Assembly: GCA_016868585.1 (NCBI GenBank) | Contig: VGGR01000002.1 | Coordinates: forward strand, 186,001 to 250,000 | DNA length: 64,000 bases | From: Bacteroidota bacterium | GTDB lineage: Bacteria > Bacteroidota > Bacteroidia > Chitinophagales > Chitinophagaceae | Reading direction: 5' to 3' | Shown here: one piece after another, positions 1-64,000 of the stretch | Layout of the letters: each line of letters begins with the position of its first letter | Position numbering within the stretch: position 1 is the first letter of the stretch | The notes under the pieces: generated by a model | Databases searched by the model: none | Seen by the model: the letters and a program-made list of their open reading frames with translations, nothing else | Told to the model about the DNA's origin: nothing | Position numbers and translations under genes: made by a program

Positions 1-797
<797 letters not shown>

Positions 798-862
798 TCA
801 AATTTTATACTAAGTACCACGCAACTCCTATGCCGAATCAAACTGAGGTGTAATTTTGTCAG

Positions 863-876
863 TTTTTGTTCAGAAA
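863..876 (-). promoter_or_regulatory. Candidate chaperone regulatory element upstream of dnaK
   Basis: The + strand reads TTTTTGTTCAGAAA, ending 69 bases upstream of the dnaK start. The groES upstream region has the nearly identical TTTTTGTCAGAAA in the same orientation relative to its gene (61371-61383). Function as an operator is inference from the shared position and sequence. Confidence 0.35.
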
Positions 877-908
877 AAGGCAATTTTGACGTAATTAAAA
901 GTTGAAAA

Positions 909-1418
909 TCAACAATTTGTCTGATTTTCTTTGACTTTAAAAGAGAAATTTCGCTGGGCTACATAGCTAAAAGCAATCACGAGAATAACGGTGATGATCT
1001 GCGCAGTCAGGGCATGCCAGGACAATATTTCCACTAGTATTTTAAGTAAGAGGTAGTTTAAAAAAAGGTTAAACAGGCAAGTCATCAGGTACCGAAACAA
1101 CTGCATCCTTGCCTTTAAGCTAGAATTGTCAAAAACCACATATCGGGCAAAAAAGAAACCGACAGGGAAAGTAAATAAAAAAGAAACAAACAAGCTGGCA
1201 CTATGTGCTTTGAAAGCATAAAACCAAAGGTCAAATACTGTCTCCTTAAAAAGATATTGATAACAAAGGAAATAAACCAACAATCCTAAAAATGTATTTG
1301 CACCACCTGTTACTAAATACCTAAATGGTTGCAATGATAAAAATCGCTGAAATAAAGGATAAAATAAATCAACAATCCGGCAAACACCAATAGCAACTTT
1401 TTCCAACAAATGGTTCAT
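909..1418 (-). CDS. GtrA-like integral membrane protein
   Basis: About 169 residues with four predicted hydrophobic segments and the family hallmark near the start of the first one (FRYLVTGGANTFLGLLVYF). GtrA-family proteins (PF04138) are small membrane proteins linked to moving lipid-bound sugars across the membrane for O-antigen, teichoic acid or polysaccharide modification; the substrate cannot be read here. I take the ATG at 1418; an in-frame TTG at 1454 would add 12 residues but lies close to the divergent argS promoter. No glycosyltransferase neighbour is present to suggest its partner. Confidence 0.8.
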   Translation of the reverse strand: MNHLLEKVAIGVCRIVDLFYPLFQRFLSLQPFRYLVTGGANTFLGLLVYFLCYQYLFKETVFDLWFYAFKAHSASLFVSFLFTFPVGFFFARYVVFDNSSLKARMQLFRYLMTCLFNLFLNYLLLKILVEILSWHALTAQIITVILVIAFSYVAQRNFSFKVKENQTNC

Positions 1419-1464
1419 AGTGCGCAAAATAATCGAAACCTCTAAAAAAGACAAATGGGACCTT

Positions 1465-1472
1465 TACCTTTG
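1465..1472 (+). promoter_or_regulatory. Promoter -7 element for argS
   Basis: TACCTTTG matches the Bacteroidota -7 consensus TAnnTTTG and lies 14 bases upstream of the argS ATG. No clear -33 TTTG is seen at the usual spacing. Confidence 0.6.
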
Positions 1473-1486
1473 CAAAGATTTAGGAT

Positions 1487-3262
1487 ATGCTACTACAACA
1501 AAAAATAAAAAAGATCCTTGCACCTATTGTTCAGGATTCTCTTGGAATTTCAATAACGGAGGACGAACTGGTAATTCAGCGCACTAAAGAGGAATTTGAA
1601 GGCGACTACACATTAGTGTTATTTGGCCTGATAAAAAAGCATAAGCTTAATCCGGCGTTAATGGGTACTACAATTGGCACTGCCGCCTGTGAGCAACAGG
1701 GTGATCTTTTTAAATCCTATAATTTACTCAAAGGGTTTTTGAACTTTTCTTTACAGGAAAAATGTTTGCTTGACTTTCTTTCAACCACTTATTCCAATAC
1801 CCAATTTGGGAAAGCAGCTGAAAACACCAAGCGAGTGATGGTGGAATATTCTTCCCCCAACACCAACAAACCGTTGCATTTGGGTCATTTGCGCAATATC
1901 TTTCTGGGATGGAGCATTGCTGAACTATTGAAAGAAAGAGGTTATTCTGTAACAAAAAGTTGTGTGGTAAACGACCGTGGAATCCATATTTGTAAGAGCA
2001 TGATTGCCTGGCAACTTTTTGCAAACGGCTCCACCCCTGCTTCTGTTGGACAAAAGGGAGATCATTTCGTGGGCAACTTCTATGTAAAATTTAACGAGGC
2101 CTATAAAGCACAAGTTGAGGAGGGGGTTGCCTGCGGATTGACCAAAGAACAGGCCGAGAAAGAAGCACCGATCATGAAGGCCACCCAACAATTATTGCAA
2201 GACTGGGAGGCGGGAAATCAAGAGGTGGTAGACCTATGGGACCGAATGAACCAATGGGTTTATGAAGGATTCAATGAAACCTATTTAAAAATAGGGGCTG
2301 ATTTTGATAAGACATATTATGAAAGTAAAACCTATTTGCTGGGGAAAAAATTTGTAGAGCAAGGATTGGCTGATGGAATATTTTTCAAAAAAGAAGATGG
2401 TGGCATTTGGATAGACCTGACGCCTGAAGGCCTTGACGAGAAACTCGTGCTCCGTAAGGATGGCACTTCAGTTTACATCACCCAGGATCTGGGATTAGCC
2501 GAACAAAAATTTCAAGAATATCAATATGAACAGAGTATTTACGTGATAGCGGATGAGCAAAATTATCACATGAAAGTCCTCCAACTCATCTTGCAAAAAC
2601 TAAGTAAACCTTATGCCAATGGCATATATCATTTAAGCTATGGCATGGTTGAGTTGCCTAGTGGCAGAATGAAAAGTCGGGAGGGTACTGTAGTTGATGC
2701 GGATGATCTAATCGCTGAAATGATCGAGGCGGCGCGTACCAAAACAGAGGAACTGGGTAAAGTGAAAGACTTTAATCCGAATGAACTGCATAAACTCTAT
2801 CACACCTTGGCCTTAGGGGCATTGAAGTTTTACTTACTTCGGGTAGACCCAAAGAAAAAAATGATTTTTAATCCACAAGAATCGATCGATTTCCAAGGGT
2901 TTACAGGGCCATTTATCCAATATACCTATGCACGAATTCAATCAATTCTGAGAAAAGAGAGTCCTACTGCAACTCATTCAATTGAAAACAAGCTAAAGAA
3001 AGAAGAAAAAGAACTATTGATCTCGTTGGAACAGTTTCCGGCCGTTCTTGACCAAGCAGTCATGGAACACAATCCCTCAGTAGTAGCCTTATATGTTTTT
3101 ACAATTGCTAAACTCTTTAACTCGTTCTATACACAACATGCTATTATTAATGCTCCGACCATCGCAACCAGACAACTTCGTTTAAGACTTGCATCCCTTA
3201 CCGCAAACGTAATTCATAGGTCTATGTCACTGCTTGGTATAGAAGTGCCCAATAGAATGTAA
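1487..3262 (+). CDS. argS: Arginine--tRNA ligase
   Basis: Cytosolic class I aminoacyl-tRNA synthetase that charges tRNA-Arg. The 591-residue length is normal. The HIGH-type motif is HLGH at residues 131-134, inside SSPNTNKPLHLGHLRN. The KMSKS-type loop appears as MKSREGT at about residue 395, as is common in ArgRS. The C-terminal DALR-type anticodon-binding region (FTGPFIQYTYARIQSIL onwards) is present, as is the N-terminal Add-1-like domain. The ATG at 1487 follows a -7 element by 14 bases. It converges with a glgB remnant three bases after its stop. A tRNA-Arg(ACG) gene lies in the same window at 40777. Confidence 0.98.
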   Translation: MLLQQKIKKILAPIVQDSLGISITEDELVIQRTKEEFEGDYTLVLFGLIKKHKLNPALMGTTIGTAACEQQGDLFKSYNLLKGFLNFSLQEKCLLDFLSTTYSNTQFGKAAENTKRVMVEYSSPNTNKPLHLGHLRNIFLGWSIAELLKERGYSVTKSCVVNDRGIHICKSMIAWQLFANGSTPASVGQKGDHFVGNFYVKFNEAYKAQVEEGVACGLTKEQAEKEAPIMKATQQLLQDWEAGNQEVVDLWDRMNQWVYEGFNETYLKIGADFDKTYYESKTYLLGKKFVEQGLADGIFFKKEDGGIWIDLTPEGLDEKLVLRKDGTSVYITQDLGLAEQKFQEYQYEQSIYVIADEQNYHMKVLQLILQKLSKPYANGIYHLSYGMVELPSGRMKSREGTVVDADDLIAEMIEAARTKTEELGKVKDFNPNELHKLYHTLALGALKFYLLRVDPKKKMIFNPQESIDFQGFTGPFIQYTYARIQSILRKESPTATHSIENKLKKEEKELLISLEQFPAVLDQAVMEHNPSVVALYVFTIAKLFNSFYTQHAIINAPTIATRQLRLRLASLTANVIHRSMSLLGIEVPNRM

Positions 3263-3265
3263 GAC

Positions 3266-3783
3266 TTATGCGAGTACTAGCCCAGCCAAAGGTGGCGAGG
3301 TGATTGTAAGCTGTACTTGCTTTTGCTTTCGATCAATCCTATTGGATAAAACCACCTTCCATTTTAACTTACCTTGAATATCCGGCGTCCAGTTAGTTCT
3401 GCCCACAGTTGTCATATTCAGTATGATCCTAACAAATCTTCCCTTTTGGCCGATACGTTGATAGGCAACAACAGATTCTTCGCAATGAGAGAGACCCAGC
3501 CAACGAAATCCTGCAGCTGAAAATTGTTGTTCCTTCAACGCTGGGACAGATCCCAATAAACGATTGAGTGCTGCGACACAGCACCGTAGTCCAGCATGAA
3601 AGGGAAATTGAAGCAGTGGCCATTGGCGCTCTGTGCTAAAATCCCATTCGGAGGTCTGACCAAATTCACCTCCCATAAATAGAAGTTTAGTGTCTGGGTG
3701 TGTCCACATATGGGTATATAGTAGACGTAAATTGCCAAATTGCTGCCCCCATCTTTAGGCATTTTAGAGAGCAAGGGGCTGCA
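3266..3783 (-). pseudogene. glgB: 1,4-alpha-glucan branching enzyme, C-terminal remnant
   Basis: The reading frame ending at 3266 contains MWTHPDTKLLFMGGEFGQ, a GlgB hallmark after the catalytic domain, and a typical C-terminal beta domain. Just upstream, in another frame, SPLLSKMPKDGG continues the family sequence. The frames join as GG then QQFGNLRLLYTHMWTH if one G is restored to the G run whose complement is the C5 tract at 3746-3750. Only about 170 of the roughly 650-700 codons of a branching enzyme remain. The catalytic residues and N-terminal domains are missing, and the space beyond 3790 is occupied by the divergent transporter. The remnant is therefore deleted as well as frameshifted, and is probably not expressed as an active enzyme. 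Confidence 0.85.
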
Positions 3784-3893
3784 ACAGGTAAAATCTCCAT
3801 AAAGTCATCACCCGTTACTGTGTAATTTAGGTCAAAAAAACGAGGTCCCATTCCAAAAAATACCTATTTTCAATCCTACCAAAAAATCAATTC

Positions 3894-5516
3894 TTGAGCC
3901 AACAAACTAAATGGTCACAATTCAGTGTACTAATTAGCGTATTCTTTTTCTGGGGCTTTGTAGCTGCATCCAACAGTATTTTCATCCCTTTTTGCAAGAA
4001 ATTTTTTCAATTGGATCAAATTCAATCACAACTGATTGGATCTGCCTTTTATGGTGCTTATTTCTACGGATCACTGATTCTGTATATAGTTGCTTATGCA
4101 AGCGGAACTGATTTATTGAACAAAATCGGATATAAAAAAGGCATCATTTATGGGCTCATGATTTCAGTGGTAGGTGCCCTTGCATTAGCATTCATAAGCG
4201 GGTCGGGAAATGCTACATTCGGACTTGTACTGGTATCTTTTTTCATCATTGCATTGGGATTCTCACTGCAGCAAACATCTGCGCAACCTTTTGTTATCGC
4301 ACTGGGTCCAGAGGAAACAGGTACACACCGTCTCAACATGGGCGGAAGTGTAAACTCTTTTGGCACACTGTTGGGTCCACTGGTTGTCAGTGTGATACTT
4401 TTCGGCAGCATAACGAGTGTGCAAGAAGCTTCGATTGAAAATATCCAGGAATTGTATTTCTTTCTCGCCGGACTCTTTATCATTGCGGCCATCATATTCG
4501 CTTATGCCAAACTTCCAAAAACAACATCCGACGAAAAATTGGAAAAAAGTCCCAAGGCTATGATCGTGCTGCTTATCATTGGACTCGTATTCCTCCCTGT
4601 TCTCTTTTCCGATCTTGTAAAAGAAGCTACAGGCATCAGCAAATCACTGATCATCTTCAGCTCTCTCGCCATCATTTTGACAACGCTCTTTGTATCAATG
4701 CTCAGCGCAAAAAATAATCCCGAAGGTTGGGGAGCCATGGCTTATCCGCAACTGGTATTGGGCATGATTGCTATTTTTATATATGTGGGAGTAGAAGTAA
4801 CGATCGACAATAATTTTGGTGCATTGTTAAAAAAGAATGCATTTGGTGGATACGATGAATCACATATTTCACATCTCATCTCTTTGTATTGGGGTTCTTT
4901 GATGATAGGTAGATGGACTGGTGCGATCAGTGTATTCAACTTCAGCAAGTCAATGAAGAAATTCATGGTCATGGTGGTTCCTTTTGTCGCATTTGGCGTA
5001 ATTCTTCTTGTTAATATTATCAAAGGAAATGACGTATCAGACTTTTTGATGTATCCTATCTGCATAGCGATCGGTGTAATTGCTTTCATTTATGCCAACG
5101 AGCAACCGGTAAAACTTCTCCTATCCGTTTCTGTTTTGGGAGTGATAGCAATGGTTGTAGCGCTTACCACAACAGGAATGGTTGCCAATTTTGCTATCAT
5201 CAGCACCGGCATGTGTTGTTCAGTGATGTGGCCAGCCATCTTCGCTTTGGCTGTGAATGGCATTGGTAAATACCAAAGCCAAGGCTCTGCGTTTTTGATC
5301 ATGATGATCTTGGGTGGTGCAATCATACCGCCTGGACAAGGAGCAATCATCGATCTTGAATCAGTGAACGATCCAGGTGTGCACACTTTCACTCAGTTGT
5401 CATATGTTGTTCCGCTGGTATGCTTTGCATACCTGGCTTGGCATGCAGTGCAAACCAAAGCGGTATTGAAAAAACAGGGACTCGATGTGGATGCACAAGT
5501 TGCAAGTGGACATTGA
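3894..5516 (+). CDS. MFS sugar transporter, FucP/glucose-galactose type
   Basis: Integral inner-membrane major facilitator of the fucose-galactose-glucose:H+ symporter (FHS) group. Marks of the group are FFFWGFVAASNSIFIPF in the first helix, GFSLQQTSAQPFVIALGP, and MGGSVNSFGTLLGPL. At 540 residues it is about 100 longer than E. coli FucP, because of extra hydrophobic segments in the middle (about residues 220-290). The substrate is not readable, but the ROK kinase directly downstream suggests glucose, galactose or GlcNAc. The reading frame is open from 3831 and contains no ATG before the first helix, so TTG at 3894 is the best start. Codons look richer in C-ending triplets than neighbours (by eye), which hints at transfer. 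Confidence 0.85.
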   Translation: MSQQTKWSQFSVLISVFFFWGFVAASNSIFIPFCKKFFQLDQIQSQLIGSAFYGAYFYGSLILYIVAYASGTDLLNKIGYKKGIIYGLMISVVGALALAFISGSGNATFGLVLVSFFIIALGFSLQQTSAQPFVIALGPEETGTHRLNMGGSVNSFGTLLGPLVVSVILFGSITSVQEASIENIQELYFFLAGLFIIAAIIFAYAKLPKTTSDEKLEKSPKAMIVLLIIGLVFLPVLFSDLVKEATGISKSLIIFSSLAIILTTLFVSMLSAKNNPEGWGAMAYPQLVLGMIAIFIYVGVEVTIDNNFGALLKKNAFGGYDESHISHLISLYWGSLMIGRWTGAISVFNFSKSMKKFMVMVVPFVAFGVILLVNIIKGNDVSDFLMYPICIAIGVIAFIYANEQPVKLLLSVSVLGVIAMVVALTTTGMVANFAIISTGMCCSVMWPAIFALAVNGIGKYQSQGSAFLIMMILGGAIIPPGQGAIIDLESVNDPGVHTFTQLSYVVPLVCFAYLAWHAVQTKAVLKKQGLDVDAQVASGH

Positions 5517-5536
5517 TCACAATTCTTTGTATATTA

Positions 5537-5564
5537 AGCAGCCATTCTATATGGCTGCTTTTTT
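5537..5564 (+). terminator. Intrinsic terminator between sugar transporter and sugar kinase
   Basis: A perfect 9-bp stem (AGCAGCCAT / ATGGCTGCT) with a 5-base loop is followed by a T run. It sits 20 bases after the transporter stop and ends 18 bases before the kinase ATG, so it would separate or attenuate expression of the two genes. Confidence 0.8.
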
Positions 5565-5582
5565 CATATTAAACAGTGAACT

Positions 5583-6551
5583 ATGAGTACAAATGAACCT
5601 TTGGCAATAGGTGTTGATATTGGCGGTACCAACACCAAATTTGGTATAGTTGACCGAGAGGGTAAAATTCTTGAGCAAGGGAGAATGTTGACTAGTGCGC
5701 AAGATACTGTCCAGGGTTTTATCAGTGAACTTTATGGTCACTTGTCTCCTTTGATTAAGAAAATTGGAGGAGCGGATCAATGTATCGGCATTGGAGTTGG
5801 CGCACCTAATGGTAACTATTATACAGGCAATATCGAGCACGCTGCCAACTTAAAATGGAAGGGTACCGTTCCTTTAGCAGCAATGCTTCAGGAAAAATTT
5901 TCTATGCGTGTCAAGTTGACAAATGATGCTAACGCCGCCGCAGCAGGTGAACAGCAATATGGATGTGCAAAGGGTATGAGGGATTTTATTACCATCACCA
6001 TGGGAACTGGAGTAGGCAGTGGCATATTTATCAATGGAAAAATAGTTTTGGGACATGATGGTTTTGCGGGGGAGCTGGGACATACTATTATTCGACCTGA
6101 CGGAAGGCTTCACAAAGGAACTGGAATTCGGGGTTCTCTGGAAGCCTACGCTTCTGCAACAGGCGTTCGAGAAACTGCATTGGAAATGCTGAAAGCAAAT
6201 CCATCCACGCCCAGCCTGCTTCGTCAAATCAGTCCCGAGCAAGTCACTAGTGAAAAAGTCTATGAATGTGCGATTGAAGGTGATAAAATTGCCCTTGAAA
6301 TTTTTCACTTTACTGGGCAAATCCTTGGAGAGGCCCTTGCTAATTTTGTGATGTTCTCCTCCCCAGAAGCGATTGTATTATTTGGAGGGCTCACTAAAGC
6401 AGGTGATTTGATTCTCAACCCAACAAGGGAAGCCATGGAAGCTAATCTTGTTCAGGTATTTAAAAATAAAGTAAAGCTTGTGTTCAGCAATCTTAAGGAA
6501 GCTGATGCAGCCATATTGGGTGCCAGTGCACTTGTTTGGGAGAAAGATTAA
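5583..6551 (+). CDS. ROK-family sugar kinase (glucokinase-like)
   Basis: Cytosolic ATP-dependent sugar kinase of 322 residues, likely acting on glucose or GlcNAc. It has the N-terminal phosphate loop GVDIGGTNTKFG, the GTGVGSGIFING adenosine-site motif and the LEAYASATG segment. The family's structural zinc motif (CxCGxxGC) is replaced by KGTGIRGS, so all three cysteines are absent although flanking sequence aligns well. It follows the MFS transporter, suggesting an uptake and phosphorylation pair, but a terminator hairpin lies between them. The 3' end overlaps the convergent gene by 4 bases. Substrate is inference. Confidence 0.88.
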   Translation: MSTNEPLAIGVDIGGTNTKFGIVDREGKILEQGRMLTSAQDTVQGFISELYGHLSPLIKKIGGADQCIGIGVGAPNGNYYTGNIEHAANLKWKGTVPLAAMLQEKFSMRVKLTNDANAAAAGEQQYGCAKGMRDFITITMGTGVGSGIFINGKIVLGHDGFAGELGHTIIRPDGRLHKGTGIRGSLEAYASATGVRETALEMLKANPSTPSLLRQISPEQVTSEKVYECAIEGDKIALEIFHFTGQILGEALANFVMFSSPEAIVLFGGLTKAGDLILNPTREAMEANLVQVFKNKVKLVFSNLKEADAAILGASALVWEKD

Positions 6552-7510
6552 TTTCTTTTTATTACAAAAACACCAGGGACAGCTCTTGCACCCGCTTTAT
6601 CCGAAGGCGTAATAGTTGGTTTTCCGTTAACAAGTAAGGCACTGCTTCCTCCTCCGTCAAGATTGAGCCCTTCCTCACAATTCCAGTCTACTAAAAACTG
6701 AGCAGTTTGTTTTAATGTAAGTCCCTCCGCTATGCCCGGGTGTCTGCCTTCCGCTACTAAAACTAATAACCAACCATCTTTAGTATAACCCATCGCAGTT
6801 CGAGGATGACGATCCTCGATAGCAGGTCCGGCAAATTTCATTTCCTCTTCGTTAGCAATAGCCAGTAAACCATATTGAACTAACACAGGACCACCTCCCA
6901 CAGCCGTGTTCATTTTCCAAGACCTTGGCTTATTGTACGGTTGTAACATCTTTTTAAAGGTCTTTTTTGAAAGTAGGGATTGGCTGTCTTTAAGTGGCAT
7001 TACCGGCATTTGTACAGCCAAGGGGATACTTAACGATGAATCAGTAAAAGTCCAAGCCACATCCGCCCTACGGTTTTTTGTAATTCCAATAGCACTACCT
7101 AATGGGTGTTTCCAGGTTAACGAATCGCTGCCCTTGCCAGGAACCGCATGAACATTAAATGCATACTGTACTCCGTTTTGAATAAGCAGGTTAAAATTTT
7201 GATGAGTAGTGAATGAAAAGAAACTGGCATTTACAACAAGCAACGGAGCTTGATTTCTTTCAAAAAACTGGTGGGGAGTTAATCGTCTTCTATAACTGGT
7301 ATCCGCGTTGAATTGCAAGTCAGGCGCAGCCAATTTAGCACGAACCAAATATACAATGCAAGGTTTGCCTTCGACAGGCGAAGTAGATTTCCATACTTCA
7401 ATAGAAGTGGGAAGCGGAGCATATAAACTATCTACACGAATCCAATTTTGCTGAGCTGGTAAAGAATAAGAGCAAACTAACAGGGATACAGAAAAAAAAT
7501 ACTTCACCAT
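6548..7510 (-). CDS. Exported phosphodiester glycosidase (NAGPA-like) family protein
   Basis: About 320 residues. The ATG at 7510 gives a signal peptide (MVKYFFSVSLLVCSYSLPAQ), so this start is preferred to one 14 codons upstream that would overlap lipA. The C-terminal half carries the PF09992 signature: RTAMGYTKDGWLLVLVAEGR, then a NLDGGGSSAL block. The family is named after the mammalian enzyme that uncovers mannose-6-phosphate by removing a phosphate-linked GlcNAc; bacterial members probably cleave sugar-phosphate diesters in envelope or exopolysaccharide material, but the substrate is unknown. It starts 4 bases after the lipA stop, so the two are probably co-transcribed. Confidence 0.82.
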   Translation of the reverse strand: MVKYFFSVSLLVCSYSLPAQQNWIRVDSLYAPLPTSIEVWKSTSPVEGKPCIVYLVRAKLAAPDLQFNADTSYRRRLTPHQFFERNQAPLLVVNASFFSFTTHQNFNLLIQNGVQYAFNVHAVPGKGSDSLTWKHPLGSAIGITKNRRADVAWTFTDSSLSIPLAVQMPVMPLKDSQSLLSKKTFKKMLQPYNKPRSWKMNTAVGGGPVLVQYGLLAIANEEEMKFAGPAIEDRHPRTAMGYTKDGWLLVLVAEGRHPGIAEGLTLKQTAQFLVDWNCEEGLNLDGGGSSALLVNGKPTITPSDKAGARAVPGVFVIKRN

Positions 7511-7514
7511 GAAG

Positions 7515-8435
7515 CTACATTGATAATGAACTTTCCCAATGCTTTCTGCCAATGCCTGGTGTTACATGTTTTTCACTATGATAGGAAGAACGCACCAATG
7601 GGCCGCTCTCAACATAGTCCAATCCAAGCTGGTATCCCATTTCTCTATATGCAGCAAACTCATCCGGGTGAACAAAACGTTCTACTGGTAAATGTTTTTT
7701 AGTAGGTTGCAAATATTGACCTATGGTAACTACATCACAACCGTTATCTTTTAAATCTTGTAAAGTCTGCACCACCTCCTCCCGGGTTTCACCCAAGCCT
7801 AACATGATTCCACTTTTTGTGCGCATCCCCCCCTCTTTTAAGGTTCTTATTACTTCCATACTACGCCAATACTTCGCTTGTACCCGAACTTGACGTGTTA
7901 AGCGTTCCACTGTTTCAATATTATGACTAACTACCTCTGGGGCAGCTTCGATTATTCTGTCAATATCGATCTTCTTGCTTTTAAAATCCGGAATAAGGGT
8001 TTCTAAGGTAGTAGTTGGCGATAATGCTTTTACTGCCTTAATAGTGTTTTGCCAAATGATTGAGCCCCCATCCGGTAGTTCATCACGATCTACGGAGGTA
8101 ATAACCGCATGTTTAACTTTCATCAATAAAATAGCCTCAGCCACCCGTTGGGGTTCATCCCAATCAACAGCGTCCGGACGACCCGTTGCCACCGAGCAGA
8201 ATCCACAACTTCGTGTGCAGACATTACCCAATATCATGAAGGTAGCTGTTCCCTCCCCCCAACATTCTCCCATGTTGGGGCAATTACCACTTTCACAAAT
8301 CGTGTGCAGTTTGTTTTGATCAACTAATTGCCTTACCTGTTTATATTTCTCTCCAATGGGAAGTTTTACGCGAAGCCAATCTGGCTTCTTAGGTTTGGGG
8401 GGGGTAATCGAGATAATTTCAGGAGGGATAGTCAT
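7515..8435 (-). CDS. lipA: Lipoyl synthase
   Basis: Radical SAM enzyme of 306 residues that inserts two sulfurs into protein-bound octanoyl groups of the dehydrogenase E2 and GcvH proteins. The auxiliary cluster motif [12 protein letters not shown] and the radical SAM motif CTRSCGFC are both present, as is the C-terminal RSSYHSEKH segment with the conserved RSSY. A -7 element lies only 4 bases before the ATG, so the mRNA is predicted to be leaderless. The N-terminal coding region contains a run of eight C (8397-8404 as G on + strand). PDH E1-beta, whose partner E2 needs lipoate, is encoded at 20241. Confidence 0.98.
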
Positions 8436-8439
8436 TGTG

Positions 8440-8447
8440 CAAAGGTA
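8440..8447 (-). promoter_or_regulatory. Promoter -7 element for lipA
   Basis: On the - strand TACCTTTG ends 4 bases before the lipA ATG. This spacing implies a transcript starting at or next to the start codon. Confidence 0.6.
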
Positions 8448-8455
8448 ATGCTTCG

Positions 8456-9280
8456 CTACTTTCTTCTTCCAAAGAGAAGGGCAATGTATGCCTGAAAAAA
8501 TAGTGGTGTTTCACGCTGCAATGCCAGGATTGGAGTGCTGCCTGGATAATACTCGACACTACAGCCAATTTCTAACGCACTTACTACTTCATTGAACCTT
8601 CCGTAGTCATATCGCAGAGAAGTTTTAGCAAAAACGCCAGGTTTTATTTTTAATTCGTTCCATCCTCGCCAAAAACCACCAGCACCCAAAATAGCAGGGC
8701 CCAAAAAAAGAGTGGAATCTTGTGGCGTGTATTTAATGTATCGAGTACTTGTACCCGTCGAGTCCTCTACCTGTACATAATAGGGTTTAAGAAACCCAGC
8801 GGCAAGCCCTCCTAGATAATTCCAGGTAACGGAAACTCCATTTTTGTTTCCTTTTTGACCCATCAATCGCTGTTGACCAATTCCTAATGAAAGTTGGTAA
8901 AAGTTATTCACTTTGCCGTAGATGTAGGGATTGCTAATGAACAAAAACGGATTAGATAAGTTTTGAAACCGATTCTCCTTAGGGTGTTTTATTTCTGTCA
9001 ATTCAACCCGATAAACATTGGATTTGAGTGGTGTTTTCATTTTCCCTTGCTCATAAAGAAATCCATATCCATTTGAGCGCGCTTGAAAACCAAAAACACT
9101 TTGCATAGTATATACCAGTATGCCTTCTTCTGCCTGGCGGATCAATGTATTTATTTTTTTTCGTTTTTCAGCCTTTCGGTCTTCCCTGTTACTGGAACGA
9201 CCCAGCGTAAATTGGGCTTGCGCCTGACCCAAGACAAGAGAGAATATAAAAAAAAGAAATACCTTTTTCACCATTCGCAT
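8456..9280 (-). CDS. Hypothetical outer-membrane-type protein
   Basis: About 274 residues from ATG 9280 (or ATG 9274, two codons later); both give a clean signal peptide ending in AQAQ. After a charged segment ([12 protein letters not shown]) the rest is rich in alternating aromatic and polar residues ([48 protein letters not shown]), typical of a small beta-barrel, and it ends ALLFGRRK. I do not recognise a named family. It lies just upstream of lipA on the same strand, but lipA has its own promoter. Confidence 0.7.
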
Positions 9281-9318
9281 TTTAAATACTAAACGTAAAT
9301 TTATGAAAATTATTGAGA

Positions 9319-9756
9319 ATGACTGCTGTTGTAGAATATCAAGCTGAGTTGAGAACACAAGCCATGCATTTACAAAGCCAATCATTGCTTATCACGGACG
9401 CCCCCACTGATAATCACGGAAAGGGCGAGCAGTTTTCCCCTACCGATTTATTGGCTACCAGTCTAGCTTCCTGCATGCTAACCGTGATGGGGATAAAGGC
9501 TCAGCAACTGAACATCCCGCTTAAAGGATTCAAGCTAAGCGTCAATAAAATCATGGAATCGAATCCGCGTAGAGTCGGAGCCATTGAGTTGACAGCAACA
9601 ATACCCACCGCCCTCCAACAAATAGATGCTCGCGATAAGCATATTTTAGTTAAAACAGCAGAGAGTTGCCCTGTGCTTAAAAGCCTACACCCCGATTTAA
9701 AAATTTCAGTGCATTGGAGTGAATGGACTACTGAAATTGCTGCAAGTGGTGAATAA
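9319..9756 (+). CDS. OsmC/Ohr family peroxidase-like protein
   Basis: About 145 residues. OsmC-family proteins reduce organic hydroperoxides using two cysteines. The first sits in LATSLASCMLTVMG and the second in AESCPVLKSLHPDL, matching the YhfA/OsmC-like branch rather than Ohr. The ATG at 9319 is preferred; a TTG two codons upstream is possible. The end overlaps the convergent maf gene by 29 bases. Physiological substrate is not evident. Confidence 0.85.
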   Translation: MTAVVEYQAELRTQAMHLQSQSLLITDAPTDNHGKGEQFSPTDLLATSLASCMLTVMGIKAQQLNIPLKGFKLSVNKIMESNPRRVGAIELTATIPTALQQIDARDKHILVKTAESCPVLKSLHPDLKISVHWSEWTTEIAASGE

Positions 9757-10291
9757 CCCGACTGACTGGCAATCCCATTACATTATAAAAGTCGCCCTCA
9801 ATTGACTCAATACCTACCACACCAATCCATTCCTGTATGGCATACCCTCCTGCCTTGTCGTAAGGCTTGTAGTGATCTACATAGTATTCAATCTGGGCTA
9901 AGCTAAGGGGATGAAAAGTAACTGAAGTGGTTTGCGAAAAGCTCACTTCACGATCGCCCTGGGCTAAAATAACACCCGTGATTACTTGATGCGTAACCCC
10001 CGACAATGATAACAACATACTGATAGCCTCCTCCCGATGAACGGGTTTAGCCAATATTTTTTCCTGTAACAACACAATGGTGTCAGCAGCAAGTACAATA
10101 GCATCCGATGAGCATTTTGATTGTACGGCTCTTGCTTTCTTTGTAGCGATAAACACCGGAACTTCTTCCTTTGGCAAGGTAGGCAGAAACAGCTCCTCCA
10201 CATCGCTGACCATCACGGTAAAAGGTATGGCTGCCCACTCCAATAACTGTTTACGACGTGGAGACTGAGAAGCTAATATGAGGGGTTTCAT
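9728..10291 (-). CDS. maf: Maf-like nucleoside triphosphate pyrophosphatase
   Basis: Cytosolic house-cleaning pyrophosphatase of about 187 residues, hydrolysing dTTP/UTP or modified NTPs. The N terminus MKPLILASQSPRRKQLLEWA is the Maf signature; VLAADTIVLL and YDKAGGYAIQEW are also conserved, and the YAIQ form points to the YhdE (dTTP/UTPase) branch. ATG 10291 overlaps the stop of the upstream prenyltransferase gene by 4 bases (ATGA), indicating translational coupling at the end of a five-gene operon. Confidence 0.93.
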   Translation of the reverse strand: MKPLILASQSPRRKQLLEWAAIPFTVMVSDVEELFLPTLPKEEVPVFIATKKARAVQSKCSSDAIVLAADTIVLLQEKILAKPVHREEAISMLLSLSGVTHQVITGVILAQGDREVSFSQTTSVTFHPLSLAQIEYYVDHYKPYDKAGGYAIQEWIGVVGIESIEGDFYNVMGLPVSRVIHHLQQFQ

Positions 10292-11217
10292 AAGTAATAA
10301 TAAAAAAAGATCATAGAAAATATACCCGCGAATAAAAACCACTTCATCCGCGTACTTAACACCCCAAAGTCTTGTTCGTTTTTTGCTCGGGCGGTATTAT
10401 TTATCATAGATAAAAGAGGGATAATTAGTAAGAAAAATACGTAGAGAAGAGCGATTGTCATTTTCAATTGAAGCAAATACACCAGTACAACTAACAACAA
10501 CACCAGGATCAACACCAACCAAAATAAAGTGATGAACCTTGCCACCGGAATGCCCCAAACAATGGGCAAGGTCCTGCATCCATGACGCTGATCTCCTTCC
10601 CTGTCTTCAATGTCTTTCATTAACTCACGTGCCATAGTGGATAGAAAAGCAAAGCCGGCATATAAAGAACATAATTGATAAAATAGGGCTTGTTTTATTG
10701 CTTCCCCTTTAACTACAACAAGAGGATCTGCTTTAGCGAGAAAAAAAATGAAAATGCTCCATGCGACCAATAGAGATATAAGCAAATTGCCAACCAAAAA
10801 ACTTTTTTTTAAGTGGGCGGAATAAATCCAAAGCAAGAGGATGACGGACAGGTTCAGTGGGATTAGATAATAGGCTAAAGATCTAACTGAATAGTAGGTA
10901 AAGATCATCCCACAACCACTGCACAAAAAATGTAAACCCATGGCTCCGCGTCGACTGATTATTTTTCCAACCACCAGTCTGCTTGGACGGTTTATTTCAT
11001 CAATGGCTACATCAAAATAATCATTGATAATGTACCCCCCCGCCGCAATAAATAAGGAAGCGGCCATTAAAGAATAAAACTGGATAGCATCATATACAGG
11101 TATATCCCCCTTGAAAATAGGTTGGTAGATGCACACCTGCAACAGCCCCTGGGTAAGGCCAATAAAAAACAGGTTGGGCAATCGGATGAGCCTGAAAATT
11201 CCACGGATTGTATGCAT
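10288..11217 (-). CDS. UbiA-family prenyltransferase (geranylgeranylglycerol-phosphate geranylgeranyltransferase-like)
   Basis: Polytopic inner-membrane enzyme of about 309 residues. Both prenyl-diphosphate/Mg motifs are present: NDYFDVAIDEINRPSR, with the NDxxDxxxD pattern, and MKDIEDREGDQ. The NRPSR sequence resembles archaeal digeranylgeranylglyceryl-phosphate synthase and its Bacteroidota homologues more than UbiA or MenA. Lipid product is inference. ATG 11217 is chosen because it starts 14 bases after the KdsC-like stop; an upstream start would overlap that gene. Order KdsC-like, UbiA-like, Maf is a plausible conserved Bacteroidota arrangement. Confidence 0.85.
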   Translation of the reverse strand: MHTIRGIFRLIRLPNLFFIGLTQGLLQVCIYQPIFKGDIPVYDAIQFYSLMAASLFIAAGGYIINDYFDVAIDEINRPSRLVVGKIISRRGAMGLHFLCSGCGMIFTYYSVRSLAYYLIPLNLSVILLLWIYSAHLKKSFLVGNLLISLLVAWSIFIFFLAKADPLVVVKGEAIKQALFYQLCSLYAGFAFLSTMARELMKDIEDREGDQRHGCRTLPIVWGIPVARFITLFWLVLILVLLLVVLVYLLQLKMTIALLYVFFLLIIPLLSMINNTARAKNEQDFGVLSTRMKWFLFAGIFSMIFFYYYL

Positions 11218-11230
11218 GAAAAGTTTCAAA

Positions 11231-11752
11231 TTATATTGAGCGAATAAACGCATCAATTTCCCAATCCCCTCGTGCTCGCATAACTTTTTCAATCATCTCA
11301 CGCACACACCCCTTCCCCCCCGTATTGGCCGCAATAATATGGGCTATGGATCTTACCTCAGGAACCGCATCGGAAGGGCAACAGGCTATTCCGCAGTTTT
11401 GCATAACAGCCAGATCGGGTATATCGTCGCCCATGTATAAGACTTGTGAGTAATCCAGCGCGTATTGCTTGAGCAAGTCAAGTACTTTCTTTTCCTTATC
11501 CAGCACACCCATGTGAATTTCGCTGATCCCTAATTTTTTGAGTCGCTCCATAGCCGGTAGACTCTCCGCCCCTGAAATAATGAATATATGATATCCCTTT
11601 TTTTCAGCAAATTGAAGCGCAAAACCGTCCTTAATATTCATTGTGCGAAGCTGCATTTGATCGGGGCCCAGTAAAAGACTGCCATCCGTGAGTACCCCGT
11701 CCATATCAAAAATGAACGCAGTTATATTTTCAAATGAAGGAATATCCAGCAT
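11231..11752 (-). CDS. kdsC: KdsC-like HAD phosphatase (KDO-8-phosphate phosphatase)
   Basis: Cytosolic HAD hydrolase of 173 residues with the C0-type fold. The nucleophile motif is FIFDMDGVLTDG, the second motif is IISGAE, and the metal motif is GDDIPDLAVM. The length, without a cap insert, matches KdsC, which dephosphorylates KDO-8-phosphate for lipopolysaccharide core synthesis. The C terminus GKGCVREMIEKVM is also KdsC-like. The gene starts 3 bases after the iscX-like stop and leads into the prenyltransferase gene, all in one leftward operon. Confidence 0.88.
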   Translation of the reverse strand: MLDIPSFENITAFIFDMDGVLTDGSLLLGPDQMQLRTMNIKDGFALQFAEKKGYHIFIISGAESLPAMERLKKLGISEIHMGVLDKEKKVLDLLKQYALDYSQVLYMGDDIPDLAVMQNCGIACCPSDAVPEVRSIAHIIAANTGGKGCVREMIEKVMRARGDWEIDAFIRSI

Positions 11753-11755
11753 ACT

Positions 11756-11998
11756 TTAGTGTTGATTATCGCGCCATTCATAAACCCAAGAACTTTGCAC
11801 CATCTCTAAATGACCCTCAGTGCATTCTTCTCTTTTTCCGGTAAACCCCTGAATCTCCAACACCCACTCTAAAAGATCAGTGAAACGGATACGATAAATT
11901 TTGCTTTCTGTGAAATCGTCTCCAAAACGTTCATATAATTTCAAAGCAATGTCCTCGTGGTCACTCCATCCAATAGGGGGTTCAAAATGGGTCATCAT
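11756..11998 (-). CDS. IscX-like iron-sulfur assembly accessory protein
   Basis: About 80 residues, close to the 66 of E. coli IscX (PF04384). Conserved features are the WSDHEDIALKLYERFGDD start, the IRFTDLLEWVLEIQGF core and the GHLEMVQSSWVYEW end. IscX binds IscS and iron and tunes Fe-S cluster assembly. No iscS or iscU is nearby; the partner here is the ferredoxin gene that ends 5 bases upstream. Either of two tandem ATG codons (11998 or 11995) could be the start. Confidence 0.8.
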   Translation of the reverse strand: MMTHFEPPIGWSDHEDIALKLYERFGDDFTESKIYRIRFTDLLEWVLEIQGFTGKREECTEGHLEMVQSSWVYEWRDNQH

Positions 11999-12003
11999 GT
12001 AGA

Positions 12004-12339
12004 TTATTCGCCTAAAAATTGTGATTGATCCGGAATGCTGATCGCAAGTTCGCCCTGTCCTTCCAAGAGCACACATTGGCAACCCAATCTGGAGTTGAGT
12101 CGCGGATTTACAGCGCGATCAATAAAATCTTCTTCCTTGTCACTGATCTCCTCAATAAACTCCTCCCCGCTTTTCACATAAAGATGACAAGTGCTACAGG
12201 CGCATACACCCCCACAATTATGATGCAGTTCAATATTATTTAAAAGTGCTACTTCAAGTAAATTTTGTCCTGGCTTTACCTCTTGGAGTAGTTGCGGCTC
12301 CAAACCCGTTTTTTCAAATGTAAATCGTATGGTATACAT
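12004..12339 (-). CDS. 2Fe-2S ferredoxin
   Basis: 111-residue adrenodoxin/Isc-type ferredoxin. The cluster ligands follow the Cx5Cx2C pattern in CGGVCACSTC, with the fourth cysteine in the RLGCQC segment near the end. The extra cysteines nearby are common in this group. It probably donates electrons to Fe-S cluster assembly, given the IscX-like gene directly downstream. First gene of a five-gene leftward operon; a -7 element lies 8 bases before its ATG. Confidence 0.92.
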   Translation of the reverse strand: MYTIRFTFEKTGLEPQLLQEVKPGQNLLEVALLNNIELHHNCGGVCACSTCHLYVKSGEEFIEEISDKEEDFIDRAVNPRLNSRLGCQCVLLEGQGELAISIPDQSQFLGE

Positions 12340-12347
12340 AGCGGATG

Positions 12348-12355
12348 CAAAGGTA
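12348..12355 (-). promoter_or_regulatory. Promoter -7 element for the ferredoxin operon
   Basis: TACCTTTG on the - strand, 8 bases upstream of the ferredoxin ATG; predicted to drive ferredoxin, iscX-like, kdsC, prenyltransferase and maf, whose spacings are all 14 bases or less. Confidence 0.6.
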
Positions 12356-12453
12356 ATATATCTATAAAGAAGGGGGTAAGAAATGGACTTTAAATTAATT
12401 TTTCCTATTCTTGCCTAACTTGCGAGCATTCCGGAAGCAAATTGTTTATATAA

Positions 12454-15009
12454 ATGGCAACAAATTTAGTAATCGTAGAGAGCCCCGCAAAAGCAAAAAC
12501 AATCGAGAAGATCCTGGGAAAGGAGTTTCAAGTTAAAAGTTGCTTTGGGCATATTCGTGATCTTGAGAAAGCAGGAATGGGTATTGACCTTGAAGGAGAT
12601 TTTTCACCTCGTTATAAAGTAGCAGCCGATAAAGAAAAAATAGTCAAGGAATTAACTGCGCTGGCTAAACGATCAAAAGAAGTTTGGTTAGCAACGGATG
12701 AGGACCGAGAAGGAGAAGCCATCAGTTGGCATCTTTGTGAAGTACTGGGGCTTGATCCAAAGAAAGCTAAACGAATTGTATTTTATGAAATCACAAAACC
12801 CGCCATCCTTGATGCAGTAAAGCAGCCCAGAAAAGTTGACATGAACCTGGTTATGGCACAGCAAGCCAGGCGAATACTGGATCGAATTGTAGGATTTGAA
12901 CTAAGCCCTGTTCTATGGCGAAAAATGAGTATGCGAAACAACCTAAGTGCAGGACGCGTACAAAGTGTGGCCGTACGATTGATAGTTGAAAGAGAAAGAG
13001 CAATCAACTCCTTTTTACCCACCAGTCATTTTAAAGTAGAAGCACTTTTCTCCGCCAAGGATTTAGAAGGAAGGATGGTACAGTTCAAGGCAGATGGGGA
13101 AAAACAAACCACGGCCCAAAACGCTAACCAATTTTTAAAAAATTGTATTGGAGCAACCTACACTGTTTCAGCTATTCAGGTCAACCCGGGAAAACGCTCA
13201 CCGGCCCCTCCTTTTACTACTTCTACCTTACAACAGGAGGCCTCCAGAAAATTAGGCTATGGAGTTTCCAGGACCATGCTTATTGCGCAGAAACTTTACG
13301 AGAATGGGTATATCACTTATATGCGTACTGATAGTGTTAATCTCAGTGACACTGCGTTGGCGGCCATCAGTGAAACTGTACGTACACAATACGGGAAACA
13401 ATATCATCAATTCAGAAAGTTTAAGAATAAACACGAATCAGCACAAGAAGCCCACGAAGCCATTCGTCCCACTTACATGAATAACGGCAGTATCAAAGAG
13501 GCAGAATGGGCAAGGCTCTACGAATTGATCTGGAAAAGAACCATGGCGAGTCAGATGACGGATGCTGAATTGGAGAAAACTACCGCACAAATCTGCATTT
13601 CCAATCAACGGGAGGAACTGATAGCCACAGGTGAGGTATTAAAATTTGATGGCTTTTTAAAAGTATATTTAGAGGATCGTGACGAGGATGATAAAGAGAA
13701 TGAGGAAGAAAGCATGCTTCCACCCCTTCGAAAGGGCCAGAAGTTGCCCCTAATTTCCCTGAAAGCCATAGAGCGTTTCAGCCGCCCACTTCCCAGATAC
13801 ACAGAGGCATCGCTGGTGAAAAAATTAGAAGAATTAGGCATAGGACGACCTTCAACGTATGCGCCTACTATTTCTACCATTCTAAAAAGAGGGTATGTAG
13901 AAAAAAGAGATAAAGAAGGAACCCGAAGAGGGTTGCAGGTGCTGGTACTCAAAAATGGAAAAATCAGTAGTACAATTGAACAAGAAAATACCGGAGCAGA
14001 GAAATCAAAGTTATTTCCCTCCGATTTGGGTTTGGTAGTTACTGATTTTTTATTACAATATTTCGATGATATAATGGATTATGGTTTTACAGCAAAAATT
14101 GAGAACGAATTTGATGAAGTAGCTACCGGAAAATTGCGGTGGAATAGCATGATCAAAGATTTTTACAAGCCATTTAAAAAAGATGTTGATAAGACCATAG
14201 AGTCAGCTGAACGGATTAAAGGCGAAAGAGAGCTCGGGGTTGATCCTGAATCAGGCAAGCCCGTTATTGCCCGGATGGGACGATACGGCGCCATGATTCA
14301 AATTGGAAAGGCGGATAATATCGAAAAACCGCGCTTTGCAAAGATTCCAACTGGCCAAAGCATTGAAACAATAACTTTTGAAGAAGCCCTCTCCTTATTT
14401 GGTGCACAAGGACCTATGGGTAAGTTTGAAGACAAGGAAGTATCGGTCAATGTAGGTCGATTTGGACCTTATATTAAATGGGGCGAGGAATTTGTATCCT
14501 TACCAAAAGGAACAGATTTAGGTACCGTAGGATTAGACAAAGCCATTACCGCTATCAAAGAAAAACGGAAGGCAGATGCCCCTGTGGGCAGATACCAGAA
14601 AAAAGGAATAACCAAAGGAAGCGGCCGATTTGGCCCCTATATAAAATGGGATGGTATATTTATTAATGTTCCTCGTCGATATGATTTTGCCAATTTATCC
14701 GAAGCGGAAATGCACGAGTTAATTGCAGCAAAAATCAAAAAGGAAGCAAACAGATATATTAACCGGTGGCCGGATGAAAAGATCAGCGTGGAGAATGGCC
14801 GCTGGGGTCCCTTAGTGAAATGGGGCAAGAAATTAATTTATCTCCCCAAAAAAGAAGACGGCTCGCGTACTACCACAGAAGAGGCAAAATTATTGTCCCT
14901 AAATGCAGTAAAGGAGATTATTGAAACACAAATACCCGGTGCATTTGTTAGAAGGAAAATTGCTTCAGCGACCAAAAAGAAGAAAGCAAGTCCTAAAAAA
15001 AAGAAATAA
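12454..15009 (+). CDS. topA: DNA topoisomerase I
   Basis: Type IA topoisomerase of 851 residues that relaxes negative supercoils. The TOPRIM domain opens with NLVIVESPAKAKTIEKILG and has the DEDREGEAISWHL metal motif. The catalytic tyrosine is Tyr289 in YITYMRTDSV. The C terminus has several repeats of the GRFGPYIKWG type instead of the cysteine zinc ribbons of E. coli TopA, and ends in a lysine-rich tail (KKKKASPKKKK) likely to bind DNA. The methyltransferase gene starts 3 bases after its stop. Confidence 0.97.
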   Translation: MATNLVIVESPAKAKTIEKILGKEFQVKSCFGHIRDLEKAGMGIDLEGDFSPRYKVAADKEKIVKELTALAKRSKEVWLATDEDREGEAISWHLCEVLGLDPKKAKRIVFYEITKPAILDAVKQPRKVDMNLVMAQQARRILDRIVGFELSPVLWRKMSMRNNLSAGRVQSVAVRLIVERERAINSFLPTSHFKVEALFSAKDLEGRMVQFKADGEKQTTAQNANQFLKNCIGATYTVSAIQVNPGKRSPAPPFTTSTLQQEASRKLGYGVSRTMLIAQKLYENGYITYMRTDSVNLSDTALAAISETVRTQYGKQYHQFRKFKNKHESAQEAHEAIRPTYMNNGSIKEAEWARLYELIWKRTMASQMTDAELEKTTAQICISNQREELIATGEVLKFDGFLKVYLEDRDEDDKENEEESMLPPLRKGQKLPLISLKAIERFSRPLPRYTEASLVKKLEELGIGRPSTYAPTISTILKRGYVEKRDKEGTRRGLQVLVLKNGKISSTIEQENTGAEKSKLFPSDLGLVVTDFLLQYFDDIMDYGFTAKIENEFDEVATGKLRWNSMIKDFYKPFKKDVDKTIESAERIKGERELGVDPESGKPVIARMGRYGAMIQIGKADNIEKPRFAKIPTGQSIETITFEEALSLFGAQGPMGKFEDKEVSVNVGRFGPYIKWGEEFVSLPKGTDLGTVGLDKAITAIKEKRKADAPVGRYQKKGITKGSGRFGPYIKWDGIFINVPRRYDFANLSEAEMHELIAAKIKKEANRYINRWPDEKISVENGRWGPLVKWGKKLIYLPKKEDGSRTTTEEAKLLSLNAVKEIIETQIPGAFVRRKIASATKKKKASPKKKK

Positions 15010-15012
15010 ATC

Positions 15013-15765
15013 ATGAAGCGCAATTACTGGGAGAAAATGGCCTCCAACTACCAGGAAGAAATATTTGATGTGCTTCAAAATGATAAAAAAAAGTGGATCG
15101 CAAAAGCCATTAAAACTTATGCTAACAGCCAACATCATGTGATAGATATTGGCTGTGCTGTTGGCAAATGGCTGCCGGTAATTTCTCCATTATTCAAAAA
15201 AGTAATTGCGCTAGATATCTCTAGCAATAATCTAAAGATTGCGCAATCCATGTACCGCAATTTAAAAAACGTATGTTACCGGCAAGGGGACATGTGCAAT
15301 AGCAGACTCCGCATCAAACCGGCCGAATTGGGAATCTGCATCAATGCTTTATTAACTCCCCATGCTCATGATCGCTTTGCATTTTTTAAAAACTTACAAC
15401 GCTGTATTAAGCCTGATGGCATCTTGATCTTAACCGTACCATCCCTTGAATCCTATCTGTTTACCTGGATCATCCAACAACAATATAAAATTGACGCTGC
15501 CCTTTTTGCGGAAAGATTGGCTAAAGACAAAGCACTTCAGCAGTGGAAAAATCTTAAACAAGGAGTAGTAAACATTGACGACGTTCCACATAAACACTTT
15601 TTACGGGAGGAACTTTCATTGAGCTTAGTTCAACACCAGTTTGAACCCATACAATTTAAAAAAATAGAATACGGTTGGGATACTGAGTTTGTCAACCCAC
15701 CCCACTGGCTCAACCAGCCACTTCCCTGGGATTGGATGGTAATTGCAAAACGAAGCAAGCAATAG
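15013..15765 (+). CDS. SAM-dependent methyltransferase
   Basis: 250-residue class I methyltransferase. Motif I is HVIDIGCAVGKWLPV, followed by the acidic motif II VIALDISSNNL, and the GILILTVPSLESYLF block lies after strand 5. The substrate is not apparent. The start codon is 3 bases after the topA stop, so it is likely co-transcribed with topA. The C-terminal part contains an aromatic NPPHWLNQPLPWDWMVIAK segment that does not suggest a specific family. Confidence 0.8.
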   Translation: MKRNYWEKMASNYQEEIFDVLQNDKKKWIAKAIKTYANSQHHVIDIGCAVGKWLPVISPLFKKVIALDISSNNLKIAQSMYRNLKNVCYRQGDMCNSRLRIKPAELGICINALLTPHAHDRFAFFKNLQRCIKPDGILILTVPSLESYLFTWIIQQQYKIDAALFAERLAKDKALQQWKNLKQGVVNIDDVPHKHFLREELSLSLVQHQFEPIQFKKIEYGWDTEFVNPPHWLNQPLPWDWMVIAKRSKQ

Positions 15766-15813
15766 TAAACTGTTAAGGTATGTGGAAAAGTTCCGCTTCC
15801 TAAATCCATCACC

Positions 15814-16686
15814 ATGCATGAAATTGTGTGCATGGGAACCACAACAGAAATCTCAGCGTTATTGAATTTGATAGATGATCCCGATGAGGAAGTTTTTGGC
15901 GCAGTATCGGCCAGAATTGTTGATTATGGTTCAACAATCATCCCCACATTGGAGCACTGGTGGGAAACCGTTCCCAATGAACAGGTGCAAAACCGAATAG
16001 AAAGTCTTATACATCGCCTCCAGCTTAGAGACCTAAAAAGAAATTTTACAGACTGGAAAGAAGCGGCGAATCCTGAATTGCTGACCGGAGCTCTTTTAGT
16101 TTCCACTTTTCAATATCCTGATCTTGCCACCACACCTGTTATTACCGATACAGAACGATTAAGAAGGAATATTTGGTTGGAACTAAACAATTATCTCACC
16201 TCACTAGAGCAAGTGAATGTTGTTAACAATATCCTTTACGGATATTTTGGACTGAAAACAATTCCAAGAGATGAATGTAAAACAGAAGATCATTTGATCC
16301 ATAAAGTCATTTCCTGCAAAAAAGGTTCGCCAACAGGAAATGGATTACTTTACCTTGTGTTAAGTGAATTACTTGATCTCCCTATCCGAGCCGTACAACT
16401 TCCTGATCAATTTTTGTTAGCTTATTGTAAACCCTCACAGGACATTTCCACACTTAGTGCCGCTTTTTTCATAGACCCTTCTGGCGGACAGATCTATACG
16501 CACAGGGATATTGAGACCTACTTTAAACGCATCAAAGAACCGTTGGAGCAACAATACCTAATGCCCAGATCTACTATAGAGACCATTGCAAGCGTGTTGG
16601 AAGAATTATCCAGATCTTTTGATCCAAGCAAAGAAAGATATAAAACACTTGAGTGTCTGGAGCTTGCCAACTACCTTAAATCCTAA
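15814..16686 (+). CDS. SirB1/transglutaminase-like family protein
   Basis: 290 residues (an internal ATG at 15832 is an alternative start). The N-terminal part looks like HEAT-type helices (LLNLIDDPDEEVFGAVSARI). The second half carries the PF13369 transglutaminase-like-2 signature: KKGSPTGNGLLYLVLSELL, LPIRAVQLPDQFLLAY, and FIDPSGGQIYT. The position that is a Gly-Asn in many relatives reads PDQF here, and there is no obvious catalytic cysteine, so a peptidase activity is doubtful. Function in this organism is unknown. Confidence 0.75.
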   Translation: MHEIVCMGTTTEISALLNLIDDPDEEVFGAVSARIVDYGSTIIPTLEHWWETVPNEQVQNRIESLIHRLQLRDLKRNFTDWKEAANPELLTGALLVSTFQYPDLATTPVITDTERLRRNIWLELNNYLTSLEQVNVVNNILYGYFGLKTIPRDECKTEDHLIHKVISCKKGSPTGNGLLYLVLSELLDLPIRAVQLPDQFLLAYCKPSQDISTLSAAFFIDPSGGQIYTHRDIETYFKRIKEPLEQQYLMPRSTIETIASVLEELSRSFDPSKERYKTLECLELANYLKS

Positions 16687-16690
16687 TATG

Positions 16691-18124
16691 CTATACAGTA
16701 AGGGACCAACCTTCGCGGTATTCTCGCTTGACAAATTGATTCGCCTCGTCAAAGTTGGTAACGCGCATAGCAGCGGCATCCCATAGCAACTTTTTACGCC
16801 CGAGATATTTGTCCTCCCAGCCTTTTAAATTTGGATTTTTGATCATCCAGCTACGGATCGCTACGTTACCCATTAAAATGCTTTCCGTAAATGGACCAGC
16901 GTATTCAAAAGGAGAACTGGTAACTCCTTTTCCGTAGCCGGCAATACAGGCATTCACCCATTGTAGGTAATGACCTTCGGGCACCCGTGGTAATGAAGAC
17001 CTTGGTAATTCAATAACCTTCATCAACTTGGTTGGTAACAATCTTGGATTAGCCCCATAGCAATCCATTAATAATTTTCCTTTTGTACCAATGAAAAGCA
17101 CCCCTCCATCCCAATTTCCAAACGGCTCTCCAGGAGATAACTCCTCCGGTCTGGGCGGTAGTAGCCCCCCATCATACCAAGAAACCTTAATGGAACCTTT
17201 CCCATCAGTACGCGGATAATTGAGATGAATTATCGAAGAAGGCGGACAAGCCTCTACAGCCGGTGTATCATTCCACATTTCTCGCCAGATAGTAGCCACA
17301 CTGCATTCAGCGGAGGATGGATACAGGATCGGTAAAATTCGATAAATAGGATCCATTATATGACAGGCCATATCTCCCAAAGCACCAGTACCAAATGCCC
17401 ACCAGCCTCTCCAATTAAAAGGAAGATAGGATGGATGATAAGGAATAGGCTTTGCCGTGCCCAGCCATAAATTCCAATCCAACTCTGTAGGCACTTCAAA
17501 TTGACCAGTGGGAGCTTGCATACCCTGGGGCCATACCGGACGATTTGTCCACGCCTGCGCCTCAACCACTTCCCCAATTAAACCAGCAGTATACATTTCT
17601 TGGGCAACACGAACGCCGTTTCCAGAGCCTCCCTGATTTCCCATTTGCGTAACCACCTTGTACCGTCTTGCTGCTTCGGTTAACAAACGTGCCTCATAGA
17701 TATCATGCGTCAAAGGTTTTTGGGTGTAGACATGCTTGCCCAATTGCATAGCGGCGAGCGTGGCAACTGCATGCGTGTGATCAGGGGTTGAAATGGTACA
17801 AGCATCAATAGAATCTCTCTCCTTATTAAGCATTTCTCGAAAATCCTTATAATAATTTGCTTTGGAGTAAGCTTTTCTAGACCGTGCAGCCTGTCTATCA
17901 TCCACATCACACAAGGCAACAATATTCACATAAGGACTTTTTGCAATTTGAGCAAGATCTCCCGCACCCTGACCGCCAACCCCTATTCCGGCTACATTTA
18001 ATTTATCACTTGGAGCCATGAACCCCTTTCCTAAAACAGCACGTGGAATTATCATCCAACCAGTTGCAGCCATACCCGCTTGTTTTACAAATTTTCGTCT
18101 GGAGGTAGCGCTTGATTTATGCAT
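16691..18124 (-). CDS. Gfo/Idh/MocA family oxidoreductase, exported (Tat-type leader)
   Basis: 477 residues. The N terminus has a twin-arginine leader (SRRKFVKQAGMAATGWMI), so the protein is probably exported folded with its NAD(P) bound. The Rossmann motif GIGVGGQGAGDL and the dinucleotide-contacting YTQKPLTHDIYEA segment follow, with the KP catalytic lysine. The C-terminal domain has GALGDMACHIMD. Such proteins in Bacteroidota act on sugars or inositols, but the substrate here is unknown. It follows cdd by 17 bases in the same direction and lies outside the 25.7-34.4 kb sugar cluster. Confidence 0.85.
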   Translation of the reverse strand: MHKSSATSRRKFVKQAGMAATGWMIIPRAVLGKGFMAPSDKLNVAGIGVGGQGAGDLAQIAKSPYVNIVALCDVDDRQAARSRKAYSKANYYKDFREMLNKERDSIDACTISTPDHTHAVATLAAMQLGKHVYTQKPLTHDIYEARLLTEAARRYKVVTQMGNQGGSGNGVRVAQEMYTAGLIGEVVEAQAWTNRPVWPQGMQAPTGQFEVPTELDWNLWLGTAKPIPYHPSYLPFNWRGWWAFGTGALGDMACHIMDPIYRILPILYPSSAECSVATIWREMWNDTPAVEACPPSSIIHLNYPRTDGKGSIKVSWYDGGLLPPRPEELSPGEPFGNWDGGVLFIGTKGKLLMDCYGANPRLLPTKLMKVIELPRSSLPRVPEGHYLQWVNACIAGYGKGVTSSPFEYAGPFTESILMGNVAIRSWMIKNPNLKGWEDKYLGRKKLLWDAAAMRVTNFDEANQFVKREYREGWSLTV

Positions 18125-18141
18125 ATTTAAAAATTTATGAA

Positions 18142-18627
18142 TTAAAACAAATGTTGACTTTGGAAAACAAATGGTAATAATGCCTGTGCTTGATTTAATA
18201 TGAGCACATCTCCCACTTCTCCGGCAAGCAACAATCGTATGGGCTGATGCACTCTGGATTCATACTCGGTTAATGCTTGCCTACACATACCACATGGAGA
18301 TAAGGGTTCGCTACTTTTTCTATCAGCACGTAGATAAGTAATAGCAAGGGATTCTATGGCAACACCGGGAAATTGGACAGCAGCATTACCCAACAATACC
18401 CTCTCTGCACATATACCTACCGGGTAAGATGCATTCTCCTGGTTAGACCCCAGTATCACTTCACCATTAACCAACATTGCTGCGGCACCTACTTTAAAAT
18501 TTGAGTAAGGCGCGTATGCCTGCTGAGCGGCACGAGAGGCTGCATCCAGTAAAGCAAAATCTTTTGCTGCCAATTCCGTTCGCTCACTGACGCGGTAATA
18601 TTCAAATTGATACAGCTCTTTTTTCAT
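18142..18627 (-). CDS. cdd: Cytidine deaminase
   Basis: Cytosolic zinc enzyme of 161 residues converting cytidine and deoxycytidine to uridine forms in pyrimidine salvage. The catalytic motif is ICAERVLLGNA, with the CAE core, and the zinc cysteines are in PCGMCRQAL. PYSNFKVGAA is the usual substrate-binding stretch. ATG 18627 lies just downstream of the lepB terminator. Confidence 0.93.
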   Translation of the reverse strand: MKKELYQFEYYRVSERTELAAKDFALLDAASRAAQQAYAPYSNFKVGAAAMLVNGEVILGSNQENASYPVGICAERVLLGNAAVQFPGVAIESLAITYLRADRKSSEPLSPCGMCRQALTEYESRVHQPIRLLLAGEVGDVLILNQAQALLPFVFQSQHLF

Positions 18628-18642
18628 ACAGGTTTATACGTG

Positions 18643-18667
18643 AAAAAGGCTCCAATATGGAGCCTTT
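18643..18667 (-). terminator. Intrinsic terminator after lepB
   Basis: On the - strand AAAGGCTCCA and TGGAGCCTTT form a 10-bp stem with a 3-base loop, followed by further T residues. It lies 10 bases after the lepB stop and before cdd. Confidence 0.8.
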
Positions 18668-18676
18668 AAAGTTAAG

Positions 18677-20239
18677 TTATTTGATGGTGCGAAACAATCG
18701 GTTCCACCGCGGGCCATTCTCCCAACTAAACCAAATCAACCAGGCCTTACCTACAATTCGATCCTCGGGAACAAATCCCCAAAAGCGGGAGTCCTGTGAA
18801 CCATGTCTGTTATCCCCCATCATCCAGTAGTAATTCATTTTAAATCTGTAACTAGTGGCAGGTTGTCCATTTAAAATTATTTTACCATTTTCTTTAGATA
18901 AGGTGTTTCGCTCATAAACCCGAATAGCCCGCGCATAGAGGATATACGTAGAATCATTCAATGGAATTTCAACTCCCCTTTGAGGTATCCAAATGGGGCC
19001 ATAATTATCTTTTGTCCATTTAAAATAAGTGGTGTCATAAGGGAAAACATCTCCAGAAGTAGTACGCAGATCCATATCAGCAACAGTCGCTGACTCATAA
19101 ACTTCGTTGTCCGCTATGAGTGGACCATCCAGAAATGGTTGGCTTTTAAATTTTTCTACCTTATTGTAAGGCAGATTGATCACATATCTGCCAGTCATAT
19201 CCATGCCGAATTCAGTGGTATTAAACTCTTCTTTCATGATTTCGGGGTCCAAGGGAACAGTAGAACGAAAGGAGTAGGTGTATTGCGCATCAGGAGGCGG
19301 AACAGCCTGCTTACCATCAAGGAATAATTGACCAGCTCTCAAACTAAGTACATCGCCGGGAATAGCCACACAACGTTTGATATAGTTGTCGGTCTTATCT
19401 GAAGCATGTATGGCAAGTGGGTAAGAGATCGGATCATTTAAAACTATTTTTCTTCCTGCGTCAATATTGCCATTTCCTAATCGACGGCATACATCGTAAT
19501 AAGGGTCTTTCGATTGATATGCGGGTAAGTTGATTACCGTATCTCCTGCAGGAAAGTTAAATACCACGGCGTCATTTCTTTTCACGGGCGAGGCGAACCA
19601 CCGGATATAAGGAAGAGAACCCACTGTAGTGTAGGATTTTTTAGTAGAACCAAAAGGCATGTAATTATGAACAAAAGGAACCGCTAGTGGTGTATTAGGA
19701 ACACGGGGGCCATAACTAAACTTACTTACGAAAAGAAAATCATTTACCAATAAACTTTTTTCCATAGAGCCTGATGGAATGGTGTAAGCCTCAAACACAA
19801 ATATTCTGATCAGGGTGGCTGCTACTATTGCAAAAACGGCAGCATCAAACCATTCACGCCAGGCTGGTTTTTGAAAGCGTTGCACCCCTTCCTTTCCAAT
19901 AAAAGCAAGGTCCTCCTGTGCAGCTAACCAAGGAAAATAAAAAGGAGCCAAAAGCACGGAAGCGGTATGGTCAAGCAGTGAAAATCGACCAAAAGATTTT
20001 GAAAATTCTATAAAAATACCTGGCGTAATAAACCAACCTACCACAGGAATAAATTGCCAAAAAACCCAATGAAGTGGTCTTCCACTTAGCCGTTGCATCA
20101 CCGAGGTATTATAAAAGGGGATATAGGCTTTCCAGGCTTGTTCGCCTGCTTTCTGAAACAGTTTGGCAAATCCAAAGGCTGGTAAGAGAACAAGGAGCGT
20201 GCTAACTATAAAAACTATCAAAAAGTGTTGTAGCGGCAT
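18677..20239 (-). CDS. lepB: Signal peptidase I
   Basis: 520-residue inner-membrane serine protease that removes signal peptides. It has the long Bacteroidota architecture: about four N-terminal hydrophobic helices, then box B PSGSMEKSLLVNDFLFVSK with the catalytic serine, box D NYIKRCVAIPGDVL with the catalytic lysine, a long insert, and box E GDNRHGSQDSRFWGFVPE. The length exceeds E. coli LepB (324) mainly from the N-terminal helices and inserts between boxes C and D. It starts 1 base after the pdhB stop, and a terminator follows. Confidence 0.95.
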   Translation of the reverse strand: MPLQHFLIVFIVSTLLVLLPAFGFAKLFQKAGEQAWKAYIPFYNTSVMQRLSGRPLHWVFWQFIPVVGWFITPGIFIEFSKSFGRFSLLDHTASVLLAPFYFPWLAAQEDLAFIGKEGVQRFQKPAWREWFDAAVFAIVAATLIRIFVFEAYTIPSGSMEKSLLVNDFLFVSKFSYGPRVPNTPLAVPFVHNYMPFGSTKKSYTTVGSLPYIRWFASPVKRNDAVVFNFPAGDTVINLPAYQSKDPYYDVCRRLGNGNIDAGRKIVLNDPISYPLAIHASDKTDNYIKRCVAIPGDVLSLRAGQLFLDGKQAVPPPDAQYTYSFRSTVPLDPEIMKEEFNTTEFGMDMTGRYVINLPYNKVEKFKSQPFLDGPLIADNEVYESATVADMDLRTTSGDVFPYDTTYFKWTKDNYGPIWIPQRGVEIPLNDSTYILYARAIRVYERNTLSKENGKIILNGQPATSYRFKMNYYWMMGDNRHGSQDSRFWGFVPEDRIVGKAWLIWFSWENGPRWNRLFRTIK

Positions 20240-20240
20240 A

Positions 20241-21230
20241 TTACTTTAGTTGATACATCACTTCTTTAACCAACTTAACAGTCCTTGGCACATCAGGGAG
20301 CGCTGCCGCAACAAGATTGGGAGCATAATGTAATGGTGCATCCGCTGCAGTAATTCTGCGAATGGGCGCATCTAAATAATCGAAACCTTCTTTTTGAATG
20401 CGATAAGAAAGCTCAGAGGAAACCGAAGCAAATGGCCATTGTTCCTCTACAATAACCAATCTATTTGTCTTTTGTACACTCGCTAAAACTGTCATCCAAT
20501 CCAAAGGACGAATGGTGCGCAGATCAATTATCTCTGCACTGATCCCCTCCTTCTCCAACTCTTCAGCCGCACCCAAAGCAACCTTCATCATTTTATTAAA
20601 AGAAACAATGGTTACATCCCGCCCATTTCTTGCCACAGAAGCTTTACCCAATTCAATGTAGTACTCTTCGGCAGGAACAATTGACTTATCCCCATACATG
20701 ACTTCACTTTCCATGAATACAACGGGATCCTCCTCATATCGGATTGCTTGTTTTAAAAGGCCCTTAGCATCAAACCCATTACTTGGAGAAACTACTTTGA
20801 TACCCGGAATGTTTGCATAGAGGGATTCAAAAGCAGTGGAGTGCTGGGCACCCAACTGTCCTGCTGAGCCATTTGGGCCACGAAAAACAATTGGACAGGT
20901 TATCTGTCCACCACTCATTGCCAGCATTTTAGAAGCTGTATTTAAAATTTGATCTAAAGCAAGTACCGCAAAATTCCAGGTCATGAATTCCACAATTGGT
21001 CTTAGTCCATTCTGTGCGGCTCCAACACCAATTGCCGTAAAGCCTAACTCCGAAATTGGAGTATCAATAACTCGTTTTGATCCAAATTCGGTAAGCATCC
21101 CCAGACTCACTTTGTAGGCACCATTATATTCCGCAACCTCCTCACCCATAAGGAAAATACGTTCGTCCCTACGCATCTCTTCGGACATGGCTTCGCGAAT
21201 GGCTTCTCTAAATGCAATTGACCTTGACAT
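20241..21230 (-). CDS. pdhB: Pyruvate dehydrogenase E1 component, beta subunit
   Basis: 329-residue transketolase-like beta subunit of a heterotetrameric alpha2beta2 E1. The start REAIREAMSEEMRRDERIFL and the segments GEEVAEYNGAYKVSLGML, FMTWNFAVLALDQILN and FRGPNGSAGQLGAQHS are strongly conserved. With E1-alpha it decarboxylates pyruvate on thiamine diphosphate; E1-alpha and E2 are not in the window. A -7 element lies 22 bases upstream and lepB follows in the same transcript. Confidence 0.94.
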   Translation of the reverse strand: MSRSIAFREAIREAMSEEMRRDERIFLMGEEVAEYNGAYKVSLGMLTEFGSKRVIDTPISELGFTAIGVGAAQNGLRPIVEFMTWNFAVLALDQILNTASKMLAMSGGQITCPIVFRGPNGSAGQLGAQHSTAFESLYANIPGIKVVSPSNGFDAKGLLKQAIRYEEDPVVFMESEVMYGDKSIVPAEEYYIELGKASVARNGRDVTIVSFNKMMKVALGAAEELEKEGISAEIIDLRTIRPLDWMTVLASVQKTNRLVIVEEQWPFASVSSELSYRIQKEGFDYLDAPIRRITAADAPLHYAPNLVAAALPDVPRTVKLVKEVMYQLK

Positions 21231-21252
21231 AATCAGCTGATTTTAAGCATTG

Positions 21253-21260
21253 CAAATGTA
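21253..21260 (-). promoter_or_regulatory. Promoter -7 element for pdhB-lepB
   Basis: TACATTTG on the - strand, 22 bases upstream of the pdhB ATG. No good -33 partner is seen. Confidence 0.55.
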
Positions 21261-21344
21261 AGCACCCCCCTTAACAAATCCTACTGGACAGGATAATAAC
21301 AACAGATTTAACGCCGTTTTAGAAAGCCCCGAAGGCCTTAGCCT

Positions 21345-21352
21345 TACCTTTG
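21345..21352 (+). promoter_or_regulatory. Promoter -7 element for the arginase gene
   Basis: TACCTTTG, with only 7 bases between it and the ATG, predicting a leaderless or nearly leaderless transcript. Confidence 0.6.
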
Positions 21353-21359
21353 GTGTCCT

Positions 21360-22307
21360 ATGAAAAATATCAAGATAATAGAAGTACCCTCTGAAATAGG
21401 CGCCGGAACCCGTGGAGCCAGTTTGGGCGTTGAAGCCATTAAGATTGCAGCATTGGACTTTATGAGCAACTTCTTTATTCATTTCCCTACTGAACAAATC
21501 CCCACTGAGAATAAACTTTTACATGAACCGATCGAATCCCCATATGCTAAACGTGCGAAAGGGATTTATACCATGTATGAACGGGTGAGCAAAGCTGTAG
21601 GTGATACGTTGAAAAATAATTTTTTCCCAGTTGTGCTAAGTGGTGATCATGCAACAGCCGGGGCCACCATAGCTGGAATCCGTATGGCAAAGCCCAAAAG
21701 TAAGTTAGGGGTAATTTGGATTGATGCCCACGCGGATTTACATACCCCTTTCACTACTCCAACCGGGAATATGCATGGTATGCCCATGGCTATTTCCCTG
21801 GGTATAGATAATAAGGAATGTGCAGTACACAAACCTGATGCCGCAACACTGGAGTATTGGCATAAACTAAAAAATATTGGTAAAATTTGCCCTAAGGTCT
21901 CTTCCGAAGATATTGTTTACATATCGCTTAGAGATTTTGAAAAAGAGGAAAAAAACTTATTAGACAGACTGGGCATCAAAAAAATTTCCGCAAAAGAAGT
22001 AAGAAGTAAGGGTGCAGAAAGTATTGTCAGATCAATTCTGCGTTACTTATCCGACTGTACGGACATTTATCTTTCCTTTGACGTAGATTGCTTGGACGCC
22101 TCCATCACAAAAGGCACAGGAACGCCCGTGGGTAATGGGTTAAGGGAAAGAGAAGCTGAGGACTTGGTCAGCAAGTTTATGCAAAACAGAAAAATATGCT
22201 GTTTTGAAATCACCGAAGTGAACCCGACATTGGATAAAGAAAATTTAATGGCAGAGATTGCATTCAATATCTTACAGCGTAGTGTCAATAATTTGATGAT
22301 GAACTAG
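21360..22307 (+). CDS. Arginase (ureohydrolase family)
   Basis: 315-residue binuclear manganese enzyme. Metal-binding motifs are SGDHA, DAHADLHTPFTTPTGNMHGM and SFDVDCLDASITKGTGTPV, all with the expected His and Asp ligands. The GNMHGMP spacing fits arginase better than agmatinase or formimidoylglutamase. It would split arginine into ornithine and urea; an ornithine aminotransferase at 49329 could carry the ornithine on to glutamate semialdehyde. The end overlaps the convergent RmlD-like gene by 4 bases. Confidence 0.88.
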   Translation: MKNIKIIEVPSEIGAGTRGASLGVEAIKIAALDFMSNFFIHFPTEQIPTENKLLHEPIESPYAKRAKGIYTMYERVSKAVGDTLKNNFFPVVLSGDHATAGATIAGIRMAKPKSKLGVIWIDAHADLHTPFTTPTGNMHGMPMAISLGIDNKECAVHKPDAATLEYWHKLKNIGKICPKVSSEDIVYISLRDFEKEEKNLLDRLGIKKISAKEVRSKGAESIVRSILRYLSDCTDIYLSFDVDCLDASITKGTGTPVGNGLREREAEDLVSKFMQNRKICCFEITEVNPTLDKENLMAEIAFNILQRSVNNLMMN

Positions 22308-23197
22308 TGTGTGCAAAAGGTAGCCTGTAGCCCCGCAGCAAAACGTCGCGGCTTGAAGCCCAACTCTCTTTTTGACTTGTTGATGTCTAACCCAGTAATT
22401 AAAGGCCGAATGGCAGGCTGCTTGAATGCGGCTGAAGTGGTACGGATCAAAAGCGTAGGATCTAATACAAGATAATTTGCTGTTTCTACTGCCATTTGAT
22501 AAGGAGTTAAAACTTCCTCTCCACTCAAATGGTAAATTCCAGTGGCGCGTTTTTCTAAAATCAACAAAAGTCCATTCACCAGGTCCTCAACATAAGTTGG
22601 CGTTCTGATTTGATCATCAACCACTGCATAAGTTTGCCCTCGTGATAATTTTTCTTGTACAATTGATAACAAATTTGACCGACCCGTCATTGGTCTGCCA
22701 TATACTAATACCGTTCTCACAATTGACCAATCCCCTGCATACATGGTCACCAATTTTTCAGCCTGTGCTTTGGTAAATCCATAATGATTCACCGGATTAA
22801 CCAGATCCTCCTCTACATAATTTCCTGCCTTGCCATCAAAGACAAAATCAGTAGAAATATAACAGAAGGGAGTTACTGATTTTGCAGCCAGTGCTAACAG
22901 CAGTGCAGATCCTGCAGTATTTATTTTAGTAGCCAGTTCCTTGTTTAATTCGCAATCGTCAGGTTTCCCTATAGCAGCAGCATGAAAAATAAAATCAGGT
23001 GCGATTTGATGAACAACTGTTCTGGTTTGATCATGATCAACCAAATCCATTGAGACATAAGAAAACCCAGGCCTGCCCAAGTAGGGTAATCGGCAGTCAC
23101 CCCTACCTGTAGCTACAACAAGATAACCACGTGTAAGCAACGCATTGCATAGATAATATCCTAAAAATCCATTGGCGCCTGTAACCAGTATTTTCAT
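22304..23197 (-). CDS. RmlD-like NAD-dependent sugar reductase/epimerase
   Basis: 297-residue extended short-chain dehydrogenase. The Rossmann motif is VTGANGFLGYYLCNALL, and the catalytic pair is in YGFTKAQAEK with the upstream serine in CYISTDFVFDG. This pattern is typical of dTDP-4-dehydrorhamnose reductase. No rmlA, rmlB or rmlC is near, so a role in dTDP-rhamnose synthesis is uncertain; SAM synthetase regulatory-subunit-like reductases look similar. Confidence 0.8.
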   Translation of the reverse strand: MKILVTGANGFLGYYLCNALLTRGYLVVATGRGDCRLPYLGRPGFSYVSMDLVDHDQTRTVVHQIAPDFIFHAAAIGKPDDCELNKELATKINTAGSALLLALAAKSVTPFCYISTDFVFDGKAGNYVEEDLVNPVNHYGFTKAQAEKLVTMYAGDWSIVRTVLVYGRPMTGRSNLLSIVQEKLSRGQTYAVVDDQIRTPTYVEDLVNGLLLILEKRATGIYHLSGEEVLTPYQMAVETANYLVLDPTLLIRTTSAAFKQPAIRPLITGLDINKSKRELGFKPRRFAAGLQATFCTH

Positions 23198-23229
23198 AGG
23201 GTGAAGCTAAAGAAAACACGTATCTTAGC

Positions 23230-23248
23230 ATCTTGATTTTTTCAAGAT
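23230..23248 (+). promoter_or_regulatory. Palindrome abutting the pfkA start codon
   Basis: ATCTTGA and TCAAGAT form a perfect 7-bp inverted repeat around five T, and the second arm ends exactly at the base before the pfkA ATG. In RNA the hairpin would cover the ribosome-binding region; as DNA it could be an operator. A degenerate -7 element (TATCTTAG, 23221-23228) lies just upstream. Confidence 0.4.
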
Positions 23249-24232
23249 ATGTCTTCTAAAGTAACGAAGATTGGCGTTTTGACTTCAGGGGGCGATTCTC
23301 CCGGGATGAATGCTGCAATCCGTGCCGTAGTTAGAACCGGGCTCTATTACGGATTAGAGGTTTTCGGCATCATGCGAGGCTATCAAGGCCTGATTGAAGA
23401 TGATATAATCAAAATGAATGGGCGCTCTGTTGCCAATATTATTCAACGAGGGGGTACTATTTTAAAAACTGCCCGTTGCAAGGAGTTTATGGAAAAAGAA
23501 GGGCGGCAAAAAGCATATGATAATCTAATTAAAAATGGAATAGACGGCTTGGTAGTAATTGGAGGAGACGGGTCATTCAGAGGAGCCAACATATTTAGCA
23601 ATGAGTTTAACATGCCGTGTATTGGTATTGCAGGAACAATCGATAAGGATATCTCAGGCACCGATTTCACCATTGGGTTTGATACGGCTGTCAATACTGC
23701 GGTAGAGGCGATCGATAAAATACGAGACACAATGGAAGCGCATGATCGTGTATTTGTCATCGAAGTAATGGGACGAGACGCGGGATACATTGCGTTGCAC
23801 AGTGGAATTGCCACCGGAGCAGAAAATATTTTAATACCAGAACGAAAAACGGACATCAACTCCATCATTAAATCATTAAAGGAAAAGGAACGCCGGAAAA
23901 AAATGGTCAACTTGATTGTTGTGGCCGAAGGAGATGATTTTGGTGGTGCAGATCAAGTAAGCCGGGTATTAAAAGAAAATCTTCCAAAAGCGGAGATTAG
24001 AGTGTGCATTTTAGGCCATATTCAGCGAGGAGGATCTCCCAGTTGTCTTGATCGCATCATTGCAAGCCGTATGGGATATCATGCCGTTGAAAGTTTACTA
24101 CAAGGCAGATACAATGTATTTGTAGGGATCCATGATAATAAAATGAACTACATTCCACTGGAACAAGCCGTAAAAACAAAAGGAAAGATCAGCGAGGAGT
24201 GGCTGGATATCGTAAAAATACTTGCCAGCTAA
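23249..24232 (+). CDS. pfkA: ATP-dependent 6-phosphofructokinase
   Basis: 327-residue glycolytic enzyme that phosphorylates fructose-6-phosphate. It has GVLTSGGDSPGMNAAIRAVV at the ATP site and GIAGTIDKDISGTD with the catalytic aspartate. MGRDAGYIAL and GHIQRGGSPSCLDR complete the substrate and effector sites. The GGDGS motif (VVIGGDGSFRGA) with glycine before the serine points to ATP rather than pyrophosphate as donor. Pyruvate kinase follows after 12 bases, pairing the two committed steps of glycolysis in one operon. Confidence 0.97.
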   Translation: MSSKVTKIGVLTSGGDSPGMNAAIRAVVRTGLYYGLEVFGIMRGYQGLIEDDIIKMNGRSVANIIQRGGTILKTARCKEFMEKEGRQKAYDNLIKNGIDGLVVIGGDGSFRGANIFSNEFNMPCIGIAGTIDKDISGTDFTIGFDTAVNTAVEAIDKIRDTMEAHDRVFVIEVMGRDAGYIALHSGIATGAENILIPERKTDINSIIKSLKEKERRKKMVNLIVVAEGDDFGGADQVSRVLKENLPKAEIRVCILGHIQRGGSPSCLDRIIASRMGYHAVESLLQGRYNVFVGIHDNKMNYIPLEQAVKTKGKISEEWLDIVKILAS

Positions 24233-24244
24233 ATTTACGTACAT

Positions 24245-25735
24245 ATGACAAAGAATATTGACAAATACCTTCACCAAGAATATGATCATGAAGCAGGTCG
24301 AAGACACGCGACTAAACGAACAAAAATCGTAGCTACAGTTGGCCCTTCCTGCAACACTTACGATAAATTATTGGCCTTAGTAAAAGAAGGAGTAAATGTT
24401 TTTAGACTTAATTTTTCTCATGGAAAACATGAGGAAAAAGCTACCATCATTGAATACATCCATCGAATCAATAAAAGTCAACCTTACAACATTTCCATCT
24501 TAGCCGATCTACAAGGACCAAAGCTACGCGTGGGAGAATTGACAAATGGAGCCATTGAATTAAAGGTCGGCGACAGCTTCTTGTTCACCAATGAAAAAAT
24601 CATCGGCACTAAGGAAAAAGTGTATGTATCCTACGATAACCTTCATGCCGACGTAAAAAAGGGAGAGAAAATGCTGATCGATGATGGAAAAATTGAAGTA
24701 GAGGTAGTGGAAATACTACCGACCTGCCAAGTTCGCGTAAAAGTACTTATAGGAGGGACCCTTTACCCCAAAAAAGGAGTAAATCTCCCCGATACTGATA
24801 TTTCATTGCCTTCCTTTACGCCAAAAGACCTGGAAGATCTTTCCTTCATTTTTCAACATCAGATTGATTGGATTGCCCTTTCATTTGTCCGAACACCCGG
24901 GTGTATCAAACAACTCAAAGACATCATCGCAGAAAATAAGCACACCGCAAAAGTGATTGCAAAAATTGAAATGCCAAAAGCAGTCAAAAACTTGCGAGAG
25001 ATCATATTAGAAAGTGACGGCATTATGATTGCCAGAGGGGATCTGGGTGTTGAACTACCGGTAGAAGAAGTGCCACTGATCCAAAAAGATATTATCAAGA
25101 AATGTATTCACCGTGCCAAACCAGTCATTGTGGCTACACAGATGATGGAAAGCATGATTAATCGAATAAAACCAAATCGAAGTGAAATTACTGATGTGGC
25201 CAACGCTGTCCTGGAAGGTGCTGACGCCTTAATGCTCAGTGGAGAAACAGCAGTAGGTAATCATCCCACCCTGGTCATTGAAACGATGACCAAAATAATA
25301 TTGGAAGTAGAAGCAAAAGCTTATTACTATAATCGGGACGAGATGCTTCGACCACAGGCACACTCCCCTTCTTTGTTAAGTGATGCCATCTGTTATAATG
25401 CATGCAAATTAGCTGAGGATGTCAATGCAGAAGCGATTATTGGGATGACGCAAAGTGGCTATACTGGATTTATGATTAGTAGTTACCGGCCAAAGGCCCC
25501 AGTTTATGTTTTTACTAAAAAAAGACATTTAGTAAATCAACTAAGTCTTTCCTGGGGAGTGCGCGCTTTCTTTTATGATGAAGAAGATAGTTTGGACGAT
25601 ATTTTTCAAGACCAGATCGACATACTTAAACTACGCAGTTTCTTAAAAAAAGGGGATGTAGTAGTTAGCACGGGCAGCACTCCCGTTCACTTACATCTTT
25701 TTACCAATGTGCTGAAAATTACTACGGTAGATTAA
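24245..25735 (+). CDS. pyk: Pyruvate kinase
   Basis: 496-residue cytosolic enzyme that transfers phosphate from phosphoenolpyruvate to ADP. The barrel starts at TKRTKIVATVGPSC; the catalytic lysine lies in AKIEMPKAV and metal/PEP residues in GIMIARGDLGVELP. MLSGETAVGNHP is also conserved. A hydrophilic N-terminal extension of about 24 residues (up to GRRHA) precedes the barrel. It lies 12 bases after pfkA and ends 7 bases from the convergent DUF1080 gene. Confidence 0.97.
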   Translation: MTKNIDKYLHQEYDHEAGRRHATKRTKIVATVGPSCNTYDKLLALVKEGVNVFRLNFSHGKHEEKATIIEYIHRINKSQPYNISILADLQGPKLRVGELTNGAIELKVGDSFLFTNEKIIGTKEKVYVSYDNLHADVKKGEKMLIDDGKIEVEVVEILPTCQVRVKVLIGGTLYPKKGVNLPDTDISLPSFTPKDLEDLSFIFQHQIDWIALSFVRTPGCIKQLKDIIAENKHTAKVIAKIEMPKAVKNLREIILESDGIMIARGDLGVELPVEEVPLIQKDIIKKCIHRAKPVIVATQMMESMINRIKPNRSEITDVANAVLEGADALMLSGETAVGNHPTLVIETMTKIILEVEAKAYYYNRDEMLRPQAHSPSLLSDAICYNACKLAEDVNAEAIIGMTQSGYTGFMISSYRPKAPVYVFTKKRHLVNQLSLSWGVRAFFYDEEDSLDDIFQDQIDILKLRSFLKKGDVVVSTGSTPVHLHLFTNVLKITTVD

Positions 25736-25742
25736 AGCAAGG

Positions 25743-26471
25743 TTAGAGTTCCCTTACTTTAATATTCCTGAACCAAACTTTATCTCCGTGGTCCTGTAAG
25801 CCTAATTTACCTTGCTGGAACATGCCAAATCCTTTCATTTTAGCAAACTTGCTTCCAGCAATTAGTTTGACCCATTGATCGCCCCAAAGCTGCGTGGAAA
25901 TTATATTGGCCCCATTCATCCAAAAGTCTAATTGTCCATTCACCGCACGAATTTCCACCTGGTTCCATTCCCCAAAAGGTCGTACGGTTTCTTCTTTGCA
26001 AGAAATTAAGTCATAAAGATCCCCTGCACGATGCTTGATTATTTTACTATCAGGATGTCCCTTATTATCAAGCACTTGCATTTCAGGGGCGGACATCCAA
26101 GGCCAAATGTAGGTTGCCGTATCCTCGTGGATGTAGAACATAATGCCACTGTTTCCGTTTTGTGCAATTTTCCACTCCAGTTTTAAATGAAAATTTTTAA
26201 AATCCCTATCCGTCACGATATCACCACCATCAAGGAATTGCCGATCTTTTTTTTGTATAGGGTCAAGGAACAATACCCCATCCTCCACTTTCCATGCAGC
26301 TCCTACTGGTTTTCCTCCATACTTATGCCATCCAGTTGCCGATCTGCCATCAAACAAAAGCGTCCAGCCCTCCTTTTTTTCATCACGCGATAAAACATTC
26401 GGCTTTTGTTGCGCTATTAAAGAAGTGGTAAAAAAGACCAAAGGGATTGACAATAAATAAGAACGCATCAT
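25743..26471 (-). CDS. DUF1080 protein (3-keto-disaccharide hydrolase family), exported
   Basis: 242 residues with a signal peptide (MMRSYLLSIPLVFFTTSLIAQ). The PF06439 jelly-roll features are EGWTLLFDGRSATGWHKYGG near the start, DFKNFHLKLEWKIAQNGNSG, and the APEMQVLDN segment. Members hydrolyse or eliminate glycosidic bonds next to a 3-keto sugar. It is the last gene of the leftward operon, its ATG overlapping the cytochrome stop (TAATG). Periplasmic placement fits a substrate oxidised by the exported GMC enzyme of the divergent operon. Confidence 0.88.
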   Translation of the reverse strand: MMRSYLLSIPLVFFTTSLIAQQKPNVLSRDEKKEGWTLLFDGRSATGWHKYGGKPVGAAWKVEDGVLFLDPIQKKDRQFLDGGDIVTDRDFKNFHLKLEWKIAQNGNSGIMFYIHEDTATYIWPWMSAPEMQVLDNKGHPDSKIIKHRAGDLYDLISCKEETVRPFGEWNQVEIRAVNGQLDFWMNGANIISTQLWGDQWVKLIAGSKFAKMKGFGMFQQGKLGLQDHGDKVWFRNIKVREL

Positions 26472-26869
26472 TACTGTTTTAAGGTTAATATATATCGAAC
26501 CATAGTTTCAGCATCTTCCTGTGAAAGGTTTGAATGTGGAGTCATAGGGACATTGCCCCAATTACCCCCACCCCCTTTTATAATAAAAGAAGCAAGCACC
26601 GTAACCACGTCGTTGGGGGCATCGGCATATTTTTTGGCTACCTCCTTATACGAAGGCCCAATTAGCTTATCGTCAACTTTATGACAAGTCACGCAATCAT
26701 TCTTTCCAACTAAAGCTAATCCTTTAGCATAAACGGGATCCTTAACTGAGGCAACAGCAGCGGAATGAGTACTTGATCCCTCAGGGGCATCATCCATTTG
26801 TTTAGTGGAAGACTGGCAGGCAAAAAAACCAATTAGCCCTATAATCAAGAACGTGTAGCGACCACCCAT
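26471..26869 (-). CDS. Lipoprotein c-type cytochrome
   Basis: 132 residues. Lipobox GFFAC puts the lipidated cysteine at residue 18; a short acidic linker follows. The single haem motif CVTCH is at residues 59-63, and the distal methionine is probably in NVPMTPHSNLS. It is anchored facing the periplasm and likely accepts electrons. Its place between the TIM-barrel and DUF1080 genes, opposite a GMC dehydrogenase with a small subunit, makes it the likely electron acceptor for sugar oxidation. Confidence 0.9.
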   Translation of the reverse strand: MGGRYTFLIIGLIGFFACQSSTKQMDDAPEGSSTHSAAVASVKDPVYAKGLALVGKNDCVTCHKVDDKLIGPSYKEVAKKYADAPNDVVTVLASFIIKGGGGNWGNVPMTPHSNLSQEDAETMVRYILTLKQ

Positions 26870-26897
26870 ATCAAACAGTAATTAAATTTTAAAAGAA

Positions 26898-27953
26898 TTA
26901 ATCTAATCCCAATAGTTTTCTGTTAGCAGAAACATCTGTTCCACTAGATGCAAAATCATCAAAAGCTTTTTCAGTTACGCGAATGATATGATCCTTGATA
27001 AATGTTGCTCCCTCTGCAGCACCCTGCTCAGAGTGCTTGATGCAGCACTCCCACTCCATAACAGCCCAACCGGAGTAATCATACTGTGCAAGTTTACTGA
27101 AAATTGATTTGAAATCAACCTGCCCGTCCCCGGGAGATCTATACCGCCCCGCTCGGTTAGCCCAAGATTGATAGCCACCAAATGTCCCTTGTTTGCCAGT
27201 TGAATTGAATTCTGCGTCTTTGACGTGGAAAGCTTTTATTCGTTGGTGATAGTAATCAATGTAAGCCAAATAGTCCAGTTGTTGTAAAACAAAATGCGAA
27301 GGATCATATAGTAAACAAGCCCTGGGGTGCTGTTCAACAGCGTTCAAAAACATTTCATAAGTAATCCCATCAAAAATATCCTCCCCGGGATGTGCTTCAT
27401 AACAGACATCTACGCCACATTCATCAAAGTAATTAAGTATGGGTAGCCATCTCCTTGCTAATTCTTTAAAACCCTCTTCCACCAGACCAGCAGGCCTTTG
27501 CGGCCATGGGTGAAAAGTGTGCCACAACAAGGAACCGCTGAATGTTGGATGCGCCGTAAGCCCCATATGCTGAGAAGCTTTGGCACCAAACTTAACTTGC
27601 TCAACAGCCCAGGATGTTCTGGCGCTGGCGTTACCCTTAACTTCTATGGGCGCAAAACCATCGAACAAGGAATCATAAGCCGGATGAACGGCTATTAATT
27701 GTCCTTGCAGATGAGTAGAAAGCTCTGAAATTGTAAGTCCACATTCTTCAACAATACCATTTATTTCTTGCGCATAAGTTTTGCTTTCTGCAGCTTTCTT
27801 CAAATCTATACACCTTGAATCCCATGCAGGAATTTGCACAGCATGGTATCCAAGGGACTTAACCCACTGACATATTGAGCGTAATTCATTATAAGGAGCT
27901 TTGTCGCCCATAAATTGAGCGAGAAAAATACCAGGTCCTTTGATGGTTGTCAT
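26898..27953 (-). CDS. Sugar phosphate isomerase/epimerase-like TIM-barrel protein
   Basis: 351 residues of the xylose-isomerase-like fold (PF01261) without a signal peptide, so cytosolic. Metal-ligand motifs are VCYEAHPGEDIFDG (Glu), LYDPSHFVLQQLDY (Asp and His), FHVKDAEFN (His) and WAVMEWECCIKHSEQG (Glu). Likely reaction is isomerisation or lyase chemistry on a keto sugar, by context. It is 28 bases from the cytochrome gene and 9 from the Gfo/Idh/MocA gene. Confidence 0.85.
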   Translation of the reverse strand: MTTIKGPGIFLAQFMGDKAPYNELRSICQWVKSLGYHAVQIPAWDSRCIDLKKAAESKTYAQEINGIVEECGLTISELSTHLQGQLIAVHPAYDSLFDGFAPIEVKGNASARTSWAVEQVKFGAKASQHMGLTAHPTFSGSLLWHTFHPWPQRPAGLVEEGFKELARRWLPILNYFDECGVDVCYEAHPGEDIFDGITYEMFLNAVEQHPRACLLYDPSHFVLQQLDYLAYIDYYHQRIKAFHVKDAEFNSTGKQGTFGGYQSWANRAGRYRSPGDGQVDFKSIFSKLAQYDYSGWAVMEWECCIKHSEQGAAEGATFIKDHIIRVTEKAFDDFASSGTDVSANRKLLGLD

Positions 27954-27962
27954 AAATAATAA

Positions 27963-29117
27963 TTAATGGGTAAACTCAACCCAGGTTTGTTGTTGACTGG
28001 ATTTAATCATCGCTTCTACAAATACCATTCCTCGCAAACCTTCTTTAGACCCGGGGAAATCGGTGCAAACAGCTGAGGGCAATGCATCATTTTCCTTTGC
28101 TAAAATGGCCAGTGCAAAATTGCGATACAAATTGGCAAATGCCTCTAAATACCCTTCGGGATGTCCAGCTGGGGTACGTGAATTATGAGTGGCATACTCA
28201 CTCAAATAACCAGTACCAGCTCTCCAGCACTCTGCAGGACGGTCTGGCCATACGATTTGCAGCGAATTATTATCTTCTTGCTTCCAGGAGAGCCCTCCCT
28301 TTTCTCCATAAATCCTGATGGATATATTATTTTCGGCTCCCGCTGCAACTTGCGTAGCCATCAATACACCAGTGGCCCCGTTATTAAATTGCAAAAGTGC
28401 CGCACCGTCATCATCAATTTTTCTACCGGTAACAATCGTATTGACAGCTGCACAGAGCCTACTCACTTGCAAACCGGATACATACTCTGCCAGATTAAAT
28501 GCATGTGTTCCTATATCGCCCATTGCCCCTCCTAATCCACTTCGGTTGGGATCTGTTCTCCAATCAGCTTGCTTTTGTTTGCTTCCTTCAAGGTAAGTGT
28601 GCAACCAACCCTGCGGATATTCTACAAAGACTTTACGGATTTCTCCCAATAAGCCTGCTTGAATTAGTTGCCGAGCCTGTTTTACCATGGGATAACCAGT
28701 ATACGTATGACAAAGCATAAAGAACCTGTCAGACGCCAACACTTTTTTATGTAATGAACGGGCCTCACCTAGTGAAAAAGTCATGGGTTTTTCCAGAATA
28801 ACGTGAAAACCTGCATCAAGTGCCAATACTGCGGGTTCATAGTGCACATGATTAGGCGTAACGATGCAAATCACCTCTGCCCTCACTGCAGTTGGGAGTA
28901 ACGCCTCTTGATGAATCAACGTATGAAATGAAGGGTATACTCTATCCCTCGAAAGTTGCAATTCTTCGCCTGCATTTTGGGAAACAATTGGATCGGCGCT
29001 AAAAGCACCTGCCACCAGTTCATAGTGACCATCCATTGAAAACGCAAGACGATGAATGGAACCAATAAAAGCCCCTTTGCCACCGCCAATCATGGCGATC
29101 CGGAGTTTTCTATGCAT
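27963..29117 (-). CDS. Gfo/Idh/MocA family oxidoreductase
   Basis: 384 residues, no signal peptide, so cytosolic. The Rossmann start RIAMIGGGKGAFIGSIHR, the HVILEKPMTFSLGEA block with the catalytic lysine, and GGAMGDIGTHAFNLAEYVSG are all intact. NAD(P)-dependent oxidation or reduction of a cyclic sugar alcohol or keto sugar is the family reaction. First gene of the leftward half of the sugar cluster, divergent from the MFS permease with a 52-base shared control region. Confidence 0.88.
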   Translation of the reverse strand: MHRKLRIAMIGGGKGAFIGSIHRLAFSMDGHYELVAGAFSADPIVSQNAGEELQLSRDRVYPSFHTLIHQEALLPTAVRAEVICIVTPNHVHYEPAVLALDAGFHVILEKPMTFSLGEARSLHKKVLASDRFFMLCHTYTGYPMVKQARQLIQAGLLGEIRKVFVEYPQGWLHTYLEGSKQKQADWRTDPNRSGLGGAMGDIGTHAFNLAEYVSGLQVSRLCAAVNTIVTGRKIDDDGAALLQFNNGATGVLMATQVAAGAENNISIRIYGEKGGLSWKQEDNNSLQIVWPDRPAECWRAGTGYLSEYATHNSRTPAGHPEGYLEAFANLYRNFALAILAKENDALPSAVCTDFPGSKEGLRGMVFVEAMIKSSQQQTWVEFTH

Positions 29118-29169
29118 AGCAAAATAATTGAAGTATTAAATGTACTATTTTTATCTTCAATTGCTTAGA

Positions 29170-30378
29170 ATGAAAACAACAACAAGAATACAATTAGCGT
29201 TCATGATGTTTCTTAACTTTTTTGTGTGGGGAATTTGGTTTGTAACAATGGGTACTTATTTAACTACCCAATTGGACGCCGGTGGTGTTGAAATAGGACT
29301 TGCGTATGGAACGCAATCCCTCGGAGCCATAGTGGCACCTTTTATCATTGGGCTGATTGCGGACAAATATTTTGCTGCCCAACGTATTTTGGGCGTGTTG
29401 CATTTGACTGGTGGTTTATTACTGTATTATCTTTCGTCACAAACCAATTTCAATGCTTTCTACCCGTATTTGTTAACCTATATGATCGTTTATATGCCCA
29501 CACTTGCATTGGTCAATGCAATAGCATTCAAGCAAATGGCCAGCCCTGAAAAAGAATTTTCCGCAATAAGAGTTTGGGGTACAATCGGATGGATTGCTTC
29601 GGGTCTTTTAATTGGTTGGCTTGCCTTGGAGTCATCAGGCACGCTGGATCAAACATTTAAAATTGCGGCGCTTGTGTCATTGGTATTAGGCGTGTATAGC
29701 TTCATGCTGCCCAACACGCCCCCCCCTAAAGCAGGAACACAAACAACGTTTGGCGAAATCATAGGTACGGATGCCATCGGTCTTTTAGGAGATAAAAACT
29801 ATTTAGTTTTTTTTATAACCTCGATGTTGATTTGCATACCCCTTGCGTTTTATTACCAGGAGACAAATATTTTCTTAAATGAAGTAGGCGTTACTAATGC
29901 CGCTCCCAAGATGACGATGGGGCAAATGAGCGAAACACTATTCCTGTTTCTTATGCCTCTTTTCTTTTCAAGATTGGGAGTAAAAAAAATGTTGTTGATT
30001 GGAATGGCTGCCTGGGTGATTCGTTATCTTTGTTTTGGTTTTGGGGATGCGGGGGCTGGTGTTGGTCTTTTGTACGCAGGAATTATTTTACATGGAATTT
30101 GCTATGATTTCTTCTTTGTTACCGGGCAGGTCTATACGGATCAGCGAGCCGGTGAAAAAATCCGATCGTCCGCACAAGGCATGATAACCCTTGCAACATA
30201 TGGAGCAGGTATGCTGGCTGGATTCTGGCTGGCTGGACTTATAGCCGACCAATACAAAACAGCTGCAGGGCATGATTGGAATGCCATTTGGATGGTACCA
30301 ACACTAATTGCCACCACCATACTTGTGCTGTTTTTTCTGCTATTTAAAGATCCCTCCTCCATTAAAAAAGAAATATGA
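29170..30378 (+). CDS. MFS permease, nucleoside:H+ symporter (NupG) type
   Basis: About 402 residues with 12 hydrophobic segments; ATG 29170 gives the canonical MKTTTRIQLAFMMFLNFFVWG start. YGTQSLGAIVAPFIIGLIAD, ALVNAIAFKQM and the C-terminal YTDQRAGEKIRSSAQGM match PF03825. Members described so far move nucleosides, but here the permease heads a sugar operon, so import of an oxidised sugar or glycoside is a reasonable inference. The stop overlaps the next ATG (ATGA), indicating coupling. Confidence 0.85.
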   Translation: MKTTTRIQLAFMMFLNFFVWGIWFVTMGTYLTTQLDAGGVEIGLAYGTQSLGAIVAPFIIGLIADKYFAAQRILGVLHLTGGLLLYYLSSQTNFNAFYPYLLTYMIVYMPTLALVNAIAFKQMASPEKEFSAIRVWGTIGWIASGLLIGWLALESSGTLDQTFKIAALVSLVLGVYSFMLPNTPPPKAGTQTTFGEIIGTDAIGLLGDKNYLVFFITSMLICIPLAFYYQETNIFLNEVGVTNAAPKMTMGQMSETLFLFLMPLFFSRLGVKKMLLIGMAAWVIRYLCFGFGDAGAGVGLLYAGIILHGICYDFFFVTGQVYTDQRAGEKIRSSAQGMITLATYGAGMLAGFWLAGLIADQYKTAAGHDWNAIWMVPTLIATTILVLFFLLFKDPSSIKKEI

Positions 30379-31271
30379 GTATAAAAAATACTACTAGAAG
30401 AGATTTACTTAAAAAGGCGGGGCAACTGGCGCTGGCGGCTTCGCTTCCCCTTAATCCAACCTACGCGACAGCTTATTCAACAATTCAGCCATTCAACAAA
30501 GGGAGTATTAATCACTCTGTTTGCAGTTGGACATATGGTTTCTTGTCGCTGGATGAATTATGTAGATTGGTTAAGGAATTAAAAATAGACACCATTGATT
30601 TGGTAGCCCCTAAAGACTTTGCCCTATTAAAAGAGCATGCAGTAAACTGTTCGATGTGTTACACAGCAGGAAAGGTAAGCCTAACGCAAGGGTGGAACGA
30701 CCCAACAAATCACGCATGGCTAATCAAAGATTACCTGGAGACTATTCCAATGATAGCCGAAGCAGGGTTTAAAAATCTGATTTGCTTTTCTGGAAATAGG
30801 AACGGAATGGACAACCAGACAGGGCTTCTAAATTGCGCAAGGGGGCTTCAGCAAATCTTACCAGTTGCAGAAAAATTTGGTATTTCAATACAAATGGAAC
30901 TTTTCAATAGTAAAATAGATCACAAAGACTACATGGCAGACAACTCCGCTTGGGGAGTTCAATTGTGCAAAGAGCTTGGGTCAACAAATTTTAAACTGTT
31001 GTACGATATCTACCACATGCAAATAAGCGAAGGAGATATCATTCGTACCATTCAAGATAATCATGCCTATTTTGGCCACTACCACACTGCCGGTGTGCCG
31101 GGCAGACATGAAATAGATGAATCACAGGAACTGTACTACCCTGCAATCATGCGAGCCATTGCCGCAACAGGTTATACAGGGTATGTGGCGCAAGAGTTTA
31201 TCCCAAGTGGCAAGACAAAGGAAGAGAAAATAGCCGCGCTTAGAAAAGCTATTCAAATTTGTACGATTTAA
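30375..31271 (+). CDS. Exported TIM-barrel isomerase (hydroxypyruvate-isomerase-like)
   Basis: 298 residues with a Tat-like leader (TTRRDLLKKAGQLALAASL). The barrel shows QMELFNSKIDHKDY (Glu), LYDIYHMQISEGD (Asp, His), GHYHTAGVPGRHEID (His) and YVAQEFIPSG (Glu) as metal ligands, the pattern of hydroxypyruvate isomerase and related PF01261 proteins. It overlaps the permease stop by 4 bases. Substrate unknown; by context an oxidised sugar. Confidence 0.83.
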   Translation: MSIKNTTRRDLLKKAGQLALAASLPLNPTYATAYSTIQPFNKGSINHSVCSWTYGFLSLDELCRLVKELKIDTIDLVAPKDFALLKEHAVNCSMCYTAGKVSLTQGWNDPTNHAWLIKDYLETIPMIAEAGFKNLICFSGNRNGMDNQTGLLNCARGLQQILPVAEKFGISIQMELFNSKIDHKDYMADNSAWGVQLCKELGSTNFKLLYDIYHMQISEGDIIRTIQDNHAYFGHYHTAGVPGRHEIDESQELYYPAIMRAIAATGYTGYVAQEFIPSGKTKEEKIAALRKAIQICTI

Positions 31272-31284
31272 AAAAATAAGAGCT

Positions 31285-32970
31285 ATGCCAAAAGAGACTA
31301 TGTATGATGCTATTGTTGTGGGGTCCGGAATCAGCGGAGGATGGGCAGCAAAAGAGTTAACAGAAAAAGGTTTAAATGTTCTTTTATTGGAAAGAGGGAG
31401 AGATATTGAACATATTAAAGACTATGTGAATGCAACCAAAGAGTCCTGGGAGTTTCCGCACAGGGGTATAAGACCGACACAGGAAATGTTGGAAGATTAT
31501 CCTGTATTGAAAAGAGATTATTCGCTCAATGAAACGGTACTGGATCTTTGGGTCAAAGACAAAGAGTGCCCCTACACAGAGACAAAGCCATTTTCCTGGT
31601 TCAGAGGATATCATGTGGGCGGACGCTCGCTGATGTGGGGCCGACAGAGTTATCGGTTTAACAAATGGGATTTTGAAGCGAATCTTGTGGATGGGCATGG
31701 AGTGGATTGGCCTATTCGATATGATGAACTGGCGCCATGGTATAGCCACGTAGAAAAATTTGCAGGGATCCAAGGAAGCAAAGAAGGGCTTGAGGTACTT
31801 CCCGATGGTGAGTTTATGCCACCCATGGATTTAAACTGTGTTGAAAAAGATGTTGCTGAAAAATTAAAGAAATATTATAAGGGGGAACGTCATTTAATTA
31901 TTGGCAGAAGTGCTAATATAACGGTGCCACATGAAGGCAGAACTAATTGTCAATATAGAAATCGTTGTTGGAGAGGCTGTCCCTTTGGAGGTTATTTTAG
32001 CACACAATCCTCTACCCTGCCCGCTGCAATGAAAACCGGAAAACTTACTCTTCGCCCCTTTTCCATAGTTACCCAGGTTCTGTATGACAAAAACACACAA
32101 AAGGCAAAAGGTGTAGAAGTGCTAGATGCTACAGATAATAAAACAGTACAATATCAGGCTAAAATTGTTTTCCTATGTGCCTCCTCTTTTAATTCTACCT
32201 GGATATTAATGAACAGTGCCACTGATATTTGGCCTGATGGACTTGGAAGCAGCAGCGGAGAATTAGGACATAACGTAATGGATCATCACTTCAGATGTGG
32301 TGCTGGCGCCACCGCTGAGGGATACGGCGATCGCTATCACTATGGAAGAAGACCTACAGGAGTCTATGTGCCCCGTTTCAGAAATGTATACGACGACAAA
32401 CGCGCCTATGTAAGAGGTTTTGGGTATCAGGGTGGAGCCGGAAGAGGCAGAGGTGTCCATGTGGCTGAATTTACCATTGGCGCAGAATTGAAGGAGGCAT
32501 TAAGTGTGCCTAGCGATAACTGGCATATGGGTATTATGGGATTTGGAGAAATGCTGCCTTATCATGAGAATAAAATCAGCTTGAATAAAAATGTAAAAGA
32601 TAAGTGGGGATTACCCGTATTAGATATGGATGTAGAAATAAAAGAGAATGAAAAGAAGATGAGAGAAGACATGATGAATGACGCCAAAGAAATGTTGGAG
32701 GCGGCGGGATTAAAAAATGCTTACACCTATGATTACGGTTACGAGGTAGGAATGGGAATTCATGAAATGGGAACAGCGCGTATGGGCCGCGAATCCAAAT
32801 CTTCTGTGCTAAATGGTAATAATCAAATTTGGGATTGCAAGAATGTATTTGTAACAGATGGCTCCTGCATGACTAGCGCTTCTTGCGTAAACCCGTCGTT
32901 GACCTATATGGCTATGACAGCACGTGCTGCCAATTTTGCCGTTGAAGAACTTAAAAAAGGTAACCTATAA
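31285..32970 (+). CDS. GMC family FAD-dependent sugar dehydrogenase, large subunit
   Basis: 561 residues. FAD site YDAIVVGSGISGGWAAKELT with ADP-ribose contact LLLERG. The C-terminal catalytic block has HEMGTARMG with the active-site histidine and SCVNPSLTYMAMTARAA with the conserved asparagine. It lacks its own signal peptide. The next gene encodes the leader-bearing small subunit, so export as a Tat-hitchhiking complex is likely, as in gluconate-2-dehydrogenase and glucoside-3-dehydrogenase-type systems. A cysteine-rich insert (NCQYRNRCWRGCPFGGYF) could hold a cluster, as reported in some family members. Confidence 0.92.
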   Translation: MPKETMYDAIVVGSGISGGWAAKELTEKGLNVLLLERGRDIEHIKDYVNATKESWEFPHRGIRPTQEMLEDYPVLKRDYSLNETVLDLWVKDKECPYTETKPFSWFRGYHVGGRSLMWGRQSYRFNKWDFEANLVDGHGVDWPIRYDELAPWYSHVEKFAGIQGSKEGLEVLPDGEFMPPMDLNCVEKDVAEKLKKYYKGERHLIIGRSANITVPHEGRTNCQYRNRCWRGCPFGGYFSTQSSTLPAAMKTGKLTLRPFSIVTQVLYDKNTQKAKGVEVLDATDNKTVQYQAKIVFLCASSFNSTWILMNSATDIWPDGLGSSSGELGHNVMDHHFRCGAGATAEGYGDRYHYGRRPTGVYVPRFRNVYDDKRAYVRGFGYQGGAGRGRGVHVAEFTIGAELKEALSVPSDNWHMGIMGFGEMLPYHENKISLNKNVKDKWGLPVLDMDVEIKENEKKMREDMMNDAKEMLEAAGLKNAYTYDYGYEVGMGIHEMGTARMGRESKSSVLNGNNQIWDCKNVFVTDGSCMTSASCVNPSLTYMAMTARAANFAVEELKKGNL

Positions 32971-32981
32971 TATTTTCAGTT

Positions 32982-33557
32982 ATGAAAAGAAGAGAATTAC
33001 TTAAATCGATTGCACTGCTAACAGGAGTTGCAGTAGTTGGTGGAGAGCTTTTCTTAACGGGATGTAAATCAACCGCGGGACCCGTGTCGGCATTTACCCC
33101 GGCTACAATTGCCTTGCTGGATGAACTTGCAGAAACTATAATTCCAACCACTGATACCCCTGGTGCCAAAGCCGCGCAGACGGGTGCTTTTATGAAAGTG
33201 ATGATTGAAGATTGCTATACCAAAGAAGAGCAAGATGCTTTCATCAAAGGAGTAGCCATCTTGAATGAAAGATGTCAAAAAGAGTTCAATCGCCCATTTG
33301 TTGAATTAGCGGCATCTCAAAAGCTAACCCTATTACAAAAGTTAGAACGTGAGGCAAAAGACTTTAATACCAAACGTGAAGAAAACAAGGAGATAAAAAC
33401 GCCCCCTCATTATTACTCAATGATGAAACAGTTGACACTTTGGGGATTCTTTTCTTCGGAAACGGGTATGACCAAAACCCTAAGGCATGTTCCTGTTCCA
33501 GGACGCTATGACGGAAATGTACCCTATATCAAAGGAGAAAAAGCGTGGGCAGAATAA
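32982..33557 (+). CDS. Gluconate 2-dehydrogenase subunit 3 family lipoprotein
   Basis: 191 residues. The N terminus KRRELLKSIALLTGVAVVGG is a twin-arginine-type leader ending in a lipobox with Cys28 (LTGC). The core ALLDELAETIIPTTDTPGAKA is the PF13618 hallmark. It is the small partner that carries the GMC subunit across the membrane and anchors it. It begins 11 bases after the GMC stop. Confidence 0.9.
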   Translation: MKRRELLKSIALLTGVAVVGGELFLTGCKSTAGPVSAFTPATIALLDELAETIIPTTDTPGAKAAQTGAFMKVMIEDCYTKEEQDAFIKGVAILNERCQKEFNRPFVELAASQKLTLLQKLEREAKDFNTKREENKEIKTPPHYYSMMKQLTLWGFFSSETGMTKTLRHVPVPGRYDGNVPYIKGEKAWAE

Positions 33558-33567
33558 TCAGCAAACT

Positions 33568-34437
33568 ATGCAAAAAAGAAGAGAATTTTTAAAGTCCGTA
33601 GGTTGTGTTGCCGGCGCAACAGTAGTAGTGGCCAACCCAGGCTGGGCTGCTTGGTTTTCAAAAGAGCCCACCGCAAAAAAATTTGGAATCCAACTTTATA
33701 CGCTACGAGATATAATCAATGGCAAAGCAAAAGAAGTCATTACAGCGTTAGCCAAATTTGGATATACCCAAATTGAAAGTTATGAAGGGCCTCAGGGGAT
33801 CTACTGGGATATGAAGCCCGGCGAGTTTAAAAAATTTACGGCTGATTTGGGTATGGAACTTATATCTACCCACTGTAATATCTATACGAACTTTGAACAA
33901 AAAGTAGAAGAAGCGGCCGCTGCAAACTTGAAATATTTGATTTGTCCATGGGTTGGGCCACAGCGGAGTATTGACAACTACAAAAAATTAGCCACCGTAT
34001 TTAATGAAAAAGCAAAACGCTGCGCCTCATATGGAGTGCAATTTGCGTATCACAATCATGATTATTCTTTCAAAAAAATGAATGGTGTTTATCCCCAGGA
34101 TATTTTGATGCAAGAAACAGATCCGGCATTGGTCTGTTTTGAAATGGATATGTATTGGGTTGTTTCAGCTGGAGAAGATCCACTTGAATGGCTAAAGAAA
34201 TATCCCGGACGCTTTGAATTGAGTCATATAAAAGACAGAAGCCAATTCCCCATAAACAAAGAAAAATATGAATCAGTGGACTTGGGAACGGGAAGTATTG
34301 ACTTCAAACAACTGATTCCAGATGCAAAGCAATTAGGGCTTAAATACATACTGATGGAACAAGAATTTTATCCAGGAGGGTCTCCACTACTTGCGGCAGA
34401 AGTGGGCGCATCCTACCTGAAAAAAATAAAATTCTAA
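33568..34437 (+). CDS. Exported sugar phosphate isomerase/epimerase-like protein
   Basis: About 289 residues; ATG 33568, 10 bases after the previous stop, gives a twin-arginine-like leader (QKRREFLKSVGCVAGATVVV). The TIM-barrel ligands are FAYHNHDYSFKKM, CFEMDMYWVVSAGEDP, LSHIKDRSQ and YILMEQEFY. It is the third PF01261 protein of the cluster and the second with an export leader. An upstream ATG at 33487 would overlap the small subunit gene and hide the leader, so it is rejected. Last gene of the rightward operon. Confidence 0.85.
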   Translation: MQKRREFLKSVGCVAGATVVVANPGWAAWFSKEPTAKKFGIQLYTLRDIINGKAKEVITALAKFGYTQIESYEGPQGIYWDMKPGEFKKFTADLGMELISTHCNIYTNFEQKVEEAAAANLKYLICPWVGPQRSIDNYKKLATVFNEKAKRCASYGVQFAYHNHDYSFKKMNGVYPQDILMQETDPALVCFEMDMYWVVSAGEDPLEWLKKYPGRFELSHIKDRSQFPINKEKYESVDLGTGSIDFKQLIPDAKQLGLKYILMEQEFYPGGSPLLAAEVGASYLKKIKF

Positions 34438-34450
34438 GCCCTCCACATCA

Positions 34451-35179
34451 TTACAGTGCATTTAATTTTTGCTTTATAAGTTGGATGGCTTCAATTACAA
34501 TACCGGGATTGGTATAACTCTCCTTGCTATTTGTAAATGAGGGATGAATAAATTGCATTGCCGATTCTTTTAATGAACGAAGGGAGCTGTGGAACTCCAC
34601 GCAGCCTGTTTGCTTTGCCAGCTCCACTATGGAACCAGTATGCACCCCACTTCCAGGCATTATAATTATCCGATCATCCGCTTTTGCCTGCAGAGTAGCT
34701 ATCAATGAAGCTCCCTCAGGCGCAGTTGGCTTTTGACCAGCAGTTAAAATCCGCTCACAACCTAATTGAATCAACTGTTCCAAGGCGGTAAAGGGGTCTG
34801 CGCATCGATCAAAAGCCCGATGAAAAGTAACTTTAAGCGGGTAAGCACAATCCATTAGCTGTAACACCCTATCTTGATCAATGCTTCCGTCGGTATTCAG
34901 CAAACCTAGGACAACTCCATCAAAACCCAGCGAACGACAATACTGGATATCCTGTTTCATGATTTCAAACTCTTCTTCCGTATAAAGAAAATCCCCAGGC
35001 CTGGGTCGAATCATTGGGTAGAGGGGCAGGTCAAATTTTTGTCTGCAAAGCCTCAATAAGCCCGCACTAGCGGTGATACCCCCTTCGGACAATCCAGCAC
35101 ATAATTCTATTCTGTCTGCGCCTCCCTTTACAGCAAGTTGTGTTGTTTCAAAATCTGTCGTGGCTATTTCAATCAACAT
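34451..35179 (-). CDS. cutC: CutC family protein
   Basis: 242-residue TIM-barrel protein (PF03932). It starts MLIEIATTDFETTQLAVKGGADRIELCAGLSEGG and has PRPGDFLYTEEEF and TFHRAFDRC motifs of the family. CutC was named for copper homeostasis in E. coli, but its biochemical role is unsettled. It follows the glycosylasparaginase gene by 9 bases in the same transcript, so an amino-sugar role deserves consideration, by context only. Confidence 0.92.
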   Translation of the reverse strand: MLIEIATTDFETTQLAVKGGADRIELCAGLSEGGITASAGLLRLCRQKFDLPLYPMIRPRPGDFLYTEEEFEIMKQDIQYCRSLGFDGVVLGLLNTDGSIDQDRVLQLMDCAYPLKVTFHRAFDRCADPFTALEQLIQLGCERILTAGQKPTAPEGASLIATLQAKADDRIIIMPGSGVHTGSIVELAKQTGCVEFHSSLRSLKESAMQFIHPSFTNSKESYTNPGIVIEAIQLIKQKLNAL

Positions 35180-35188
35180 GGTCTATAC

Positions 35189-36223
35189 TTATTTAAACCA
35201 ACTTTGGGCTTTTACCAATTCACTTCGTTGAGCATCCTTATAAGCAAAGGAAAATCCTGGATGAATAGCAAAGGATCCCACCCCTCCTTGAATTGATAGT
35301 GCTATAAAAGCTACTTGAATATCTTTTGAACGCTCCTTCTTGATATCAATAATGCGTTGAATCACTTCTGCACATGCTTGTTGAGGAGTTCTTCCTTGGC
35401 GGATCAACTCTACCACGGTTGACGCACCTGCAACACGTATTACATCCTCTCCCTGTCCGGTTGCTACACAGGCCCCCACTGAATTATCTACAAATAGCCC
35501 AGCTCCAATAATTGGAGAGTCCCCTACTCGACCACGCATTTTAAACCCAGCTCCTGAAGTTGTACAACTAGCACTTAAGTTGCCATGTAGATCCATGGCT
35601 AACATGCCAATGGTATCGTGATTCCATTCCCCATTTTGAAGTCGTGTTGGAGCAAATGGACCATGATCATGTTGATTTCCCCTATTAATGGATGGAGATT
35701 TATATTGAGATTGTTGCAACCAATTTGAATAAGCTGCCTGAGCAGCTGTGGACAATTTTTCAGGCTCCAACGTAAACCCTTCGGCAATAGCAAATTGTTG
35801 TGCCCCTTCACCAACCAACATTACATGTGGGGTCTTTTCCATGACTCGTCTTGCTACACTAACAGGATGTTTGATGCGCTCTAAAAAAGCAACTGCACCA
35901 CAATTGTAATTATGATCCATTATAGACGCATCCAAGGTTACATGCCCATCTCTGTCTGGATTAGCGCCCAACCCCACACAACAGTTAATGGAATCTTCTG
36001 TATGGCGTACGCCTTGTTCAACAGCATCTAAGGCCAATCCTCCTTTTTCAAGGATCGCCCATGCAGGTACGTTAGCTTCAAGTCCAGCATCCCAGGTTGA
36101 AAGGACAATAGGCCCCTTGCTCTTTGGCCTTTTTTGCTGCGACAAACCTTTTGAAATGCCATGTACAGTTAGTCCTGCTGTTAGCATACCCATTTTTGAT
36201 AAAAAATTTCTTCTGTTAAACAT
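35189..36223 (-). CDS. N4-(beta-N-acetylglucosaminyl)-L-asparaginase (glycosylasparaginase)
   Basis: About 344 residues; ATG 36223 gives a leader FNRRNFLSKMGMLTAGLTVHG with an RR pair. This Ntn-hydrolase self-cleaves at HDTIGM; the nucleophile is Thr204. GAGFKMRGRVGDSPIIGAG and ATGQGEDVIRVAG are the substrate pocket motifs. It releases GlcNAc-amine from asparagine of N-glycoproteins. Exported location and the GH20 hexosaminidase encoded divergently support glycoprotein glycan breakdown. cutC lies downstream in the same operon. Confidence 0.9.
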   Translation of the reverse strand: MFNRRNFLSKMGMLTAGLTVHGISKGLSQQKRPKSKGPIVLSTWDAGLEANVPAWAILEKGGLALDAVEQGVRHTEDSINCCVGLGANPDRDGHVTLDASIMDHNYNCGAVAFLERIKHPVSVARRVMEKTPHVMLVGEGAQQFAIAEGFTLEPEKLSTAAQAAYSNWLQQSQYKSPSINRGNQHDHGPFAPTRLQNGEWNHDTIGMLAMDLHGNLSASCTTSGAGFKMRGRVGDSPIIGAGLFVDNSVGACVATGQGEDVIRVAGASTVVELIRQGRTPQQACAEVIQRIIDIKKERSKDIQVAFIALSIQGGVGSFAIHPGFSFAYKDAQRSELVKAQSWFK

Positions 36224-36386
36224 GATGTCAAGGTAAGAATAAATATTAAAACTTTTAAGCATCGAAACCTATCGAAAAAGCGCGATCCGGTAACTGAAGG
36301 GCAGATGACCACTTTGTGCAATTCAAAAACAAGGCAAGTGCGGTGTATTAGACTAATTGGTAATTTAGACCTCAAATTCAATCTAC

Positions 36387-38708
36387 ATGCGTCATCTGCT
36401 GTTTTTTTTATTTTTTCCATTCATGGGAAATGCGCAGCAATTATTGGTACCAAGACCTGCGTATCAACTACAAGGAGAGGGTAATTATATTTTATCAAAT
36501 CGATGTTCCTATTTTATAGAAAGCGAAAATGCGCAAGCACGCAACACCCTTCAACTCTTCTTGAGAGAAATGAAAACACAGTGCAACATCCAACTTGAGG
36601 AAGTAAAATTGAAACAACAAGCCGCAATTCAGATACAGTATAAAAGTGGAAAAGATAAAGCCATCCCCACGTATGAATTGCGCATTGACAAAGGAGGTAT
36701 TCAGCTAACTGTTACAAGCGCTGAAGCCTTGCACCATGCTACCCGAACATTACTGCAACTTATTACCAGAGGAGACGATAATCAATCGGTACTTCCTTAC
36801 ATCAAAATTGAAGACTTCCCTCGTTTTCAATACCGGGGCATGCACTTGGATGTTGGCAGACATTTTTTCCCAGTGAGTTTTATCAAGCAGTATATCGATT
36901 GGTTATCCTTTCATAAACTCAATAAATTTCATTGGCATTTAACAGAAGATCAAGGCTGGAGAATTGAAATAAAAAAATACCCTGCACTCACCAATGTGGG
37001 AGCCTGGCGAAATGGAACAATCATTGGGCGTCATCCTGGCAAAGGAAATGATAATCTTCTTTATGGTGGCTTTTATACTCAAGAAGAAATAAGAGAAGTA
37101 GTAGCTTATGCGCAAGCCCGATTTGTGGACGTAATCCCTGAAATTGAAATGCCGGGCCATAGCAGTGCTGCAATTGCAGCCTATCCCTTTCTAAGTTGTT
37201 TCCCTGAAAAGCCAACCGTGATCCCATACAATATGATTTCCGAAAAATCGGTTGCTGCACAAAAAAGTGGTCGTATTAAATTGGTACAGGAAACCTGGGG
37301 GGTATTTGAGGATGTTTTTTGCGCGGGGAAAGAATCAACTTTTGAATTTCTTCAACAAGTCATTGATGAGATCATTCCTCTTTTCCCCTCTCCTTATTTT
37401 CACATTGGCGGAGATGAATGCCCGAAGTCACATTGGCAATCATGTTCTTTATGTCAAAAAAGAATAAAGGACCTTGGCTTAAAAGACGAACATGAATTGC
37501 AGAGTTATTTCATTCAGCGAATAGAAAAGTATCTCAATAGCAAAGGAAAAACACTGATTGGTTGGGATGAGATTTTGGAAGGCGGACTAGCCCCCAATGC
37601 AATTGTGATGAGCTGGCGAGGTGAGGAAGGGGGAATAGAAGCAGCCAGGCAAGGGCATTCAGTAATAATGACACCCGGCAACCCGGTTTACTTTGACCAT
37701 TCCCAAGCACTTGCCGAGGACTCAGTGACCATTGGAGGATATAACCCTATTGAAAAAGTATATGCCTACAATCCGCTTCCGCAAGAGATCCCTGCCAATA
37801 ATGCTCATCTGGTTCTTGGGGCACAAGCCAACGTTTGGACAGAGTATATGAAAAATGAAGATAAGATCGCTTATATGATCTTTCCGCGTATTGCAGCCTT
37901 AAGCGAATCATTATGGACCCCTCAAGACAAAAAAAACTGGACTGAATTTGAGAAGAATATAGGCCCCCTCATTAACAGATACGAGCAGTGGGGAGTTAAA
38001 CCAAGCAGGGCATACTATGAAATGATCAGCAAACTGAACCCTGAGCAAAATAAAAATGGAGTTGAATTGGCCTTAACCAATAAATCTGCAGATGGAAAAA
38101 TACATTGGATATCCCCCATTAAAGCCAATTATGAAAAACCGATTTTGATACAGCAATCTGCAATGTATCAAGCGCAATTTGTTGGTAAAAACAGGGAGGT
38201 GAAGAGCTCTTATTCCCAACAATTTGAGATCAATAAAGCAACGGGCAAGGATATTACACTACGCAATCAACCGTCAAAAAATTATTCAGGGAATGGTGGA
38301 TTCACTTTGGTAAATGGAATACGAAGTCAATCGGGCAATAACATACACTTCAGAAACTATTTGGGATTTGAAGGGGAGGATTTGGAGGCCACCATTGACC
38401 TGGGAAAGGCCATGTCAATACGAAGGGTGAAAGGTTATTTTCTACATCAACCGGCCAGCTGGATTCACCGACCGCTTGATATGCAAGTATCCATGTCCAT
38501 GGATGGCATAGACTTTAAGGCCGTTGAGGGTTCCGTAAAAATAGTTTTTGAGACAGCAGAAAACAATACTGGGCATATTTTGCTCAATTTCAATAAAAAA
38601 GCAAGATTCATTAACATTATTATTAAGAATTCAGGACTGATAAAAATTGGTGACCCTGGAGAAGGTAATAAATCCTGGCTCTTTATTGATGAAATTCAAA
38701 TTGATTGA
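36387..38708 (+). CDS. Beta-N-acetylhexosaminidase, GH20
   Basis: 773 residues with a signal peptide (MRHLLFFLFFPFMGNAQ). The GH20b domain (about 20-145) is followed by the catalytic barrel with FRYQ-type start FQYRGMHLDVGRHFFP. The catalytic Asp-Glu pair is D343-E344 in HIGGDECPKSHW. The C-terminal part from about residue 640 resembles a discoidin (F5/8) carbohydrate-binding fold. It removes terminal GlcNAc or GalNAc from chitin oligomers or glycoproteins in the periplasm or at the surface. The next gene, nagB, handles the resulting amino sugar after phosphorylation. Confidence 0.95.
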   Translation: MRHLLFFLFFPFMGNAQQLLVPRPAYQLQGEGNYILSNRCSYFIESENAQARNTLQLFLREMKTQCNIQLEEVKLKQQAAIQIQYKSGKDKAIPTYELRIDKGGIQLTVTSAEALHHATRTLLQLITRGDDNQSVLPYIKIEDFPRFQYRGMHLDVGRHFFPVSFIKQYIDWLSFHKLNKFHWHLTEDQGWRIEIKKYPALTNVGAWRNGTIIGRHPGKGNDNLLYGGFYTQEEIREVVAYAQARFVDVIPEIEMPGHSSAAIAAYPFLSCFPEKPTVIPYNMISEKSVAAQKSGRIKLVQETWGVFEDVFCAGKESTFEFLQQVIDEIIPLFPSPYFHIGGDECPKSHWQSCSLCQKRIKDLGLKDEHELQSYFIQRIEKYLNSKGKTLIGWDEILEGGLAPNAIVMSWRGEEGGIEAARQGHSVIMTPGNPVYFDHSQALAEDSVTIGGYNPIEKVYAYNPLPQEIPANNAHLVLGAQANVWTEYMKNEDKIAYMIFPRIAALSESLWTPQDKKNWTEFEKNIGPLINRYEQWGVKPSRAYYEMISKLNPEQNKNGVELALTNKSADGKIHWISPIKANYEKPILIQQSAMYQAQFVGKNREVKSSYSQQFEINKATGKDITLRNQPSKNYSGNGGFTLVNGIRSQSGNNIHFRNYLGFEGEDLEATIDLGKAMSIRRVKGYFLHQPASWIHRPLDMQVSMSMDGIDFKAVEGSVKIVFETAENNTGHILLNFNKKARFINIIIKNSGLIKIGDPGEGNKSWLFIDEIQID

Positions 38709-38766
38709 TCTTCAACACTGTACATGATTGATGAGAAAATGCAAAAACCCCTAGCCCATTAATAAG

Positions 38767-38774
38767 TATCTTTG
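38767..38774 (+). promoter_or_regulatory. Promoter -7 element for nagB
   Basis: TATCTTTG, 16 bases upstream of the nagB ATG and 58 bases after the hexosaminidase stop, so nagB has its own promoter. Confidence 0.6.
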
Positions 38775-38790
38775 CAAGTAAATTGTCCAG

Positions 38791-40722
38791 ATGCCAGAAA
38801 ACCCTAATTCCTCCAATAGTATAGCAGACAGTTTTGAAAAAATTTCAACAAAAGTCGTTGATAATCCTACAGAGGGATCCATCTGGGTTGCCAGACAAAT
38901 AGCTTCTCTTATTCGTGCTAAACAAAAAAAGAAGGGAAAAGTAGTGCTTGGCTTAGCCACCGGCTTTACTCCAAAGTCAATGTACAAAGAGTTGGTTCGC
39001 CTACATAAAGAGGAAGGGCTGAGCTTTAGAAATGTAGTAACTTTTAATCTTGACGAATACTATCCAATTGAGCGTATTGCGTTGCAAAGTTATTATCGCT
39101 TTATGCACCAGCAGTTGTTTAATCACATCGATATTGATCCTAAGAACATTCATCTGCCAAATGGGGAAATTGAAAAAGAGAAAATAAAAAACCACTGCAA
39201 CGAATACCAAAAAGATATTGACGCGGCAGGAGGAATTGATTTACAAATTTTAGGAATAGGTAACAATGGACATATTGGTTTTAACGAACCAGGTTCCGGA
39301 TTAAACTCCAAAACAAGATTGATCAACTTGGATAATTCTACCAGGCTTGCCAATGCCTATGAGTTTGCCAACCTATCAGAAGTACCTCGACTTGCGTTGA
39401 CCATGGGGATACAAACCATTCTTAGTTCAAAGAAAATAATATTAATGGCCTGGGGATCTGGCAAGGCTTCGGTTGTTAAAAGAGCCGTAGAGGGGGAAAT
39501 GACCGAGTCTCTACCGGCCTCATTGCTTCAAACTCATGATGACACTCAATTTGTAATAGATCAGGATGCCGCTGCTGAATTGACACGTTATAAATCTCCC
39601 TGGCTAACCGGAGAATGCGATTGGACCCCACGCCTTATCAAAAAAGCAGTTGTCAATATGGCTTTAGAGCTTAAAAAGTCAGTGCTAAGTCTTACCAACA
39701 GCGACTATAACGAATTTGGGCTGGGCGACTTGTTAGTTGAAAAAGGAGATGCCTATGGGATCAATTTGCAAGTTTATTATATGCTTCGTGATACGCTAAC
39801 AGGCTGGCCTGCGGGCAAACCCAATGCACATATTCCTGCCCATCCAGAGCGATCCGCCCCCTGGCCCAAAAAAGTTGTCATTTTCTCTCCCCATCCTGAC
39901 GACGATATCATCAGCATGGGAGGTACTTTTCAGCGTTTACATGACCAAGGCAATGAAGTGCATGTAGCTTATCAGACCAGTGGAAATATTGCGGTAACTG
40001 ACGAATTTGTAACGCGTAATCTTGATTTTGCCATTGGGTTTGAGTCTGTGCTAGGAGGTCCGTCCCGAAAGTCAATGGATTTTGTAAAAAAGGCTAGAAA
40101 TTTTTTAGCAAGAAAAAAATCTAATCAAATAGATACGCCTTCAATCAGAAAAATAAAAACCCTTATCAGACAAGGAGAAGCTAAAGCAACCTGTAGATAT
40201 GTGGGCATTCCAGAACAAAATGTTCATTTTCAACAATTACCTTTTTACGAAACCGGAACCATCCAAAAAAAACCAACTGGCGAAAAAGATATTAAACAAA
40301 CCATGGATTTACTCCGCTCAATACAACCACACCAAGTGTATTGTGCAGGTGATTTTGCAGACCCGCATGGTACGCACAAAGTATGTTTTACAGTAGTTAT
40401 AGAGGCGTTAAAACGCCTAAAGGCATTAAAGGATCCATGGATCGAACATTGTTGGCTCTGGCTCTATAAGGGAGCCTGGCAAGAGTGGAATATCGAGGAT
40501 ATTGAAATGGCTGTTCCCATGAGTCCTGATCAAGTCATGAAAAAGCGGCACGGAATTTTTATCCACCAATCCCAGAAAGATATGGTTCCTTTCCTAGGCG
40601 CCGATTCAAGGGAATTTTGGCAAAGAGCCGAAGAATGTAATGCAAATACTGCTTCCCTTTATGCAAATCTTGGACTTACTCATTATGCTGCTGTGGAGGC
40701 CTTTGTAAGATGTCCTTATTAA
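38791..40722 (+). CDS. nagB: Glucosamine-6-phosphate deaminase fused to a PIG-L/LmbE deacetylase domain
   Basis: 643 residues, about twice E. coli NagB. Residues 1-290 are the NagB domain: LGLATGFTPKSMYKEL, the base in FNLDEYYPI, and GIGNNGHIGFNEPGSG. E. coli NagB has Asp141 where this has the second Asn of GNNGH. Residues about 360-643 are a PIG-L domain with SPHPDDDIISMGGTF (metal residues H368 and D371) and a second metal histidine in DPHGTH; the usual PHPDDE ends in Asp here. The fusion occurs in other Bacteroidota. It converts GlcN6P to F6P; whether the second domain deacetylates an amino sugar first is unknown. Confidence 0.93.
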   Translation: MPENPNSSNSIADSFEKISTKVVDNPTEGSIWVARQIASLIRAKQKKKGKVVLGLATGFTPKSMYKELVRLHKEEGLSFRNVVTFNLDEYYPIERIALQSYYRFMHQQLFNHIDIDPKNIHLPNGEIEKEKIKNHCNEYQKDIDAAGGIDLQILGIGNNGHIGFNEPGSGLNSKTRLINLDNSTRLANAYEFANLSEVPRLALTMGIQTILSSKKIILMAWGSGKASVVKRAVEGEMTESLPASLLQTHDDTQFVIDQDAAAELTRYKSPWLTGECDWTPRLIKKAVVNMALELKKSVLSLTNSDYNEFGLGDLLVEKGDAYGINLQVYYMLRDTLTGWPAGKPNAHIPAHPERSAPWPKKVVIFSPHPDDDIISMGGTFQRLHDQGNEVHVAYQTSGNIAVTDEFVTRNLDFAIGFESVLGGPSRKSMDFVKKARNFLARKKSNQIDTPSIRKIKTLIRQGEAKATCRYVGIPEQNVHFQQLPFYETGTIQKKPTGEKDIKQTMDLLRSIQPHQVYCAGDFADPHGTHKVCFTVVIEALKRLKALKDPWIEHCWLWLYKGAWQEWNIEDIEMAVPMSPDQVMKKRHGIFIHQSQKDMVPFLGADSREFWQRAEECNANTASLYANLGLTHYAAVEAFVRCPY

Positions 40723-40732
40723 TTTTTTATCC

Positions 40733-40740
40733 TATATTTG
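40733..40740 (+). promoter_or_regulatory. Promoter -7 element for tRNA-Arg
   Basis: TATATTTG, 36 bases upstream of the mature tRNA 5' end. Confidence 0.6.
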
Positions 40741-40776
40741 CACCCCCTTTCAGCCCTCAACGGAGAAAGTTCTGAT

Positions 40777-40850
40777 GGCCCCGTAGCTCAACTGAATAGA
40801 GCATTTGACTACGGATCAAAAGGTTTCAGGTTTGAATCCTGACGGGGTCG
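40777..40850 (+). tRNA. tRNA-Arg (anticodon ACG)
   Basis: Cloverleaf folds completely. The acceptor arms GGCCCCG and CGGGGTC pair over 7 bp with one G-T. The D stem is GCTC/GAGC. The anticodon stem TTTGA/TCAAA encloses the loop CTACGGA (anticodon ACG at 40811-40813). The variable loop is AGGTT, and the T stem TCAGG/CCTGA encloses TTTGAAT. G40850 is the discriminator and CCA is not encoded. An ACG anticodon would be read as ICG after deamination by TadA, decoding CGU/CGC/CGA. Confidence 0.97.
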
Positions 40851-40860
40851 CGGAAATTTA

Positions 40861-40889
40861 AAAAGCCCTCGGTAATCCGAGGGCTTTTT
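40861..40889 (+). terminator. Bidirectional terminator after tRNA-Arg
   Basis: AAAAGCCCTCGG, a TAAT loop, then CCGAGGGCTTTT plus one more T. The A run on one side and T run on the other allow it to end both the tRNA transcript and the convergent beta-barrel gene (stop at 40897). Confidence 0.88.
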
Positions 40890-40896
40890 GGTGACC

Positions 40897-41559
40897 TTAG
40901 TTAGAAAGTTTATAAAATGCCCTTAATGAGAAGGCGTAGAGTTCGTATTTAGTGTCAGTAGGTAAATTAGCCTTATACCCCTCATCCAGATTGCTTCCAA
41001 TGCTGCTTTGATATTCAAAACCCATAGAAAAGCGATTTGTAAATGCGCAAAGTAGACCACCGGCTGCTGATACATTTGATCGTTGAAACTGGTCCGTTAT
41101 CAAGGAACGAGTATTGGATTCAGGCCTCCAAGTAACATTGATCAAGTAGGAGAATTGTGGACCCGCATACAAACTAAAGGGCGAATCTCTAAACGAATAT
41201 TTTACCTGAAGAGGAATCGTAAAATAATTAAACTCGTCCTGCATATGCATATCCCCTGGGTCTGGAATTGGTATCCCCATATACCCCTGGACATACTCCC
41301 TTCCAAGACCATTATAGAAAAAACCGGAGCGAGCAGACAACCCTCCCTTAATTTTTTTATCGGCAAAAAAGCCGAAAGAAAATCGTGAGGTAGCATTACT
41401 AGCACGATCGTAGTACCCCCCCACCTGAGCACTAGATAGATTTACACCTCCCCCCAGTGAAAGGGATACTTTAGTTGATTTCTTTTGCGCAAAAGCGTCA
41501 TGCTGAATCAATAATGAGGCAGTAAGCGCAAGCAAAAAAGCAAACAGATAATGTTTCAT
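40897..41559 (-). CDS. Outer-membrane beta-barrel protein (PorT-like)
   Basis: 220 residues, signal peptide MKHYLFAFLLALTASLLIQHDAFAQ. The rest has alternating patterns of an eight-stranded barrel: KVSLSLGGGVNLSSAQVGG, LSARSGFFYNGLGREY, FNYFTIPLQVKYSF, FSLYAGPQFSYLINV and a final YELYAFSLRAFYKLSN ending in aromatic/polar residues. PF13568-type barrels are abundant in Bacteroidota; the function is unknown. The bidirectional terminator serves its 3' end. Confidence 0.82.
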   Translation of the reverse strand: MKHYLFAFLLALTASLLIQHDAFAQKKSTKVSLSLGGGVNLSSAQVGGYYDRASNATSRFSFGFFADKKIKGGLSARSGFFYNGLGREYVQGYMGIPIPDPGDMHMQDEFNYFTIPLQVKYSFRDSPFSLYAGPQFSYLINVTWRPESNTRSLITDQFQRSNVSAAGGLLCAFTNRFSMGFEYQSSIGSNLDEGYKANLPTDTKYELYAFSLRAFYKLSN

Positions 41560-41664
41560 AAATAGTGATTAATTAGTATAGATTATGGTTACAAATTAAG
41601 GATTTTATTAACATATTACAAAAGATTCGGCACGCTACGTCTAAAAATCGCACTACAATAACGC

Positions 41665-43065
41665 TCAATGGATAGGAGAAAACACCCCCGCCTTTGTTAT
41701 CCTATCATAGGAATGCGGTAAGGCACTTTTTAATCTATCATAGGTTTCCAGAGCAACATTTTTTGTATCAAAAGGCACAAACCGAACAAAATCTTTGCCA
41801 GATCCTTCCTGGCGGCCGTATTTATACCTGTAGGTAAACCAACCATCGGGCTGAGTTTCTATCTCAGGCAAATCAAGATTGGGAACGGCAATGAAAAAAG
41901 CATCTGTGACACTTTCTTTTCTTGCCAAAAAGGCCCTGCGCTGAATTGTTGATGATTGTCTTAGCGTTACATAAGCTTCCTTTGCAGTTTCAACCGCAGG
42001 ATCAATCAAACAAACGTTTTCTGACAACACTTTCCGATATCGATAAGCCCCGTTCACCTGAAAATTATAAAGTTCTAGAAGAACTCGGGAAATAGTGTCC
42101 CGCATATAGGGAAAATGGGTACAGCCAAGAATTAGTGTATTTAACGGTGCGTGATAGTGCTCTCGATTCATTTTTTCCAATAAACTGACCAAATGATACC
42201 TTACATAGTTAGCCGGATCGTTTAGCTGCATTTCAGTGCAATTTCCGTTTTGGTCATATTCACAGAGCAAACTGTTTGCTGCACGTAAAAAGCCATACGC
42301 CTTAATAAGAGTTGTATCAATGCGGTATTTTTCATTTGAAAGCGATGGCCCTTTATATTCTGCTCGGACTTTATTAACCTGATCGGCTAAGAAACTCCAA
42401 TCTCGATCAATACTTTCAGCTAGCCCATACCCTCCCTGACTTACAATTGATAAATTAGTTATACCGGCTGCCGTTGCCATACGTTCGAGGGCCTTAGGAT
42501 ATCCATCAGAGGCAACGGTACCAACGGTAGCAAAAACGCCAACAGTACCCCTTTGCTTTTGTTGATAATCGAGTGCGGCCTTGCACCCCGCATCAATAAC
42601 CCCCACTACCGGCACCCCTTTTCCCACAGACTTTTTAATTTCAGGTAACGCATATGCGGTTGCTGTATTACAAGCTACTACTATCATCTTAGCTCTTAGC
42701 TTTGAATAAAATTGAAAAGTCTCCTTTGTACGTTCGGCGTAAGTAGTATCCGTAGACAGAAAAGACATGCAACGAAGAATTTGTTCCTTCAAAAAAAGAG
42801 TTTTATTCTCTGAAGCATAATTTCCATAGGGCATATTTGCCTGGTCAGCTAAATAATGAAAATATTCACCGGTAAAGTCAGGAATTCCATCTGGTTTTTG
42901 CACTCCGGTTTTGTTATTGAAAGCATCCAACGAGAGCATTGCCTCCAATACAGTCAAACCACCCGTGCCAGAATCAAAAACGCCAATTGGAAGTTGCTGC
43001 CCATAACCAAATTGGGCTATACGGAGTACCGTAATAAGACAGACCAGATAGGAGAACTTAACCAC
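41665..43065 (-). CDS. Exported glutamate-racemase-like (MurI superfamily) protein
   Basis: 466 residues against about 265-285 for MurI. The start is GTG at 43065 (an in-frame stop lies four codons upstream) and gives a signal peptide MVKFSYLVCLITVLRIAQFG. The racemase core follows: LPIGVFDSGTGGLTVLEAM, MPYGNY, first catalytic cysteine C132 in VVACNTATAYALPEI and second C315 in LILGCTHFPYM. Inserts lie after residue 44 and at about 228-300. About 120 residues beyond the core (from around 345) have no recognised domain. Both catalytic cysteines are kept, so activity in the periplasm on D/L-Glu or Asp is possible. It is unlikely to be the essential cytosolic MurI. Confidence 0.83.
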   Translation of the reverse strand: MVKFSYLVCLITVLRIAQFGYGQQLPIGVFDSGTGGLTVLEAMLSLDAFNNKTGVQKPDGIPDFTGEYFHYLADQANMPYGNYASENKTLFLKEQILRCMSFLSTDTTYAERTKETFQFYSKLRAKMIVVACNTATAYALPEIKKSVGKGVPVVGVIDAGCKAALDYQQKQRGTVGVFATVGTVASDGYPKALERMATAAGITNLSIVSQGGYGLAESIDRDWSFLADQVNKVRAEYKGPSLSNEKYRIDTTLIKAYGFLRAANSLLCEYDQNGNCTEMQLNDPANYVRYHLVSLLEKMNREHYHAPLNTLILGCTHFPYMRDTISRVLLELYNFQVNGAYRYRKVLSENVCLIDPAVETAKEAYVTLRQSSTIQRRAFLARKESVTDAFFIAVPNLDLPEIETQPDGWFTYRYKYGRQEGSGKDFVRFVPFDTKNVALETYDRLKSALPHSYDRITKAGVFSPIH

Positions 43066-43080
43066 GCTGGAAAGTTAGGA

Positions 43081-43088
43081 TATATTTG
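43081..43088 (+). promoter_or_regulatory. Promoter -7 element for rlmH
   Basis: TATATTTG, 12 bases upstream of the chosen rlmH ATG. An upstream in-frame ATG at 43086 would overlap the element, which supports the later start. Confidence 0.55.
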
Positions 43089-43100
43089 ATATTTTTAATC

Positions 43101-43574
43101 ATGCGAATTGAGTTATGGTCTATTGGTAAAACACATGAAACTTATGTAAAGCCTGGGATTGAAGAATTTACCAAGCGCTTAAACCATTATTTCAAAACTA
43201 AATGGGTGTTGATCCCTGCGCCAATGCATACAGGAATGTTCAGCGAAATGGAGCTTAAAAAAAAAGAGGGAGAGCTGGTGCTTGAATGGTTAGCGCCAGG
43301 CGATTTTTTGGTACTGTTGGACGAAAAAGGAGAAGAACTCACTTCTATTGGATTGGCAGCTCTGCTTCAAAAAAAGGCCGATACGAGTATAAAAAAAATG
43401 GTGTTTCTAATAGGTGGCGCCTTTGGTGTTTCCCAAGCCGTACAACAAAGAGCACAATTTACATGGAGCTTGTCCAAACTAGTATTCCCACATCAATTAG
43501 TAAGGCTTATCCTAACAGAGCAGTTGTACCGGGCTGGAACCATTTTAAAAAACGAAAAGTACCACCACCAATAA
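43101..43574 (+). CDS. rlmH: 23S rRNA (pseudouridine1915-N3)-methyltransferase RlmH
   Basis: About 157 residues, matching E. coli RlmH (155). SPOUT-class knot: LLDEKGEELTSIGLAALL, MVFLIGGAFGVSQAV for SAM binding, and the C-terminal LVRLILTEQLYRAGTILKNEKYHH. It methylates pseudouridine 1915 in helix 69 of assembled 70S ribosomes. ATG 43101 is preferred over 43086 because MRIELWSIGKTHETYV is the family start. The rhomboid gene begins on the base after its stop. Confidence 0.95.
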   Translation: MRIELWSIGKTHETYVKPGIEEFTKRLNHYFKTKWVLIPAPMHTGMFSEMELKKKEGELVLEWLAPGDFLVLLDEKGEELTSIGLAALLQKKADTSIKKMVFLIGGAFGVSQAVQQRAQFTWSLSKLVFPHQLVRLILTEQLYRAGTILKNEKYHHQ

Positions 43575-44225
43575 ATGACCAATACACTGCTATTACTTTT
43601 AAGTACCTCTGCCATTTCCATTCTTGGCTTTTACTTCCCTGCGCTCAACGCTAAAATGCTGTTCAAGCCAGCTAGGATAAAAAACAATAAAGAATGGTAT
43701 CGGTTTTTTTCGAGCGGTTTCATTCACGCAAACCTGGAACATTTGCTATTCAATATGTTTTCATTGTTCCTCTTTGGAACTCTGGTTGAAAAAGCATACC
43801 TATCCGGTAATTACTTCTCAGGAAATGGCACCATGCTATTTTTCACACTTTATTTATCCGCTCTCCCCCTCTCGTTGCTGTACAGTTATTTTAGGCATAA
43901 TAAAAAAACGAATTACGCCAGCTTAGGCGCATCCGGGGCCGTAAGTGCAGTAATTTTTACTGCTATTTTAATTGACCCAACTATGAAAATTGGACTCTTT
44001 TTAATACCCCCGATCATACCCGGATATTTTTTTGGACCGCTTTTTTTACTACTGTCGTCCTGGTTGGGGAAAAAAGGGAAAGACAATATTAACCATGCTG
44101 CGCATATCAGCGGCGCAGTTTATGGGTGGGCATTTACCATTGTTGCCCTATATGCACAACATCATTCTTTCGAAACCCTGAATGTCTTTTTATCGCTGCT
44201 ATTGAAAGAGCTGGGATTACACTAA
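43575..44225 (+). CDS. Rhomboid family intramembrane serine protease
   Basis: 216 residues with six hydrophobic segments. HANLEHLLFNMFSLFLFG is the loop-1/helix-2 signature, the catalytic serine is in SLGASGAVSAV and the catalytic histidine in NHAAHISGAVYG. Cleaves membrane proteins within or near the bilayer; substrates unknown. It starts immediately after the rlmH stop with no gap and its end overlaps tilS by 9 bases. Confidence 0.92.
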   Translation: MTNTLLLLLSTSAISILGFYFPALNAKMLFKPARIKNNKEWYRFFSSGFIHANLEHLLFNMFSLFLFGTLVEKAYLSGNYFSGNGTMLFFTLYLSALPLSLLYSYFRHNKKTNYASLGASGAVSAVIFTAILIDPTMKIGLFLIPPIIPGYFFGPLFLLLSSWLGKKGKDNINHAAHISGAVYGWAFTIVALYAQHHSFETLNVFLSLLLKELGLH

Positions 44226-45557
44226 TGGACTGTATTGAACGCAAAGCGCTTCCCGACTTTTGGCTGTTAATTTGAATCGTTCATCGATTCTAATCCCAAT
44301 TACCCACACAATTTTTTCTCCAGCTGTAAGCACCCAAACCCTCTCCTTCTCTGGCAACGAGAGTTTAAGATCAATAAATAAACGAGCTAACTTTTTCTTC
44401 TTGGACATCCCTAACGGATAAAAGTAGTCGCCTTCCCGCCACCGACGTACTTGTAAGGGAAACTCCAATAACTTCTTATCCAGTAACGCGGTTGTAGGAG
44501 CAGTCAAGTCTACACTATCCACATTTTTTATTTTTCGAAATGTCAATTTCCCGGCAGCAAATTCCACAGCTGCTTGCGCATCTGACACAATGATAAAATC
44601 AGCATCTTGGGATTGTTGTGGCGAAAGGAGTAGCCAATTTCTATGCTTCACCAATCTCCAGTTCCCAGCACTAGCCAATAACTGCGCTCCCGTTCTTGCC
44701 CGCATTAGTTTAGTTGCTTCCGCTATTTGCCCTGCAGAAAAGCCAAAGGGGTGCAAGATCTCATATAATAATGCAGTATGCTCAAATTGAGCAATAGAAG
44801 CGATTGCTATGGCAAACTCCCCATTTTTTTCTTTTACTATTTTTTGAATCTGAACGCGGACCAATTGCCGATACAGCTTTTCAATTTTAGTAAACCTTAC
44901 TTGATTATCAATTAAATTAGTAGTGACTGTCGGGTACACCCGCTGAAGAGCTGGGATAATCGTGTGCCGAAAATAATTTCGGGTGTACTCTTCTTTTTGA
45001 TTGGAAGAATCAACTACATAATTCAACTGATTCTCCAAAGTAAATTTTTCCAATGTGGCACGCTCAACAGATAGCAATGGACGTAATACTCTTCCATTAC
45101 GAGCAAAAATGCCCGTTAACCCACCAAGACCGGTTCCTCTTAAAAAATTCATTAGCAGCGTCTCGGCTTGATCATCCTTGTGGTGTGCAGTTAATGTCCA
45201 TTTAAGATGGGAAAACTGCGTCAGTAAGGTGGTAAACCATTCATAACGAAGAGTTCTTGCTGCCTCCTGAATGGAACTCTTATTTGCGGTGGCGTATGCG
45301 ATCGTGTCAAAACGTTGTACATGTAAAGGGATGTTCCAGGTGGCGGCCAGCTGACGAACAAAATTTTCGTCTCGTACGCTCTCCTCATCCCGAAGTTGGA
45401 AATTACAATGAGCTAGTTCAATTGAATATCCTTCCAATTTGCACAAATACGCCAGGGCCACGGAATCCATACCCCCGCTAATAGCAACAAGCAGCACATC
45501 CGTAGGTAAAACCGGAGCAATTGCTTCTATATTTTGTTTAATTGAAAACTGATTCAT
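44217..45557 (-). CDS. tilS: tRNA(Ile)-lysidine synthase
   Basis: About 446 residues. N-type PP-loop SGGMDSVALAYL, then AHCNFQLRDEESVRDENFV and TAHHKDDQAETLLMNFLRGTGL. C-terminal substrate-binding TilS domains are present (LQVRRWREGDYFYPLGMSKKKKL). It converts C34 of tRNA-Ile(CAU) to lysidine so that AUA is read. Start is ATG 45557; a GTG immediately upstream (45560) is also possible. The TPR gene ends at 45561, so the two are tightly coupled. Confidence 0.95.
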   Translation of the reverse strand: MNQFSIKQNIEAIAPVLPTDVLLVAISGGMDSVALAYLCKLEGYSIELAHCNFQLRDEESVRDENFVRQLAATWNIPLHVQRFDTIAYATANKSSIQEAARTLRYEWFTTLLTQFSHLKWTLTAHHKDDQAETLLMNFLRGTGLGGLTGIFARNGRVLRPLLSVERATLEKFTLENQLNYVVDSSNQKEEYTRNYFRHTIIPALQRVYPTVTTNLIDNQVRFTKIEKLYRQLVRVQIQKIVKEKNGEFAIAIASIAQFEHTALLYEILHPFGFSAGQIAEATKLMRARTGAQLLASAGNWRLVKHRNWLLLSPQQSQDADFIIVSDAQAAVEFAAGKLTFRKIKNVDSVDLTAPTTALLDKKLLEFPLQVRRWREGDYFYPLGMSKKKKLARLFIDLKLSLPEKERVWVLTAGEKIVWVIGIRIDERFKLTAKSREALCVQYSPLV

Positions 45558-45560
45558 CAC

Positions 45561-45872
45561 CTAAAAAGTTAACTCTTCCCATGCGGAGCGAAGTTCGTTA
45601 TAAGCATGCATATCGCTAACCTTTTTGGCCTCCTCCATCCCTTTTTCATAAATGACAACAGCCTGTTTAATGTCCCCGATCTGTTCCATAAGTTTAGCTA
45701 GATGATAGTAGGTCCCCACATAGGTTGGATCTGCCGCCAAGACCTGTTCAAAATAAGATTGTGCGGCAGGTAACGCACCTATTTTTTGGTGTTCTAATCC
45801 AAGGGCATGTAATAAAAAACAGTCTTTAGGGCTGTCCTTAAGCAATTCTTTTAGACTGGAAACTCTATCCAT
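45561..45872 (-). CDS. Small tetratricopeptide repeat protein
   Basis: About 103 residues from ATG 45872. Two to three TPR units are visible: DCFLLHALGLEHQKIGALPA, AQSYFEQVLAADPTYVGTYY and HLAKLMEQIGDIKQAVVIYE. Likely a soluble protein-protein adaptor without an enzymatic domain. A longer reading frame upstream shows no TPR features and would overlap the etfB promoter. The tilS gene follows directly. Confidence 0.82.
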   Translation of the reverse strand: MDRVSSLKELLKDSPKDCFLLHALGLEHQKIGALPAAQSYFEQVLAADPTYVGTYYHLAKLMEQIGDIKQAVVIYEKGMEEAKKVSDMHAYNELRSAWEELTF

Positions 45873-45934
45873 AATTATTGGCAATTGGGTGAAAAATAGC
45901 CCCTCAATCGCTTTTCTGAACATATAGCAAAACT

Positions 45935-45942
45935 TATCTTTG
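45935..45942 (+). promoter_or_regulatory. Promoter -7 element for etfBA
   Basis: TATCTTTG, 40 bases upstream of the etfB ATG. A TTTT at 45912-45915 is a weak -33 candidate at the right spacing. Confidence 0.6.
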
Positions 45943-45982
45943 CATAGTTGCAACAACAACTTTTAAGCAACATCAATTTTTT

Positions 45983-46726
45983 ATGAAGATTCTGGTTTGT
46001 ATCAGTAAAACGCCGGATACTACGGCAAAAATAGCTTTCACCGACAATAACACGAAATTCGATACCAATGGGGTTCAATGGATAGTAAATCCTTGGGACG
46101 AGTGGTTTGCATTAGTCAGAGCAATAGAATTGAAGGAAGCAGATCCTACCGTTACAGTACACCTGCTTACAGTGGGTGAAGCCGATGCAGATCCTATTAT
46201 CAGAAAAGCCTTAGCCCTAGGTGGGGACGAAGCTATCCGCATCAACGCTGCGCCAACTGAAAGTCAATTTGTAGCACACCAGATTGCAGCTATTGTAAAA
46301 GACGGTAATTATGATCTAGTGTTGACAGGTAAGGAGACCATAGACCATAATGGCTCTACCATTGGAGGCTTAGTAGCAGGAGAAACAGAGTTGCCTTTTA
46401 TAAGCTTGGCTACCAAGCTAGAGCGTCAGGGCTCTACGCTGACCATTACACGGGAAATTGAAGGAGGTCAGGAGAGCTGTGAAGTTGAATTTCCCGTAGT
46501 GGTAAGTGCACAAAAGGGAATGGCTGAAGCCAGAATCCCGAATATGAGAGGAATTATGGCCGCCAGGACAAAACCACTCAAGGTAATCGAACCAATTGCA
46601 ACTACTGAGTATACAGAAACTTTACAATTTGAGCTACCGGCTCCCAAGTTTGGTGTTAAGTTGGTTGCTCCTGACCAAGTACAGGAATTAGTTCGATTGC
46701 TACATGAGGAAGCAAAAGTTATTTAA
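45983..46726 (+). CDS. etfB: Electron transfer flavoprotein, beta subunit
   Basis: 247 residues. KILVCISKTPDTTAKIAF start and the NPWDEWFALVRAIELKE signature, with DLVLTGKETIDHNGSTIGG for AMP binding. Forms a heterodimer with EtfA to pass electrons from acyl-CoA dehydrogenases to ETF:quinone oxidoreductase. The alpha subunit follows after 17 bases. Confidence 0.95.
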   Translation: MKILVCISKTPDTTAKIAFTDNNTKFDTNGVQWIVNPWDEWFALVRAIELKEADPTVTVHLLTVGEADADPIIRKALALGGDEAIRINAAPTESQFVAHQIAAIVKDGNYDLVLTGKETIDHNGSTIGGLVAGETELPFISLATKLERQGSTLTITREIEGGQESCEVEFPVVVSAQKGMAEARIPNMRGIMAARTKPLKVIEPIATTEYTETLQFELPAPKFGVKLVAPDQVQELVRLLHEEAKVI

Positions 46727-46743
46727 ACCCTGAATTTCATACT

Positions 46744-47706
46744 ATGCGTATTTTAGTTTATATCGATATAGCCAACGGTAAAATAAAAAAAGCAACCCAT
46801 GAAGTAATCTCCTATGGAGCGGACTTGGCGGCTGCTACTGGCGATTCTTTAATTGGTGTAGCTATTGGCAGCTGTCAAGATAAATTGGAAGAACTGGGTT
46901 CCTATGGTTTAACCGAAGTTATTCACCTTGGAAAGGAAATTGAGCAAAATGCTCCAACCGAGGTTAATGCTTGGGCTATTTCAGCGCTTGCTTCAGAAAT
47001 GAAAGCCAAGACATTGCTATTTTCACACTCTTTGAGCGGAAAACTACTGGCACCCCTGACTGCAGCCAGACTCAAAGCGGGGATAGTGACAGGTGTTGTT
47101 TCTCAACCTGAACTTAATAATGGATTTTGTGTAAAAAAATCGGTGTTTTCCGGTAAAGCCTTTGCCAAAATTGCCATTAAAACTGAGCTGCGAGTATTAA
47201 CTATCAGTCCCAATTCCTACCCTGTTAAGCAAGTATCAGGTAATGCAGCGGTCTCAACAAAAGCTTTTACCGCTGCGCAATCACGTATAAGAACCATAAA
47301 AGCAGAAAAGACTTCAGGCGCCTTGTCTCTAACAGAAGCCGAGGTTGTGGTGAGTGCCGGCCGCGGATTGAAAGGGCCTGAAAACTGGGGAATGGTGGAA
47401 GAATTAGCGGGAGAACTAAACGCAGCCCTTGCCTGCACCCGTCCGGTAGCCGACGCGCATTGGAGACCCCACCATGAGCATGTTGGACAAACTGGAGTTG
47501 CCATTGCACCCAACCTCTATGTGGCAATTGGAATATCGGGAGCCATACAACATCTGGCAGGCGTAAACCGTAGCAAGGTGATTGTGGTTATTAATAAGGA
47601 TCCTGAAGCGCCGTTTTTTAAAGCAGCAGACTATGGAATAGTTGGAGATGCATTTGAGGTAATCCCTCAACTTACTGCTGCGCTTAAAAAAGTAAAAGCA
47701 AGTTAG
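46744..47706 (+). CDS. etfA: Electron transfer flavoprotein, alpha subunit
   Basis: 320 residues. The FAD-binding C-terminal domain is complete: VVVSAGRGLKGPENWGMVEE, ACTRPVADAHWRP, GQTGVAIAPNLYVAIGISG and HLAGVNRSKVIVVINKDPEA. The N-terminal domain pairs with EtfB. Encoded with etfB in one operon; the following gene has its own -7 element. Confidence 0.96.
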   Translation: MRILVYIDIANGKIKKATHEVISYGADLAAATGDSLIGVAIGSCQDKLEELGSYGLTEVIHLGKEIEQNAPTEVNAWAISALASEMKAKTLLFSHSLSGKLLAPLTAARLKAGIVTGVVSQPELNNGFCVKKSVFSGKAFAKIAIKTELRVLTISPNSYPVKQVSGNAAVSTKAFTAAQSRIRTIKAEKTSGALSLTEAEVVVSAGRGLKGPENWGMVEELAGELNAALACTRPVADAHWRPHHEHVGQTGVAIAPNLYVAIGISGAIQHLAGVNRSKVIVVINKDPEAPFFKAADYGIVGDAFEVIPQLTAALKKVKAS

Positions 47707-47727
47707 GAATAACCCTGACTGCAGCTC

Positions 47728-47735
47728 TATATTTG
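47728..47735 (+). promoter_or_regulatory. Promoter -7 element for the bifunctional-nuclease-family gene
   Basis: TATATTTG, with 8 bases to the ATG, implying a very short or absent 5' leader. Confidence 0.55.
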
Positions 47736-47743
47736 TAGGCGGA

Positions 47744-48343
47744 ATGAAAAAAATTGAATTAGAAATCATTGCAATCTCGCATAGTATCACTCAAACACAC
47801 TCCTATGCTGTTGTATTGGGAGAAGTAAACGGGTTGCGCAGGCTTCCAATTGTCATAGGCGGATTTGAAGCACAAGCCATTGCAGTGGCATTAGAAAAAA
47901 TGAACACTTCAAGGCCGTTGACGCACGACTTGATGAAGAATTTATTAGTTGTCTTTGGGATTGATCTACATGAAGTAATTATCAACGATTTGCAAGAAGG
48001 TGTTTTTTATTCCAAATTGGTTTGTTCAAATGAACATGACACAATAGAGATTGACTCCAGAACATCAGATGCCATTGCTATGGCGGTGCGGTATGGATGC
48101 CCTATCTACACATTTGAACATATTCTTCAAAATGCGGGCCTGCTGTTGGAAGAAACTGATGAATCGAAACGAAAAAAATCGGAAACGGATAGCCTTGAGG
48201 AAGAAATAATGACAACGGGCCATGAAGACCTTAAGAAGATGTCCTTGGAGGAATTGAATCTTCTCTTAACAAAGGTTTTAGAAAGCGAAGATTATATCAG
48301 AGCCATTGCCATTCGCGACGAGATCAATATCCGTAATAAATAA
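47744..48343 (+). CDS. Bifunctional nuclease family protein with UVR motif
   Basis: 199 residues. Residues 1-135 are the BFN/DUF151 domain (LGEVNGLRRLPIVIGGFEAQ, RPLTHDLMKNLL, EIDSRTSDAIAMAVRYGCP). Residues about 160-199 form a UvrB/UvrC-type helical hairpin (MSLEELNLLLTKVLESEDYI). The family was named from a plant nuclease; bacterial function is not settled. It lies between etfA and ispE, 17 bases before ispE. Confidence 0.9.
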   Translation: MKKIELEIIAISHSITQTHSYAVVLGEVNGLRRLPIVIGGFEAQAIAVALEKMNTSRPLTHDLMKNLLVVFGIDLHEVIINDLQEGVFYSKLVCSNEHDTIEIDSRTSDAIAMAVRYGCPIYTFEHILQNAGLLLEETDESKRKKSETDSLEEEIMTTGHEDLKKMSLEELNLLLTKVLESEDYIRAIAIRDEINIRNK

Positions 48344-48360
48344 GCGCGAATAGCCCCACA

Positions 48361-49188
48361 ATGATTGTATTTCCAAATTGTAAAATCAATCTTGGACTTC
48401 GTATCCTAAGCAAGCGGGAAGATGGTTTTCATCAACTGGAAACCACATTTTACCCTATACCGGTGCATGATGTATTGGAAATATTACCGGTTGGAAACAA
48501 AAAAAAAGGCACGGTAAAATTTACACAAACGGGATTTTCTGTACAAGGACCCGATGATCGAAATCTTTGCGTAAAGGCGTATCGACTTCTTCAAGAAAAA
48601 AAACCATCACTTCCTGCAGCATACATTCATCTCCACAAAAATATTCCAACGGGGGCTGGATTAGGCAGTGGAAGTGCTGATGGAGTCTTTACACTACTGG
48701 CACTCCAAAATGTATTTGGACTTTCCCTGTCAATGGAAGAGAACCAGCAAATGGCCCTTCAACTTGGTAGCGATTGCCCATTTTTTTTACACCAACAAGC
48801 GGCCTTGGGAAAAGGACGAGGCGAACAATTAACACCCCTGCCCCTTTCCTTATCGGGATACCAAATTCTTTTAATTCATCCTGGTTTCTCCATTGCGACG
48901 GCTGAGGCTTTTCAAGGAGTTACCCCTGCGAATGAAGGCGAGTCTCTTGCTGTTACCAGCGCAAAACCTATTGAAGAGTGGAAAAACATTGTTCATAACC
49001 AATTTGAGGAAACTATCTTTTTGAAACACCCCGAATTGGAAAAAATAAAAAATAATCTTTATAAAATGGGGGCGTTATATGCGGCAATGAGCGGCAGCGG
49101 TAGCACCCTGTTTGGGATTTTCCAACCTACGGCAAGCAGACCTGTACACGACCCCTATCCTTGGGTACAATGGAAAAAAATTCCATAA
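48361..49188 (+). CDS. ispE: 4-diphosphocytidyl-2-C-methyl-D-erythritol kinase
   Basis: 275-residue GHMP kinase of the methylerythritol phosphate isoprenoid route. PNCKINLGLRILSKREDGFH at the start, ATP motif PTGAGLGSGSADG and the C-terminal MSGSGSTLFGIF. It phosphorylates CDP-ME at the 2-hydroxyl. Other MEP genes are not in the window. A link to the UbiA-type prenyltransferase at 10288, which needs prenyl diphosphates, is metabolic, not positional. Confidence 0.96.
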   Translation: MIVFPNCKINLGLRILSKREDGFHQLETTFYPIPVHDVLEILPVGNKKKGTVKFTQTGFSVQGPDDRNLCVKAYRLLQEKKPSLPAAYIHLHKNIPTGAGLGSGSADGVFTLLALQNVFGLSLSMEENQQMALQLGSDCPFFLHQQAALGKGRGEQLTPLPLSLSGYQILLIHPGFSIATAEAFQGVTPANEGESLAVTSAKPIEEWKNIVHNQFEETIFLKHPELEKIKNNLYKMGALYAAMSGSGSTLFGIFQPTASRPVHDPYPWVQWKKIP

Positions 49189-49328
49189 CTTCATGCAACT
49201 ATGGGTAACAGCAGTCCCAAATTATCTTACTTTTCCCTCCTGCTTAATATGCATTTGGATCTTTTGAATCATTAACGCACCAAGCTGTTTAGTAGTTCTC
49301 TTTTTTTTCTCACCCTATTCAATTTTTT

Positions 49329-50567
49329 ATGCAAGAAGTATCCATCGGCGCATTAACCAATCCATGCCTAGGACAAGAAGCTCAATCCAGTGCACATAAC
49401 TATCGTTCACTACCCGTTGTAATTAAGCGAGCGGAATCCGTATTTATGTGGGACGTTGAAGGAAATCGTTATTTTGACTTTTTAAGTGGTTACTCCTCGG
49501 TTAATCAAGGACATTGCCATCCAAAAATTGTTTCCCGTTGTATTCAACAAGTACGGGAGCTGACCCTAACCAGCAGAGCTTTCCATCATCATTTATTGGG
49601 GCCCTATGCTGCTTACATCACATCCCTTTTTGGATATGACAAAGTATTACCCATGAACACGGGCGTTGAAGCCGTGGAAACAGCAATTAAACTCTGCAGA
49701 AAATGGGCATACGAAAAAAAATCAATCCCCGTCAATAAGGCTAAAATAATTGTGTGCGAGGGTAACTTTCATGGCAGAACCACCGGAGTAATTTCATTTA
49801 GTACCGATGAGGAAGCCACTCGAAATTTTGGCCCATTTCTTCCTGGGTTTATTCCTATCCCTTACAATGATGGTGAGGCACTTGAAAAGGCATTAGCTGA
49901 TCCACTTGTTGCCGGGTTTTTATTTGAGCCCATACAAGGCGAAGCGGGAGTTGTTGTTCCAACAGAAGGTTACCTGAGTAAAGCCGCTAAGCTTTGCCGT
50001 GACAAACAAGTACTCCTGCTTGCAGACGAAATACAAACAGGCTTAGGACGAACAGGAAAAAGGCTGGCCTGTGATCACGAGCATGTAAGACCAGACATAC
50101 TGATTTTGGGAAAAGCATTAAGTGGAGGACTCCTACCCATCAGTGCTGTGTTGGCCGATAACGAAATAATGCTTACACTCAAACCAGGACAACATGGCTC
50201 CACCTATGGGGGAAATCCCTTGGCCTGCGCCGTAGCTATGACAGCATTGGAAGTAGTAGAGGAGGAACAATTAGCCGCAAATGCCAATGACAGGGGTATT
50301 CAATTGAGAGAAGGAATCAATAAGATCAACAGCGCATATATCAAATTAGTAAGAGGAAAAGGGCTTCTTAATGCCATTGTAATCGAACACCCAGATGCTG
50401 AAGCAGCTTGGAATTTATGTATGGAAATGAAAAATAAGGGGTTACTGGCAAAGCCAACGCAAGGTGATAAGATTAGACTGGCGCCTCCTCTGGTAATTTC
50501 AGCAACGCATATGGAAGAGGCGATTGCAATTATTGGGGATAGCCTTTCGGTGCTTAATTACGGTTGA
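49329..50567 (+). CDS. rocD: Ornithine--oxo-acid aminotransferase
   Basis: 412-residue class III PLP enzyme. [36 protein letters not shown] and the PLP-lysine motif [20 protein letters not shown] follow the ornithine aminotransferase pattern closely, as does CEGNFHGRT. It converts ornithine to glutamate semialdehyde. Together with the arginase at 21360 it provides arginine breakdown. The 140-base upstream gap shows no TAnnTTTG site I can recognise. Confidence 0.95.
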
Positions 50568-50592
50568 CTTTCTACATTGCCGGACTGTGGAA

Positions 50593-50991
50593 TTAGGTAG
50601 ATCTAATTGGTTTGGCAGGAGGAAAAAAACTAGTGAGCAACATGCCAATACTGGCCAATGCCAGTAAATAAAAACCTAATTGCCGAGTGGGGCACTCACC
50701 ACCGCTGCAAAGGGCCATCAAAAAGAAATTGCGAATCATCCAAGATAAATTGAGTGCAGCTATGAGTAGATTAAAACGCTTAGCCCAATCCAATGGAATT
50801 AACACAAAAAGTAAATAGAGGACAAGAAAGATCAAATGAAAAAAAGCAGGTTTGCCAAAACTAGTCCCTGCTGTATTCATTCCTGTTAATGTAAGTGAAG
50901 GGGATGAGATTTCTACCCATGGCATCCAACAAGCAATGGCCAGTAGTAGTCCAGCCAAAAAAGAAAAAAGTTGATAATATCTTTTTTGCAT
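50593..50991 (-). CDS. Small integral membrane protein, unknown function
   Basis: About 132 residues from ATG 50991 with four hydrophobic segments: LFSFLAGLLLAIACWM, FHLIFLVLYLLFVLI, LLIAALNLSWMIRNFF and YLLALASIGMLLTSFF. A CSGGECPTRQ loop with two cysteines lies before the last one. No family is recognised. It starts 2 bases after the APC permease stop and is probably co-expressed. Confidence 0.7.
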   Translation of the reverse strand: MQKRYYQLFSFLAGLLLAIACWMPWVEISSPSLTLTGMNTAGTSFGKPAFFHLIFLVLYLLFVLIPLDWAKRFNLLIAALNLSWMIRNFFLMALCSGGECPTRQLGFYLLALASIGMLLTSFFPPAKPIRST

Positions 50992-50993
50992 GT

Positions 50994-52427
50994 TCAAGCA
51001 GTTTGTGAGGACGGTAATTTTTTTTTCCAATAGTAATACAAAGGTAATCCCGCAAGGACCAGGAAGAGCCCAACGCCCGCATGAATGATGGGTTGTTCTC
51101 CCGAAAGAAAAGAAACGATATCAGTATAAATCGTTGCGACCAAATAGAATAGACAAAAACAGATAAAAATAATTGTGATGAATGGCTGTCCCCATGCCCG
51201 ATAGGCAGGCTGTTCCTTTCCCTTGCCGATAGATTGCCTGAGAACCGCTACAGCTGCCAAACCATATGCAATCCAGGTAACAAACACATACATGTCAACA
51301 AGCATATCAAACGAACCTGAAATAATTAAAAGTATAATCCAAAGGCCATGTAATCGCAGGGCTGCTACAGGAACTTGCCTCTGTTGATCCAGCGTGCCTA
51401 TCCAATGAGGAAAAACGTGATCTCTTCCCATGGCGTATGTTACGCGTGCAGAGGCCATCACATTGCCATTTAAACACCCTAGTGTACAGCAAACAATCAA
51501 AAAAGCAATTAATCCCCCCGCCTTAGGGCCCCAAGCAAAACTCAATGCATCGGAAGCAACAACTTTTGCGATGGCCATTTGATCTACAGGCAGCACAAAA
51601 AGATAAGCTTGGTTTAACACTAGGTAAAGAAATAAACAAATACCCACACCTAGTATTAAAGCACGAGGGATATTGCGAGCTGGCGATTGTACTTCCCCAG
51701 CCATGGAAATAATATTAATCCATCCATCTAATGCAAAAAATGCCCCAGTCAATGCCGGAATCCAAGCTGCCATTCCGCGATTCCAGGTAGCACTCATCTC
51801 CGGCGTATAGAAATTCGAAATCGTTCCCTTTGAAGAAGAGAAAAGTAAAATCGTGAGAAACAATAAAATGAAAATATTCAAGGCTGTTGAAAAGAACTGA
51901 AAAATACCACCCGCTTGTAAACTTCTTGAATTAATCCATGTGATCAACAACACCATTATGATAGCAATTAATTTTACAGTAAAATCACGGAAGGGATATA
52001 AATGGCCCAATGGATAAATGGAAATAGTGAAGGAATTCCAACTTGGATTGAGTAAATCGGGTACACCCAATAATGAGTTCAAGTAGGTAGCGCAAATAAA
52101 AGCTACAGCAGCAATCGAGGCCGTATTGATCACCGAAAATGCAGACCAACCATATAAGAAGCCTGTTTTTGGCCCATAGCTGTTTGTGAAATGAACAAAT
52201 AAACCTCCAGTGGTGGGTACCCTAACCCCCAATTCTGCAATAACAAGAGCGCCACAGAGTGTAAAAAAACCGGCTATCAGCCATGTTATTGTCATAGCAA
52301 GTGGTGAACCTAACTGCGCGGCCATCGAAGCTGGTTTCATAAAAAGGCCAGCTCCAATGATTGATCCTACGATAAGAGAAAGGGCAGCCTTCCCGGAAAG
52401 CTGCCCTTTTTTATTTTCTTCTTTCAT
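50994..52427 (-). CDS. Amino acid permease, APC superfamily
   Basis: 477 residues, about 12 membrane segments. GKAALSLIVGSIIGAGLFMKP is the canonical first helix with the GSGIF-like unwound region. The helix-6 motif FFALDGWINI and GEVQSPARNIPRALILG follow the LAT/APC pattern. Substrate probably an amino acid, not identifiable further. The first codons contain a terminator-like palindrome (52379-52412). Confidence 0.87.
   Translation of the reverse strand: MKEENKKGQLSGKAALSLIVGSIIGAGLFMKPASMAAQLGSPLAMTITWLIAGFFTLCGALVIAELGVRVPTTGGLFVHFTNSYGPKTGFLYGWSAFSVINTASIAAVAFICATYLNSLLGVPDLLNPSWNSFTISIYPLGHLYPFRDFTVKLIAIIMVLLITWINSRSLQAGGIFQFFSTALNIFILLFLTILLFSSSKGTISNFYTPEMSATWNRGMAAWIPALTGAFFALDGWINIISMAGEVQSPARNIPRALILGVGICLFLYLVLNQAYLFVLPVDQMAIAKVVASDALSFAWGPKAGGLIAFLIVCCTLGCLNGNVMASARVTYAMGRDHVFPHWIGTLDQQRQVPVAALRLHGLWIILLIISGSFDMLVDMYVFVTWIAYGLAAVAVLRQSIGKGKEQPAYRAWGQPFITIIFICFCLFYLVATIYTDIVSFLSGEQPIIHAGVGLFLVLAGLPLYYYWKKKLPSSQTA
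52379..52412 (+). promoter_or_regulatory. Terminator-like palindrome in the first codons of the APC permease
   Basis: The + strand reads AAAGGGCAGC, an 11-base loop that is itself palindromic, GCTGCCCTTT and a T run. On the + strand this is a textbook intrinsic terminator. On the - strand it is a strong hairpin over about codons 7-16 of the permease, preceded by an A run. Confidence 0.5.
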
Positions 52428-52436
52428 GACTTTTTA

Positions 52437-53681
52437 TCACTGAAACCTAAAGATAAGCGGGAACGAAAAGGTGACCAAGACAGCCCAAATAAAGTAAACT
52501 GGTAAATATCTGGCAATGACCTCCTCTATCGAACTGGTTGCCACCTGGCCACGTAGTTGTCGGTAGAGCTGTCGGACCAGCAATAATAAATTAATAAAGA
52601 ATAATAGATTTTCTCCCAGTACCGTCAAGCGATTTGGTGTAAAGCCCCAGGATCCGATCCGGTATAAGATGGCAGATAGCGCAACTCCATTTACCACAAT
52701 GGTAACGAGGGCCAGCAAAAAAATGATCCAATGGGCCAACCTGTTTTCTGTAGAACGCTTCATTTCAACCACCGAGAAAAAGATAATAGCCAATACGCCA
52801 ATCAATAGCACATTGAACAACAAAAGGAACTCTCGGTCTGTATAGGGATCCTTTCCTGCTATTACAATTCCAATCAGGTAGGCCACTAAGGTGACCAAGA
52901 CCAGTGGACTAAAAATTCTGGCAATTACTGGAGATACCTTGTTAACCAGTTGGGGATTATAGCGAATAACATAGGTTGCAATTAGAGGCGAAGCCGATAA
53001 CTCCATAATTAAGATCCATCGGGTATAGAATTCTTCTATGGAAAGCCCTATTAAGCTAAATAATCCAATGGTAATTCCAGAGAGCAACATAACCCCACTG
53101 ACAATTAAAGAGCCCATTACAATCAGGTCCCCATTAAAACGTAAAAACGCCGGACGTCCTTCCCAATCTAGCCATTGTCCTTTATTGTATACCAAACCAA
53201 GCAATGACCATCCTACCAAGGGAAGGTGAATACAACTGAGTATCAAGGTATCATTGGTAAAATTACCTGGCAGCCAGTTGATATAAAGCGCAGAAACCAA
53301 ATAAAGCAATAATACAATTGAGCTGGTTTGTCTATTAATGCGGTGTACCCACATAAAATAACCAGCCAAAACAGGCAACACAACAAAACTGATATTTCGG
53401 GGAAAATAGTCCTCAGGTTTCAGCGAAAAAAAATCCGGAAACTTTGCAATACAAGTAGCAATAGTTGCAGCAATGAATACCACAAAAAGATCAGTCCCCT
53501 TACCCCAGGAAATAGAAGATGGCTCCTCTTGCAATCGCTCAAACCAGCAAATGGCAATGGGGTCAGACGGTTTAACAGGAAATAATTCAAAAAAAGCTTT
53601 TCTGAAGCCAGCCTTATCAGATCGATACAAGCTTTCCAACTTGGCTGGATCCAACAAATTCAACTGCAAAATTTCTTTCAT
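52437..53681 (-). CDS. DUF4153-like integral membrane protein
   Basis: 414 residues. A soluble N-terminal part of about 65 residues is followed by roughly ten hydrophobic segments. The stretch GSWGFTPNRLTVLGENLLFF near residue 345 is the recognisable DUF4153-type mark (weak assignment). Function unknown. It follows the ABC-F gene by 77 bases on the same strand and precedes the permease by 9 bases. Confidence 0.65.
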   Translation of the reverse strand: MKEILQLNLLDPAKLESLYRSDKAGFRKAFFELFPVKPSDPIAICWFERLQEEPSSISWGKGTDLFVVFIAATIATCIAKFPDFFSLKPEDYFPRNISFVVLPVLAGYFMWVHRINRQTSSIVLLLYLVSALYINWLPGNFTNDTLILSCIHLPLVGWSLLGLVYNKGQWLDWEGRPAFLRFNGDLIVMGSLIVSGVMLLSGITIGLFSLIGLSIEEFYTRWILIMELSASPLIATYVIRYNPQLVNKVSPVIARIFSPLVLVTLVAYLIGIVIAGKDPYTDREFLLLFNVLLIGVLAIIFFSVVEMKRSTENRLAHWIIFLLALVTIVVNGVALSAILYRIGSWGFTPNRLTVLGENLLFFINLLLLVRQLYRQLRGQVATSSIEEVIARYLPVYFIWAVLVTFSFPLIFRFQ

Positions 53682-53683
53682 GA

Positions 53684-53756
53684 TACAGGGGTTGCATGGT
53701 TAAAACAGCATTTCGAAAATAGATGTTGAATCTCCTAACAACAATCCACCCCTGTA
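53684..53756. repeat. Inverted repeat bracketing an intergenic region
   Basis: TACAGGGGT (53684-53692) and ACCCCTGTA (53748-53756) are perfect 9-bp inverted arms 55 bases apart. They almost exactly bracket the 77-base gap between the ABC-F stop and the next start, so the transcript leader could fold into one long stem. Confidence 0.4.
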
Positions 53757-53758
53757 AT

Positions 53759-59144
<5,386 letters not shown>

Positions 59145-59242
59145 GTGGAGTGGTTTGTTTTAATAATTGATTGTCAGGCAAGGATGTGTATCCCGAAGTT
59201 TAAAAGTAAGAATTTTTATATTCCATTAGTACAGGAAAGGGC

Positions 59243-59277
59243 AAAAAAAGTCCCGTTTTGCTTAGAAACGGGACTTT
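59243..59277 (-). terminator. Intrinsic terminator after groEL
   Basis: On the - strand AAAGTCCCGTTT, a 7-base loop and AAACGGGACTTT form a 12-bp perfect stem followed by a T7 run. It lies 30 bases past the groEL stop. Confidence 0.9.
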
Positions 59278-59306
59278 GTGTTGATTTTGAAGCATTACGA
59301 CGCAGT

Positions 59307-60944
59307 TTAATAGCCTCCCATACCCCCCATATCAGGACCAGGATGAGCGTGTGGCTCTTCTTTTTTAGGCTTATCAGCTACCACACACTCCGTAGTCAGG
59401 AGCATGGCGGCGATTGATGCGGCATTCTCCAACGCTACACGGCTTACTTTGGTGGGATCAATAACACCAGCCTTGAACATGTTTTCATAGGTCTCGGTGC
59501 GGGCATTAAATCCAAAATCACCTTTTCCGTCTTTTATTTTTTGTACAACTATGGATCCGTCTATTCCCGCATTGGCAGTAAGAATACGAACAGGCTCTTC
59601 CAATGCACGACGTACAATTGCCATACCTGTTTGCTCGTCTTCAATTTGACCCTTTACTTTTGCTTCAAGTTTTTCGATTGCACGGATAAAGGCAACTCCA
59701 CCGCCAGGCACAATACCCTCTTCCACAGCAGCCCGGGTTGCATGTAAGGCATCATCCACGCGATCTTTTCTTTCTTTCATCTCGACTTCGGTAGCAGCAC
59801 CCACATACAATACGGCAACTCCACCACTCAACTTAGCCAAACGTTCTTGTAATTTTTCTTTGTCATAGTCGGATGTAGTCGTTTCGATTTGCGCCTTGAT
59901 TTGATTTACACGAGCAGTGATATCTTCTTTCTTTCCCTTACCGCCTACAATTGTGGTATTGTCTTTGTCTATGGTTACAGAGGCAGCTTGACCGAGGTAG
60001 CTGATATCAGCATTCTCTAACTTGAAGCCTTGCTCTTCGCTCACCACAATACCCTTAGTAAGGATAGCAATATCTTGTAACATTTCTTTACGACGATCAC
60101 CAAATCCCGGAGCCTTCACAGCAGCTACCTTGAGTGTACCACGTAATTTGTTAACCACAAGGGTAGCCAACGCTTCACCTTCCAAATCCTCGGCAATGAT
60201 CAGTAGCGGACTTCCGCCCTGAGCTACTTTCTCAAGGATATGTAAGATATCCTTCATGTTGCTAATCTTTTTATCGTAAATGAGAATGTAAGGGTTATGT
60301 AGTTCTGCCTCCATTTTTTCGCTGTTAGTAACAAAATAAGGAGAGATGTAACCACGATCAAATTGCATCCCTTCTACTACATCAACAGTAGTATCAGTAC
60401 CTTTTGCTTCCTCCACTGTTATCACACCTTCTTTACCCACTTTCGCAAAAGCCTCTGCAATCAATTTACCAACTGTTTCGTCATTGTTTGCAGAGATAGT
60501 TGCTACCTGCTGAATTTTCTTACCATCACTTCCCACAGCCTGGCTTTGGTCCTTCAGGCTTTCCACTACAATACTCACCGCTTTATCAATTCCTCTTTTC
60601 AAATCCATTGGGTTAGCACCGGCAGCAACCATTTTAAGACCCTCGCCGATGATGGCTTGTGCCAAAACAGTAGCGGTAGTAGTTCCGTCTCCGGCAATGT
60701 CAGATGTTTTGGAAGCCACTTCTTTAACCATTTGCGCTCCCATGTTTTCAATGGGATCCTCTAACTCAATTTCTTTTGCAACAGTTACACCATCTTTTGT
60801 TACCTGAGGAGCACCAAACTTCTTTTCAAGTACAACGTTCCGTCCTTTGGGCCCTAATGTAACCTTCACTGCGTTGGCGAGTGTATCTACACCTCGCTTC
60901 ATTTTGTTTCTAGCTTCAATATCAAAGAAAATTTGCTTTGCCAT
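59307..60944 (-). CDS. groL: 60 kDa chaperonin GroEL
   Basis: 545 residues, standard length. [20 protein letters not shown] start, [17 protein letters not shown] and [18 protein letters not shown]-site motifs, and the C-terminal GGMGGY tail. Forms the 14-mer that folds proteins with GroES and ATP in the cytosol. Downstream of groES after 40 bases; a strong terminator follows. Confidence 0.99.
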
Positions 60945-60984
60945 ATGCTTTTAGTTTGAATTTAAATTGTTGAGATTGCTACAA

Positions 60985-61266
60985 TTATACAATTGCCAAG
61001 ATATCGGATTCACGCATAATGAGGTAATCTTCCCCATCAATCTGGATTTCTGTACCGGCATATTTGCCATAGAGAACAGTGTCTCCTGACTTAACCGTTA
61101 CCGGCTCATCTTTTTTCCCGGGACCTGCGGCGATTACAGTACCGCGTTGAGGCTTTTCTTTTGCAGTGTCAGGAATAATGATACCACCGGCAGTCTTCTC
61201 TTCGGCAGCAGCAGCTTTCACAATCACCCGATCGTGAAGCGGAGTTACATTTACTTTCTTGGCCAT
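60985..61266 (-). CDS. groS: 10 kDa chaperonin GroES
   Basis: 93 residues. [20 protein letters not shown] start, mobile loop [18 protein letters not shown] and the final [14 protein letters not shown] are all standard. Caps the GroEL cavity. First gene of the groESL operon. The 52-base leader contains a small hairpin (CCCAC/GTGGG at 61300-61315), and upstream lies an inverted repeat (61371-61397). Confidence 0.99.
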
Positions 61267-61318
61267 AGCTTGTTTTGATTTTGTTATTTAATTGTCTGAC
61301 CCACCCAACAGTGGGCTG

Positions 61319-61326
61319 CAAAGTTA
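61319..61326 (-). promoter_or_regulatory. Promoter -7 element for groESL
   Basis: TAACTTTG on the - strand, 52 bases upstream of the groES ATG. No good -33 element at standard spacing, which could mean activator dependence or an alternative sigma factor. Confidence 0.55.
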
Positions 61327-61370
61327 CTATAAATAGTATGCCATCCTGTTTTTTGGCAATTGTCTTACAT

Positions 61371-61397
61371 TTTTTGTCAGAAATCTAACGACAAAAA
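61371..61397 (-). promoter_or_regulatory. Inverted repeat upstream of groESL
   Basis: On the + strand TTTTTGTC and GACAAAAA are perfect 8-bp arms separated by 11 bases. With one bulged T the match extends to CATTTTT(T)GTC and GACAAAAATG. The left arm plus spacer (TTTTTGTCAGAAA) recurs upstream of dnaK. It lies about 45-70 bases upstream of the -7 element, the place for a transcription factor site. It is not a CIRCE element. Confidence 0.45.
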
Positions 61398-61455
61398 TGC
61401 TCATCGGTAACTCTTTTTGGAACACCTCTGCCATTTTTTCAGTAATCGTTTGTCC

Positions 61456-61486
61456 TTGCAGGGCAATGGATTATAAACTATATTTG
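61456..61486 (+). promoter_or_regulatory. Complete promoter for the nusB operon
   Basis: TTG at 61456-61458, a 20-base spacer, and TATATTTG at 61479-61486, 23 bases before the nusB ATG. This is the only site in the window where I see both -33 and -7 elements at standard spacing. Confidence 0.65.
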
Positions 61487-61509
61487 CAGCGATAATAGCT
61501 CATTGAAAC

Positions 61510-62439
61510 ATGATCAGTCGAAGAAATATTCGGGTAAAAGTGATGCAGGTGCTTTATGCGTTATCCACAATAGAAGAAACACCTGCCTCCATTCGATTAA
61601 AGACTCAATTAGATCAACATTTTGAGCATACCCGGGACCTCTTCACTTACCTAACCTGGTTTTTAACGCAGGTCCTGCGCTATACCGAGACTTATGCACT
61701 CCAAAAAGCCTCTAAACACCTGCCTACTGAGGCAGATTTAAATATTAATATCAAACTAGCTGGCAATGAGTTGCTCTGGCAGATTCTTGAAAAGGAGGAC
61801 TTCAAAAAACAGGTAAGTCGTTTAAAGCCTGAGTCCAGAACTGAACCTGAGCTGTTACGGAAAATTCATATGCAACTTTTAGACACAAGTGTTTACAAGG
61901 AATATATTGCAAACAGCAAAAGGGATAAGCAAGAAGAAAGAAAGATAATGGAATTCATTTTGAATGATCTTCTTCTTGCTAACCCTGTTTTTCTTTCACA
62001 CATTGGTGAACTATTTGGGAACTTTGATGACGATGGGGAATCCATTGTTCAATTAATCGGCTCTTTATTGCAGAAACCCTCTTCGTTTTCCCTCGACACC
62101 TTGATAGATCCAGAAAAAGAAAAATTTGCACATGCGCTCTTACGGACAACAGTAGAAAAAGACAAGCACTTACAATCGCTGATTGTCCCTAAATTAAAAA
62201 ACTGGGATCCAGACCGCATAGCGGTTTTGGACATGATCATGATGAAAATGGGCGTAGCGGAATTTCTTTATTTTGAAACAATTCCCCCTAAAGTAACGCT
62301 TAACGAATACATTGATCTTGCCAAGGAATACAGTACCGTCCAAAGTGGTCATTTTGTAAATGGAATCCTGGATAGTATTAGAAAAGAATTGGAAGAACAA
62401 GGGAAACTCCATAAAATTGATTTTAAAAAAAATAGATAA
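61510..62439 (+). CDS. nusB: Transcription antitermination factor NusB (long form)
   Basis: 309 residues, about twice E. coli NusB (139), as usual in Bacteroidota. It begins MISRRNIRVKVMQVLYALST and ends with the RNA-binding NusB core VTLNEYIDLAKEYSTVQSGHFVNGILD. The middle part is an all-helical lineage extension. Works with NusE (S10) at boxA sites in rRNA operons. First gene of nusB, DUF1573, yajC, coaE. Confidence 0.93.
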   Translation: MISRRNIRVKVMQVLYALSTIEETPASIRLKTQLDQHFEHTRDLFTYLTWFLTQVLRYTETYALQKASKHLPTEADLNINIKLAGNELLWQILEKEDFKKQVSRLKPESRTEPELLRKIHMQLLDTSVYKEYIANSKRDKQEERKIMEFILNDLLLANPVFLSHIGELFGNFDDDGESIVQLIGSLLQKPSSFSLDTLIDPEKEKFAHALLRTTVEKDKHLQSLIVPKLKNWDPDRIAVLDMIMMKMGVAEFLYFETIPPKVTLNEYIDLAKEYSTVQSGHFVNGILDSIRKELEEQGKLHKIDFKKNR

Positions 62440-62449
62440 CTACCCGTAT

Positions 62450-62917
62450 ATGAAAAGACTCCTGCTGTTAATTGTCCTCCCCTCAATAATAGTTGCAGGT
62501 TGCAGAGATTTACCTGCTAATACGGATGCGCCGGCAGTTACAACTATCATGGATGCCGGCACAGAAAAAAAGTCACAAGAGGATACCACACAATTCACCC
62601 AACTTACCTGGTCAGATACCACCGATCAATCGCTTGGGAAATTAACCCCTGGAAAAGAGATTGAAATCACCTGGCGTTTTAAAAACACAGGTAAACGTCC
62701 GTTGATCGTTGAAGGAGTAACTGCTCCTTGTGGATGCACCATTCCTGAAAAACCCGAAAAGCCCCTATTGCCCGGTGAAGAGGGAATCATCAAAGCAAAG
62801 TTTAACGGGAGTGGCACAGGATATATCGTTAAACAAGTTCATGTGGTTGCCAACACCAACCCTTCTAAAAATCACACCCTGAGCTTTTCAGGGGAAATAC
62901 CAGCACAAAAACAATAA
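62450..62917 (+). CDS. DUF1573 lipoprotein
   Basis: About 155 residues. ATG 62450 gives a lipoprotein signal (MKRLLLLIVLPSIIVAGC). The DUF1573 domain, an Ig-like fold, is recognisable from WRFKNTGKRPLIVEGVTAPCGCTIPE and LLPGEEGIIKAKFNGSG. Function unknown; the family is common in Bacteroidota. Starts 10 bases after nusB; a longer frame from 62360 overlaps nusB and lacks the lipobox. Confidence 0.88.
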   Translation: MKRLLLLIVLPSIIVAGCRDLPANTDAPAVTTIMDAGTEKKSQEDTTQFTQLTWSDTTDQSLGKLTPGKEIEITWRFKNTGKRPLIVEGVTAPCGCTIPEKPEKPLLPGEEGIIKAKFNGSGTGYIVKQVHVVANTNPSKNHTLSFSGEIPAQKQ

Positions 62918-62926
62918 ACAATACGT

Positions 62927-63262
62927 ATGAACACTTTCTATTTATTGCAGGCAACTGCACAACCTGGTTTTGGCGGATTTCAGTTCCTTTTTTTGGGATT
63001 AATGATCTTAGTTTTTTGGCTTTTTTTCATTAGACCGCAAGCAAAACGAGCAAAAACGCAAAAGGAGTTTATTAACAACTTAGGTAAAGGCGAAAAGGTG
63101 GTAACCATTGCAGGCATTCATGCTACCATTAATAAGGTTAATGAGGACGGCACTTTACAAATTGAAACAAGTCCAGGCACATATTTGAAGATTGAAAAGT
63201 CCGCTATCAGCATGGACTGGACACAGGCTTTGAATAAGCCGGCCGCAACACAAAAAAAATAA
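62927..63262 (+). CDS. yajC: Preprotein translocase subunit YajC
   Basis: 111 residues with one membrane helix (FQFLFLGLMILVFWLFFI) followed by RPQAKRAKTQKEFINNLGKGEKVVT and the small cytosolic domain, matching YajC. Accessory of the SecDF complex. Nine bases after DUF1573 and two bases before coaE. Confidence 0.95.
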   Translation: MNTFYLLQATAQPGFGGFQFLFLGLMILVFWLFFIRPQAKRAKTQKEFINNLGKGEKVVTIAGIHATINKVNEDGTLQIETSPGTYLKIEKSAISMDWTQALNKPAATQKK

Positions 63263-63264
63263 CC

Positions 63265-63867
63265 ATGCTTCGGGTTGGCCTCACCGGCGGAATAGGCAGC
63301 GGGAAAACTACAGTTGCTCATATTTTTGAGTCACTGGGCATACCTGTATTCTATGCTGATGAAGTGGCAAAACATTTAATGACGCATAACCCAGTACTGG
63401 TTGCCGCCATCAAGGAGGAATTTGGCCATTCGGCATATCTTGGGGATTTGCTGAATAAAGAACACATCGCTGCTGTTATTTTTTCAGACCCTCAAAAGCT
63501 TTCCTGGTTGAATCAGTTAGTTCATCCAGCAACCATTGAAGCCGCCAACTATTGGTTTGAGGAACAAAAGTCGCCCTACGCCATCATGGAGGCCGCTTTA
63601 TTATTTGAAAGCGGGGCTGACAAGGGCTTAGACTATACGGTGGGAGTTGCTGCGCCCGTTGCGCTTCGGTTGGAGAGAGTAATGAAAAGAGATGGAAGTA
63701 GCCCAGCGGTAATCAAGCAGCGTATGGATAATCAACTAGATGAGGGAAGCCGTGATAATAAATGTGACTTTCTGCTCTTCAACAACAACACCAAACCACT
63801 TTTAGCACAGGTGGTAGAATTAGACAAACAGCTTAGAGTTATTTCAACCGAGAAAGGGCAAGACTAA
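63265..63867 (+). CDS. coaE: Dephospho-CoA kinase
   Basis: 200 residues. P-loop VGLTGGIGSGKTTVAHIF, the DEVAKHLM segment and the IMEAALLFESGAD loop. Catalyses the last step of CoA synthesis, ATP phosphorylation of the 3'-hydroxyl of dephospho-CoA. Last gene of the nusB operon; its 3' end overlaps the convergent aminotransferase by 29 bases. Confidence 0.96.
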   Translation: MLRVGLTGGIGSGKTTVAHIFESLGIPVFYADEVAKHLMTHNPVLVAAIKEEFGHSAYLGDLLNKEHIAAVIFSDPQKLSWLNQLVHPATIEAANYWFEEQKSPYAIMEAALLFESGADKGLDYTVGVAAPVALRLERVMKRDGSSPAVIKQRMDNQLDEGSRDNKCDFLLFNNNTKPLLAQVVELDKQLRVISTEKGQD

Positions 63868-64000
63868 TTCGGTTCCAACCCTCTTCAATTTTTTCGCGGC
63901 TATTTGCAAATGAAAAACGAATGCAACCGGGCTCACCAAATGCATCCCCCATTACAGATGTTACATGCGCAGTATTCAAAAGATACATAGATAAATCAGC
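63839..64000 (-). CDS. PLP-dependent aminotransferase, C-terminal part (aspartate aminotransferase-like)
   Basis: Fifty-three C-terminal residues run in from the right edge to the stop at 63839. GDAFGEPGCIRFSFANSREK, with the conserved arginine that binds the substrate carboxylate, then IEEGWNRISLALSRLK, matches the end of fold-type I aspartate aminotransferases. Too little is present to name the substrate. It overlaps coaE convergently. Confidence 0.85.
   Translation of the reverse strand, partial: ADLSMYLLNTAHVTSVMGDAFGEPGCIRFSFANSREKIEEGWNRISLALSRLK

Follow-up and report, generated by a model that had tools for sequence, protein, structure and literature searches.

How might a bacterium open glycosides without a glycoside hydrolase? 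This question is raised by nine adjoining genes in the window analyzed here, a stretch of 64,000 nucleotides from a Bacteroidota bacterium of the Chitinophagaceae. The answer that we favor, with a probability of about 0.8 judged from the sequence, is a respiration-linked, hydrolase-independent glycoside pathway that is split over the inner membrane. Outside, a GMC flavoprotein, exported on a Tat-borne subunit 3, would oxidize the glycoside at C3, and electrons would flow from it to a lipoprotein cytochrome c and on to a terminal oxidase. The AtOGE-like barrel timTat2, perhaps with the DUF1080 protein for other linkages, would open the 3-keto-glycoside via beta-elimination, producing the aglycone together with 2-hydroxy-3-keto-glucal or, should hydration follow immediately, a 3-keto sugar. 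A further exported barrel, timTat1, would work beside the ketone carbon, by C4/C2 epimerization or 2-keto/3-keto exchange, letting non-gluco or stray keto-glycosides join the same route. An MFS permease would bring in the keto-sugar or glycal; inside, an AtHYD relative would hydrate the import to 3-keto-glucose, which a Gfo enzyme would reduce to glucose. The sequence itself shows the gene families, the hydratase's kinship to AtHYD, the eliminase-type residues, the leaders and the joint conservation; the reactions in this organism, the substrate, the permease's cargo and the whole timTat1 step are inferred. The initial annotation had also read these genes as a single keto-glycoside pathway: the one module stands, but the hydratase, the eliminase role and the fact that this kind of pathway had been published were overlooked.

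Layout of the locus

The nine ORFs (Table 1) are all open and adjoin end to end, with inter-gene gaps of -1, 28, 9, 22, -4, 13, 11 and 10 bases. ORFs, gaps (from -4 up to 28 bases) and Pfam matches all bear out the earlier description of nine back-to-back genes of these families; the three PF01261 matches score 121, 73 and 38 bits, above the cut-off of 31. The start of timTat2 is most likely 33568, not 33487 of the ORF list, because its twin-arginine leader begins there. The permease may start at 29170 instead of 29140, which would make the divergent gap 52 rather than 22 bases; among 23 relatives compared, 8 have a divergent gap of 51-57 bases. The LacI-type operator of some larger-genome relatives is absent from the divergent region here.

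Table 1. Features of the nine-gene locus (positions within the window).
Feature	Position	Strand	Basis
DUF1080 protein	25743..26471	-	PF06439, Sec-type leader
Small c-type cytochrome	26471..26869	-	PF00034, lipoprotein-like leader
Leaderless PF01261 barrel, AtHYD relative	26898..27953	-	8ro4 match
Gfo/Idh/MocA oxidoreductase	27963..29117	-	PF01408/PF22725/PF02894
Divergent intergenic region	29118..29139 (to 29169 if permease uses second ATG)	.	
MFS permease, nucleoside-H+ symporter family	29140..30378	+	PF03825
timTat1, putatively Tat-exported PF01261 barrel 1	30375..31271	+	RR motif, conserved site
GMC flavoprotein, without own leader	31285..32970	+	PF00732/PF05199
Gluconate 2-dehydrogenase subunit 3 family protein	32982..33557	+	PF13618, Tat leader and lipobox
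timTat2, putatively Tat-exported PF01261 barrel 2, AtOGE-like	33568..34437	+	8bvk match, RR motif

The absence of a glycoside hydrolase, reported previously, holds for the nine genes themselves. A GH20-like ORF (named by reading its sequence) begins at 36387, 2 kb downstream, and was matched in none of the 80 named hydratase loci (the best 80 out of 591 or more). Leaders were sorted by a simple RR-motif and hydrophobicity test, and the N-termini of the window by reading: an RR motif is present in two barrels and in the PF13618 subunit, and a hydrophobic leader in the DUF1080 protein.

Proposed cleavage, hydration and reduction

The exported barrel timTat2 matches AtOGE (8bvk) at E 2.7e-18 by phmmer and 1.1e-38 by profile. 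Seven of its residues (H102, H162, H164, E192, D194, H220 and E264), invariant in 36/36 aligned sequences, correspond by motif and near-equal spacing to all seven metal and catalytic residues of AtOGE, H66, H132, H134, E161, D163, H189 and E233 (PMC10628242, in excerpt), and we propose that timTat2 is a predicted periplasmic 3-keto-O-glycoside beta-eliminase. The RR motif is found in 45 of 48 timTat2 sequences, and 26 of the 48 leaders pass the simple hydrophobicity test; among the timTat2-like proteins of Proteobacteria, the leader is Sec-like in three of the four read, and the Xanthomonas one has the RR pair. The initial annotation could name no role for the two exported barrels. This no longer applies to timTat2, with its AtOGE residues; for timTat1, whose site is of the epimerase/isomerase type, a role is only proposed.

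The DUF1080 protein scores 156 bits against PF06439, with solved relatives including 8tda, 8rr2 and 9fbe at E about 1e-44, and related ORFs carry a hydrophobic leader in 50 of 57 cases and an RR motif in none of the 57. We propose it as a predicted periplasmic 3-keto-glycoside cleaving enzyme; the earlier claim that such proteins act on 3-keto sugars agrees with the family's identity as a 3-keto-disaccharide hydrolase (Pfam, solved relatives). A point against this role is that in Pedobacter none of ten DUF1080 genes had a lactose phenotype, for which redundancy is suggested (PMC9007349, in excerpt). Could this protein cleave the keto-glycoside alone, with both Tat barrels as auxiliary epimerases and no separate eliminase? 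There is genetic support for a DUF1080 protein as the Caulobacter 3'-ketolactose hydrolase (PMC9007349, in excerpt). We nevertheless consider this unlikely: timTat2 keeps the AtOGE catalytic set, 28 of the 80 named loci are without a DUF1080 match (in some because the contig ends), and a Ketogulonicigenium cluster combines the GMC and subunit 3 genes with hydratase, Gfo and a timTat2-like gene that bears a leader, yet DUF1080 is neither matched nor annotated there.

In the preferred pathway, with its separate eliminase, the cleavage product would be processed inside the cell. The leaderless barrel matches AtHYD (PDB 8ro4) with a phmmer E of 8.7e-161 and 64% identity over 350 residues; by this kinship it is a close relative of 2-hydroxy-3-keto-glucal hydratase, and putatively cytosolic. 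Among its relatives, the RR motif occurs in 1/80 and a hydrophobic leader in 0/80. Because the barrel is so closely related to AtHYD, the route would gain a cytosolic hydration step. The initial annotation had left the permease and the cytosolic Gfo enzyme to finish the pathway: both families are indeed present, but the hydratase inside the cell was missed.

The best solved relative of the Gfo protein is 3v5n (E 2e-109); a Gfo match is present in 72 of the 80 named loci, with an RR motif in 3 of the 72, and we propose a predicted cytosolic 3-keto-glucose reductase. Two other assignments were rejected, namely LgdA levoglucosan dehydrogenase (130 bits against a cut-off of 650) and BT_2158-type glycoside 3-dehydrogenase (29.6 bits against 750). 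The permease scores 374 bits against PF03825 (Nuc_H_symport) and 364 bits against TIGR00889, under that model's cut-off of 446; we propose it as a candidate importer for the keto sugar or the product of elimination. In Palleronia and Paracoccus clusters, ABC transporter genes are annotated and no MFS match was found.

Conservation of the block and its predicted dehydrogenase

The initial annotation had made joint conservation of the nine genes in relatives the test of its reading. This survey, run here, finds them together in many Bacteroidota: 20 of the 80 named loci hold the full set inside 9 kb, arranged in four or more gene orders, and 17 further loci hold eight of the nine. Of 25 regions from the genus, 16 contain all nine as a single stretch, though in L036, one of the 16, timTat1 is broken; seven of the nine incomplete regions end at a contig edge. 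They also occur together on a Hymenobacter plasmid and in 7 of 40 timTat1 regions drawn from 93 genomes with strong matches. Of the flanking genes, cutC, aga and gh20 were matched in 0/80 named loci and pfk and pyk in 2/80. The nine genes thus form a real module, and the genes on either side of it in the window are not conserved with it.

Across 395 sampled Bacteroidota genomes (raw counts, kinship ignored), a GMC relative accompanies the hydratase in 73/73 genomes and timTat1 in 88/93. Of the 93 timTat1 genomes, 28 have no hydratase; 20 of the 40 phylum-wide timTat1 regions have no GMC match nearby, and the neighbors of timTat1 can be unrelated genes. Four genus members have the hydratase and are missing both the GMC orthologue and timTat1; three of these (L071-L073) still carry the cytochrome, the DUF1080 gene, Gfo and timTat2 there, so the link between cytochrome and GMC is not strict. 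Beyond Bacteroidota, hydratase and GMC oxidation are not coupled: among six hydratase genomes, three have no GMC match, two have only distant matches (27-29% identity), and a single genome has a close match.

These exceptions count against the favored reading. An alternative is that two pathways adjoin here by chance, one an oxidative unit of GMC and timTat1, the other a unit of Gfo, hydratase and eliminase that draws on a different dehydrogenase. In its favor, three genomes of the genus (G001, G017 and G021) keep duf1080, cytc, hydratase, gfo and timTat2 in a cluster with no GMC, subunit 3 or timTat1 match, and five of the six hydratase genomes from elsewhere hold no close GMC relative. We judge such a coincidence improbable, given the constant company of hydratase and GMC relative within the Bacteroidota sample and the re-assembly of the nine genes in several orders, plasmid included.

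For a single pathway, the oxidizing step would fall to the GMC protein, in which H493, N536 and Cys 222, 228 and 232 are conserved in 44/44 aligned sequences. Its best solved relatives are the large subunits of fructose and glucose dehydrogenases, and as a whole its solved relatives are mainly such dehydrogenases and pyranose oxidases, which counts against the favored reading. We propose a predicted periplasmic glycoside 3-dehydrogenase catalytic subunit. The adjacent subunit 3 (PF13618, 129 bits; RR motif 44/44, lipobox-like 26/44) is a candidate export and electron-transfer partner, and the small cytochrome c (PF00034, 41 bits; CVTCH at residue 59; lipobox-like Cys), matched in 63 of the 80 named loci, a candidate electron acceptor. 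The genome holds one TatC match and two COX1 matches. Families, conserved residues and leader support the dehydrogenase pair with cytochrome c as first annotated. That the pair is instead a free-sugar (glucose/fructose-type) dehydrogenase for respiration-linked oxidation, with barrels and Gfo serving inositol or rare sugars, is the least probable reading: those solved relatives and a weak similarity of the barrels to inosose dehydratase and psicose epimerase models favor it, but every NCBIfam cut-off for such functions is missed by a wide margin, the AtHYD kinship is strong, the AtOGE-type residues are invariant, and the DUF1080 family and conserved block suit keto-glycosides.

Known routes and the extra exported barrel

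The oxidation-elimination-hydration-reduction route is already published and is not new as a kind of pathway. The GlycDH-OGE-HYD-Gfo operon of Agrobacterium tumefaciens has reportedly also been treated by Kastner (2024) in Angew Chem. In the BT2157-2160 pathway of Bacteroides thetaiotaomicron, oxidation is by a Gfo-type NAD enzyme, and its study is presumably the source of solved structures including 8tda (DUF1080) and 8tct, 8tcd and 8tcs (PF01261). That pathway, too, runs through 3-keto-glycosides and includes a DUF1080 protein, identified as BT2157 in PMC9007349 (in excerpt).

In the Agrobacterium operon of GlycDH, OGE, HYD and Gfo, the dehydrogenase was expressed alongside a protein bearing a TAT-pathway signal (PMC10628242, in excerpt). 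On the functions proposed here, a dehydrogenase with a Tat-signal partner, a PF01261-type eliminase, a close-family hydratase, a Gfo reductase and the four steps would be common to both systems. Here, in contrast, the eliminase-like barrel is predicted to be Tat-exported, and a cytochrome c, a DUF1080 protein, an MFS permease and a third barrel, of epimerase/isomerase type, are added; the main text of PMC10628242 nowhere mentions periplasm, cytochrome or bacteroid. The Caulobacter LacABC and DUF1080 lactose cluster has genetic support and is linked to lactose, salicin and raffinose, and Pedobacter has a related dehydrogenase (PMC9007349, in excerpt). The Caulobacter cluster's dehydrogenase of three parts, its transporter, exported DUF1080 protein and reductase, and its two epimerase-like genes have matching gene kinds here (Pfam against the description in that excerpt); of the "epimerases", one can here be called a hydratase and another an eliminase-like barrel. 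The levoglucosan pathway LgdA-B1-B2-C (PMC7676230 and PMC10066097, in excerpt) has oxidation, PF01261 elimination, PF01261 hydration and Gfo reduction in common with the route proposed here, but oxidizes with a Gfo-family enzyme, where a GMC pair would act here. What appears new is the Bacteroidota version, in which oxidation and elimination would occur outside the membrane and hydration and reduction inside it, together with the further exported barrel timTat1.

What could timTat1 add? Its residues E175, D211, H214, H237, R244 and E274 are invariant in 42 sequences, and by these its site is of the ketose-epimerase/hydroxypyruvate-isomerase type, unlike that of timTat2. The RR motif is found in 43/46 sequences and the simple hydrophobicity test is passed by only 14/46. 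By hhalign, its profile matches Hyi at E 9e-14 and, more distantly, E. coli YcjR at E 2e-8; YcjR is a cytosolic barrel that acts on 3-keto-glycosides, annotated as 3-dehydro-D-guloside 4-epimerase. Equivalence to hydroxypyruvate isomerase was rejected (TIGR03234, 85.9 bits against a cut-off of 353), and we propose a putative keto-glycoside epimerase or isomerase. A bolder proposal, tentative and with the odds somewhat against it, is that timTat1 founds a periplasmic keto-glycoside epimerase/isomerase family, common in Bacteroidota and rare elsewhere among the genomes sampled, which would convert 3-keto-galactosides or dead-end 2-keto forms to 3-keto-glucosides, and that the nucleoside-type MFS permease imports 2-hydroxy-3-keto-glucal or the 3-keto sugar. 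If the conversion is true, a single GMC dehydrogenase and a single exit to glucose would suffice for many glycosides, and timTat1 would answer the fate of 3-ketogalactose, called unknown in PMC9007349 (in excerpt); it is a directly testable candidate for that step.

Parts of the pathway are present in about a fifth of the 395 sampled Bacteroidota genomes (hydratase in 73, timTat1 in 93). From its proposed division between the two sides of the membrane it follows that a widespread family of permeases would carry a cargo new to it. Because a glycoside hydrolase would not be needed, predictions of bacterial diet from hydrolases only would miss this oxidative opening of glycosides.

Layout and conservation of the block

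The nine genes were described in the initial annotation as lying back to back, and this is borne out: all nine reading frames are open and almost touch one another, with intergenic gaps of -4 to 28 bases. We assigned their families via Pfam; none of the nine proteins reaches a curated NCBIfam cut-off. The host genome is small (1.77 Mb, 99.4% completeness).

Coordinates of the block, its surroundings and related features
Feature	Location	Strand	Content
Block, left arm		-	DUF1080, cytochrome c, leaderless barrel, Gfo
Leaderless barrel (hydratase)	26898-27953	-	PF01261 barrel
gfo/mfs gap of the window	29118-29169		divergent gap
Block, right arm		+	MFS permease, timTat1, GMC, subunit 3, timTat2
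Genes after the block	34451-38708		cutC, glycosylasparaginase-like (aga), GH20-like (gh20)
Regions with GCAAACGTTTG	L042, L044, L046, L047, L048, L049, L050, L051, L053		word in divergent gfo/mfs gap
Broken timTat1 of a genus member	G016:C157:10438-11260		two frames with a stop
Second pair elsewhere in host genome (L066)	G000:C2:108701-110416		GMC and subunit-3-like gene
Other DUF1080 genes of host genome	L067:8339-11055; L068:7234-9987		DUF1080

We also ran the proposed check of whether the nine genes are conserved together. The complete block was found in 16 of 25 regions around the GMC orthologue in the host genus (timTat1, the gene for the first Tat barrel, being broken in one of these), in 20 of 80 named loci around the hydratase (the best-scoring of at least 591, weighted towards close relatives, with eight genes in 17 more), and in 7 of 40 timTat1 regions fetched across the phylum from 93 genomes with a strong timTat1 match. 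Seven of the nine incomplete genus regions end at a contig edge. GMC lies within ~9 kb of timTat1 in 20 of the 40 phylum-wide regions, and the other half have no GMC match alongside. By our reading of the gene maps, at least four gene orders occur among the 20 complete hydratase loci: 7 are divergent like the window, 9 have an order seen in Pedobacter and Flavobacteriaceae, 3 a Hymenobacter order and 1 a Hufsiella order. Because the block has been re-assembled repeatedly in differing orders, we reject the idea of a chance run of sugar genes.

Across much of the host genus the block is followed by cutC, aga and gh20 (the labels pfk, pyk, aga and gh20 come from reading of the sequence), and cutC and aga, without gh20, also adjoin it in a second genus of the family (L135). 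The three were rejected as module members, since they lie near the module in 0 of the 80 hydratase loci. The pfk and pyk genes lie near it in 2 of the 80. A Terrimonas locus and one from a Chitinophagaceae metagenome-assembled genome (L157, L181) share the order pfk-pyk-block.

The divergent gap between gfo and mfs contains an 11-base palindrome-like word, GCAAACGTTTG, which we take to be of LacI-operator type, exactly once per region in 9 of the 23 regions with a readable gap. It is present in 9 of 12 regions from genomes of 2.6 Mb or more and in 0 of 11 from genomes of 2.1 Mb or less, and it is absent from the whole 64-kb window, including the window's own gap. Four proteobacterial plasmids have annotated LacI genes close to the module.

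Predicted cytosolic and exported enzymes

The leaderless barrel matches PDB 8ro4 (AtHYD of Agrobacterium, '2-hydroxy-3-keto-glucal hydratase') over residues 1-350 with 64% identity (E 8.7e-161). In a simple test, its relatives show a hydrophobic leader in 0 of 80 cases and an RR motif in 1 of 80, and a Gfo match accompanies the hydratase in 72 of the 80 loci. PMC10628242 reports, on preliminary evidence, hydration of 2-hydroxy-3-keto-glucal by AtHYD, and ascribes the reduction of 3-keto-glucose to glucose to the Gfo enzyme of Agrobacterium. Membership of the BT2157-2160 pathway or of the levoglucosan pathway was rejected because the Gfo score is too low. Six proteobacterial genomes picked for having the hydratase gave no GMC match in three cases, only a distant one in two and a close one in one.

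The second Tat barrel, timTat2, matches the 3-keto-O-glycoside eliminase AtOGE of Agrobacterium (8bvk) as well as the 8tct/8tcd/8tcs group. For AtOGE, PMC10628242 identifies 8bvk as its entry and lists residues H66, H132, H134, E161, D163, H189 and E233. By motif and spacing these correspond to H102, H162, H164, E192, D194, H220 and E264 of timTat2, none of which varies among 36 sequences. The first metal His is 57 residues from the last His in AtOGE and 58 in timTat2, and 101 and 102 from the last Glu; its distance from the early His differs more (66 and 60). An RR motif is found in 45 of 48 timTat2 relatives. Four proteobacterial clusters contain a timTat2-like gene, 25-30% identical and with a leader at its start, which by reading is Sec-like in three and contains an RR pair in Xanthomonas.

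The GMC protein, by reading, has no leader of its own, and subunit 3 carries an RR motif in 44 of 44 sequences, a combination that fits co-export of the pair. Export of a large subunit on a Tat-borne partner is the mechanism of the fructose and glucose dehydrogenases. Cysteines 222, 228 and 232 of GMC are invariant in 44 sequences and are putative iron-sulphur cluster ligands, as in those dehydrogenases. The host genome has one TatC match and two COX1 matches. In three genus members the cytochrome is present but the GMC orthologue is not. The role given to the DUF1080 protein is based on its Pfam name and on PMC9007349, which reports a lactose phenotype in Pedobacter for no DUF1080 gene.

Elsewhere in the host genome lies a second pair of GMC and subunit-3-like genes, its GMC 30-33% identical. 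Other DUF1080 genes include a tandem pair next to a Gfo-like gene whose start is Tat-like (KR), and a two-domain copy whose neighbouring gene has an RR start; these extra genes (L067, L068) suggest further keto-sugar loci.

The first Tat barrel and its association with GMC

The timTat1 product is a PF01261 barrel. Of 46 relatives, 43 carry an RR motif but only 14 pass the hydrophobicity test. Among the residues that do not vary in 42 sequences are E175, D211, H214, H237, R244 and E274, which we take to be those used by ketose 3-epimerases for metal binding and acid-base catalysis; this region aligns with hydroxypyruvate isomerase (Hyi), psicose 3-epimerases and YcjR. In profile comparison Hyi (E 9e-14) and YcjR (2e-8) are nearer than timTat2 (8e-5) and the hydratase (2e-3), so that by sequence timTat1 does not encode a second AtOGE-type eliminase.

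Hyi and YcjR act through an enediolate adjacent to a carbonyl, and C4 epimerisation or 2-keto/3-keto exchange would fit as candidate reactions. Since 3-keto-galactoside and 3-keto-guloside are one compound, and E. coli YcjR is annotated as 3-dehydro-D-guloside 4-epimerase, C4 epimerisation is a fitting candidate; the fate of 3-ketogalactose is stated to be unknown in PMC9007349. As for the exchange, PMC10628242 and PMC13273386 describe 2-keto forms arising spontaneously from aryl C-glycosides, and PMC13273386 describes one 2-keto form that resisted cleavage. We found no published role for timTat1 in the literature searched. Where timTat1 stands alone, 19 of 140 neighbouring proteins were scanned; they include CTP synthase, YidC, transporters and acetyl-CoA synthetase, and reveal no common theme or clue to its role.

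In 395 sampled Bacteroidota genomes, counted without regard to relatedness, 93 carry timTat1 (E below 1e-40) and 73 the hydratase (E at most 1e-80), while 110 have GMC relatives at a threshold (E at most 1e-100) that also lets in paralogues of ~50% identity. GMC accompanies timTat1 in 88 of 93 genomes and the hydratase in 73 of 73, and timTat1 occurs with the hydratase in 65 of 93. Another 23 genomes of this sample have timTat1 and GMC without the hydratase; if the pathway operates in them, it must end by a different exit. In the genus genomes with the hydratase and no GMC orthologue (G001, G004, G017, G021), timTat1 is also absent, and in hydratase loci of at least 15 kb the two genes agree in 57 of 61 (both in 35, neither in 22). 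Two metagenome-assembled genomes (L165, L170) have timTat1 adjoining subunit 3; the space between the two is small and a GMC match is lacking. In one relative (L118), timTat1 is followed by five tandem GMC matches, which hints at several dehydrogenases with differing substrate specificity.

Plasmid copies and relation to the published route

All nine genes run in one direction on a Hymenobacter volaticus plasmid (L236), where DUF1080 is just 25% identical. Seven are recognised by similarity on a plasmid of Xanthomonas sacchari (L239; Gfo 29%, timTat2 25%), whose DUF1080 and cytochrome c genes are known from annotation only. On a Halomonas plasmid (L243) several genes are matched in at least two pieces each. 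These plasmids of two phyla bear the module in full or for the most part, with GMC 66-69% identical to the window's, which suggests horizontal spread. On plasmids of Palleronia and Paracoccus, timTat1-GMC-subunit 3-DUF1080 (in Palleronia the DUF1080 is identified by annotation) is joined by the hydratase, Gfo and a timTat2-like gene; no MFS permease was matched in these clusters, which contain ABC transporter genes. Their timTat1 copies look acquired, because 0 of 289 Alphaproteobacteria have timTat1 at E 1e-40, an empty result that is weak by itself. Around a timTat1 copy on a Parabacteroides plasmid, no obvious keto-sugar gene is annotated in the surrounding stretch.

The route itself is published for Agrobacterium (PMC10628242) and its lactose form for Caulobacter (PMC9007349). 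A description of the nine-gene set was not found in the literature searched, most subscription papers being outside reach. Because the route is known and this form was not found described there, we count the Bacteroidota form as a variant of the published route, its apparent novelty being an exported eliminase-like barrel, a predicted cytosolic hydratase, a cytochrome and a permease dedicated to it, and timTat1 as an addition.
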